In this document: positions 1-38,334 of the stretch, in pieces
Numbering within the stretch: the first letter of the stretch is position 1
How the letters are laid out: each line of letters begins with the position of its first letter
Source of the DNA: Candidatus Thalassarchaeum sp.
GTDB taxonomy: Archaea; Thermoplasmatota; Poseidoniia; Poseidoniales; Thalassarchaeaceae
Assembly (NCBI GenBank): GCA_022451235.1
Contig: JAKUOA010000004.1
Span: 42,996-81,329, forward strand
Direction of reading: 5' to 3'
DNA: 38,334 nucleotides
The notes under the pieces: model-generated
The model's database searches: none
Told to the model about the DNA's origin: nothing
Seen by the model: only the letters and a program-made list of their open reading frames with translations
Translations under genes and position numbers: made by a program

Positions 1-990
1 AGTTGGATAGCCGAGGTACAACCATGGGGGGGGCCAAATCTTCGACCACGCTCACGAATCGCTCCAGAAGGTTCGAATATCCCTTGTGGAGGGTTTCAGC
101 ATGATGAATTGGATTTAATTCTCCTGCGTAGAGATCAAGCTGCAATTACGGATGCAAAGTCAGTTCTCATGGATCATCTTCAGCGTAATGATTTGAAGTC
201 GGCGAAAGCACTCATCTATCGTTGCGGAGCTAACCTAGGAGATTATCACAAAGCTGCAGAAGAGGAATGGACAAATCCTCCCGATCAGAAGCGCTGGAAT
301 GAGAGATTTGGAGAAATCGAACAGCGTCTGAAAGCATCTGCTCTTTGGAGAGCTCCATTTACTCGAGGGGCTCCAGCGACCCTCAGTCTCGGGGATGTTC
401 GTTTCAGTATGTTCTCACAAGATGAGAAGGGTAGGATGACAATCAGACTAGGACCTTCTAGACTTTCACATGGTCTGATTGAAACCAACCTAGATCTCCC
501 AGCAATTCGAGACCTAGCAAGCCTAATGCATGACTTATCTCGCCTACATTGGAATTCAGAAACCGAGTTAGAAATAGTCCATTTAAGGGCTGCTTTGATT
601 CATGGTTGGTCGTCTAAAGCACCCCAAAAATGGTGTAGTAGGCGTTCCTTTAGTGCTCACACAGGTGGAGTGGTTATTTGGGAATATGAGCAAGCAATGC
701 TAGATGTTGTAGAGGCAGTATCTCACCAATCAGGTAGACCAGAACCGGCAGTTACCATTATCGAGAAAGTTCCACTGTTGCAGAAGTCTCTATTCAATTC
801 TCGAATTCTATCTGCCATTTCAACAATGTCTGGAATCCTCGGAATAATGGGTATAGGGAATTGGATTAGATTGGCAAACGAGGGAGATATGGTATTTCCA
901 TCAACTCCGATTATTCTAATCGCAATCGCGATTTTCCTCCGTTATCGATATCACTCAGCGGCACCACCTGCCGAAGAGTCAATTCATTGA
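1..990 (+). CDS. Unrecognised membrane protein, 5' end outside window (partial)
   Basis: The frame is open from base 1 to the TGA at 988-990, so about 329 residues are visible and the true start is probably upstream; a TTG at 109 would be an internal alternative. I recognise no family. The soluble part is rich in charged residues and Trp, with a helical, TPR-like look around bases 150-340. The last about 65 residues hold two hydrophobic segments (roughly bases 790-870 and 890-945) followed by a basic RYRYH stretch, suggesting a C-terminal membrane hairpin with the bulk of the protein in the cytosol. An 8-G run at 26-33 lies inside the frame and could be an indel site. The stop abuts the stop of the opposite gene with no spacer. 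Function unknown. Confidence 0.6.
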   Translation, partial: SWIAEVQPWGGPNLRPRSRIAPEGSNIPCGGFQHDELDLILLRRDQAAITDAKSVLMDHLQRNDLKSAKALIYRCGANLGDYHKAAEEEWTNPPDQKRWNERFGEIEQRLKASALWRAPFTRGAPATLSLGDVRFSMFSQDEKGRMTIRLGPSRLSHGLIETNLDLPAIRDLASLMHDLSRLHWNSETELEIVHLRAALIHGWSSKAPQKWCSRRSFSAHTGGVVIWEYEQAMLDVVEAVSHQSGRPEPAVTIIEKVPLLQKSLFNSRILSAISTMSGILGIMGIGNWIRLANEGDMVFPSTPIILIAIAIFLRYRYHSAAPPAEESIH

Positions 991-1590
991 TCACTCTAAT
1001 CGGCTAATTTTTCCATTGTCAAATTTGTAGCACATAGGAACTCCAGTAGGAATCTCCAGCTTGGTAATTTCCTCTGGCGAAATTTCCTCGATGTGCATTA
1101 CAATTGAACGTAATGAATTACCATGTGCGGCTACAAGGACATTCATTCCTGAATCAAGATCAGGAATGATTTCCTCGACAAAATATGGGATTGTTCTCTC
1201 AGCGGTCATTTCCAATGATTCACCGCCTGGTGGAGGAACGTCAAAAGAACGCCTCCAGATATGGACCTGTTCAGCTCCATGAATTTCTGCAGTCTCAGCC
1301 TTGTTCAGCCCCTGCAAGTCGCCATAGTTTCTCTCATTCAATCGCTCATCTTGTTTGGTAGGAATTTCTCCTGACACTCGGTTCTTACTCATCACAATTT
1401 CAGCAGTTTTTTGAGCACGGATTAATGCACTAGTATGTACAACATCAAAGCTAACCTCGGCTAATTGTTCTCCAGCCGTCGCAGCCTCGCCCTCTCCTTT
1501 TTCTGAGAGTTCGACATCAGTCCATCCGGTGAAGCGATTAGTCGCATTCCACACTGATTGGCCATGCCTAATCAGCACCAGTATTGTCAT
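991..1590 (-). CDS. gpmA: 2,3-bisphosphoglycerate-dependent phosphoglycerate mutase, compact form
   Basis: Cytosolic glycolytic/gluconeogenic enzyme interconverting 3- and 2-phosphoglycerate. The 199-residue product opens with the histidine phosphatase motif LIRHGQSVWN (phospho-acceptor His9), continues with NRFTGWTDVELSEKG and ERNYGDLQGLNKAE, both typical of GpmA, and has the second catalytic histidine in AAHGNSLR (His156). Compared with the usual 230-250 residue GpmA, about 25 residues are missing between the WRRSFDVPPPGG segment and the ESLEMT helix; short forms of this kind exist in other prokaryotes. GAGGGG lies 8 nt before the ATG, a good ribosome binding site. It follows the mscS-like gene after 18 nt on the same strand, so the two are probably co-transcribed. 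A general histidine phosphatase is less likely because the GpmA-specific motifs are intact. Confidence 0.9.
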   Translation of the reverse strand: MTILVLIRHGQSVWNATNRFTGWTDVELSEKGEGEAATAGEQLAEVSFDVVHTSALIRAQKTAEIVMSKNRVSGEIPTKQDERLNERNYGDLQGLNKAETAEIHGAEQVHIWRRSFDVPPPGGESLEMTAERTIPYFVEEIIPDLDSGMNVLVAAHGNSLRSIVMHIEEISPEEITKLEIPTGVPMCYKFDNGKISRLE

Positions 1591-1608
1591 GAATCGCGCC
1601 CCTCTAAC

Positions 1609-2748
1609 TCAGCGACGTAGGCGCGGTTCATGGAATGTTAGGCTGTAATCTTGTGCGATTTCCTTGGCAAGAAGTAGTAAATCCTCAGTCATTTCGCGAT
1701 GCGAAGAAGAAGATTGTACAGAATAGAAGTTGCAAGACACGGTTACCTTTGAAGGGCCAAATGCGTTTACTTTCACCCAAGAATCGTCATCCTTAACCGC
1801 CCTCGGGTCGTCTTTCACCTTCGCCAATAATTTCTCGCAGAAATCCTTCAAGGAAGCGGGATCGGAGTCTGCTTCAAACTCAAAGCTTGGCTGAATTCTT
1901 CGGAATCTTCGCTGACTAAAATTCTCAACTGGTGAATTAACCAAGTTTGAATTTGGAACTGTAATCAAAGTATCAGCCGAAGACCGGATTAGTGTGGTAC
2001 GCAGACCAATCTGCACCACTTCACCCTCAATGTCCTCAACAAGAATCCAATCTCCGACATTGAATGGTTGGTCGATGATTATCGAAATAGCACCGAAGAT
2101 ATTTGCTACACTGTCTCTAGCAGCCAATGCTAGTGCAAGACCAGTAATACCTAGACCCGCGATTAACCCATTCAAATTTAGGCCGAAAAGACCTGCAACT
2201 ACGAATGCTGCAAGAAGTGCAACCACGAGATGCCCAACCGATTCAGCGACACTTGCAAGTGAGCGCCTGCTAGCTGCGTTCTCTTCACCCTCAACGACAA
2301 TGAAAGCGTCAAGATAGTCCACTAGGCGATATGCTGCAAGCAACATTCCGAGTAGGAAGAAAGTGAAGGACCACTCAATGGCGTTTTCAGCGATGGAAGC
2401 ATCCCATACTGGTTCTGAGTTATTTTGTAACCAAGACATCATTTCTGAGAAGATTAGGAACCCCATCATCCAACCTAGTGATTTTGGAGCAAGCAAGGTT
2501 TTACCATCAATTCTATCAGATTTCGAAATTAAGTCCATAATTTTCGGGAATAGGAACCTCCTAGAGATAATTCCACCGAGGATAGAGAGTGCGATTAATC
2601 CAACGACTACGCCAATTGTGCCACTAGAAAATCCTAGAAAAATATCTTCTCCGACCATGAAATCATTCAATGTGTTGGCCGGAAATCCGGCACCCTCAGC
2701 GGAGGTCTCCTCGCTATCTTGCATGGTTTTGCCGTCGACCAACCCCAC
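1609..2748 (-). CDS. MscS-family small-conductance mechanosensitive channel
   Basis: A 379-residue membrane channel of the MscS family, which releases solutes on hypo-osmotic shock. Hydrophobic segments lie near residues 40-62, 91-107, 125-143 and 171-188, followed by the pore-lining helix region 190-224, rich in Gly and Ala (NLNGLIAGLG, ALALAARDSVANIFGA). The MscS beta domain follows: FNVGDWILVEDIEGEVVQIG and VPNSNLVNSPVENFSQR (about 228-285). The last 90 residues form the alpha/beta C-terminal domain. The chosen start is GTG at 2748, with GGGGG about 6 nt upstream; ATG at 2724 is an alternative with no clear ribosome binding site. The gene is first in a two-gene unit with the phosphoglycerate mutase and diverges from the carboxypeptidase gene across a 75-bp spacer. 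Confidence 0.9.
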   Translation of the reverse strand: MGLVDGKTMQDSEETSAEGAGFPANTLNDFMVGEDIFLGFSSGTIGVVVGLIALSILGGIISRRFLFPKIMDLISKSDRIDGKTLLAPKSLGWMMGFLIFSEMMSWLQNNSEPVWDASIAENAIEWSFTFFLLGMLLAAYRLVDYLDAFIVVEGEENAASRRSLASVAESVGHLVVALLAAFVVAGLFGLNLNGLIAGLGITGLALALAARDSVANIFGAISIIIDQPFNVGDWILVEDIEGEVVQIGLRTTLIRSSADTLITVPNSNLVNSPVENFSQRRFRRIQPSFEFEADSDPASLKDFCEKLLAKVKDDPRAVKDDDSWVKVNAFGPSKVTVSCNFYSVQSSSSHREMTEDLLLLAKEIAQDYSLTFHEPRLRR

Positions 2749-2823
2749 ATAAATCCCCCGTCGGTCCTATGGACCGAGTTGCGAGACGTTGAATACCCAC
2801 TGCGATGTCGCCAACATGTTCCC
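2749..2823. promoter_or_regulatory. Divergent promoter region with a perfect 7-bp hairpin
   Basis: This 75-bp spacer must carry both promoters of the mscS-like gene (minus) and the M14 carboxypeptidase (plus). It holds a perfect inverted repeat: TCGGTCC (2761-2767), loop TAT, GGACCGA (2771-2777). No T-run follows, so it does not look like a terminator. No clear TATA box could be singled out. The carboxypeptidase ATG at 2824 has no Shine-Dalgarno sequence, which suggests a leaderless or very short leader transcript, in which case the hairpin would be DNA upstream of the start site rather than RNA. Confidence 0.5.
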
Positions 2824-5010
2824 ATGGCGAGCAGCAATTCATCTTCGGCCTCTGACGAAGTTTATCGAGCCCGCAGAATACCCGCCGTAGCCCTAATTTT
2901 ACCACTTCTGCTTTCCGTAGCAGCTCCGATTGCAATGGTTACTCCCGTATCAGCTCAAGATGTCGAATCAGGCCTTGCTCCTGAGGACATATGGTCTGAT
3001 GATTATGTCAATCAGATATTTCCTTGGGCTCACGAATCAAATGACCAGTTACAATTCCGATCCTACCACGACTATTTCTCAATGAAGGATAGGATGCAGT
3101 TCCTTGCGGACCGTAATCCCAACTTCCTAGAATATCACGAAGGACTCTTGGGTGGAGTAAATGCAAGAGGAGATGAAATGACTGCTACCGAATATGAGGG
3201 TTGGTATTACAATCACAGAAGCCCTTGGATGAAAATTACAGCAAATGTTGGTGATGGGGAATACAATGAATTCAACGGTGATAATGGAAATTATGCTGAT
3301 AGACCCGACATCATGCTTGTAGGAAACCACCATGCACGGGAATGGATGTCTTTCGAGGTACCAATGTTCTTTTTGGAACAGTTGACCTACTACTATGGAA
3401 TGGCTGGCATCGATAACGATGGCGACGGTCTTATTGACGAAGATGGATGGGATGGAGTCGACAACGATGGAGATTGTCTAAGTTTGAACGCATCTGCTCA
3501 GGACTCCAATGGAGATGGTATTGCTTGCGGTCCTGGAGATTTAGGCGTCGACGAAGATTTCTCTGAGCAGTTCATCACAGACATGGTCAACACTCGTGAA
3601 ATATACCTTATTCCAATGCTGAACACAGATGGAGTAAGATATGACATGGAAGAATACTGTGGCCCAACAGCATGGGAAAATTGCTACCGCAGTGGTTGGA
3701 GAAAGAATCTACGAGACAATACTGTGACCGGTGTTACCCCTCTTCCAGACATCGATGAGGAAGTAGATTCTTCTTGCGATGGAGTGGATTTGAATCGGAA
3801 TTATCAGTATGAATGGGGAGCACCTTTGGGAGCAACAGGACCTCTATTCCCCGGTGCATGTTATTCATCCGGTCCGAATAATGATGTTTACAACGGGCCC
3901 GTGAACTACGAAGATAATGACGGCGATGGCCTGATCAACGAAGATCATGTTGATGGTAGCGATGATGATGCAGACGGACAAATCGACGAAGATTGGCTTG
4001 GAGGAAATAGTGAGCCTGAGACAAAATTCATTCAAGACATGACAGAAATGAATGATGACGATGGAGATGGTGCATCCGAATTCAAAGCGACATTGTCCTG
4101 GCACTCGTTTTCCGAATTGGTACTGTGGCCATGGGGTCATTGCACAGATTGTGATAATCCGGATCAAGAATTCTTGGAATACCACGGTAATATAATGGGA
4201 GATATGACCGAATATACGGCTTTACAGTCTTCTGATTTATATCCAACTACTGGAGACTTTTGTGACTGGCATTATGGTGTCCACAACTCATACTGTTACA
4301 CTATGGAAATTGGTAATGCGTTCCATGAATACCCCGAAGATATTGCTCATATCGCAGTTCGTAATGTCGGAGTTCCATGGTACATGGTTGAAATCGCTGA
4401 CGACCCGAGATATAGGGCAGTTGTCGGAATAGAGAATACCACTGGCACGCAATGGATAGATATGCCCTCAGATGTAATGGTTCCATCGAAAGGAGATATT
4501 CCAATTGGTATGTGTCTCGACTCCACATTCCCATTCACATCAGACATCAATCGCACTCATCTGATGTGGAGATTGGTCGAACCAACTCGTCAGCAGGATG
4601 ATTTTGGTCCAACAGAATGGATTTCTGTTAGTTGGAGCATGAGTGAATTTATTGAAAAAGATGAGAGTTGTATCCTACTAGACGGTTCTAATGGGACCCG
4701 GATTGTTTCGCATATACCATTGCCTGATACAGCAGTTGGTAAAATACAGTACAAGGCGATGTTAGGTACTACAAATGGCGCATTCCCATTCACATATCCC
4801 GACTCTGATACTGCAAATTATTACGAATTATCTATTCCTTATCGAGCACCATTTGGTTCGGGAATACTCGCCTTGTTGATGTTCACCTTCATTGCAACTA
4901 TGGTTTGGGGTGGACTCGGATTTACCCTAAGGGCAATGTTCGACGACGAGGGCGGGGTAATTGGTTTGCCCGATGATCAAAGTCACCTTATCGATGAGGA
5001 GGATCTCTGA
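2824..5010 (+). CDS. Secreted, membrane-anchored M14 zinc carboxypeptidase with Ca-binding repeats
   Basis: A 728-residue metallocarboxypeptidase that would cleave C-terminal residues from peptides outside the cell. The signal peptide (basic RARR, hydrophobic 19-40) probably ends at VSA|Q (Ala44). M14 zinc ligands are visible: His170 and Glu173 in NHHAREWM, His427 in LSWHSFSE. Substrate-binding residues fit DLNRNY (Asn324, Arg325), Tyr484 in DWHYG and the catalytic Glu495 in YTMEIG. Several DxDxDG loops, such as DNDGDGLIDEDG, DSNGDG and EDNDGDGLINED, interrupt the catalytic domain and resemble thrombospondin type 3 or dockerin calcium sites. One membrane helix at 677-702 is followed by a 26-residue acidic tail. 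ATG 2824 is chosen because the signal peptide starts there; the open frame extends upstream into the promoter region. Its stop overlaps the symporter start by one base, after a GGAGG site. Confidence 0.93.
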   Translation: MASSNSSSASDEVYRARRIPAVALILPLLLSVAAPIAMVTPVSAQDVESGLAPEDIWSDDYVNQIFPWAHESNDQLQFRSYHDYFSMKDRMQFLADRNPNFLEYHEGLLGGVNARGDEMTATEYEGWYYNHRSPWMKITANVGDGEYNEFNGDNGNYADRPDIMLVGNHHAREWMSFEVPMFFLEQLTYYYGMAGIDNDGDGLIDEDGWDGVDNDGDCLSLNASAQDSNGDGIACGPGDLGVDEDFSEQFITDMVNTREIYLIPMLNTDGVRYDMEEYCGPTAWENCYRSGWRKNLRDNTVTGVTPLPDIDEEVDSSCDGVDLNRNYQYEWGAPLGATGPLFPGACYSSGPNNDVYNGPVNYEDNDGDGLINEDHVDGSDDDADGQIDEDWLGGNSEPETKFIQDMTEMNDDDGDGASEFKATLSWHSFSELVLWPWGHCTDCDNPDQEFLEYHGNIMGDMTEYTALQSSDLYPTTGDFCDWHYGVHNSYCYTMEIGNAFHEYPEDIAHIAVRNVGVPWYMVEIADDPRYRAVVGIENTTGTQWIDMPSDVMVPSKGDIPIGMCLDSTFPFTSDINRTHLMWRLVEPTRQQDDFGPTEWISVSWSMSEFIEKDESCILLDGSNGTRIVSHIPLPDTAVGKIQYKAMLGTTNGAFPFTYPDSDTANYYELSIPYRAPFGSGILALLMFTFIATMVWGGLGFTLRAMFDDEGGVIGLPDDQSHLIDEEDL

Positions 5011-6833
5011 TGGCAGAAGGTGGCTCGGACGAGTTTAGTGGCCGTTTAGGCCTAATCTTCGCAACTATTGGTGCAGCAATTGGTACGGGAAATATCTGGC
5101 GTTTCCCAAGAATGGTAGGTGCAAATGGTGGAGGCTCTTTTCTAGTTCCTTGGTTGATTTTTCTATTCCTCTGGTCAGTTCCATTGATTATTGCTGAATT
5201 TGCTCTAGGAAAGCGAAGCCGAACAGGTACTGTTGGAACATTCCGTATTTTTGCTGGTAAGCGCTTCGCTTGGATGGGTCTATGGACAGCGTGGATTTCA
5301 ACCGCCATTGGATTCTATTATGCGGTCGTGACAGGTTGGTGCATCAATTACTTCCAGACAGCAATCCGAGGAGGATTAGGCTCTGAGGTAGACACCGTTG
5401 AGGTTTGGAATTCTTTCTTACAGAATCCAATGGAAGTGGTCTTCTTCCAAGCCATAGCAGTGGCAATCACCATGCTCGCAATTTGGAAAGGTGCAAAGGC
5501 TATCGAAAAGGTCAATGTCAGTTTGATGATATCTCTATTCGTTCTACTATTTGCTGCCTTATTCCTAGCATTCGTAATGGATCTCGAAGATGGTAGTTTG
5601 GATGGTTTTGTCTATATGTTTAGTATTCAGCCAGAATATCTAGCCCAACCTGAAACTTGGATTAACGGACTTTCACAATCCGCTTGGTCCTGTTCGGCAG
5701 GAATGGGTATGGCAATTACCTATTCTGTTTACATGAGAAAGGACGAGGATACAACTCTCAATGCCGCTACTATGTGCCTTGCAAACAATAGCATCTCAAT
5801 CATCGCAGGTCTAACTGTGATGATGGCGGTATTCGCAGTAGTCGATGACCCACTGGCTGCGGTTAGTGGTGGAAGCAGTGCAATCACCTTCCTAGTACTT
5901 CCAGAAGTCTTTGCGCAGGCCCCCGGTGGACCTGTTGTGCAATTAGCGATGGTTACAATGTTCTTCCTAGCGTTGTCTTTTGCAGCGCTAACTTCTATGA
6001 TTTCAACAGTCGAGCTTTGTGTCAGAAACTTCGTCGACCACGGCATCGAGAGACCTCAAGCGGTTGGATTCACTAGCCTTGCAATATTCTTCTTTGGATT
6101 ACCAAGTGCAGTAACATGGATTTTGGTCGACGACTCAACAGGTGTCGCTTTTCCACAATTCCTAGAGGTACAAGACCACATTTGGGGATACGGACTAATG
6201 TTCAGTGGTCTTTTCATCGCTTACTCAATTTGGAAGTATGGCTGGAATCGCTATCGTGCATGGCAAGAAGAGAATGATATCTCTGGCTTTTCTCTACGAG
6301 ACTATCTAGACAATGGTGTCTCCTCCTTCCGCGATGATTTCATCAATACTGGAGACAATGATTGGTGGATTGGAAAGTGGTGGGATTACATCATGTATCT
6401 TGGATTCCCACTGATGTTCAGCGTCTTGATTCTTTCATACTTTGCAGATATGTTAGCAAATGTAGACAACCCATGGGATCCAACAAACGCAAATGGCATA
6501 TCCATAATTTTGCTATTCTGGGGAATAACCGCTGGCTTATTTATCGGACTTAATCGATTTATCATAATCAATCGAATCGTTCCTACATCTGGTAACCCTT
6601 GGCCATTGGCATTACTTTCAGGAAATTTCACACTAGAACCAAGACCGCTTTACAGAAACGTTCCCGAGGGTGCAGAAGTTCCAATCGATACCCTACCTGG
6701 CGGGGAAGATCCATTCATTGTTGAGGTTGGAGAAGACCTGCCTGAGACATTCGTGGACGACTATGGTGAGACTAGACCACATACCGGTTCGATTATAGAG
6801 GCCGAAATTGGTTATTCATATGACCAAGTGTGA
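5010..6833 (+). CDS. Sodium:neurotransmitter symporter (SNF/NSS) family transporter, probable amino acid uptake
   Basis: A 607-residue polytopic membrane protein of the LeuT-fold NSS family, which imports amino acids with Na+. The TM1 signature is clear: GLIFATIGAAIGTGNIWRFP at residues 14-33, where Asn28 and Gly27 match the LeuT Na+ and substrate sites, followed by GANGGGSFLVPW. A further 10 or 11 hydrophobic segments follow. A conserved SLSFAALTS-like stretch around residues 320-330 fits the TM8 sodium site. The final about 75 residues are hydrophilic and acidic, probably cytosolic. The ATG overlaps the TGA of the carboxypeptidase gene (TGATG) and GGAGG sits 8 nt before it, so the two are translationally coupled; the pairing suggests uptake of amino acids released outside. 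The exact substrate cannot be read from sequence. Confidence 0.93.
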   Translation: MAEGGSDEFSGRLGLIFATIGAAIGTGNIWRFPRMVGANGGGSFLVPWLIFLFLWSVPLIIAEFALGKRSRTGTVGTFRIFAGKRFAWMGLWTAWISTAIGFYYAVVTGWCINYFQTAIRGGLGSEVDTVEVWNSFLQNPMEVVFFQAIAVAITMLAIWKGAKAIEKVNVSLMISLFVLLFAALFLAFVMDLEDGSLDGFVYMFSIQPEYLAQPETWINGLSQSAWSCSAGMGMAITYSVYMRKDEDTTLNAATMCLANNSISIIAGLTVMMAVFAVVDDPLAAVSGGSSAITFLVLPEVFAQAPGGPVVQLAMVTMFFLALSFAALTSMISTVELCVRNFVDHGIERPQAVGFTSLAIFFFGLPSAVTWILVDDSTGVAFPQFLEVQDHIWGYGLMFSGLFIAYSIWKYGWNRYRAWQEENDISGFSLRDYLDNGVSSFRDDFINTGDNDWWIGKWWDYIMYLGFPLMFSVLILSYFADMLANVDNPWDPTNANGISIILLFWGITAGLFIGLNRFIIINRIVPTSGNPWPLALLSGNFTLEPRPLYRNVPEGAEVPIDTLPGGEDPFIVEVGEDLPETFVDDYGETRPHTGSIIEAEIGYSYDQV

Positions 6834-6842
6834 GGGAATGGT

Positions 6843-7316
6843 TTGCTTGTTAGTGAGGATTATCCTTGGGCTAAGTTATTTCGCGAATATGTGATGTACT
6901 GTTCGGTTGGTTGCATTAATCTTGCAATATTCGCTGTACTATATTGGATATTTTCGAATTACCTGACACTTACGAGCTCCCCAGAAACTTTTGGCTGGGC
7001 TGTATCCTTTGCAATTAGTTGTCTACAAGCATATGTTTTGCATCGATGGTTAACCTTCGAATCCGATTCAAACATTCGTACTAGTTTTACTAAAATGATG
7101 ATAGTGTACTCGATCTTATGGGCGGTATCTACATTCACATTCTACATCTTTGTAGAGATAATTGAATGGGGGGAATTAATGTCTTGGGCAATCAATACAT
7201 CTGCCTTTGGATTCCTAACATTTGTTGGTCTCAGATTCTATGCATTTCCACTATCCGATGGTCGAGTGACTAGGGCGGAACGGCTCGAAACCTTCCGTGA
7301 GAGCCGTAGGGCTTGA
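6843..7316 (+). CDS. GtrA-like four-helix membrane protein
   Basis: A 157-residue protein with four hydrophobic helices and family features of GtrA/DPMS-type flippase-like proteins: the N-terminal YCSVGCINLAIF segment and the SFAISCLQAYVLHRWLTFES segment, in which the GtrA-typical polar residues and the R-W-T-F ending are kept. GtrA proteins are thought to move polyprenyl-linked sugars across the membrane; no glycosyltransferase gene is next to this one, so the role here is open. The start is TTG 6843, with GAGGG 4-8 nt upstream; the nearby ATG at 6838 is out of frame. It lies 9 nt after the symporter stop, so it is in the same transcription unit. Confidence 0.75.
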   Translation: MLVSEDYPWAKLFREYVMYCSVGCINLAIFAVLYWIFSNYLTLTSSPETFGWAVSFAISCLQAYVLHRWLTFESDSNIRTSFTKMMIVYSILWAVSTFTFYIFVEIIEWGELMSWAINTSAFGFLTFVGLRFYAFPLSDGRVTRAERLETFRESRRA

Positions 7317-7338
7317 AGAATGAATGATGGCCCCTACG
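7305..7338 (+). promoter_or_regulatory. Inverted repeat across the gtrA-like stop and hisS leader
   Basis: CGTAGGG (7305-7311) is complementary to CCCTACG (7332-7338) with a 20-nt loop that includes the gtrA-like stop codon. Allowing one bulged C adds a C-G pair. The right arm ends 4 nt before the hisS ATG. There is no T-run. It could slow read-through, mark a processing site or affect hisS translation; nothing in the sequence decides between these. Confidence 0.4.
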
Positions 7339-7342
7339 TGAT

Positions 7343-8599
7343 ATGGCTCAGGGCGTTCGAGGAACTCGGGATTTCTATCCTGAGGATATGCGGCTTCGCA
7401 ATTGGCTCTTTGAGCGCTTCCACTCAGCCGCCCGCTCTCACGGATTTGAGGAATATGATGCTCCAGTTTTAGAGAGCGAAGAGTTGTACACTCGAAAGGC
7501 TGGAGAAGAGATTGTTGGACAACTATACAATTTCGAAGATAAGGGTGGAAGAAAAGTTGCTCTAAGGCCAGAAATGACTCCTTCATTAGCTCGAATGGTA
7601 ATGGCTAGAGCAGGGGCTCTTGCGCTACCAATCAAGTGGTATTCTATTCCGCAATGTTGGAGATATGAAAGAACCCAGAGAGGCAGGGGTCGCGAACACT
7701 ACCAATGGAATGTCGATATTTGGGGTATGAATGGAGTAGAGGCCGATGCAGAGTTACTTTCAGTTCTTGTGCAATTTTTCGATTCCGTCGGCCTCAATTC
7801 AGAAGATTTAGTCATCCGTATTAGCAGCCGTAAAGTGCTAGAAGAGGTTCTAGGATCCCTTGGCCTAGAAGGCGAGATATTCGCACAAACATGTGTTATC
7901 ATCGATAAAATGGATAAATTACCTGAAGATGTAATCGAGGCGCAGTTAAGCGATTTAGGATTATCATCCGAGTCTATTTCGACCATACGGTCAGTACTTG
8001 GAATTACAGATTTGGAATCTCTTTCATCCGCTCTTTCCTCTGGCAGCGAGGCATTAATCGAATTGCAATCTTTGTTCTCTTTGTGTGAATCTTACGGAAT
8101 TTCAGATTGGGTATCATTCGATGCTTCGGTTGTACGAGGTCTTGCTTACTACACTGGCCCTGTGTTCGAGGCACACGATAGAGCAGGAAACCTACGCGCA
8201 ATTTGTGGAGGTGGACGCTATGACAAACTCATCGGCACCTTGGGCGGGAATGATTTGCCAGCCACCGGTTTTGGCTTCGGTGACATGGTGGTCATGGAAC
8301 TTCTTGCCGACAAAGGATTACTCCCAGAATTGTCTACTGGAGTAGGTGATGTTGTATTTGGCATGGGTGCAGAACTTCGTGGCGCAGCAATGCAGGTTGC
8401 AGCAAAGCTACGCTCTGGTGGCCGTACTGTTGATCTTGTTCTTGAGGACAAGAAAATGAAATGGGTATTCAGGCATGCAGAACGTTGTGGAGCTGCACGT
8501 TTAGTCATGGTAATGCCCGATGAATGGGCTGAAGGTAAAGTTCGTATCAAGAACTTAGATACTGGTGAGGAATCTACAGTAGCAGTGAAAGATTTGTGA
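7343..8599 (+). CDS. hisS: Histidyl-tRNA synthetase
   Basis: A 418-residue class II aminoacyl-tRNA synthetase that charges tRNA-His in the cytosol. The N-terminus GVRGTRDFYPEDMRLRNW is typical. Motif 2 appears in CWRYERTQRGRGREHYQ (Arg107 and Arg110 region), the histidine-binding motifs in RGLAYYTGPVFEAHD (Arg265) and GGGRYDKLIG, and the motif 3 area in LPATGFGFGDMVVME. The C-terminal about 95 residues form the anticodon-binding domain. The length matches the archaeal/bacterial norm of about 420. ATG 7343 lacks a ribosome binding site, and an inverted repeat sits just before it. It is the last gene of the carboxypeptidase-symporter-gtrA unit or has its own start site inside gtrA. It converges with the next gene, with only 3 nt between stops. 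Confidence 0.95.
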   Translation: MAQGVRGTRDFYPEDMRLRNWLFERFHSAARSHGFEEYDAPVLESEELYTRKAGEEIVGQLYNFEDKGGRKVALRPEMTPSLARMVMARAGALALPIKWYSIPQCWRYERTQRGRGREHYQWNVDIWGMNGVEADAELLSVLVQFFDSVGLNSEDLVIRISSRKVLEEVLGSLGLEGEIFAQTCVIIDKMDKLPEDVIEAQLSDLGLSSESISTIRSVLGITDLESLSSALSSGSEALIELQSLFSLCESYGISDWVSFDASVVRGLAYYTGPVFEAHDRAGNLRAICGGGRYDKLIGTLGGNDLPATGFGFGDMVVMELLADKGLLPELSTGVGDVVFGMGAELRGAAMQVAAKLRSGGRTVDLVLEDKKMKWVFRHAERCGAARLVMVMPDEWAEGKVRIKNLDTGEESTVAVKDL

Positions 8600-8613
8600 A
8601 GATTATTCTTCAC
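8596..8613. terminator. Palindrome over two convergent stop codons
   Basis: GTGAAGA (8596-8602), loop TTAT, TCTTCAC (8607-8613) is a perfect 7-bp hairpin that reads the same on both strands. It contains the hisS stop TGA (8597-8599) and the TAA of the minus-strand gene (8603-8605 in plus coordinates). It may act as a shared bidirectional transcription end. The lack of a long T-run on either side makes this an inference. Confidence 0.45.
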
Positions 8614-9424
8614 GTCTTGAACTGGCTATTGCAGCCATTGCAAGTGCGCCAAGACCTGCTGCTAGTCCGAATCCGGGAAGGCTATCTCCGACTGCTCCAC
8701 CAAGAAGACCACCATCACCATCACCTTCTCCTGGTCCTGTTTCTGTCAGGTTGACGACTGGGAAGTTAGCCTGAACAGTGTAATTATCTGGATTGTCAGA
8801 GTAGTAGAACCTAAACCACCCTCCACAAAGGAAAATCGAACAGCCAAGAAGCGAAGAATATCCAGGTTTGGAGAATTCAATTTGCAGAGTGGGTTCTTCT
8901 CCAGACTTATTCCAAGATGTCATATTTTCTGCAACTGGAATTTCCCATCGAAGATTTTCATCTGCATCACTACCTCCAATCTGAGGAAATTCTTCTTTGG
9001 CAACAGCAGTAGTTCCTTTGAATAGAGTCAAGGTCAGGTCTTGACACTCTCTTTGGTCATCACAATCTGTATGTTCAATCTGGAATTCGAGCTCGAGAAC
9101 AATGGAAGAATTGGGATTGAGATACATATTTTCTTTGAATGTCTCACCTGATTGAATCCGGCAGGTAAAGTCGACATCAACTTGTTCACCATTACCAGTA
9201 AATTCCTTCTCGCCATATCCATCTTGAGACGAACCATCAGAGCCGTTTCGATCGAAATGAGTCCAGCATTGGTCCATTTGGCTGGTTCCCCAAAAATGCA
9301 TGTTAGGATTATCGACAGATGGCTGCTTTGGGTCAGTAGTTTGAGCGCTAGCGGGAGCGGCTACACTACTGCTCAACATTACGAGAACGAGGCACAAAGC
9401 CTGCAGTCTACGACCAGCCATCAT
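8603..9424 (-). CDS. Secreted surface protein with PGF-CTERM-like C-terminal anchor
   Basis: A 273-residue exported protein of unknown function. The N-terminus is a signal peptide (MAGRRLQALCLVLVMLSSS, cleavage near ASA|Q at about 27). The mature part is beta-rich and has several cysteines, including TDCDDQREC and GCSIFLCGG pairs, compatible with disulfides. A Gly/Asp-rich linker precedes LPGFGLAAGLGALAMAAIAS and a final SRREE: a PGF motif, a hydrophobic helix and a basic end, which is the layout of PGF-CTERM signals processed by archaeosortase A. No archaeosortase gene is in the window. The start is one of two tandem ATGs (9422-9424 or the next), with GGAG about 10 nt upstream. It lies 83 nt after ftsZ on the same strand. 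The core may be a pre-peptidase-like beta domain; I am not certain. Confidence 0.75.
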   Translation of the reverse strand: MMAGRRLQALCLVLVMLSSSVAAPASAQTTDPKQPSVDNPNMHFWGTSQMDQCWTHFDRNGSDGSSQDGYGEKEFTGNGEQVDVDFTCRIQSGETFKENMYLNPNSSIVLELEFQIEHTDCDDQRECQDLTLTLFKGTTAVAKEEFPQIGGSDADENLRWEIPVAENMTSWNKSGEEPTLQIEFSKPGYSSLLGCSIFLCGGWFRFYYSDNPDNYTVQANFPVVNLTETGPGEGDGDGGLLGGAVGDSLPGFGLAAGLGALAMAAIASSRREE

Positions 9425-9507
9425 GACAGACCGTCTCCATATGTCCGGTTTGAGGCTTTGCCCGATTTGATGCTCACGCGCGCGAGAAGGTTTGGATTGC
9501 TAAATAC

Positions 9508-10635
9508 TCAATCGAATCGCTGAAGGTTTCCACCATCACGATTTCCACCATGTCTAGCGATATTTAGTGCGTCACCCAAAGAATCCGCGCTCATTATTTC
9601 ACGATCGAGTCGTTCCGAAGCAACCCCTGTAATAATTGACATGACCTTGATTGTATCGCCAAACGCTGGATCCTGGCGCGCTCCGAAGATAACATTCGCA
9701 TCGGGAGACAGCCTCGCAGTCATCAAGTCACAAACCTGGTTTGCTTGTTCGAGAGTCATGTAAGGCCCACCTGTGACATGAATCAATGCTCCAGTAGCAC
9801 CATCGATTTCGATATCGAGCAATGGATGGTTCAGCGCTTCATGGACCACATCCTCTGGACCTTGTTCGCTCTCTCCGTAAAGCATCATAGTGACACCTCC
9901 GTTCTTCATGATGGCTCTAACGTCTGCAAAGTCTAGGTTGATTAGACTTGGAAGAGTGATTGTCTCCACAATTCCCTTGACAATTTCTGCAATCAATTGG
10001 TCCATGATTGAGAAAGCCTCGTCGAGGGGAAGATTAGGTACGTAATGCAACAATCTATTGTTATCCAAAACTAGAACCGCATCTGCAGCTTTTCGGAGTA
10101 GGTCGAGTCCTTCCAGAGCTCTTTGCATTCTCATCCGACGCTCTACTGAGAAAGGAGTTGTGACGATTGCAACAACAAGAGCACCGGAACGCTTTGCTTC
10201 TTCTGCGACTATTGGAGCGATACCAGTACCAGTTCCTCCACCAAGTCCAGCGGTTACGAATACCAAATCAGCCCCGTTTACGATGCGGGTGATTACATCT
10301 CTTCCGGCTTCTGCGCATCTACGTCCAGTAATCGGATCCCCGCCGGCACCAAGGCCTCGAGTAATGTGCCGACCAACTAACAATTTTTGTTGGGCTCTTG
10401 TGTGATCTAGATGTTGTTTATCGGTGTTGATTGCGACAGTTATCGCGCCCTCAACTCCAATGTGAGTGATTCTATTCATCGTATTATTTCCGGAGCCTCC
10501 ACAACCGCATACCAATATACGAGGATCTGGCGGTCCAAAAGACTCCAATTCGCGGTCTGTCAGGGCAGTGGGTATTCTATCTGCGGCAGTAGTGGTAGAC
10601 CCTTCGCTCAACCCTGTCGTCGAACCGTTCCCCAT
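9508..10635 (-). CDS. ftsZ: Cell division protein FtsZ, archaeal type
   Basis: A 375-residue tubulin-fold GTPase that polymerises into the division ring. The nucleotide-binding segment GCGGSGNNTMNRI (44-56) and the tubulin signature GLGGGTGTG (130-138) are intact, as are AINTD, TRGLGAGGDP and the T7-loop motif NLDFADVRAIM that supplies the catalytic aspartate to the next subunit. A 36-residue polar N-terminal tail and a short Gly-rich C-terminal tail flank the core; no obvious bacterial-type FtsA/ZipA peptide is seen. The start is set at ATG 10635 because GGAGG (10643-10647) lies 7 nt upstream; the frame extends to 10689 without a better start. The strong similarity to FtsZ1-like archaeal proteins (GNNTVNRL type) is from memory; I cannot decide FtsZ1 versus FtsZ2 here. 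Confidence 0.94.
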   Translation of the reverse strand: MGNGSTTGLSEGSTTTAADRIPTALTDRELESFGPPDPRILVCGCGGSGNNTMNRITHIGVEGAITVAINTDKQHLDHTRAQQKLLVGRHITRGLGAGGDPITGRRCAEAGRDVITRIVNGADLVFVTAGLGGGTGTGIAPIVAEEAKRSGALVVAIVTTPFSVERRMRMQRALEGLDLLRKAADAVLVLDNNRLLHYVPNLPLDEAFSIMDQLIAEIVKGIVETITLPSLINLDFADVRAIMKNGGVTMMLYGESEQGPEDVVHEALNHPLLDIEIDGATGALIHVTGGPYMTLEQANQVCDLMTARLSPDANVIFGARQDPAFGDTIKVMSIITGVASERLDREIMSADSLGDALNIARHGGNRDGGNLQRFD

Positions 10636-10813
10636 TGTATGTCCTCCGTGCATCCCTTGGGCATAGCGCCCTACGTCATCGCAGTGCAATTTCTAGCCTT
10701 CTTAACCGTTGAGGGCATAGACGGGGCTGAGGATGCGATTATCGGAGTCTAGATGTTTGGCCGAAATGCCTCCGGAAAGCGAGATAAACAGGAGGTCACC
10801 CGAACAGTCCGTA
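10636..10813. promoter_or_regulatory. ftsZ/tRNA-Tyr divergent spacer with ftsZ ribosome binding site
   Basis: This 178-bp gap is one of the two longest without a gene. It must hold the ftsZ promoter (minus) and the tRNA-Tyr promoter (plus). The minus-strand ribosome binding site GGAGG lies at 10643-10647. A small inverted repeat GGGC (10659-10662), 5-nt loop, GCCC (10668-10671) lies in the ftsZ leader. An A/T-rich GAGATAAACAG at about 10785-10795, some 25 nt before the tRNA, could be its TATA element, but the match is weak. No further gene is seen. Confidence 0.35.
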
Positions 10814-10918
10814 CCGCGCTTAGCTCAGTTGGCTAGAGCACCTGACTGTAGACTGGAAACATATTGGTTGTAGGCAGCCATCAGGGGGTCCCCGGTTCAA
10901 GTCCGGGAGCGCGGACCA
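10814..10918 (+). tRNA. tRNA-Tyr (anticodon GTA) with intron and encoded CCA
   Basis: All arms fold by eye: acceptor CCGCGCT (10814-10820) with AGCGCGG (10908-10914), D stem GCTC/GAGC, anticodon stem CCTGA/TCAGG, T stem CCCGG/CCGGG with loop TTCAAGT. The anticodon GTA is at 10848-10850. The discriminator A (10915) is followed by encoded CCA (10916-10918). The C1-G72 pair is the archaeal and eukaryotic tyrosine identity element. A 28-nt intron interrupts the anticodon loop after position 37. A T7 run 19 nt downstream is the likely terminator. Confidence 0.96.
10852..10879 (+). other. tRNA-Tyr intron, bulge-helix-bulge type
   Basis: The 28-nt intron lies between positions 37 (G10851) and 38 (A10880). 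A canonical bulge-helix-bulge can be drawn: central 4-bp helix CTGT (10846-10849) with GCAG (10874-10877, the last pair T-G), 3-nt bulges AGA (10850-10852) and CCA (10878-10880). Cleavage after the second base of each bulge gives exactly these ends. This is the substrate form of archaeal tRNA splicing endonuclease. Confidence 0.88.
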
Positions 10919-10936
10919 CAACAATATGCAGTTGAC

Positions 10937-10943
10937 TTTTTTT
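10937..10943 (+). terminator. T7 terminator of tRNA-Tyr
   Basis: A run of seven T residues starts 19 nt after the tRNA CCA end. Archaeal RNA polymerase stops at such T-tracts without needing a hairpin. It separates the tRNA from the downstream ribosomal protein gene. Confidence 0.7.
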
Positions 10944-11021
10944 GATACACGCAGTGTCCCGAGTTCGTAGATTAGGCTCATAAAGGGGAGTCAGGTCGGC
11001 GGGATGCTTGGAGGGACAATG

Positions 11022-11609
11022 ATGGGAGTCATGAAGCACCTAGGTTCGGTCTGGAAGCAGCCTAAGCAAAACATCCCTGCAGCAGCCCGCCGTGATAGAA
11101 TGGCAGGCTGGAGACGCGATCCGGTTTTCCAGAGAATTGAGCGTCCAACTCGTCTAGATGCTGCTCGCCGCGTTGGCTACAGAGCAAAGCAGGGAATTAC
11201 TGTAGTGCGCACACGCGTAAGGCGGGGTGGACTACGAAAGGGTAAGATTCACATGAAGAGAAAGCCATCAAAGGCTGGTATCAAGAAAATCACCATGGCT
11301 AAGTCCATCCAAAGAATGGCTGAAGAGCGAACAAGTAAGCGCTATCCTAACCTTGAGGTCCTAAACTCATACTGGGTCGGCGAAGATGGAAAGAACAAAT
11401 TCTTCGAAGTAATCATGGTTGATCCTCATCACCCTGCAATTAAGTCCGACAAACAATTAGGCTGGATTGCTGAAGGTAATAGTCACCGTGGACGTGCTTT
11501 CAGAGGAAAAACCAGTGCTGGCAAGCGTGGACGTGGATTGTACAACAAGGGTAAGGGTGCTGAGAAACTCCGCCCTTCCTTGAAGGCCAACAAGAACCTC
11601 GGAAAGTAA
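11022..11609 (+). CDS. rpl15e: Ribosomal protein L15e (eL15)
   Basis: A basic 195-residue protein of the large ribosomal subunit found only in archaea and eukaryotes. Family landmarks are the start [78 protein letters not shown] and the C-terminal [15 protein letters not shown] 11022 is chosen because L15e proteins begin with this M-G and GGAGGG (11010-11015) is 6 nt upstream; ATG 11004 and 11019 are in frame but badly spaced. A possible promoter lies in the 10944-11003 stretch. A 48-nt gap leads to the PRC-barrel gene, which is probably co-transcribed. Confidence 0.96.
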
Positions 11610-11657
11610 TCCTTGTCGGGAGTAACTTGATTTCTTCCTTCATAGCGGAAGCCTTCG

Positions 11658-11912
11658 ATGGCGGAGAGCGAAGTCAGTCAAATTCGGGATTTACCGGTCA
11701 TCCTTCCCGATGGCCGACTTCTCGGCACCGTCCACGACACTGTGATAGAGACGGAGTCTTGGAACTGCACACACATCTTTGTAGCCGATCCCCCTGCAGA
11801 TTTAGTCGAAGGCAGAATTCATGTTGCGGTTCCTTGGAATTGGGTGCGTTCGGTAGGAGATGTAGTGGTCTTACGCTGGTTCCCTCCCACTCCAATTCCT
11901 AAGGACGAATAA
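11658..11912 (+). CDS. Small PRC-barrel domain protein
   Basis: An 84-residue protein that appears to be a single PRC-barrel: DLPVILPDGRLLGTVHDTVI at the start, a beta-rich middle and VAVPWNWVRSVGDVVVLR at the end, matching the usual pattern of a residue-labelled boundary, then the IPxxxVxxIGDvVlL element. PRC-barrels occur in RimM (16S rRNA maturation), photosynthetic reaction centre H subunits and many small archaeal proteins of unknown role. The position right after rpl15e favours a role in ribosome maturation or RNA metabolism, but that is inference. No ribosome binding site precedes the ATG. A small inverted repeat CTTCC/GGAAG (11634-11651) lies in its leader. Confidence 0.72.
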   Translation: MAESEVSQIRDLPVILPDGRLLGTVHDTVIETESWNCTHIFVADPPADLVEGRIHVAVPWNWVRSVGDVVVLRWFPPTPIPKDE

Positions 11913-11914
11913 TC

Positions 11915-11940
11915 AATCAAAATTCTTTGATTTAATTGAT
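11915..11940 (+). terminator. A/T-rich hairpin after the rpl15e unit
   Basis: AATCAAA (11915-11921), loop ATTC, TTTGATT (11926-11932) form a perfect 7-bp stem just after the TAA at 11910-11912; the T-rich stretch TTTAATTGATATTTATT follows. This fits a transcription end for the rpl15e-PRC unit. The same A/T-rich DNA may also supply the TATA element for the next gene. Confidence 0.45.
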
Positions 11941-11996
11941 ATTTATTCACACGGAAATGCGATACGATTCAAAAGGCGAGGGTGAACCCCTGCGTG

Positions 11997-14522
11997 ATGC
12001 AACGTAGTTCCGTAGCGCTGATGGTCTTGCTCTTATTGACCTCATCAGCCCCTGCAATCGACGCTACTGGGAAGGGAGTAATCTCCTGTACTCCGGCTGA
12101 TTTAGACATGGTTCCAGCTAGTTGGGATATTGACGACGGTGCTTGTGTTCGAATAGATCTCGGTGTTCTTTCTGCAGGAGACACGTTATCTTTCGACGTA
12201 TCAGCAGATACCAATGTTGACATTCTGCTATTTTCGGCAAGTTCAATCTCAGTCTATCAGAATGAACAGAATTACCGCTTAGACTCCGTTTGGCATTCCG
12301 ATTCAGTATTCGAGTCATTTCAAGGAGATGGCACTTGGCATTGGACGGCTCCCGATGATAGAGGTGACACCCGCTGGTACCTAGTTCTCGATAACATGGC
12401 TCATCCACAGGATCAAGGCGAGGGGGCTCAGGCTGGTAGTCTCGCTACAGTGGTTCTAGACGTCCAAGAAGTAGATAGTCCCGTATTCGGAATAGTCGAT
12501 ACCATTGTCCGATTGGATAGTGGAGGTCATTCTGTACTTGCTGGCCCACTAGTTCTCGACGAAGGAACTCAAGTCAACATATTCGTTACAACTATGCAAG
12601 GAGCGCCGGATATTTTCCTAGTGACTGGGACTCAAATGGAATTTTACGAACAAGGAACTACTGCTAATGGAATGGATGACAATAATGCAGATATGTTATT
12701 GGTTTTGGAAGAAAGAAGTATTTCATGGTCAGTAAATTCTGACTACTCAGGTCAGGAACTGTATCTTGTAGTGGACAATCGTCCAGGCCCTCCTAGCGGT
12801 GGTGCAGGTACAGGGTTCGTCGCAACCACTGTAGTAATGGATCTCATTCCAATTTTGCAACCAACAATTACCAACGCCTCTGACTTAGCTACAATAGACG
12901 TTGGAGCAGAGGTAATACTCGACGCTTCAAACACTCCAAACTTTTCAGATCAAATCGATAGTGAAAACGGCTTTCAATGGGATACCAACGGTGATGGATT
13001 CTATGATTTCTCAGGATCGACAATCACGGTAAGTTGGGCCGAACCAGCCGAGATTAGTATCGGGCTTAGAGCAGTGTCACAAGACGGTCGAAGCGCCACG
13101 GTTTATCTCAATACAACAATTCAGGATATTAGTCCACCCGATGTTAGTTTGTCTGCTAGTGATATAATTCGCAAAGACTTCGACGACGAACTCTTGCTAA
13201 CTGCGAATATTGACGATAATTGGGGGATTTATTCTGTCGAGTGGTTGGTTGATGAGGCAGTAATTCAGAACTACAGTAGTTGGAATTGGCAGGATGGAAA
13301 AACATTCACTTTCCGTTTTGATTCAAGTTACCTAGCAGGTAACCACGATGTTACCATTCGGGTTACTGACAATGAAGGACAAGTAACCGAGCGTACAGCC
13401 ATCATCGATTTGTACGATTCAACCCCTCCCTTGGTTCCACAACAAACAGTAGAGACTACAGCTATTCTTGGCCAACCTATTCAGTTAACCGCCGAGGCTA
13501 TTGATGCCGAGTCCCCAACTCTAACCTATTTCTGGGACTTGGACATTCAGACAGATGCCAATTCAGATGGAATAATGAATAACGATATGGATGCTAGTGG
13601 TTCTTCTATAACCGAAATTTTCCAACAGAAGGGCACCTACGAAATTGTTTGTACAATCGTCAACGAAGCAGGTGCCTCTACTCAAGTTACCTACTTAGTA
13701 TCCGTCCGTTCTTCCTCTGATGATGGTTCTGGATTAAGCCCAATGATGCTGGGGATGGCTGCGGTTGTACTCCTAATCATCATCATCGCCATAATTGGTA
13801 TGATTACATGGCGGCGAATGTCGAATGCAAGACTTGAGGCATTGCTTGAGGAACAAGCCGCTGCTGAGGAAGAGAAGCCTAGAGAACTCAGCGTCGAGGA
13901 ACAAAAGGCAATGTATGGTGCAGGTTCTGCCACTCTTGACCAGCCAACTTCAATGTCGACTACATCGCAATTTGGTCAGTATGGAACTGGTATGTCTGGT
14001 GCGAGTGATCCACAGGCCACAATTAGTGAGGATGCGGCTATGGGGGATTCTGATCTTGAAGCATTGATGAGTACTCCAGAACCGATTTCGGAATCTAATC
14101 AATCGAGTCCTGCTTCGGAACTTCTTAGTCAGTTTTCCGACGATGATTCTGCCGTGGAGGAAGAATCAGTAGAATTTTCACATGACGAGTTAGCAGATGT
14201 TTCAGAAGATGTTTGGTCTCCAGATGAGGATGATGAAATTGAACAAGAAGGTTCACTACCAACACCTCCAGCTCCAGAACCAGAACCTGAAGCAGATTCT
14301 CTCCTCGATGGAGAAGATCTTCCTGTACCTCCAGCACCCCAAAGTGAGGACACCTCGACTCTGACAACGCTAGAGGAAGATTCCGAACCTAAATCTAGAA
14401 CTGTCCAGCAGGATTGTAGCCAGTGCGAGCAACGCTTTGAGGTGACCTTACCGGATGGTCATGATATTGCACGAACTGCCTGCCCGTCCTGTGGCTCTAT
14501 TGAGACAATCCGATTGACTTGA
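11997..14522 (+). CDS. Large surface protein with PPC/PKD-like domains and cytosolic zinc ribbon
   Basis: An 841-residue membrane protein of unknown function. The signal peptide MQRSSVALMVLLLLTSSAPA is followed by two repeats resembling bacterial pre-peptidase C-terminal domains (about 25-155 and 160-290; each ends in WYLVLDN or LYLVVDN), then three PKD/Ig-like beta domains (about 290-580) with FQWDTNGDGFYDFSG and YFWDLDIQTDANSDG motifs. One helix spans about 585-606. The cytosolic part starts with a charged helix, is very acidic and Pro-rich, and ends in a zinc ribbon with Cys807-x2-Cys810 and Cys829-x2-Cys832. ATG 11997 is preferred over GTG 11982 because the signal peptide begins there, though neither has an ideal ribosome binding site. 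The topology suggests a surface receptor or adhesin that signals inward; the ligand is unknown. Confidence 0.75.
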   Translation: MQRSSVALMVLLLLTSSAPAIDATGKGVISCTPADLDMVPASWDIDDGACVRIDLGVLSAGDTLSFDVSADTNVDILLFSASSISVYQNEQNYRLDSVWHSDSVFESFQGDGTWHWTAPDDRGDTRWYLVLDNMAHPQDQGEGAQAGSLATVVLDVQEVDSPVFGIVDTIVRLDSGGHSVLAGPLVLDEGTQVNIFVTTMQGAPDIFLVTGTQMEFYEQGTTANGMDDNNADMLLVLEERSISWSVNSDYSGQELYLVVDNRPGPPSGGAGTGFVATTVVMDLIPILQPTITNASDLATIDVGAEVILDASNTPNFSDQIDSENGFQWDTNGDGFYDFSGSTITVSWAEPAEISIGLRAVSQDGRSATVYLNTTIQDISPPDVSLSASDIIRKDFDDELLLTANIDDNWGIYSVEWLVDEAVIQNYSSWNWQDGKTFTFRFDSSYLAGNHDVTIRVTDNEGQVTERTAIIDLYDSTPPLVPQQTVETTAILGQPIQLTAEAIDAESPTLTYFWDLDIQTDANSDGIMNNDMDASGSSITEIFQQKGTYEIVCTIVNEAGASTQVTYLVSVRSSSDDGSGLSPMMLGMAAVVLLIIIIAIIGMITWRRMSNARLEALLEEQAAAEEEKPRELSVEEQKAMYGAGSATLDQPTSMSTTSQFGQYGTGMSGASDPQATISEDAAMGDSDLEALMSTPEPISESNQSSPASELLSQFSDDDSAVEEESVEFSHDELADVSEDVWSPDEDDEIEQEGSLPTPPAPEPEPEADSLLDGEDLPVPPAPQSEDTSTLTTLEEDSEPKSRTVQQDCSQCEQRFEVTLPDGHDIARTACPSCGSIETIRLT

Positions 14523-14540
14523 ATAGCGGATTTCTTTGCA

Positions 14541-14568
14541 TTCCTTTCCCTCGAAGATGAGGTTCTTT
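14541..14568 (+). terminator. Pyrimidine tract plus small hairpin
   Basis: A pyrimidine run (14541-14552) ends in CCTC, which pairs with GAGG (14559-14562) over a 6-nt loop; TTCTTT follows. It lies 20-46 nt after the stop of the PKD-type protein and is a plausible transcription end, though weak. Confidence 0.3.
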
Positions 14569-14595
14569 GTGCTCTTGTAGCCCAAGACCCTAAAT

Positions 14596-14614
14596 CGCAC
14601 CTCATAGAGGTGCG
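14596..14614 (+). promoter_or_regulatory. Perfect 8-bp hairpin that hides the Shine-Dalgarno sequence
   Basis: CGCACCTC (14596-14603), loop ATA, GAGGTGCG (14607-14614). The right arm contains GAGGTG, the ribosome binding site, 5 nt before the ATG at 14618; the left arm contains CACCTC, which is the same sequence as the 16S rRNA anti-Shine-Dalgarno. If transcribed, the hairpin would close the site, so translation of the 1455-residue protein could depend on opening it (temperature, ligand, protein or RNA). Only the fold is seen; regulation is inferred. Confidence 0.5.
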
Positions 14615-14617
14615 TCT

Positions 14618-17600
14618 ATGGAGAATGGTTCAGTGCGCTTGATTCGTACTGCGCCGAAAAATAAAATCTCTCTACCGGTTCTACTAGTAATTCTCTTTTT
14701 GTTACCTACAATGGCGCCCTTTGTAACCGTTAGTGGCGAGGCTAGAATAGAGTCTCAGGACTTTCAGATTTTAGATGAATTGGGAAGTGTTCTAAACCAA
14801 AGAGAACAAGTGGTTTTAGGTGATTCTGTTAGCAATATCGCTGGTCCTTTGTTGGACCAGGTTAGAGTTGGAGTACAGGATACTTCAATCGTCGATCCTC
14901 TCCATGATATCGATGAGGCTCTAGATGATGTCTTCATAGTAGAAACCGCCGCTCCTGTAGTCAATCACCCTGAACCTTACATTATTCTTACCGACGAGAA
15001 TAGTCGCCCCCCTGGAGAGGTACGAACAATCTGGTCAACTCTGTTCAATTTGACGGATTATGTCGTCTGGACTAGATATGTTGACAATGATGGTAATGTT
15101 GTAGAAAAGGCGGAGAGCATTACATTCCTAACCAGTTTACTCTCTCTTTTGGACCCCGAGACCGATTTCTTACTACACCAAATGGATATTGACGACGACG
15201 GCGATGATGATATTCAGGTCGGTCTCACTGTCAATTTGAATAATATTGATTTATCCGGGACAACTCTTTCTGCATCTCCACAATTAGATTACCAAGTTAG
15301 CGTTCTTCCATCAAGTACTACTGATTCCGATTGGGATAATCTGCAAACCCTTGAGGTTAGTATCCTCAAAGCATTTGCATATTCAGATGGTATTCTAAAC
15401 GAAGGAGAATCATATGTCTGGGTTATTGATTCTAAGTTTACCCACACCCCTTACGATTTTACTTTAGGTGTTGGTCTAGAGAGGTTTTCTTTCGATATCT
15501 CAGGTGCTGGAGCGGACCTAATTTTGTCGCTAGTCAATGCACTTACATTCGGGGTTTTCAATGGTGGAGATGAATCAGGGATTACCATTGCATCTATTGC
15601 GGCCCCTTACCAAATTTCAATCGACAATTCAGGACAAACAGAATGCCCAGATCGATATTCTCCAATCGAGTTGACAACTTTACCTTCGAGTGAAATATCA
15701 TGTGGCGTAACCGCAGGATTTGGATATGTTCACTATTCACCACCCGATTCTCAGGATGATAGGGATGTTTGGGAAGTTGCCTATATTGAGGCAGCAGTAC
15801 ATCCTAACCGACTTGCAACCACCCTTCCAGAAGAGGTCGAAGTAACCATTAGAACCGATAGTACCCTTGCAGACGGAACTGGTAATTTAGGAGAAAATGG
15901 CTTGACTACGTTAGAGTATTGGGCTGATGAGAGGGCTGATTTGCATATCCACTTTCATGAAAACAGGTCAGAAGTCCCTCCTGAAAATTCTGATGGTGTT
16001 TACGGTAATGTGACTGACTCAAGTGGATGGTTCCGAGGTATGCCGGAAGGAAGTCTGACCACAGAGGAGATTGATCGTACATTCACGATGTTGGGTTCTA
16101 AATCAGAACCCGAATTACCAGGTGGTCAACCAAATCGTCTGGGTTTAATCATAGGAGTAAAGAATTTCACAAGAGATACGTCTCAAAATGTCGATGACCC
16201 TTCTTTGCCTGTTAATCCTGCATATCCTCCTAAGACTTTAGTTCTGGTTCGTTCAGTACAATCTCTAGAATCGGTCGAATATCACTCTTGGATGAAACGT
16301 GGGGGCACTGACACAGACCATAGACGAATCCAAATTACTGCTGAAGAAATTCCTACCGCTTTAGTCTTCTTCGGCTCTTTTGAATTAGGAGGGGCCGAGG
16401 ATGCTGATACAAGTCTTGATTCGGGCCAAAATCTCGATTTCCTTTCTCGAATTTTAGATGTTGTTCTGATAAATATCGTAGATTTGTTCCTTGATATTGG
16501 TACTATATTGAATGACATTCCATCTGCTACGGTGGATGTAATCAGTGGAGGTGTTGGAGGCTCCGGAGGTCTCTCGGGCGAGACTCTTCACCTACTAATG
16601 CACAATAATTGGAGGCCCGAGAGGGAAGCTAGGGCCATATCCGAGATAGGTCTACAAATTGGCTCAAGCCCTCATCCAACAATGTCTGCTGATCATCTTA
16701 TCTTGTCTAAGGACAGAGAATTAGAGACTGTACAGGGCCGCTCTGGCCCCCAGACTCCGTTAGTTCGGGTAGCTGCAAGTTTACGATTTAGCGGGCTCAG
16801 TGCATTTACTCTGATAGATGAAATCGAAACAGACTCGCAGTCATTCTCTCTCCGGACATCATCTGAAAAACCGTTCACATTCCTTTACATCGATCATCAA
16901 CCTTCTAACCTAGATAATGCCGCACATCAGGGACTATGGATTTCCGACATTCCGGACAACGTAACAGCGGATTTAACTCCAGAATTGGCTACCTATACTG
17001 CCAGTTCTACTATCGATAGAATTAGTTATACTGGAATTGAAGGAAGTCAGAGACAAGCCGCCCATATTCTAGATATTCCCGCTGACTTTAATATTGAATT
17101 TGGAGATACAACGAAATGGACAGCATCAAGTCCAATTTCTACAATTCACGCACAGTTAACAGATGCTGAAAATCCAGTAACGATGAGTGGAGATCACTTC
17201 CTCTTCCATCACCATCCAGATGATGGAACGTCGACAATTTCGACTAGGATTTCTGGTCTGCAAGAGATTGGGTGGAAAGCTCCTGCTGTAGCTGGTGCAA
17301 CAGGTGCGATGGGACAGGGTACCGCCTTTATGTCCGTAGCAGGAGATCGTACGATGAGCATCAATGTTGATCATGCACCAACTCAAGATGAAGGAGGCCT
17401 TTCCGCGTTGGTGCTTATCGACCCATTGCCCTCAAATGTTTCAGTAGATATTCCAACGGGAGCCGATGCGGGGAATAATTTAGTCATCCCAGAATTGAAT
17501 ACCTCTCAAGGAGTTTCTGGAGTCGCCTTTTTCCTTGGAGGATTTGCTGATCTTGGTCGTTCAGTAAATACAGTCCTTTCTGGAGTGACCAGCGAAATTT

Positions 17601-18985
17601 CGACCGGCTCAACCGGTGGAAACGGGTCATTTTCTTATGGCCTAGAGCTAGATGCAGATAGTGAATTTGATCTCATATTTGAGGCAAGTCAGGGTAATGG
17701 CACTGCGGAAGAACCAGCATGGGTTCATGGTATATCCATGAACGCAGCTCCGAGTGGGATTTCTGATGGTTTCCATATTAGAGGGTGGATTCCAAATCTA
17801 CCGCCATTAATCGACATCACCGTTAGTCGTATGCCTAATTCAGAAGGTGACGATTGGACAATTATGTTGGGTATGGAGGGATGGCTCCCAGCCCGAAGTG
17901 AATTCATGCTCAATGCAAAGGGTGTCAATGGACAAGATCTCATGCTTACATTACAAGGTTTGACTGTTGGTGAGGCCACTAATTTGGGCATTGACTCTCA
18001 ATTTACCATCAGAGAAACCAGTGGTGGAATTAATGAAGTAACTACATCGACTAGGTTCGTACTATCAAATAGACTGGATTGGGTTCATGCAGAGCTGATT
18101 AACAGAGACGCAGGTGCACGAACAGAGATGTTAATCAACGATATTCCAGAATCAATAGATTTGCTAGCCAGCCTTGGTACATCAATATCAATTGATATGA
18201 TTGTGCCAGAAAAATATCGTCGGGATGGCCCAGCGGTAGATTCTATCATGTTACAACAGATGCAGTGGATGGAAGGTGCATGGTGGCCTGCTACGGTCTT
18301 CCTAACCGATGTTCCTGACTCGATTAATCTGACCACAGAAGCAGACGTAGATTATGATATCACGAAAACCCTAGCATTCCAAGGTACTCCAGTACTTGAT
18401 TTCTCAGCATCAGATAGCGGAATGTCGCTATACATTGAGGCCAATGGAAGAGCGATAAACAATCGCGGCGACATGATACTTCTTGCTGAGGGATTGACGG
18501 ATCGCATGGTGATTAAGCCAACCTCAGATTATGGTCTAGCAATTAGAAGCGGTGGTGACGGTGTTGAGAGAATTTATCTAAGAGCCTCCAATATGCCAAC
18601 AACACCTCCTGTGGTAATTGAGGAAGTAGAGGCTCTTGGAGAAAATCTTCGAAGTGCAACTATCCGAGTTGTTGAGATCGTAGGCCAATACAGCATCATC
18701 GAACTGGAAGATGTTCAAGGCGGGAGAATAATCGCTTCAGCTCGTGCTTCCGCTGAAGTTGATGCATTTGGTACAACTCTCGACCTTAGAGGCGTCCTCC
18801 TCGATGCTCAAACAACGGGAGGAGTCCCTACCGGAACGAGTATTGGAGTCAATGGATTAGCATCCGACCTATCTCTTCTAAATCTGATTCCTGGTTTTGA
18901 AGGCTCAACTCACCACATCATAGTCCCAGAACCATTTTCATCCGGAGTCCTGACTTTATTTGCTACTTTCTTGGGGGGTGATTAA
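14618..18985 (+). CDS. Giant secreted beta-rich repeat protein of unknown function
   Basis: 1455 residues with a signal peptide (hydrophobic SLPVLLVILFLLPTMAPF, cleavage near residue 41) and no clear C-terminal membrane helix. I recognise no family. An N-terminal region to about residue 560 includes an Asp-rich DIDDDGDDDIQVG element. From about 570 to 1330 a motif of the form [D/N]-hydrophobic-Pro followed by a beta strand recurs: Pro at 579, 635, 779, 821, 938, 1062, 1177, 1233 and 1327 (for example SDIPDNV, NDIPESI, TDVPDSI). The spacing is irregular. The protein is acidic with few cysteines. The ATG is preceded by GAGGTG within a hairpin. The next gene starts 1 nt after the stop and encodes a membrane protein, which may anchor or assemble with it. 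It is probably extracellular or lipid-facing; no enzyme motif is visible. Confidence 0.7.
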   Translation: MENGSVRLIRTAPKNKISLPVLLVILFLLPTMAPFVTVSGEARIESQDFQILDELGSVLNQREQVVLGDSVSNIAGPLLDQVRVGVQDTSIVDPLHDIDEALDDVFIVETAAPVVNHPEPYIILTDENSRPPGEVRTIWSTLFNLTDYVVWTRYVDNDGNVVEKAESITFLTSLLSLLDPETDFLLHQMDIDDDGDDDIQVGLTVNLNNIDLSGTTLSASPQLDYQVSVLPSSTTDSDWDNLQTLEVSILKAFAYSDGILNEGESYVWVIDSKFTHTPYDFTLGVGLERFSFDISGAGADLILSLVNALTFGVFNGGDESGITIASIAAPYQISIDNSGQTECPDRYSPIELTTLPSSEISCGVTAGFGYVHYSPPDSQDDRDVWEVAYIEAAVHPNRLATTLPEEVEVTIRTDSTLADGTGNLGENGLTTLEYWADERADLHIHFHENRSEVPPENSDGVYGNVTDSSGWFRGMPEGSLTTEEIDRTFTMLGSKSEPELPGGQPNRLGLIIGVKNFTRDTSQNVDDPSLPVNPAYPPKTLVLVRSVQSLESVEYHSWMKRGGTDTDHRRIQITAEEIPTALVFFGSFELGGAEDADTSLDSGQNLDFLSRILDVVLINIVDLFLDIGTILNDIPSATVDVISGGVGGSGGLSGETLHLLMHNNWRPEREARAISEIGLQIGSSPHPTMSADHLILSKDRELETVQGRSGPQTPLVRVAASLRFSGLSAFTLIDEIETDSQSFSLRTSSEKPFTFLYIDHQPSNLDNAAHQGLWISDIPDNVTADLTPELATYTASSTIDRISYTGIEGSQRQAAHILDIPADFNIEFGDTTKWTASSPISTIHAQLTDAENPVTMSGDHFLFHHHPDDGTSTISTRISGLQEIGWKAPAVAGATGAMGQGTAFMSVAGDRTMSINVDHAPTQDEGGLSALVLIDPLPSNVSVDIPTGADAGNNLVIPELNTSQGVSGVAFFLGGFADLGRSVNTVLSGVTSEISTGSTGGNGSFSYGLELDADSEFDLIFEASQGNGTAEEPAWVHGISMNAAPSGISDGFHIRGWIPNLPPLIDITVSRMPNSEGDDWTIMLGMEGWLPARSEFMLNAKGVNGQDLMLTLQGLTVGEATNLGIDSQFTIRETSGGINEVTTSTRFVLSNRLDWVHAELINRDAGARTEMLINDIPESIDLLASLGTSISIDMIVPEKYRRDGPAVDSIMLQQMQWMEGAWWPATVFLTDVPDSINLTTEADVDYDITKTLAFQGTPVLDFSASDSGMSLYIEANGRAINNRGDMILLAEGLTDRMVIKPTSDYGLAIRSGGDGVERIYLRASNMPTTPPVVIEEVEALGENLRSATIRVVEIVGQYSIIELEDVQGGRIIASARASAEVDAFGTTLDLRGVLLDAQTTGGVPTGTSIGVNGLASDLSLLNLIPGFEGSTHHIIVPEPFSSGVLTLFATFLGGD

Positions 18986-18986
18986 T

Positions 18987-19553
18987 TTGGGATTATTGGA
19001 TAAAATTCGCTCTGAAAATGAGGAATCAGAAGATTCTGACGCCGCAACTGAACGTGCTCATGAGATTCTTCAAATTGTCGGGGAGCGTGTTGAGAAAGTT
19101 CGACCTAGTAGAGTTATTTTCGCCTCTGTAGCAGTGTTACTGATACTGAGTGGAATCATGATCATTGGAACCTGGATAGTACCATACGACAGAACTTCTG
19201 TAGATGTTGTCTATCTCCAGGGAGTTGGTGGTCATGTTGTTTTGGTTGAATTAGACAACAAAGGATCCCGTTCAATTACTGACGTGCAATTAGATATTAG
19301 ATTCCTAGATGATGATAGTAATGAAATTGCCAGATCTACCTTCCAAACCGATGAAATTGCCGCACATACTTCGATTGCTGGCGATAACCTAGAACTGATT
19401 GCCCCGGGTGCTTCAGTTTGGGAAAATTACACCATTGAGATAATCTTAGATTATACTTATCGTGGTACACAATATAATGAAAGATGGACCTACAATGTAG
19501 GGAGTTGGACTATGGAGATGTTTACTTATGCGGCACCTATGCACTTCCTTTGA
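18987..19553 (+). CDS. Single-pass membrane protein with extracellular beta domain
   Basis: A 188-residue protein with a charged cytosolic N-terminus (about 1-40, acidic then basic), one helix at 43-65 (VIFASVAVLLILSGIMIIGT) and an outer beta domain whose pattern, LVELDNKGSRSITDVQLDIR ... LIAPGASVWENYTIEI, resembles FxLYD-type domains. The start is TTG 18987, with GGGGGG (18973-18978) 8 nt upstream; a longer frame from 18960 would overlap the previous gene. It sits 1 nt after the giant repeat protein, so the two are translationally coupled and probably function together. Role unknown. Confidence 0.7.
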   Translation: MGLLDKIRSENEESEDSDAATERAHEILQIVGERVEKVRPSRVIFASVAVLLILSGIMIIGTWIVPYDRTSVDVVYLQGVGGHVVLVELDNKGSRSITDVQLDIRFLDDDSNEIARSTFQTDEIAAHTSIAGDNLELIAPGASVWENYTIEIILDYTYRGTQYNERWTYNVGSWTMEMFTYAAPMHFL

Positions 19554-19554
19554 A

Positions 19555-19569
19555 ACGACCTTAGGTTGT
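19555..19569 (+). other. 6-bp hairpin after the 188-residue gene
   Basis: ACGACC (19555-19560), loop TTA, GGTTGT (19564-19569), with one G-T pair, begins 2 nt after the stop codon and lies 60 nt before the protease start. An A/T-rich AATTATTC follows at 19571 and could be a promoter element for the protease. No T-run. Confidence 0.35.
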
Positions 19570-19629
19570 GAATTATTCGAAATGCATGCGACCCGAATAC
19601 TGAAAGGCGACTCAATTGGGGAATGATTC

Positions 19630-22600
19630 ATGGGACAGAGAATTGCGGTTGCGTTAATCGGGTTATTCCTAATTTCCTTGTTTCCAGTTGGTGATTTTGA
19701 TATCAATCAACCCGAAGATTCCACAGAGTCTCTAGATTTGTCTGTAAATCGCATAGAAATAGCTGCGGACCCCAATTCAATCCAAGACCTTCAATCCCCA
19801 ACTGTGAAAGAGGGATTTGAGAGAGTTAGGGAAAAATACGCTGATTCTAGTATCGGAGTATACACCGAGTCGGGTTTGATTCCATCCGTTCATTTACCAA
19901 ATTCTCTTTCTCATTCTCGCTTGGACTTGGCAATGATCATCGTTGATGGTGATGTGGGAATCTGGGATGCTCGTCTGGAATTAGAATCCTCAGCGGAAGT
20001 TGAGATACGAACAACCGTTCCCCCTTCCGGCTTCTTGGTTCAAGGAACCCCTCAGGAATTGGATAAGCTAACAACCAATTCTGTAGTTGTTGCAGTACAT
20101 CCAGTTCCAACCGGACTACTTGTTCACCCATTACTGACAGTGGTTGAGGATGGCGCGATTATGGTTGAGATACTTGGCTGGAAGGATGATGACTTACAGA
20201 GACATATGGAACCAGGGCTTGGTTTGGAAAATTCTCTTACAGATGTTGCAAGTAAGTGGCTAACCGATGGATGGAGTCCTGAGGAGGGCCGATACTGGGG
20301 CGAAATTCAACTTTCTAACTTAGCCAGCATGCTTGAAGACCCCGCTGTAGCATATGTAGCTCCTCTGCCTGTTTTGGAACTAAAGAATGACAATGCTAGA
20401 AGCCATATGGGAATCAATACGGTTGAATCCTTCTTCATCACAAATATAGATGGGGCGGGTCAAACTATTGCTGTCGGAGACTCGGGAATAGATCACGATC
20501 ACGGAGATTTCAACAACCGCATTGTCGGTAGAACTTCAGTTACTCCAGGAGATTCCTCTACTGCCGATTTATCCGATGGACACGGAACTCACGTTGCATG
20601 CACTGTGTTGGGTTCTGGAATGAGAAGTAGTGGTACCTATGAGGGAGTAGCGCCGGGAGCTGACCTATATTTCCAAGCGATGGAGGATGATGATACCGGT
20701 GCCCTGTACAGTTACGGAATCAATAGTATGTTGAATTCTGCTTACAACGCAGGCGCTCGCTTACACACAAATAGTTGGGGCGCAGGCAGCGGTTTCGGTT
20801 CTTACTCAACCCAATCAGAGGATGCGGATGACCGAACTTCAACTTGGGACCAATACTGGAACTATGATGGGATGACAGTTCTCTTTGCAGCAGGAAACGA
20901 AAGAAACGATGGCGTATCTCCACCCGGTACAGCGAAGAATGTAATCACCGTTGGTGGGCACAAGAACCGATACAGTGGTTCGCCGGATGAAATGTACTAT
21001 TGGAGTAGTCGAGGACCTACTGATGATGGGCGACTTAAGCCGGATTTAGTAGGCCCAGGTGACGGAGTCCGCTCATGTCTTTCCCAAGAAGCCGAGCAAG
21101 CATCTTCTGGCTGGTCGAATAATTGGTACATTGAGTACAGCGGTACTTCAATGGCAACACCAGCAACGGCGGGTGCTGCAACCTTAGTGAGACAATATCT
21201 AATGGATGTTGCAAATAGGCCCGCCCCTCAAGGAGCGCTTGTAAAGGCCTTACTAATTCTCGGTGCTCAAGATATGGGCGCTCGAAACATCCCAAACAAT
21301 GACGAGGGCTGGGGTAGGGTAAATCTTGTCAATTCACTTGTTCCAGATAGTGATGAGGGCATTTTTGTCGATGACCGTAGTCGTATTTCTTCCGGTCAAA
21401 CCAAGGAATATACCTTCGATATAACAAGAGGTGCAGAACCACTCAAAGTGGTATTAGCCTGGTCAGATTATCCTGGCTCTTCTCAGACTACTAATCAATT
21501 ACGTAATGACCTGAACCTAGAGGTAATTCATCCCAATGGAGGGACTTCCTTCAAAGGTAACGTTTTCAGTGGCGGGAAATCAATTGCAGGTGGTAATTTT
21601 GACGATAAAAACAACGTCGAAGTAGTGCTGATAGATAACGCAGGTGTTGGTACATGGACAGTTCGTGTAACCGATGATTATCATGGCGGAAGTAGGACTT
21701 GGCAACCATATGCTTTAGCAGTAAGGGGAGTCAACGTAAACGACCTTTCGCCCGATCCAACATTTGCTCCTGACGTTTCAATCAACCCACCAATCCCGCA
21801 AATTGGAGATCCAGTTCAGATTCAAGTAACCGTAGAAAATCTTGGTGCTGGATCGGTTTCAGATCTTGATGTGATGGCTAGGGCCGATGGCAGCCACATA
21901 TCCACTCAAACCATTTCAATGAGTCCTGGTGAGTCAGTAGATGTACAGTGGAATTGGACTCCATCTACTGAAGGTTTAGTCGATTTGTCTTTCCACATAG
22001 ATCCAAATGATTTGGTGGAGGAATCAAATGAAGCAAATAATCTACTTACTCATACGATGATAATTAGCGCTCCGGGAGTCAGGGTGACCTCAGATGAACC
22101 ATTCATGACTTTGGGTGAAGCAGATGACAGTTCTACATCATGGAATATGCTTCTAACTAATACTGCATTATTCGAAACTAATGCAACAATCGAAACAAGT
22201 TCTCCTGTAAGGTTGAGTGATGGTGTTGAATTTGATTGGTATTCTTCACTTACTTCAAACACCTTTAATCTGCAAGAGGCAGAATCAGTAGAGGTAGGCC
22301 TCACGCTTATCCATCCGGCTCCTCCTGAACCAGGAACGTATGTAATGACGGTAACTGGAACGGATATCGAGAACGATATTGAGTCTGAATTAGATCTGTA
22401 TTTCGATGTACCAATACTAGCCGCAGCTGATGTACTAATCACATCTGGTAAAATTCCAGTCAGCCCTATTTCGCAAACCCAACTACAAGTATTCGTAACC
22501 AACGAAGGTAACGGGCCTCAAACTTTCGATGTAGAGTTAAGTTCGCCTGCTGGTTGGCACCTGGGTCTGGATACTTTAGGGGCCTTTGAGGGCTCATCGC

Positions 22601-24120
22601 ACGGTTCAACCGGGACTCTTGCTGTGGGAGAGAGTAGATCAATCGATATAACCGTCAACCCGCCAGGTGCTATGATTCCAGCAGGATTGAATTTCGATGC
22701 CGGCTTGACAGTTCATTCTAGAGTCAGTAGTGACTCTTGGTCAGTTCCCATTACCTTAGAGGTCATGGCTATCGACCAACTTTCTGCAACTCCTATTAGT
22801 GACGGGATTCAATACGAGGTCGCTCCAGATGAAACTCTGAATCTCGAAATCGAATTCCTGAATACGGGTAATCGCCACTTAACCATGACTCCATATCAGA
22901 GAGCGATTCCATCTGGATGGTCGATTGTTGGCGGACTCAACACATTAGAAGCACCAGCGGGAGAAACCACAACTTGGTCGGTTACTTTGCAAGGTAATGG
23001 CCGAGCAACAAGTGGCGATTTCAAACTGAGATTCGCTACGGATGATGGTTTCTCACTGGATTGGAATAGGACCATCGATGTTCTATCAGCAGCGATTCCG
23101 AGTCTTGCATTCCACCAAGTAGTATTGGCCGATGGAACAACATCACCAACTCCACTAGGAGTTGGCGCGCATCCAGTTGGAACAGGTTTTGATTTGGCCT
23201 GGGAGGTTGAGAATGAAGGCACCTCGACTTGGCGTCCAACGACTTCAATTATCGTTCCAAGTGATGGCAATTGGGAAGCAAACTGTCCCAGCACACCATC
23301 ATCGCTAGCCGCTGGAGCGAGTAGTATAATCTGGTGCACGGTTACGATTCCTGTCTCAGAACAAGCAGGTTCTGAACCAGTAGTTACTCTAAGGATGGAA
23401 GGAGAAGGTGTTGTTGTTGAAAATTCTATTTCACTCCTTGTTGATTCGGTTGCGGCCGTAGTTTGGGATTTGCGTACCGAATCTTTTGCCCATGAAGGAT
23501 ACCCAGTTCAGATGACAATAGACATTCAGAATGTCGGGAATTCGCAAATCAATCACAGACTTGATGTAAATGCTCCAGATAATTGGAACGTTTTTATCGA
23601 CGATGAATTGTTAGTCATCTTAAGTCCGGGGGAATCCAGATCTATAGTAATCGAATTTACTCCAGACAGTGGTAGCGACGGCACTATCCAGTTGGCATTA
23701 CGGAATGGAGAACTCATCCAAGATTCTACTTTCAGTTTTGAGGTCGATGTAATGCCTGCAAGAGGCGAGAGTAACAGCATGGCATCTACTCTAATTCCCA
23801 TCCTCATTATTCTCCTAATCGCGATTCTTGCAGGAGGCGGATTCTATGTGTTCCAACAAAGGGGTGGTAATTTGGAATCAATAATGACAAATGAAGCTGT
23901 AAGTAAGATTACCGAGTCTCTAAATATCACCGAAAAAGAAAGTGGTTCTGGTATTGAGTGCTGGGTCTGTAGTGGTGATATCGTCGTTGGTGAAGCCTTA
24001 GCTTGCGGTAGTTGTGGGGCTCGTTATCATCGACCAGGTCAAGTAGGCGGATGTGATATTCTTTCACTCGGAAAGTGCCTTAATTGCAATGCGGATTGGA
24101 ATGAGTTAGTCGACGCATAA
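19630..24120 (+). CDS. Membrane-anchored S8 subtilisin-like protease with RING-like cytosolic tail
   Basis: A 1496-residue extracellular serine protease. After a signal peptide (ending near residue 25) and a pro-region of about 240 residues, the S8 triad is intact: Asp284 in AVGDSGID, His318 in GHGTHVA, Ser507 in SGTSMATPA, with oxyanion Asn423 in AAGNERND. A P-domain-like beta region with DLNLEVIHPNGG follows, then about five CARDB/NEW3 beta domains (about 710-1380; VENLGAG, VTNEGNG, FLNTGNR, IQNVGNS). A helix at about 1388-1409 is followed by a cytosolic domain with Cys1444, Cys1447, Cys1459, Cys1462, His1467, Cys1475, Cys1483 and Cys1486, a treble-clef or RING-like pattern. GGGG lies 9 nt before the ATG. 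It is likely to degrade proteins at the cell surface; the role of the inner zinc domain is unknown. Confidence 0.92.
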   Translation: MGQRIAVALIGLFLISLFPVGDFDINQPEDSTESLDLSVNRIEIAADPNSIQDLQSPTVKEGFERVREKYADSSIGVYTESGLIPSVHLPNSLSHSRLDLAMIIVDGDVGIWDARLELESSAEVEIRTTVPPSGFLVQGTPQELDKLTTNSVVVAVHPVPTGLLVHPLLTVVEDGAIMVEILGWKDDDLQRHMEPGLGLENSLTDVASKWLTDGWSPEEGRYWGEIQLSNLASMLEDPAVAYVAPLPVLELKNDNARSHMGINTVESFFITNIDGAGQTIAVGDSGIDHDHGDFNNRIVGRTSVTPGDSSTADLSDGHGTHVACTVLGSGMRSSGTYEGVAPGADLYFQAMEDDDTGALYSYGINSMLNSAYNAGARLHTNSWGAGSGFGSYSTQSEDADDRTSTWDQYWNYDGMTVLFAAGNERNDGVSPPGTAKNVITVGGHKNRYSGSPDEMYYWSSRGPTDDGRLKPDLVGPGDGVRSCLSQEAEQASSGWSNNWYIEYSGTSMATPATAGAATLVRQYLMDVANRPAPQGALVKALLILGAQDMGARNIPNNDEGWGRVNLVNSLVPDSDEGIFVDDRSRISSGQTKEYTFDITRGAEPLKVVLAWSDYPGSSQTTNQLRNDLNLEVIHPNGGTSFKGNVFSGGKSIAGGNFDDKNNVEVVLIDNAGVGTWTVRVTDDYHGGSRTWQPYALAVRGVNVNDLSPDPTFAPDVSINPPIPQIGDPVQIQVTVENLGAGSVSDLDVMARADGSHISTQTISMSPGESVDVQWNWTPSTEGLVDLSFHIDPNDLVEESNEANNLLTHTMIISAPGVRVTSDEPFMTLGEADDSSTSWNMLLTNTALFETNATIETSSPVRLSDGVEFDWYSSLTSNTFNLQEAESVEVGLTLIHPAPPEPGTYVMTVTGTDIENDIESELDLYFDVPILAAADVLITSGKIPVSPISQTQLQVFVTNEGNGPQTFDVELSSPAGWHLGLDTLGAFEGSSHGSTGTLAVGESRSIDITVNPPGAMIPAGLNFDAGLTVHSRVSSDSWSVPITLEVMAIDQLSATPISDGIQYEVAPDETLNLEIEFLNTGNRHLTMTPYQRAIPSGWSIVGGLNTLEAPAGETTTWSVTLQGNGRATSGDFKLRFATDDGFSLDWNRTIDVLSAAIPSLAFHQVVLADGTTSPTPLGVGAHPVGTGFDLAWEVENEGTSTWRPTTSIIVPSDGNWEANCPSTPSSLAAGASSIIWCTVTIPVSEQAGSEPVVTLRMEGEGVVVENSISLLVDSVAAVVWDLRTESFAHEGYPVQMTIDIQNVGNSQINHRLDVNAPDNWNVFIDDELLVILSPGESRSIVIEFTPDSGSDGTIQLALRNGELIQDSTFSFEVDVMPARGESNSMASTLIPILIILLIAILAGGGFYVFQQRGGNLESIMTNEAVSKITESLNITEKESGSGIECWVCSGDIVVGEALACGSCGARYHRPGQVGGCDILSLGKCLNCNADWNELVDA

Positions 24121-24122
24121 AT

Positions 24123-24142
24123 CGCGACCCTAAGGGGTCGCG
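24123..24142 (+). other. Perfect 8-bp hairpin after the S8 protease gene
   Basis: CGCGACCC (24123-24130), loop TAAG, GGGTCGCG (24135-24142), 2 nt after the stop. A second, imperfect hairpin (GG-C-CCGA, 24163-24169, loop TTG, TCGGCC, 24173-24178, one bulge) lies 5 nt before the next ATG. Neither has a T-run, so intrinsic termination is not supported. The next gene lacks a well-placed ribosome binding site. Confidence 0.45.
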
Positions 24143-24183
24143 TAGCCCGAAGCCCTTAGAGGGGCCCGATTGTCGGCCAATCG

Positions 24184-26859
24184 ATGAATCGTTCTTCTTC
24201 GGCCCGTCTGCTGACGGTATTGCTAGTAATCACGATGCTATCTCCATTGGTTCAGGCCGAGATAGATCCTCGATTAACTGCCAGCCCAACGGCTCAGGAA
24301 GCAGATGCAGATAATCCGGCAGAATATACCATCACAATCCATAATGATGGCGACGATGATATGGCGGTTAGCTTGAGTACTCAACAGGACTCATCTAATT
24401 GTAACGGCTTCAGTTCCACCATAGAACAAGTATCTGGAACCATAGGCGGCGGCGAATCTGAACAAGTGACTCTTACAGTCAGCGTAAATGAGCAGGCAAA
24501 TGGAGAGTGTGAAACCACCGTTCAAGCGACAGCAACCGGAGGAGCTGGGGCGCCCAAGAATGCCGACGTAACCGTAACAACCACTGCAGGAGACGGCGGA
24601 GGTCTCTATGCCGTCAAATTATCAACCGATGAGACAGATGTTGAATTTGATGGAAGCGATTCAGTAGTATGGGAAGTTGAGGTTGAGAATACGGGCGAAC
24701 AACAGGCCAATGTACAACTGGAGATGACCAGTGATAACGACTGTGAATCGGATGATCTAACCGCTGAGGTAGACCCTACCGTAGTTCAGTTGGATTCGGG
24801 AGATACTGAAACAGTCGAAGTAACCGTGGATGTTCCCGACGGTAGTTCCACCGAAGCAGGAGAGCATTGTTTCCTCCTTATGGCTACGGTAACTAATGAT
24901 CCGAATGCCGCCGATAGAGCCGAGGACAATCTCACACTCAAGTTGAGTGTACCAGAAGTGAAGGAATGTGATGGCTCACTGCAGACTTCTTCTCACAATC
25001 TCGACCCTGGTCAGACAGCGACAAATAGTTTCGAGGTAGAAAATATTGGAAATACTGAATGGACTGTCCAAACCCAAGCCCAATCTACCGGAACAGATAT
25101 CTCAGGATGGGTTGAATTTGATAGCCCGAGGTCTGCATTATTAGCCAAACCAGGAAATTCTGATGATAGTCATACTTTCACTTTCTCAGTAACGCCAGAC
25201 GATTCTGTTGAGGCGGGTTCACAGATCGAAATCAAAATACAGGGCCGTTCAAACCAAGGCGTTGGCTGTGAGCAAATACTCACAGTGACTATCGGGCAAG
25301 TGCATGAAGCTAGGCTGACCCTAAGCACCTCAAAATTATCCAATGTAGAACCAGGAACCTCCGATTCAGTTACTATAACCGTAGAAAACCGCGGCAATGG
25401 TTTAGATACGTTTTCTCTAACAACAATGGACCTTCCAGAAGGATGGCAAATTTCCTTTTCTCAGTCTTCTGTGACGATAAACAGTAAGCATAACTCCAAC
25501 AACGAAGAATCACTAACCGCTACAGTAAATGTACCATCAAACGCTCTAGCAGGGGACAATACTGTTGAATTCGGTGTGACTGTGAGTGGCTCAACAACCA
25601 TATTGCATAGTAGGGTACTAACAGTTTCCGTAGCCGCAAGACACGACCTCACTGCAGACATACTTTCGACTCAGCAAACTGGTCGTTCAGGCCAAGTAGT
25701 CCAGTTCCCAATTGATATTGTTAACACGGGGAATATTCGAGATACATTCAAACTACAGGTTTGTGATCCTAATGATCAAACTGGCTGTAACCCTCCAATG
25801 TGGGCTGCATCATATTCCGATACATCTGGAAACTCAATTACTCAAATTATTCTTGATCCAGGAGAATCTAGACGAGTGTTCCTCGACGTAACTGTGGAAG
25901 GAGAGGAAGATGCAGATTCAGTAACAATCCTGTCGCGAGTAGCAATTTTTGGAACGAGTGAGAAGATAGAGCAGACGATTAGTGTGATAGTCTCGAATTA
26001 CGATTATGGTATGGCCATCTCTCCCGAAATGCCAGGGCCTATTTCAGGTCAAATGGATATTGTTCTTCCACCTGGAGGGACCACGCAAGTCAGTTTTTGG
26101 GTAGAGAATACAGGTAACTTCCCCGGCGGTGATAGTGCAGTCATCTCTATGACAGGCATGGAATCTTCTGTACTCCGTCGAGTTCTAATCAATGGAGTAG
26201 CGGTAGATGGAAATATTGCGGTTCCTTCAGGAGACAGAGTCCTGGTAACAATTGAATTGGAAGTCCTAGAAGGTGTTTCTAGCGGAACTACAGGAATTGT
26301 AAAGGTCAGCGCATCTTCGGAGAAGAATGCCGCAGAAAGCACCAGTGTAGACTTGATTTTTGAGGTTAGAACAATCCATGATTTACGATTTACCCTAGAA
26401 GGTGAGGATGAATTAACTACAGATGAGAAGGCAAGTGTTGAGTTCATTCTGCACGTTACAAATCATGGAAATATTGTTGAAACGGTCCAGATACTAACTA
26501 GCGACTCTCTCAGAGGGTGGACAGTTAATGTCATCGAGGACGAGTTCGAACTCTCCCCTGGTAATTCACGAACGATTATCGTAAGGGTCACTCCTCCCGC
26601 AGGAATGGTGCAAGATGACACCTACCGATTCACCATTACTGTACAACCGAAAGGTATGCCGGTCGCAGGCGAACCTCTAGACTTGGAAGTCACCGCTGAG
26701 GTATCTTCCGGGCTGAGTTGGTTGAGCGAAGATAACGAACAGATTCTAATTTACGGATTAACTGGGATAGGTGGAATATTAGTTATTATTTTGTATTTCA
26801 GATCACGTGCAGAAAATCGCAGAATACTTCAAGCCTTGGACAACGAATCGAGTGACTGA
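24184..26859 (+). CDS. Secreted CARDB/NEW3-repeat protein with C-terminal membrane anchor
   Basis: An 891-residue surface protein. The signal peptide LLTVLLVITMLSPLVQA ends at Ala25. The rest is a string of about seven Ig-like beta domains of the CARDB/NEW3 (alpha-galactosidase-associated) type, recognisable by ITVENRGNGLDTFSL, DLPEGWQISF, VENIGNTEWTV, DIVNTGNIRDTF and VTNHGNIVETV; each ends in an AGxxT/DNTVxFxVTV-like strand. One helix at about 852-872 and a 19-residue basic tail anchor it. No catalytic domain is seen, so an adhesive, stalk or scaffolding role is likely. It resembles the C-terminal part of the neighbouring S8 protease, so the two may share origin or act together. No Shine-Dalgarno sequence precedes the ATG at normal distance; it may be leaderless. 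Confidence 0.82.
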   Translation: MNRSSSARLLTVLLVITMLSPLVQAEIDPRLTASPTAQEADADNPAEYTITIHNDGDDDMAVSLSTQQDSSNCNGFSSTIEQVSGTIGGGESEQVTLTVSVNEQANGECETTVQATATGGAGAPKNADVTVTTTAGDGGGLYAVKLSTDETDVEFDGSDSVVWEVEVENTGEQQANVQLEMTSDNDCESDDLTAEVDPTVVQLDSGDTETVEVTVDVPDGSSTEAGEHCFLLMATVTNDPNAADRAEDNLTLKLSVPEVKECDGSLQTSSHNLDPGQTATNSFEVENIGNTEWTVQTQAQSTGTDISGWVEFDSPRSALLAKPGNSDDSHTFTFSVTPDDSVEAGSQIEIKIQGRSNQGVGCEQILTVTIGQVHEARLTLSTSKLSNVEPGTSDSVTITVENRGNGLDTFSLTTMDLPEGWQISFSQSSVTINSKHNSNNEESLTATVNVPSNALAGDNTVEFGVTVSGSTTILHSRVLTVSVAARHDLTADILSTQQTGRSGQVVQFPIDIVNTGNIRDTFKLQVCDPNDQTGCNPPMWAASYSDTSGNSITQIILDPGESRRVFLDVTVEGEEDADSVTILSRVAIFGTSEKIEQTISVIVSNYDYGMAISPEMPGPISGQMDIVLPPGGTTQVSFWVENTGNFPGGDSAVISMTGMESSVLRRVLINGVAVDGNIAVPSGDRVLVTIELEVLEGVSSGTTGIVKVSASSEKNAAESTSVDLIFEVRTIHDLRFTLEGEDELTTDEKASVEFILHVTNHGNIVETVQILTSDSLRGWTVNVIEDEFELSPGNSRTIIVRVTPPAGMVQDDTYRFTITVQPKGMPVAGEPLDLEVTAEVSSGLSWLSEDNEQILIYGLTGIGGILVIILYFRSRAENRRILQALDNESSD

Positions 26860-26895
26860 GCCGAGACGTTTGGCGAGGATAAATCCAAACCACGA

Positions 26896-26908
26896 TTCTT
26901 TCTTTTCT
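26896..26908 (+). terminator. Pyrimidine tract after the CARDB gene
   Basis: A 13-nt run of T and C (9 of 13 are T or more) begins 36 nt after the stop codon. Archaeal transcription often ends at T-rich tracts, so this is the likely end of the surface-protein block. The rest of the 151-nt gap to nuoA (26860-27010) must hold the complex I promoter. Confidence 0.45.
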
Positions 26909-26980
26909 ATTGTCTGCGACGAGCATCCTCAATGAATACACGGTTATGCTTATCACCGTATTTTCCGTGGCCGACTCTGC

Positions 26981-26997
26981 CGGTCCCTACGGGACCG
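26981..26997 (+). promoter_or_regulatory. Perfect 7-bp hairpin in the complex I operon leader
   Basis: CGGTCCC (26981-26987), loop TAC, GGGACCG (26991-26997), ending 13 nt before the nuoA ATG. AGGTG (27000-27004) downstream is the nuoA ribosome binding site and is left free. It strongly resembles the hairpin before the carboxypeptidase (CGGTCC-TAT-GGACCG). It may be an operator or a leader structure of the whole nuo operon. Confidence 0.45.
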
Positions 26998-27010
26998 TCA
27001 GGTGTCAGCG

Positions 27011-27457
27011 ATGTCGACGGTTCCAGAAGCCTATCTTGCCCTAGCCGTGATGACTCTTGTCGGCATAGGTTTCCCAGTGATGAGTTTCGTCGCATCTCGC
27101 TTTCTAAGGCCAACTCCGAGCGCCCATGATAACAACAAATTACGTTCCATTTTGCTTCCGGGCTATGAGACTGATCAGAGCCTATACGTTAGACGAGAAA
27201 GCACTTACGAATGTGGGTCCGATCCAGTGGGTGATGCACACATCAATTTCCATTTCCAGTACTATTGGTATGCTATTATTTTCCTTGTATTCGATATCGC
27301 ATTCATGTTCCTAGCATTTGGAGGAGTAATTGCGATTCAGGATGCTGGCGGAGATATCGATATTTGGTCAGCAATGATTACCTTAACCGTATTCATCGCC
27401 CTAATGAGTCTAGGTGTCTGGCACGTCTTCCGCAAGCGCGGTCGTATTTACATCTGA
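27011..27457 (+). CDS. nuoA: Complex I subunit A (NuoA/FpoA-like)
   Basis: A 148-residue membrane subunit with three helices, near the quinone cavity of respiratory complex I. The family marks YECGSDPVGDAHINFHFQYY and IIFLVFDIAFMFLAF are present. The usual FDVE is FDIA here: the Asp is kept, but the conserved Glu (E81 in E. coli) is Ala, and the Glu expected in the third helix (E102 in E. coli) falls at a Ser in DIWSAMITL. ATG 27011 is chosen because AGGTG is 6 nt upstream; GTG 27002 would be 3 codons longer. It is the first gene of the operon, 9 nt before nuoB. Confidence 0.9.
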   Translation: MSTVPEAYLALAVMTLVGIGFPVMSFVASRFLRPTPSAHDNNKLRSILLPGYETDQSLYVRRESTYECGSDPVGDAHINFHFQYYWYAIIFLVFDIAFMFLAFGGVIAIQDAGGDIDIWSAMITLTVFIALMSLGVWHVFRKRGRIYI

Positions 27458-27466
27458 GGTGATTGA

Positions 27467-28063
27467 ATGAGTGAAGAACCCCCCAACTTCTCGGTTTTCA
27501 ATAGTAGAATTCTCGTCGACACAGTAGGTGATGTAACCGATGAGGCACTCAAGGCTAGCCGGATGAAAGAAGTAATCGGAGTACTCGGCGGGCGACTATT
27601 CAATTGGGGTCAACGAAAGTCGCTATTCCCTCTGCATCTTGGAATAAAATGCTGTGCTTTAGAGATGGCAGCGGCAGGGGCTAGCCGATTTGACGCAGAG
27701 CGATTCGGTGTTTTCTTCCGCTCTAGTCCAAGGCAGTGTGATGTGCTATTGGTCAATGGGCCAATTTCAAAGAAGTTCGCAGATCCAATCGTACGACTCT
27801 GGGAACAAATGCCAGAGCCTAAATGGTGTATCGCAATGGGCGAATGTGCGATTTCGGGTGGACCATACTTTCAGTCTTACAACATACTCGAAGGAGTTGA
27901 CACAATAATTCCAGTTGATGTGTATATTCCAGGGTGCCCTCCACGCCCAGAGGCATTGATTGATGGCTTTGGAAAATTGCGTGAGAAGATTATCCGCATC
28001 GGCGGAGTACCGAGTGAAGTCCGACCGATGAGCGAGGCGCCGCTAATCGTCGGAGACGAGTGA
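27467..28063 (+). CDS. nuoB: Complex I subunit B (NuoB), N2 iron-sulfur cluster
   Basis: A 198-residue peripheral-arm subunit carrying the terminal 4Fe-4S cluster N2 that reduces the quinone. The four ligands are visible: the tandem Cys62-Cys63 in IKCCALEM, Cys127 in GECAISGG and Cys157 in PGCPPRPEAL. FGVFFRSSPRQCDVLLVNG and the C-terminal LREKI match the family, and the length is normal. GAGGTGATTG before the ATG is a near-perfect ribosome binding site. The N-terminal about 30 residues are variable. Part of nuoA-N. Confidence 0.96.
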   Translation: MSEEPPNFSVFNSRILVDTVGDVTDEALKASRMKEVIGVLGGRLFNWGQRKSLFPLHLGIKCCALEMAAAGASRFDAERFGVFFRSSPRQCDVLLVNGPISKKFADPIVRLWEQMPEPKWCIAMGECAISGGPYFQSYNILEGVDTIIPVDVYIPGCPPRPEALIDGFGKLREKIIRIGGVPSEVRPMSEAPLIVGDE

Positions 28064-28077
28064 AGGAGGATTCGAAT

Positions 28078-28734
28078 ATGGGTAAGAAAATCTCTGCAGC
28101 GGGTCAGCAGAAGGCAGCTGAAGAATTAGCAAAGGCAATTTCGTCCATCGATGGAGTCTCCGCTGAACTCGATAGCCGTGCAAGCGGCACACAGGTCCGC
28201 CATACAGTAAGCGCAACATCTACTCCAGACTCATGGAGGGAATTAGCAGAAACCCTTGCAGCAGACCATGGTGTAGACTATTGCTCAATGATTACCGGTA
28301 TTCACTGGCCAGAGGCCAACGATAAGACCTGGGAAGTTGTCTATCACCTAATGAGAACGGGAGTGACTGACCCCGCAGCAATAGAAGGTGTAATTCAACC
28401 AAATATCACTGATGCCGATGCTTTGACTGGTGCTGATGTCCCTATGGAGATTCAAATTAGTATTTCACTACCTGATACGCGAGAACCGATGGTTGCTTCA
28501 GTACAAGACATATGGGTTGGAGCAGATTGGAATGAGAAGGAAACATGGGATCTTGTTGGAATCGACTTTGAAGGCCATGAGGGAATGCGTCGCGTCCTAA
28601 ATCCTCATGAAACTCCAGTAGGATATCATCCACTACAGAAGCAACACAAGTTGCGCTATCATGGATTCGAAGAAATGTACGATGATGCTCAAGGATACAT
28701 GAGGAAACCAGCTGATGCTGGGAAGATCAAGTAA
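28078..28734 (+). CDS. nuoC: Complex I subunit C (NuoC, 30-kDa type)
   Basis: A 218-residue hydrophilic subunit of the peripheral arm. It is recognised by SVQDIWVGADWNEKETWDLV and IDFEGHEGMRRVLNP, matching the 30-kDa signature (E-R-E-x-x-D-x-F-G-I-x-F-E-G-H-P), and by the HPLQKQHK end. ATG 28078 is taken because GGAGG is 8 nt upstream; the open frame extends to a GTG at 28060 that overlaps nuoB. It is separate from nuoD, not fused. Confidence 0.93.
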   Translation: MGKKISAAGQQKAAEELAKAISSIDGVSAELDSRASGTQVRHTVSATSTPDSWRELAETLAADHGVDYCSMITGIHWPEANDKTWEVVYHLMRTGVTDPAAIEGVIQPNITDADALTGADVPMEIQISISLPDTREPMVASVQDIWVGADWNEKETWDLVGIDFEGHEGMRRVLNPHETPVGYHPLQKQHKLRYHGFEEMYDDAQGYMRKPADAGKIK

Positions 28735-28746
28735 GGAGGGATTTAG

Positions 28747-29883
28747 ATGGCAGAAATGTGGATATCGATGGGCCCTCAACACCCAATGACGCACGGACTT
28801 TGGACTCTGAAAATCAAAGTTGACGGGGAAACTGTAGTTGATACTGAACCTGATTTAGGGTATATTCACAGAGGTGTTGAGAAGATTTGTGAGGCACGTG
28901 ACTTCACTCAGATCACTACCTATTGTGATAGATTGTGTTACGCCAGTGCTAACACTTGGTCACACTCTTACATATACGCTGCAGAAGATCTACTTGGTGT
29001 AGAAGTTCCCGAGCGAGCCGAATACATCCGCCTCATCGCAGTCGAATTACAAAGAATAGCTAGCCACCTAATGTGGCTTGGTGCATACGGCCCAGATATA
29101 GGTAATCTTTCGATTATGGTCTGGTGCCTACGTGAGCGCGAGATGATGATGGATTTACTACAGGAATTGGGGGGTTCGAGAATGCATTACAACTTCCCAA
29201 GAATAGGTGGGGTAAAGCGGGATTTGCCACATGGATTCTCTCAGCGCGCACAAGCAAAACTCAAACTCTTCCTTAACCGAATTCAGGAGTATGAGGCGTT
29301 ATTTGATGAGAGCACGGTCTTCCTCGTCAGAAGTCAAGGCGTCGGATACGCAAAGCCTGAGGAAATGATCAATCACGGAGTCTCCGGGCCAAATGTCCGA
29401 GCCGCAGGTGTCGATTACGATGTTCGCTGGGCTCACCCTTACTCTGTCTACAGCGAACTTGATTGGCAACCTTCAGTCGAACGCTCTTCAATCAAGGGCG
29501 CAGACTGCTACGACCGTTATCGAGTCCGAGTGGAAGAGATGCGAATGAGTGCATCGATGGTACTCCAAGCACTCGATAAGATACCAGGTGGATCCGAGAC
29601 ATATCACGAGCCAGGAGATCCGAAGATTATCGCCAAGGCTCCATCAAGAGCCCCGGAGGGGACCTATGGAAGTCACCACTTTGAAGATAGTCGAGGCGAA
29701 TCTATGTTCTACCTCGCAGGCGGTGGCGAAGGCCGAGGAAAGATGCCTTATCGCGTCTCAATCCGTTCTCCGATGTTCATCACAATTCCTTACGCCGCAA
29801 AGTGTATGATAGGCTACAAAGTGGCTGACATTCCTGCAATAATGGGCTCATTCGACCCATGTATTGGAGAGACAGATAGGTGA
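28747..29883 (+). CDS. nuoD: Complex I subunit D (NuoD, 49-kDa type)
   Basis: A 378-residue subunit related to the large subunit of NiFe hydrogenases; with NuoB it forms the quinone site. MGPQHPMTHG (His12, His16) and GYIHRGVEKICEAR are the N-terminal signatures; SHLMWLGAYGPDIGN and GGSRMHYNFPRIGGV follow. The end FDPCIGETDR replaces the more usual DPCxxCxDR. GGAGGG is 8 nt before the ATG. It lies 12 nt after nuoC and 6 nt before nuoH. Confidence 0.96.
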   Translation: MAEMWISMGPQHPMTHGLWTLKIKVDGETVVDTEPDLGYIHRGVEKICEARDFTQITTYCDRLCYASANTWSHSYIYAAEDLLGVEVPERAEYIRLIAVELQRIASHLMWLGAYGPDIGNLSIMVWCLREREMMMDLLQELGGSRMHYNFPRIGGVKRDLPHGFSQRAQAKLKLFLNRIQEYEALFDESTVFLVRSQGVGYAKPEEMINHGVSGPNVRAAGVDYDVRWAHPYSVYSELDWQPSVERSSIKGADCYDRYRVRVEEMRMSASMVLQALDKIPGGSETYHEPGDPKIIAKAPSRAPEGTYGSHHFEDSRGESMFYLAGGGEGRGKMPYRVSIRSPMFITIPYAAKCMIGYKVADIPAIMGSFDPCIGETDR

Positions 29884-29889
29884 TTTACG

Positions 29890-31431
29890 ATGGCAGGAAC
29901 GAGCGATTGGTTAGACATCCGAGGATGGACGGAGTCCATTGTTGGTTGGTCTATGGATCAAGTTCATGACTTGCTACCTTCGAGTGAAATTGGTTTAGGC
30001 CCATTGGGTTCGGTCAATTTACAAGGAGAATTTGCTAGTATTCAAGGGGCACTCGAGACTTTCATATTCACCACAATAATGTGTACAATCGTCTTTGCTA
30101 CAATGATGTTGACCTTGATGGTAGTTCCATACATTGAGCGCAAATTCATTGCTAGATTGATGGATAGACTAGGTGCAACTACCAGCCTCAGAAGTTTGTG
30201 GATTGGAGAAGGTCACACAACTGCAGGTCAATGGTGGAATCAATTACCGTTTGGAATGGGCGCCCCCATTGGATGGGTAAACGGAATGCTGAACTCAAGT
30301 TTTGGAAACAAATCCAAGCACGTTGCTGTGGATCGTGTCCATAACAGAGGTTACCACGGAATCTGGTTCCTATTTCCTGGCTTCTTCCAAGCTTTAGCCG
30401 ACTTCCTAAAGTTCGCCACAAAGGAACACATGGTCCCAACAAAGGCCGACAGATTGGTTTTCGAAACCGCACCAGTAATCATTATTGCAACGACAATTAT
30501 GGTCTATGCATTCATCCCATTCGGCCCACATATCTGGGCTGCAAATCCAGAGTTATCTTTGGTATTCATGATGGCGGTGTTTGGCGTCGCTCCACTTGGT
30601 GTATTCTTTGCAGGTTGGTCTTCAAACAACAAATATACACTCATCGGTGGAATGAGGTCCGCGGCACAACTTACAGCTTACGAGATACCCTTGTTGATTA
30701 GCGTGCTAGCAATTGCAGTAATCTCAGGCTCCTTCAATATCCTAGAGATAGTAGATTTCCAAATCGAGACAAGTAATACTTGGAATCTCTTCATCATGCC
30801 TTTGGGCGCTGCATTATTCCTAATCACAATGATTGCAGAAGTTGAGCGTATTCCGTTCGATATGCCTGAGGCAGAGGCCGAGTTAGTTGAGGGATGGTGG
30901 ACAGAGTATGGTGGAATTCGTTGGGGGCTTATGTTCGCTGTAGAGATGATGCGTGCCTACGCGGCTTGTATCCTCTTCGCGCTCTTCTTCTTAGGTGGGT
31001 GGCAACTGCCATTCGAGGACACTTTAGTAGGTCTACCATATGTCGGCATCATCTTTGATTTCCTAGCAAATGCAACGCCCGGATTAGTAGTACTTCTCCT
31101 CAAGGCCTACCTAATGTTTGCCTTCTTTGTATGGGTTCGTGCTTCCCTGCATCGTGTTCGTACTGATCAAATTCTTGAGTTTGGATGGCGCTGGCTTCTA
31201 CCCGCTTCGATGGTCAACCTTGCGGTAGCAATTTGGCTACGCCTCGAGGTTTGGGACAGCACTGCGGCAGGAGGCTGGCCAATTTGGGCAGTTCCAGTTC
31301 TCTTTGGCTCATTCATTGTCGCATTCATTGTTCTCGCCATAGACGAAGACGAAGATGCATTGGAACTTAACAGAAGGATGTATCATACTCAGACCTTGGA
31401 GAAGGCAAGCCCAGGTACACACAGAGATTAG
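29890..31431 (+). CDS. nuoH: Complex I subunit H (NuoH), with a long insertion
   Basis: A 513-residue membrane subunit linking the quinone site to the proton pumps; typical NuoH has 320-420 residues. VPYIERKFIAR (80-90) marks the end of TM1, and GGMRSAAQLTAYEIPLLIS, AEVERIPFDMPEAEAELVEG and WWTEYGGIRWGLMF are intact family motifs. Between Gly95 and Gln167 there are about 70 residues where others have about 12, so about 58 are inserted in the cytosolic TM1-TM2 loop at the quinone entrance, and the usual RxGPNxxG motif is missing. The C-terminus also extends (AIDEDEDALELNRR). AGGTGATTT precedes the ATG. Confidence 0.93.
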   Translation: MAGTSDWLDIRGWTESIVGWSMDQVHDLLPSSEIGLGPLGSVNLQGEFASIQGALETFIFTTIMCTIVFATMMLTLMVVPYIERKFIARLMDRLGATTSLRSLWIGEGHTTAGQWWNQLPFGMGAPIGWVNGMLNSSFGNKSKHVAVDRVHNRGYHGIWFLFPGFFQALADFLKFATKEHMVPTKADRLVFETAPVIIIATTIMVYAFIPFGPHIWAANPELSLVFMMAVFGVAPLGVFFAGWSSNNKYTLIGGMRSAAQLTAYEIPLLISVLAIAVISGSFNILEIVDFQIETSNTWNLFIMPLGAALFLITMIAEVERIPFDMPEAEAELVEGWWTEYGGIRWGLMFAVEMMRAYAACILFALFFLGGWQLPFEDTLVGLPYVGIIFDFLANATPGLVVLLLKAYLMFAFFVWVRASLHRVRTDQILEFGWRWLLPASMVNLAVAIWLRLEVWDSTAAGGWPIWAVPVLFGSFIVAFIVLAIDEDEDALELNRRMYHTQTLEKASPGTHRD

Positions 31432-31446
31432 ATTGGAGGTGAATAA

Positions 31447-32430
31447 ATGGATAAAACACAACAGTACAACACAGGACACCCACATGCGGCTCCTAATTTC
31501 CGTAATCTGATAATCAAGCCGATGTGGATGACGATGAAGACGGCATTACGAACCGTCCCATTCCTAGGTCGATTAGGTCTACTGAAGAATAATTACCATG
31601 GTCAAGAGGTTACAATGACAGATGATTTTACCCAATCTAGAATTGGGGGCGGCCACCTATCCGAAGGTCACACATATGCTGCAGACAGAGAGTCGACCGA
31701 TCTACTTCCTTTCCTTGAGCGACCTGTCACGGTCATGTATCCTTACGAACGACTAGAAGACATGGAGCCATGGTTATTTGTTCCAGGAAATTACAATGGA
31801 AGGATTGGAATTGTTTGGGAGACCTGTACCGCCTGCAAAGCCTGTGTGAAAGCATGTCCAAACGACTGCCTTCACATGACTTCTGAAGTTCGAGTCAATG
31901 TTCTTGACTTAGCCGAGGAAGACGACGAGTGGCACGGCTATGGTTCAGAAGTCGAGGCAGGTGGATATGCCGCGAAGCCAAAGGAAGAGTTTGAAGAAAT
32001 TGAGGAATTCGACTTGGTCAACGAGCATTCTGCAGCCCCACAGCAATACGATTTCGCAGAAGTAATCGACATCTCCGGCGATACTGCTACCGTCCGTTGG
32101 ATGGATGGATCAGGTATCGAAGATATTTCAACCAACGAACTCAAGCCAGCTGAGACTGATATCGTCAGTGGTAGAATCGATATCGGCCGCTGTATGTTCT
32201 GTGGATTGTGTGCAGAAGCATGTCCGTTCGAGTCATTCTTCATGACCAACGAATATGATGGAATGTCTGGATATTCTCGGGAGGACCTATGGTTCGATGC
32301 AGATAGAACTCGTGTACTTCCAGCTGTCCATCAAGAGCGAGTCGATATGGAACTTGCAAAGCGCGCAAAGAAGGAGAAGAATAAGCGTGAAAGAAAGGCA
32401 GCTAGAGCCGCCAAGGAAGCGGAGGCTTGA
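31447..32430 (+). CDS. nuoI: Complex I subunit I (NuoI), two 4Fe-4S clusters, with a long insertion
   Basis: A 327-residue ferredoxin-like subunit carrying clusters N6a and N6b; typical length is 140-220. The first cluster motif is Cys127, Cys130, Cys133, Cys137 (CTACKACVKACP), the second Cys249, Cys252, Cys255, Cys259 (CMFCGLCAEACP). The two are 112 residues apart instead of about 30. The inserted part is acidic (EEFEEIEEFDLV) and contains AEVIDISGDTATVRWMDGSG, which looks like a small SH3/KOW-like beta barrel. The N-terminal about 120 residues are also longer than usual. GGAGGTGA is 6 nt before the ATG, a near-perfect site. It is rich in Lys and Arg at the C-terminus. Confidence 0.95.
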   Translation: MDKTQQYNTGHPHAAPNFRNLIIKPMWMTMKTALRTVPFLGRLGLLKNNYHGQEVTMTDDFTQSRIGGGHLSEGHTYAADRESTDLLPFLERPVTVMYPYERLEDMEPWLFVPGNYNGRIGIVWETCTACKACVKACPNDCLHMTSEVRVNVLDLAEEDDEWHGYGSEVEAGGYAAKPKEEFEEIEEFDLVNEHSAAPQQYDFAEVIDISGDTATVRWMDGSGIEDISTNELKPAETDIVSGRIDIGRCMFCGLCAEACPFESFFMTNEYDGMSGYSREDLWFDADRTRVLPAVHQERVDMELAKRAKKEKNKRERKAARAAKEAEA

Positions 32431-32435
32431 TTTCA

Positions 32436-32705
32436 ATGGCTATTGATTTTGAGGCGGTAGCATTCGTCATTATGGCGCTTGTTGCTATTCTCGGAGCCCT
32501 CGGGTGCGTGTACGCACGCCGAGTTGCTCATTCTCTCCTATCTTTGATGATGACATTCTTTGCCGTTGCTGGAGTAATGGTATTGGCACATGCTGAGATG
32601 TTGGCGGCGATTCAGATTCTAGTTTACCTCGGCTCGGTAATGCTTGTGGTTCAGTTCGGAGTTATGTTAACTCGACGTCAAATACAGGAAGGTGATGTTG
32701 AATGA
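32436..32705 (+). CDS. nuoJ: Complex I subunit J, N-terminal half
   Basis: An 89-residue protein with three helices, equal to the N-terminal half of NuoJ: GALGCVYARRVAHSLLSLMM and IQILVYLGSVMLVVQFGVML match the family's VYvGAimVLFLFVvML core. Splitting of nuoJ into two genes is common in archaea. ATG 32436 follows GGAGG; the TTG at 32427 overlaps nuoI. The stop overlaps the start of the second half by 4 nt (ATGA). Confidence 0.88.
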   Translation: MAIDFEAVAFVIMALVAILGALGCVYARRVAHSLLSLMMTFFAVAGVMVLAHAEMLAAIQILVYLGSVMLVVQFGVMLTRRQIQEGDVE

Positions 32706-32968
32706 GGTCCCTGGGAATCACCGCTCGCCTCGGAGTATTTGCTTTTGTCCTAATTCTCCTAAGAGAAGTAATGGAACACCCGATGTGGGGAGAACCGGCT
32801 GCCGGAGCTCCAACCACACTAGACTTTGCAGTTTCAATTCTTGATGATTGGGCACTTGTTACGGTTGTTTTAGGTATCCTACTTTCAATGGCAATGATCG
32901 GTGCATCTTACCTTGTTCGTGACGAGCGCCTCGTGAATCTGCTTTACGACATGGGAGGCGATGAGTGA
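32702..32968 (+). CDS. Complex I subunit J, C-terminal half
   Basis: An 88-residue membrane protein with two helices corresponding to the C-terminal half of NuoJ, between nuoJ-N and nuoK. The sequence is poorly conserved in this part of the family, so the assignment relies on position, length and hydrophobicity. AGGTGATG before the ATG is the ribosome binding site, and translation is coupled to the upstream half by the ATGA overlap. Confidence 0.78.
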   Translation: MRSLGITARLGVFAFVLILLREVMEHPMWGEPAAGAPTTLDFAVSILDDWALVTVVLGILLSMAMIGASYLVRDERLVNLLYDMGGDE

Positions 32969-33270
32969 TGATTGAAGCAAGTTGGATTGCCGGTCTCGGT
33001 GTTATTCTCTTTGGGATTGGATTGATTGGAGCGTTTAGTCGTAAAAATGCCATCGTCGTTCTGATGTGCATAGAAGTCATGTTGAATGCTGCCAATCTAA
33101 ACTTCGTAGCCGGAGCCTTACACCATGGCTCAGTAGATGGTTGGGTATTCACAGCGGTTGCAATCGCAATTGCGGCCGCAGAAGTGGCAATCGGGCTTGC
33201 AATTCTTCTTTCCTTGTACAGTACGCAGGAAACGATTTCGTTCGACGAAGCGACTCTGTTGAGAAATTGA
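32968..33270 (+). CDS. nuoK: Complex I subunit K (NuoK)
   Basis: A 100-residue, three-helix subunit related to MrpC; it takes part in proton translocation. The two conserved buried glutamates are in CIEVMLNAANLNFV and AAAEVAIGLAILL. ATG 32968 overlaps the preceding stop by one base; a GTG at 32965 is an alternative start. GGAGGCGAT precedes it. Length is standard. Confidence 0.95.
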   Translation: MIEASWIAGLGVILFGIGLIGAFSRKNAIVVLMCIEVMLNAANLNFVAGALHHGSVDGWVFTAVAIAIAAAEVAIGLAILLSLYSTQETISFDEATLLRN

Positions 33271-33279
33271 GGTGAAAAT

Positions 33280-35577
33280 ATGGGTGAAAATAAGCAGGAG
33301 TGGGATAGACTGCTATTCATATTGCCATTTTTGGCAATCGTACCTTATCTATACAGTACTGGTGAATCATCCACTGATTATTGGTGGTTGATTATCGCCG
33401 CACCTTTGCTTTTATTCGCAACAATTGCGATCGCAGGTCAGGTTTGGAACGGTGATGAATTCTGGGTAAATCGCTTGAAGGAAGGTGGAATCCTAGGACT
33501 TGGAGCACTGAGCGTATCTCTTTCCGCTTCGATTTGGCTGATTTACGATTATCTCGATGCTCACGGTCATATTGAATCTGGAGATCCATTCAGTTGGCTG
33601 ACCTTCGATGTCCTAATCTATGACTCAGAGGGATGGTCGATTGCCTCTTCAGGATTCAGTGGAATCGGACTAGGAATATACCTCGATGCAGTTAGCATAA
33701 TGCTACTATTTGTTGCCACTTTCCTATGCTTCCTCATCTGTTGGTTCGCAATCGGATACATGACTACCGATTCAATCAATGATAACTCAAACCATCGCTT
33801 CTTCGCCGAGTTCGTTCTCTTCAGCATGGGTATGTTTGGAATGGTCCTCGCAGACAGCTTCCTTTGGTTATTCATATTCTGGGAAATTATGGGTCTTTGT
33901 TCCTATCTTCTTATCGGATTCTACTACTGGAAGGAAAGTGCTGCATACGCTGCCAAGAAGGCTTTCCTAACAACTCGCGTTGGCGATGTATTCCTAATGA
34001 TTGGACTGCTAATGCTCTATGACATATATGGCTCTCTAGACTTCGCTGTTGTCTTTGATGATCCATCCACAGGCGTAGGTGGAGCAGCGGTGGATGCTGC
34101 TATGTTGCAAACTGCACTACTGATGCTATTCATTGGTGCCGTGGGTAAATCTGCTCAGTTCCCATTGCACGTTTGGCTACCAGATGCGATGGAAGGACCA
34201 ACTCCTGTATCTGCCCTTATCCACGCTGCGACCATGGTTAATGCTGGATTGTATCTAGTCGCTCGAATGGTACCTTTCGTCGATGTTCATCATCATGGTG
34301 TGGCAGGAATGGAAGACCTGGGTCTGATCGTTGCATGGGTCGGTGGAATTACTGCCTTCATGGCCGCAGCAATCGCGTTTGTGCAGAATGACATCAAGAA
34401 AGTGTTAGCATATTCCACGATGAGCCAATTGGCCTACATATTTACAGGACTAGGAGCAGCACTTTGGTTCTTCAATAACGACAAGCATCACGCGGGAGCT
34501 CTAATCTTCGGTGGTGCTCTATTCCATCTCTTCAATCACGCCATGGCAAAGGGAATGCTGTTTATGGCAAGCGGCTCCGTAATCCACGAAGTTCACCATG
34601 CTCACGACCATTTGCATCATGGAGATCATGGAGACCATGACTTTGACCCTCAAGACATGCGCAATATGGGTGGCTTAGCAAGCAAACTACCCGTAACAGC
34701 CACAGCGATGATGTTCGGGTCGATGTCAATTATTGGAATTCCATTAATCGGTGGATTCTGGTCAAAGGAAATTATCGTTGGAAAGACCTGGTATGCTTAC
34801 TTCAACGGAGCAGACGCATTGCTAGGACCTGCTATACTCATCCTAGCAACTGCGGGTATGACCGGCTTCTACATGTCACGAATGTGGTTCATGACTTTCG
34901 CTGGCGAGCCAAAGAATGAACTCGTAGACCACGTCCATGAAGAAACTCCATGGATTAAGACCCCACTTGTAATTCTCTCAATAATAACCGCTCTAGGTGG
35001 CTTTGGGCTTGCTCTATACGGAATGGTAGATTGGTTGTCTGGAGAGACCGACCACCTTTCTATTCACAAGGACACATTCATCGATCAGGTGATTTACGAA
35101 TTGGAACATGCATTCCTACCTGAGGATGAACAGGTTCGGATGGTTGGATGGACTACCATCCTCCTTTCATTCATCATTGGTCCAATATTTGCCGCCCGAG
35201 TATACGGTGGTTCACTCAAGGAAGGCGAGAAAGCAACACCAATAGTTCACTGGCTAACCAGCCTATCTGGCAAGTTTGGTAGTCAGAATGTCGATGAATT
35301 AGCAAACTCACAATTTGCGGAGGCACTACAGAATAGACTGTATTTCGATGACCTATACGAGTGGGTTCTAGGAAAGACCATCCTTCCATTCTCGGCTTTC
35401 GCCGCTTGGTTCGATGCCAACATAATCGATGGAGTAGTCAAGCAGATTGAATCCAATTCTGTTTTCGGTTCCGTACAAATTCGCAGAATAACAACCGGTA
35501 ATGCTCGCGACTATATTCTGATGGCAGCGGTCGGTGCACTGTGTATATTTGCTCTAATATGGGGGGTGAGAGCTTGA
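33280..35577 (+). CDS. nuoL: Complex I subunit L (NuoL), Mrp-antiporter-like, with His-rich insertion
   Basis: A 765-residue antiporter-like proton pump of complex I; typical NuoL has 600-700 residues. Family motifs include FWEIMGLCSYLLIGFYYW, AKKAFLTTRVGDVFLMIG, AVGKSAQFPLHVWLPDAMEG, PTPVSALIHAATMVNAGLYL and HLFNHAMAKGMLFMASGSVI. After SVIHE an insertion of about 16 residues (436-456) carries nine or more His with Asp (HHAHDHLHHGDHGDHDFD); other NuoL proteins go straight to an HxxxDxRxMGGL stretch, which here follows as QDMRNMGGL. The long C-terminal extension that runs along the membrane arm is present. GAGGTGA lies 6 nt before the ATG. It precedes nuoM with a 4-nt overlap. Confidence 0.95.
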   Translation: MGENKQEWDRLLFILPFLAIVPYLYSTGESSTDYWWLIIAAPLLLFATIAIAGQVWNGDEFWVNRLKEGGILGLGALSVSLSASIWLIYDYLDAHGHIESGDPFSWLTFDVLIYDSEGWSIASSGFSGIGLGIYLDAVSIMLLFVATFLCFLICWFAIGYMTTDSINDNSNHRFFAEFVLFSMGMFGMVLADSFLWLFIFWEIMGLCSYLLIGFYYWKESAAYAAKKAFLTTRVGDVFLMIGLLMLYDIYGSLDFAVVFDDPSTGVGGAAVDAAMLQTALLMLFIGAVGKSAQFPLHVWLPDAMEGPTPVSALIHAATMVNAGLYLVARMVPFVDVHHHGVAGMEDLGLIVAWVGGITAFMAAAIAFVQNDIKKVLAYSTMSQLAYIFTGLGAALWFFNNDKHHAGALIFGGALFHLFNHAMAKGMLFMASGSVIHEVHHAHDHLHHGDHGDHDFDPQDMRNMGGLASKLPVTATAMMFGSMSIIGIPLIGGFWSKEIIVGKTWYAYFNGADALLGPAILILATAGMTGFYMSRMWFMTFAGEPKNELVDHVHEETPWIKTPLVILSIITALGGFGLALYGMVDWLSGETDHLSIHKDTFIDQVIYELEHAFLPEDEQVRMVGWTTILLSFIIGPIFAARVYGGSLKEGEKATPIVHWLTSLSGKFGSQNVDELANSQFAEALQNRLYFDDLYEWVLGKTILPFSAFAAWFDANIIDGVVKQIESNSVFGSVQIRRITTGNARDYILMAAVGALCIFALIWGVRA

Positions 35578-37187
35578 TTCAGTCAGATCCGCTAACATTC
35601 ATCACCCTAACACCGCTTGCAGTCGGTTTAGCCCTGTTGATTCTGCCATACCTCGCTCCTGCAAGTATGGCGGATTTCACTCGAAAGATTTCACGCTCAC
35701 TTTCGATGGGAGTTGCTCTGTCAATATTCGCCATTACAACCGCATTATTCCTCGGTCAAATTGGTAATATCGACTGGCTTAACATCACACAAGGTCAGTA
35801 TGTGTTCCAAAATGATTCAGTCGTTCTGTTGGAAAGTATCGGTGTAAGATGGGTAGTCGGCGTTGACGCCTTGTCTTTCCCAATGGTATGGCTTACCGCC
35901 TTGTTAATCCCTATCTCCATGCTAGTTGAGTGGGACGCAAAGAAAGGACATCTGTTCCACCCATTAATCCTAGTCATGGAGGGTGCACTGATTGGTGTAT
36001 TCGTGGTACTCGACCTATTCGTGTTCTACGTCTTCTGGGAATTGACTCTAATCCCGATGTTCTTCCTGATTTTGGTTTGGGGTGGAGACGATCGCAGATA
36101 TGCGTCGATGAAATTCTTCATCTACACTTTCACAGCAAGTGTTCTGATGCTAATTGGTATCCTTGTAATGTACTTCCACACCGATCCAATTTCCGGCCTA
36201 GGTACTCTAACCGGACATCATTTCGACTTGGTATCTATGACGGCCCAGGCCTCTGGAAATGGTTTGATTGCTGGAGAAGGTCTGCGCCACTTTGTTTGGC
36301 TCCTATTATTGATTGGATTTGCAACAAAGATGCCTAGCGTACCAGTGCACACTTGGCTCCCGGATGCTCACGTTCAGGCCCCAACTGCCGGCTCAATGCT
36401 ATTGGCTGGTGTCATGCTGAAGATGGGAGCATACGGATTCCTCAGAATCGCTGTAACCATCTTCCCAGAATCAACCGTAGTCTTCACTCCATTGTTGATT
36501 ATACTCGGAATGGCAAGCCTAGTTTACGGAGCAATCGTCTGTATGGGGCAGACAAATCTCAAGCGCATGGTTGCTTATTCATCGGTATCTCACATGGGAT
36601 TAATTTTCCTCGGTATTGCAACCATGCAACCACTGGGAATCGCCGGTGCGCTATTCATGATGTTTGCACATGGAATCATCAGCCCACTTCTCTTCGCTGT
36701 AGCTGGGGCCTTCAAGCATCATTACCACACTCTTGAGATTGGTTCCATGCGTGGAATAGCTCACCATTCACCTTGGTTGGCGGGACATATGATGTTAGGT
36801 TGGATGGCTAGTCTTGGACTTCCATTATTGGCAGGATTCGTCGCCGAAATTGCAGTAATGATTGCCTTCTGGATGACTTTCGGCTGGCTAGTAATTTGGC
36901 CAGCATTGACCCTAATCATTACTGCTGTATACTATCTTACAAGTATGCAGAGGACCATTTTCGAGGGTGGGGATCCTCACGTTGGTGTACTTCCTGACAC
37001 AATGCACGGAGAAGAACCTCGAGATATTACATGGCACGAGAACGCTGGAATGTTTGTATTGGGAGCTCTAACAGTATTGTTTGGAATCATGCCGTTCATC
37101 TTCTGGGACATGATGTCTGATTGGTCCACTGAATTCATGCTAGAGACCTTAGTTCAGGCTATGAATAGCCAGGGGGTGAAGCCCTGA
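35574..37187 (+). CDS. nuoM: Complex I subunit M (NuoM), Mrp-antiporter-like
   Basis: A 537-residue antiporter-like subunit. Key residues are in VFWELTLIPMFFLILVWGG (conserved Glu), FATKMPSVPVHTWLPDAHVQ (Lys) and AGVMLKMGAYGFLRI (Lys). SVSHMGLIFLGI and ALFMMFAHGIISPLLF are also typical. The start is TTG 35574, preceded by GGGGGGTGA; it overlaps the nuoL stop by 4 nt. The reading frame continues upstream to 35541 but without a good site. The stop overlaps the nuoN start by one base. Confidence 0.95.
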   Translation: MIQSDPLTFITLTPLAVGLALLILPYLAPASMADFTRKISRSLSMGVALSIFAITTALFLGQIGNIDWLNITQGQYVFQNDSVVLLESIGVRWVVGVDALSFPMVWLTALLIPISMLVEWDAKKGHLFHPLILVMEGALIGVFVVLDLFVFYVFWELTLIPMFFLILVWGGDDRRYASMKFFIYTFTASVLMLIGILVMYFHTDPISGLGTLTGHHFDLVSMTAQASGNGLIAGEGLRHFVWLLLLIGFATKMPSVPVHTWLPDAHVQAPTAGSMLLAGVMLKMGAYGFLRIAVTIFPESTVVFTPLLIILGMASLVYGAIVCMGQTNLKRMVAYSSVSHMGLIFLGIATMQPLGIAGALFMMFAHGIISPLLFAVAGAFKHHYHTLEIGSMRGIAHHSPWLAGHMMLGWMASLGLPLLAGFVAEIAVMIAFWMTFGWLVIWPALTLIITAVYYLTSMQRTIFEGGDPHVGVLPDTMHGEEPRDITWHENAGMFVLGALTVLFGIMPFIFWDMMSDWSTEFMLETLVQAMNSQGVKP

Positions 37188-38334
37188 TGCTGACTACTGA
37201 AGAAATGGAATTTCTGCTACCTGAGATGGCTCTTGTTACAGGAATTATTCTAGCGGTTTTAATTCCAAACCTTGGTGACTCAACTCTAAGAATTCCTCTA
37301 ACTAGAACTCGAATTCCAATCTTAATCGGCGGGACTCGATTCAAGAGTACCTCCGACCCCAGAGTTCCCGCTCGAATTGCGATTCTCGCTCTATTCGTAG
37401 CCTTCGTCTATTCATTCTTGGAAATTGAAGGTGCATCCGGCGAGGTCGGCGGAGTAATCGAAATTACTTCATTTACCAGAATGATGTCATTCGTCTTCTA
37501 TGGTGCACTTCTGTTAGCAGCTATTGCTACAACTTACAGAATGCCCGCTCGACTTTCCGCAAGAGCCCCTAGTGAGAAAGATTCGGAATCTCGAGCCGAG
37601 GCTCTAATCGCCGCCTTGATGGATAATCGCCGTCAAGTCGACTTTCACATTCTACTGATGATGGTTGGACTTGGCATGGGCCTCATGGCAATGGCTTCGA
37701 ATCTGTTCTTCATGTTCGTGGCCATAGAGTTAGCTAGCCTTGCTGCCTATGTATTGGTGGCATTCCACAAAGAGGAGGAAGCTGGAGGCGAAGCCGGGGC
37801 GAAATACTTCATTGTCGGTTCAGTTGCGAGTGCTACAGGAATCTACGGAATGTCTCTGGTTTATCTTTGGTCTGGAGACCTCGATTTCGATGCACTAGCG
37901 GCCCACTGGGCGGCTATGGATGAATTAGATCCATTCGCAGTAATTGGTGTTGGATTGATGTTGGTAGCTTTCGGATTCAAAGTCAGCGCTGCACCATTCC
38001 ATCTCGCTACTCCAGATGCCTATGCTGGGGCATCGTCACCGGTAGCAGGTGTATTAGCCACCGCTTCAAAGGCGATGGGTTTTGTTGCCCTATTCAGAGT
38101 TCTAATCGAAGTGACAATGCCAGAGCAAGGGGAGGCTCTTTGGTTCGGTATTCTAGCAATTATCGCCTTAATCACAATGACTTGGGGTAACTTAGCAGCA
38201 TTGACCAGCGATAATCCAAAGAGAATGTTGGCATATTCGAGCGTTGCTCACGCAGGGTACATGTTGGCGGCAATCGCCGCTGTTGGTAGTGGATTAGGAG
38301 ATTCATCAACAACCGAGTTAGTTTTGGTTGCAAT
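37187..38334 (+). CDS. nuoN: Complex I subunit N (NuoN), cut by the window edge
   Basis: The first 382 residues of NuoN are in the window; the 3' end lies beyond base 38334. Recognised by NLFFMFVAIELASLAAYVLV (conserved Glu), AFGFKVSAAPFHLATPDAYA (Lys), GASSPVAGVLATASKAMGF (Lys) and NPKRMLAYSSVAHAGYML. A polar loop near 35-60 (TRTRIPILIGGTRFKSTSD) and one near 125-145 (ARAPSEKDSESRAEA) are longer than I would expect. The ATG overlaps the nuoM TGA; GGGGGTGA lies 8 nt upstream. Confidence 0.95.
   Translation, partial: MLTTEEMEFLLPEMALVTGIILAVLIPNLGDSTLRIPLTRTRIPILIGGTRFKSTSDPRVPARIAILALFVAFVYSFLEIEGASGEVGGVIEITSFTRMMSFVFYGALLLAAIATTYRMPARLSARAPSEKDSESRAEALIAALMDNRRQVDFHILLMMVGLGMGLMAMASNLFFMFVAIELASLAAYVLVAFHKEEEAGGEAGAKYFIVGSVASATGIYGMSLVYLWSGDLDFDALAAHWAAMDELDPFAVIGVGLMLVAFGFKVSAAPFHLATPDAYAGASSPVAGVLATASKAMGFVALFRVLIEVTMPEQGEALWFGILAIIALITMTWGNLAALTSDNPKRMLAYSSVAHAGYMLAAIAAVGSGLGDSSTTELVLVA

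Follow-up and report, generated by a model that had tools for sequence, protein, structure and literature searches.

Why does a protease that faces the outside of the cell end in what looks like a zinc finger on the inside, and what might such a tail do? The question is raised by one gene in a 38,334-nucleotide stretch of a Candidatus Thalassarchaeum sp. genome (the window). Passages of PMC6336850 describe Marine Group II (MGII) archaea, the Poseidoniales, as globally abundant users of extracellular protein without cultured isolates, and passages of PMC6864105 give one to four copies of an extracellular S8 subtilisin per MGII genome. A cytosolic zinc tail is not mentioned in the passages on MGII proteases in these two papers (PMC6864105, PMC6336850). 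The features of the gene, in window positions, are listed below.

19630..24120, + strand: S8 (subtilase) cell-surface protease with predicted cytosolic RING-like tail, 1496 aa (ORF; Pfam PF00082, CARDB, NEW3-type repeats)
19642..19698, + strand: hydrophobic core of the signal peptide, residues 5-23 (hydropathy)
20452..21315, + strand: S8 catalytic domain, residues 275-562, with triad motifs GDSGID, GHGTHVA and SGTSMATP (Pfam and motifs)
23779..23835, + strand: single C-terminal transmembrane (TM) helix, residues 1384-1402 (hydropathy; helix in 107 of 110 distinct tails)
23836..23958, + strand: predicted cytosolic linker, residues 1403-1443 (length 20-133 among orthologs; pN/pS 0.37)
23959..24117, + strand: RING-like (C4HC3) candidate zinc domain and ELVDA end, residues 1444-1496 (ligand motif, profiles, structure prediction)

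The 1496-residue protein matched Peptidase_S8 (PF00082) over residues 275–562 with an E-value of 8e-45, and the triad motifs were intact at residues 281, 316, and 503; the S8 fold and the Asp-His-Ser motifs of this peptidase family are thus both present. Pfam also detected Ig-like repeats of the CARDB and NEW3 types. Only two segments were strongly hydrophobic, residues 5–23 (signal) and 1384–1402 (TM helix). Beyond the helix, Cys1444, Cys1447, Cys1459, Cys1462, His1467, Cys1475, Cys1483, and Cys1486 (window 23959–24087) follow the pattern C-x2-C-x11-C-x2-C-x4-H-x7-C-x7-C-x2-C, exactly the spacing that a first-pass annotation of this DNA had reported after one C-terminal helix. In all orthologs whose TM helix lay inside the fetched stretch (one locus, cut before its helix, was left out of the count), the 15 residues after the helix contained 1–5 Lys/Arg side chains and the 10 residues before it contained 0–2. 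From this charge bias and the N-terminal signal, we predict that the protease lies outside and the tail inside the cell. The positive-inside rule therefore predicts a cytosolic tail, in agreement with the placement first proposed.

What kind of domain is the tail? First, its best Pfam match when searched alone was Prok-RING_1 (E 0.0052, 17 bits), although the tail did not reach the gathering cut-off of that family (15.5–17.1 bits versus 29.1); it was the only Prok-RING_1 match in the window's own genome. Second, profile–profile comparison with hhalign put all eight ligands of the tail in register with those of 12 Prok-RING_1-type tails of other Thermoplasmatota (probability 98, score 60); several of the 12 score above Pfam's cut-off. 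Single zinc-ribbon tails aligned with its first half only (score 40). The tail profile also found proteins of other Thermoplasmatota whose fingers exceed Pfam's cut-off, with E-values of 4e-6 to 3e-5. Third, an AlphaFold model of the tail (pLDDT 89, pTM 0.73) had RING domains, including Bre1, Ring1B, and Rad18, as its 14 best Foldseek matches, all full length but with weak E-values (best 0.077); Ring1B gave the highest TM-score (0.63, 2.4 Å), and rubredoxin and adenylate-kinase structures were also matched. As a yardstick, the model of a bona fide Prok-RING_1 domain gave an E-value of 0.043, a TM-score of 0.74, and a probability of 1.00. From the profile, AlphaFold, and Foldseek results together, we therefore call the tail RING-like, a fold that we consider probable. 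The treble-clef or RING-like zinc domain of the first-pass annotation is thus borne out by two approaches that agree, below the Pfam cut-off and with weak E-values. The last 53 residues would then form a two-zinc C4HC3 treble clef, a RING/PHD-like cross-brace related to Prok-RING_1; both zinc binding and the cross-brace are predicted.

A different fold, two tandem zinc ribbons in place of a cross-brace, would be compatible with several of the functions weighed below. The double zinc ribbon is a common accessory module in prokaryotes, and the Pfam DZR profile matched 34 of 38 homologous tails weakly, Zn_ribbon_3 matched one tail at 5e-6, other MGII proteins have single zinc ribbons that the first half of the tail resembles, and rubredoxins were among the Foldseek matches. 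Against these resemblances, the fifth ligand is a histidine in a GAR[YF]H context in every tail, Prok-RING_1 matched 36 of the 38 tails (weakly, as DZR did) and Prok-RING_1 tails aligned over the full length, and the best full-length structural matches were RINGs. We judge the double ribbon unlikely. Three orthologs from genus g15 have H-x2-C, the spacing of Prok-RING_1 tails, and the longer His-to-Cys loop of the window's version may thus be derived.

The tail is conserved throughout the order. In 390 Thermoplasmatota genomes, which include 127 Poseidoniales, it was matched at E 0.001 in 110 of the 127 and strongly (E 5e-15 or better) in 109, the strong matches falling at one locus per genome. 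Most of 59 searched genomes carried it, in the main as the C-terminus of a ~1500-residue ORF, and a public genome collection yielded 189 relatives, the best 80 of which bore MGII titles (Thalassarchaeaceae, Thalassarchaeum, Poseidoniales, Poseidonia) or were unspecified Euryarchaeota. Among 110 distinct homologous tails, all eight ligands were complete in 109, the remaining tail having unread bases, and a search for natural ligand losses from which zinc pairing could be deduced found none in this set. A clear TM helix preceded 107 of them, the other three belonging to short ORFs or lying just below the hydropathy threshold. The check proposed in the first-pass annotation, whether MGII S8 proteases conserve this tail, thus comes out positive order-wide. 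In 38 aligned tails, ten columns were invariant (C5, C8, C20, C23, G24, A25, R26, H28, C44, and C47). C36 came close, since only the three H-x2-C rows have it out of register. GARYH was conserved too, as were residues other than ligands at the CW and ELVxA/FVxA positions. Within the genus, pN/pS rose from 0.18 in the tail to 0.37 in the linker, 0.43 in the TM helix, and 0.47 in the final Ig domain, ratios that are only comparative because synonymous sites are near saturation. By this measure, purifying selection made the tail the most constrained of the four C-terminal segments compared.

Such constraint bears on one possible role for a finger behind a membrane helix, that of a fast-folding zinc knot that would stop translocation and fix the C-terminus inside the cell with no specific partner. 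A passive plug sits poorly with the purifying selection, which is stronger on the tail than on the TM helix or linker, and with the conserved GARYH and non-ligand CW and ELVxA/FVxA positions, which exceed a plug's needs. It does fit what happens where the finger is missing. In genera g5, g6, g20, and g18 and in two g10 genomes, the protease and its TM helix are kept without the finger, and the protein ends in PGWLWD..W.PDP, in a helical-looking segment of GWS type, in another helical-looking segment, or in nothing recognisable; the g18 protease has almost no tail after the helix. A Pfam scan of these replacement tails found no significant family. That unrelated short tails, or almost none, can stand in for the finger would also suit a mere anchor or stop-transfer plug. 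Weighing both sides, we regard the plug as rather improbable.

On a protease tree with its root drawn at the midpoint and a long-branch paralog included, the distribution of the finger needs at least 5 changes, at least 3 of them forced by starred branches, and the presence of the finger in both Poseidoniales families suggests that it is ancestral. The replacement tails recur on other proteins. Within the window's genome, one further surface protein has a PGWLWD tail after a TM helix, and a GLPxGWTMxQW (GWTMEQW-type) tail ends three surface proteins, including a second S8 protease. These three, L172, L260, and L261, have it as a cytosolic GLPxGWTMxQWxxYG tail after the TM helix, and L176 ends in PGWLWDAEKEEWVPDPDH; such tails may be shared docking tags. 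The surface proteins of this group thus appear to draw on a set of several short tails on the cytosolic side. The RING-like tail was seen only on this protease. That PGWLWD and GWTMEQW-type tails recur after TM helices of other surface proteins is what would be expected of exchangeable docking modules.

The gene also has constant company, listed here by window position.

11982..14522, + strand: PKD-domain surface protein (PKD_Zn), TM residues 590-608, cytosolic C-terminal zinc ribbon residues 812-837 (14415-14492); ribbon in nearly all orthologs seen
14618..18985, + strand: surf1455, a large surface protein in the conserved cluster, no Pfam match
18960..19553, + strand: TM197, a protein of 197 aa with a single TM, in the conserved cluster
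24184..26859, + strand: NEW3-repeat surface protein (NEW891), NCBIfam choice-of-anchor T, C-terminal TM; conserved cluster

The order PKD_Zn, surf1455, TM197, S8, NEW891, nuo operon was kept in both Poseidoniales families wherever the contig reached. Window positions 11004–32430 hold L15e, five surface or membrane proteins, and nuoABCDHI in a gene order common to both families. PKD_Zn has one TM helix followed, ~200 residues later on the cytosolic side, by its zinc ribbon, and the ribbon is absent in one g20 genome in which the S8 finger is absent as well. No recognised signalling gene was found in the conserved cluster. This last result bears on a regulatory role, in which the tail would switch the protease in response to zinc, to the redox state, or to a ligand in the cytosol, or would report proteolysis inward, the link to signalling that the first-pass annotation had raised. 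A conserved domain outside, another inside, and a single helix between them are the layout such a device would have. A single helix and a linker that varies from 20 to 133 residues among orthologs would conduct a conformational change poorly, however, and the ligands never vary; we think a regulatory device improbable.

Could the tail instead be a ubiquitin ligase? As a RING E3, it would conjugate a ubiquitin-like modifier of the SAMP type to membrane or cytosolic substrates, and its RING-like fold and its layout, similar to that of eukaryotic PA-TM-RING proteins (PMC4021871), are compatible with this activity. An E1-like ThiF/MoeB protein was present in 38 of 39 genomes, as it is in most control prokaryotes. 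A search for E2 in 29 relatives alone matched no control and was therefore widened to the whole phylum, where the UQ_con profile exceeded its cut-off in 81 of the 390 Thermoplasmatota genomes yet in a single one of the 127 Poseidoniales. It found no E2 in the window's own genome, which is 88% complete. The lone Poseidoniales E2 (G267:C119:3149-3331) is a possible contaminant. RING E3 enzymes bind E2 through a hydrophobic residue before C2, a helix tryptophan, a proline after C7, and a basic linchpin after C8. Comparable E2 contacts have been described for a Caldiarchaeum RING (PMC5654768). Of the 38 tails, none had a tryptophan between H5 and C7, two had a proline after C7, one had a basic residue after C8, and half had a hydrophobic residue preceding C2. 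The tail thus lacks the E2-binding set of a RING E3, and no E2 was found in the same organism. Because E2 is nearly absent from Poseidoniales and the contact residues are absent or unconserved, E3 function is very unlikely. A ubiquitin-type form of the turnover role that had been proposed accordingly finds no support, with no E2 found in 126 of the 127 genomes.

How does the tail compare with known systems? Prok-RING_1 (PF14446) shares with it the C4HC3 ligand order, a CGAxYH core, and a C-terminal position, but has H-x2-C where the tails mostly have a longer H-x(4-7)-C (g15 orthologs excepted); the S8 tail also differs in having a TM helix that connects it with a protease and in scoring 15–17 bits against the 29.1 cut-off. 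The variant RING of Nse1 likewise has the C4HC3 order. It gave a nearly full-length sequence match to the tail (PDB 2ct0, 7dg2; E 0.11) and is a Foldseek neighbour of the Prok-RING_1 yardstick, but Nse1 is a soluble subunit of the SMC5/6 complex. Similar in layout are the eukaryotic PA-TM-RING ligases such as RNF13 and GRAIL, in which an extracellular domain, a TM helix, and a RING are an established combination (PMC4021871). Like the S8 protein, they have a signal peptide, an extracellular domain, a single TM helix, and a cytosolic RING-type finger (PMC4021871); unlike it, they have no catalytic protease, are of the RING-H2 type, and work with E2 enzymes, which Poseidoniales appear to lack. 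No PA domain appeared among the Pfam matches of the S8 protein up to an E-value of 10.

The first-pass annotation had known no established example of this architecture. For an S8 protease with a TM helix and a RING-like tail, this stands, as we found no precedent in the open-access literature searched; for an extracellular domain, TM helix, and RING in general, the eukaryotic ligases provide one. Nor is a RING-like tail on a membrane surface protein confined to this protease. In another Thermoplasmatota family, L104 (947-3871, − strand) and L105 (882-3815, + strand) encode a surface protein with Ig domains, not related to the protease, that has a TM helix and a C4HC3 cytosolic tail, and the two genomes do encode E2. 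Prok-RING_1 fingers also end long coiled-coil or DUF835 proteins (L098-L103, L106, L115), the two DUF835 proteins examined adjoining each other in L099, and C-terminal Prok-RING_1-like fingers occur on an ABC-transporter ATPase identified by Pfam (L108 740-1624, + strand) and on a protein that looks ATPase-like by eye (L116 668-1873, + strand). Two sets of candidates were rejected as relatives of the protease: Prok-RING_1 proteins of 1000–1600 residues from another Thermoplasmatota family, which are coiled-coil or DUF835 proteins and not proteases, and zinc-ribbon proteins of 934–981 residues, which match the tail weakly but belong to a different family with four ligands only.

Taken with the alternatives above, we lean, on balance, toward the tail being a zinc-stabilised cytosolic protein-docking module, RING-like, belonging to a conserved surface-protein cluster, and not a ubiquitin E3. 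A single TM helix would hold the zinc domain in the cytosol behind the extracellular protease, and this replaceable module would dock the protease to a cytosolic or membrane partner, to which neighbouring surface proteins of the cluster are perhaps also tied. Docking, the function we infer, would fix the position or assembly of the protease. A bolder version, in which abundant marine archaea use a single TM helix to couple a surface protease to an internal RING-type hub, so as to sense proteolysis outside the cell across the membrane or to run an E2-independent conjugation or degradation device, strikes us as a long shot.

For MGII biology, the tail offers a specific handle, predicted to be cytosolic, on an order-wide S8 protease within a conserved surface-protein cluster; it is single-copy and strongly conserved, and its replacement in some genera shows that such handles are swapped among lineages. 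A RING-like domain that persists where E2 was not found would also bear on the roles that RINGs may have had before, or apart from, ubiquitylation.

Follow-up and report, generated by a model that had tools for sequence, protein, structure and literature searches.

An acidic insertion with a predicted SH3-like fold between the two 4Fe-4S motifs of NuoI in Poseidoniales archaea

In the 14-subunit complex I, the face of cluster N6a, one of the two 4Fe-4S clusters of NuoI, is covered by NuoG. Among the described systems closest to the locus considered here is NDH-1, the photosynthetic complex I, of Thermosynechococcus elongatus (6hum/6l7o). Like the present enzyme it lacks NuoEFG, and its NdhI subunit is a NuoI homologue with two 4Fe-4S clusters and an inter-motif hairpin of 28 residues, as counted from our alignment. 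In PMC7021789, Lys86, Lys89 and Lys91 of NdhI are reported to touch ferredoxin at the arm apex together with Lys315 and Lys321 of NdhH, and the SH3-like subunit NdhS is seated in a groove of NdhI. PMC6992706 describes a long NdhI hairpin that rises over the hydrophilic arm and is flanked by ferredoxin and NdhV on opposite sides; it reports no direct ferredoxin contact for NdhS, NdhO or NdhV. Lysines of NdhO point toward ferredoxin in PMC7021789, and the two sources disagree over NdhV and NdhO. In NDH-1, the lysine-bearing hairpin itself contacts the donor at the entry point, with small separate subunits on or beside NdhI. Here we describe a NuoI in which the equivalent hairpin carries a large insertion.

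The insertion and its distribution

The window, a stretch of 38,334 nucleotides from Candidatus Thalassarchaeum sp. (contig JAKUOA010000004.1), contains a nuoABCDHIJJKLM operon at 27002-37187, with a Pfam match for each subunit scanned. Within it, nuoI (31447..32430, + strand) encodes a protein of 327 residues whose two CxxCxxCxxxC motifs, RPVTxxYPYE segment and N-terminal helix are those of the 23-kDa subunit of complex I; solved NuoI/NdhI chains match it by phmmer (1.8e-13) and by structure comparison (VIA Z up to 11.7). At 31429-31447, the nuoH stop codon (TAG) lies in frame with the nuoI start, with five codons between them, and at 32427-32968 NuoJ is encoded by two adjoining genes matching the first and second halves of the family. 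The first 4Fe-4S motif of NuoI, CTACKACVKACP, spans residues 127-138 (31825..31860, + strand) and the second, CMFCGLCAEACP, residues 249-260 (32191..32226, + strand); by homology they bind N6a and N6b. The intervening segment, residues 139-248 (31861..32190, + strand), carries the insertion. A preliminary description had placed a long insertion at 31858-32190 (residues 138-248) with a motif spacing of 112 residues against an ordinary value of about 30; the insertion and the ordinary value both hold, the latter in the loci read and in T. elongatus NdhI, while the actual spacing is 110. The same description called the segment acidic, which its composition bears out (29 D/E versus 7 K/R, net −22).

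The long spacing is universal in Poseidoniales (Marine Group II): all 132 loci read have exactly two motifs, 107-113 residues apart, though these loci are partly non-independent, as one entry (L001) stems from the window and some genomes may be shared between the two collections. In other Thermoplasmatota, all 40 loci read, hand-picked and thus non-random among the non-Poseidoniales genomes with a NuoI match, have 22-42 residues between the motifs: four loci of the sister family f3 have 41 and L063 has 42, with 22-32 elsewhere. Some of the second 20 of these outgroup loci resemble hydrogenase-type operons more than complex I. The excess in Poseidoniales is therefore about 84 residues relative to most Thermoplasmata (26) and about 69 relative to f3 (41), whose hairpin is of intermediate length. 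In a class-wide search, NuoI was present in 75 of 77 Poseidoniales genomes (93 of 98 counting f3); no match was found in G022 and G023, and the G048 locus is truncated by a contig end. Of the 295 relatives of the insert that were found, the best 80 were read, and among these the single record titled Gammaproteobacteria (L156, 75% identical) is presumed to be a mislabelled bin. The recurrence of two motifs with a 107-113 spacing in all 132 loci shows that the long form is due neither to chance nor to faulty assembly, and its universality here as against the short spacing in relatives marks the insertion as an old, fixed trait of the order. Thus, the NuoI insertion is genuine, conserved, acidic and confined to one clade. 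In the open-licence literature, we found nothing on it, nor any paper joining Poseidoniales, complex I and NuoI, or archaea/Thermoplasma, complex I, ferredoxin and NuoI.

Conservation was assessed on 40 of 51 inserts, with a second alignment of 59 rows; L050, which contains X residues, and near-identical loci were excluded. Mean column identity across the 40 aligned inserts is 69%, with 23 invariant columns, among them F203, G211 and W218. Mean column entropy is lowest in the cluster regions (0.31-0.35 bits), followed by residues 139-178 (0.90) and residues 200-236 of the predicted barrel described below (1.22), and reaches 1.77 bits in an acidic variable linker at residues 179-199 (31981..32043, + strand). 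Downstream of the second motif, the protein ends in a basic helix (residues 296-327, 32332..32427, + strand; pI 10.1). In motif 2 of family f2 NuoI (L035-L050), the fourth cysteine is followed by G, N or S in place of proline, e.g., CMFCGLCMEACGF, and three f2 proteins of 455-456 residues (L035, L038, L041) bear a C-terminal extension. That of L035 includes a helix-hairpin-helix-like segment (GIGPFIEEKLNALGI), which we take to resemble a domain at the C-terminus of certain bacterial NuoE proteins; the extensions of L035 and L041 gave no Pfam match at 0.01.

Predicted fold and position

SH3-like barrels are a widespread fold. In the AlphaFold2 model of the whole NuoI, strands are predicted at residues 201-210, 213-218, 224-228 and 233-245 (32047..32181, + strand), with a pLDDT of 92-93 over blocks of residues 201-230, in a model that is weak beyond the barrel (mean pLDDT 68, pTM 0.49). 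The insert was also folded separately because fold searches with the whole NuoI returned NuoI chains throughout; this model (mean pLDDT 69.9) recovers the same strands plus one at its positions 36-40. The latter corresponds to the conserved residues 174-178 of NuoI (YAAKP; 31966..31980, + strand), for which the whole-protein model likewise predicts a short barrel strand.

Fold comparison of the insert matched KOW, Tudor, myosin SH3-like and SH3 chains. The top match is 5ohq, the KOW6-KOW7 region of DSIF (Foldseek E 0.047; Z 6.4, rmsd 2.4, 55 aligned), and with TDRD3 and SMN it belongs to a group of KOW/Tudor barrels at Z 5-6.4 that resemble the insert in fold but show no significant sequence match to it. 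KOW/Tudor domains bind nucleic acids or peptides, in proteins unrelated to NuoI. As no match reached E <= 0.001 or Z >= 8, the comparisons support a fold class and no particular family. Sequence searches assigned the insert to no known family: when 40 inserts were scanned against Pfam to E 10, the names were weak and scattered (at best PCB_OB, 0.0074, in 9/40; the SH3-like Myosin_N, 0.021, in 6/40; Agenet, 0.059), with no KOW, Tudor or NdhS family among them, and a profile of the insert run against PDB sequences to E 10 returned solely 4nao_A at E 0.52. The SH3/KOW-like barrel of the preliminary description is thus supported by AlphaFold2 and fold comparison, with no single match statistically decisive, and residues 201-245 are predicted to fold as an SH3-like barrel.

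Two small NDH-1 subunits are also among the fold matches. The T. elongatus NDH chain 6nbq_O, taken as NdhO from its chain letter, ranks eighth by Foldseek (E 0.072). The other match, 2jz2 (Z 5.5, rmsd 6.6, 64 aligned), is named in PMC7021789 as the homologue of NdhS. Both NdhS and NdhO lie on or beside NdhI at the ferredoxin site, but as separate subunits with no sequence relation detected, whereas the Poseidoniales domain is acidic and encoded in cis, inside NuoI. The predicted fold that the insert shares with NdhS is no sign of kinship.

The alignment also bears on where the domain sits. From residue 86 onward, T. elongatus NdhI (KELKKKEL; 86-91 KELKKK) aligns just ahead of motif 2 of NuoI, in the same hairpin. 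As the insertion lies in the hairpin whose NdhI counterpart holds Lys86, Lys89 and Lys91, we infer by homology that it is located at the donor entry beside N6a, and not near the quinone site, where the preliminary description had put it: in NDH-1 the homologous hairpin projects above the hydrophilic arm, at ferredoxin. The Poseidoniales hairpin has neither a lysine cluster comparable to KELKKK nor the bare architecture of NdhI, which contacts ferredoxin without an inserted domain. On the NuoD side, Lys315 and Lys321 of NdhH align with Ala298 and Glu304; since lysine is inconsistently kept at these positions in the NuoD of relatives too, the substitutions are neutral evidence. Poseidoniales NuoD also has a small insertion of about 10 extra residues (about 283-292; 29593..29622, + strand) immediately ahead of the stretch that corresponds to the ferredoxin-contacting part of NdhH.

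Electron donors and the role of the insertion

The preliminary description assumed that the NADH module is missing, and the genomes agree: NuoF (Complex1_51K) was found in none of 20 (13 Poseidoniales, 3 f3, 4 others), with the control positive in 9/14, so that none of the 13 Poseidoniales genomes has the NuoF of the 14-subunit NADH-dependent enzyme. The FrhB/FpoF-type family was likewise found in none of the 13 Poseidoniales genomes (1/20 overall), and POR_N of the 2-oxoacid:ferredoxin oxidoreductases is present in all 20. The absence of NuoF and FrhB/FpoF together with the ubiquity of POR_N makes it likely that the Poseidoniales complex I is fed via a ferredoxin route.

The history of NuoI offers a further element. 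Four 4Fe-4S motifs, the additional pair belonging to a C-terminal dicluster ferredoxin domain, are found in the NuoI of 21 of the 40 relatives (L053-L063, L068, L071, L072, L196, L206-L209, L212 and L213), including all four f3 loci, and Pfam recovers four Fer4 stretches in L053. These four-motif versions from f3 and Thermoplasmata resemble the Poseidoniales system in operon type, lack of NuoF and closeness in a NuoD+NuoH tree, but differ in their hairpin (26-42 residues, mostly neutral to basic) and in the extra domain, which Poseidoniales NuoI does not have. In that tree (38 loci, midpoint rooting; L049 left out for its short NuoD match), the insert-bearing loci form one clade with support 1.0 among four-motif lineages, the adjoining splits having modest support (0.74-0.81). 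This placement makes loss of the C-terminal ferredoxin domain in Poseidoniales the simpler reading. A search for a free ferredoxin split off from that domain gave weak matches across all ferredoxins, the best being L099 (E 5e-8, about 29% identity), from which no such split can be claimed.

Taken together, we tentatively posit, as a reading that is possible though somewhat short of probable, that the insert is an SH3-like domain, encoded in cis, which forms or gates a remodelled docking site for the donor in a complex I without NuoEFG. A small SH3-like domain would have grown into the hairpin that, in photosynthetic complex I, contacts ferredoxin next to N6a, and in an enzyme without the NADH module would serve as a donor-docking accessory in cis. 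It might brace or gate the hairpin much as NdhS and NdhV do externally in NDH-1, might thereby select which low-potential carrier reaches N6a, and would accompany the absence of the C-terminal dicluster ferredoxin domain found in the NuoI of many relatives. The insert with its conservation and clade, the gene content and the charges are direct results; the barrel in this proposal is a prediction, the position beside N6a is deduced from homology, and the docking or gating function is putative.

The form such a role might take is narrowed by charge. The whole hairpin has a mean net charge of −18.0 (range −22 to −14) in 128 Poseidoniales versus −3 to +4 (about +1 on average) in 20 relatives, and the last 20 residues ahead of motif 2 average −0.8 (−3 to +1) versus about +2 (−2 to +5). 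The ferredoxins that we take to be of the 7Fe, 8Fe and 2Fe-2S types have pI values of 4.1-4.8 (24 of 41 fetched loci examined). With both sides acidic, it is doubtful that an ordinary ferredoxin lands directly on the insert. The earlier suggestion of ferredoxin docking thus survives insofar as homology with NdhI makes this a donor-docking hairpin, and falters insofar as the acidic insert would be a poor landing pad for acidic ferredoxins. The insert is easier to reconcile with a brace, a gate or another partner, and since NdhS, NdhO and NdhV make no direct ferredoxin contact in PMC6992706, the NDH-1 analogy also favors a brace over a binding site.

A purely structural role is the strongest competitor of the docking or gating domain, though we consider it rather unlikely: the SH3-like domain might cover and stabilize the N6a face, or help assembly, without any choice of donor. 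That face should be exposed, since NuoF is absent, and the barrel, with its mean entropy of 1.22 bits, is less conserved than the cluster regions, as would suit a cap. However, all seven of the relatives tested that lack NuoF manage without one, and the insert is located on the very hairpin that touches ferredoxin in NDH-1.

Still less probable is an inverted docking surface, in which the acidic insert would receive a donor of its own that presents a basic face, and repel generic acidic ferredoxins. The charge shift of the hairpin between relatives and Poseidoniales speaks for this, and a candidate is available in a 110-residue dicluster ferredoxin whose N-terminal helix is basic and which is less acidic than the other small ferredoxins examined (pI 7.5-8.5 in L079, L084 and L088). 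On the other hand, its version in the genome of the window (L092, pI 5.1) is not basic overall, no genetic link of the 110-residue ferredoxin to nuo was found, and the basic C-terminal tail of NuoI (mean +4.6 from residue 290 to the end) might still serve acidic ferredoxins. The gene upstream of the L092 copy presumably encodes an HdrD/GlpC-like iron-sulphur protein, and the ferredoxin itself is possibly the orphan RnfB mentioned in PMC6336850. A broader scenario, which we regard as unlikely though less so than the inverted surface taken singly, is that Poseidoniales lost the tethered dicluster ferredoxin domain, gained an acidic SH3-like receiver and inverted the charge of the hairpin, such that a dedicated partner replaced the general pool of acidic ferredoxins.

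The NuoH loop and the meaning of the insertion for Poseidoniales

The TM1-TM2 loop of NuoH lies at the level of the membrane, and the Fe-S chain runs from the arm apex at one end to the quinone cavity at the other. This loop is expanded in the window (residues about 96-158; 30175..30363, + strand), measuring 73-74 residues from DRxG to the next AD motif in 123 Poseidoniales loci; judged by eye, it is about 37 residues long in f3 and about 12 in Thermoplasmata. In L063, the same loop holds another kind of insert that is hydrophobic in part. NuoH-NuoI pairs were available for 127 of the 132 loci, 123 of them with a measurable NuoH loop, and together with the window the 127 amount to an effective sequence number of only 38.5. 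A co-occurrence check, as the preliminary description had proposed, finds that the two loops do expand together: NuoI spacings of 22-32 pair with a short NuoH loop, those of 41-42 with an expanded one and those of 107-113 with the longest. Since the expanded loops occur in neighboring lineages of the tree, this is effectively one event from which contact cannot be inferred, and the joint expansion is most simply explained as co-inheritance.

NuoI has a second Poseidoniales-specific insertion, poorly conserved, between its N-terminal helix and RPVTVMYPYE (residues about 41-89; 31567..31713, + strand). In NDH-1, the NuoI-type N-terminal helix runs along the membrane arm according to PMC7021789 and PMC6992706; if NuoI meets the NuoH loop at all, this second insertion is the more likely candidate. 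Hence, the earlier proposal that the inter-motif and NuoH insertions touch and form a single lineage-specific module by the quinone site is very improbable, for although both loops enlarge in the same lineages, these are close in the tree, homology with NDH-1 puts the NuoI hairpin at the arm apex, away from the NuoH loop at the membrane, and residues 41-89 would be better placed for such a meeting.

Returning to the docking or gating domain, the insertion suggests that Poseidoniales may have remodelled the site where electrons enter complex I. Marine Group II are abundant archaea of the ocean, and their enzyme is termed a canonical NADH dehydrogenase in PMC6336850, yet NuoF was not found in the 13 Poseidoniales genomes searched here. 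A domain inserted at the putative donor site would offer a concrete experimental handle, which could be set against the few ferredoxins encoded by the genome.
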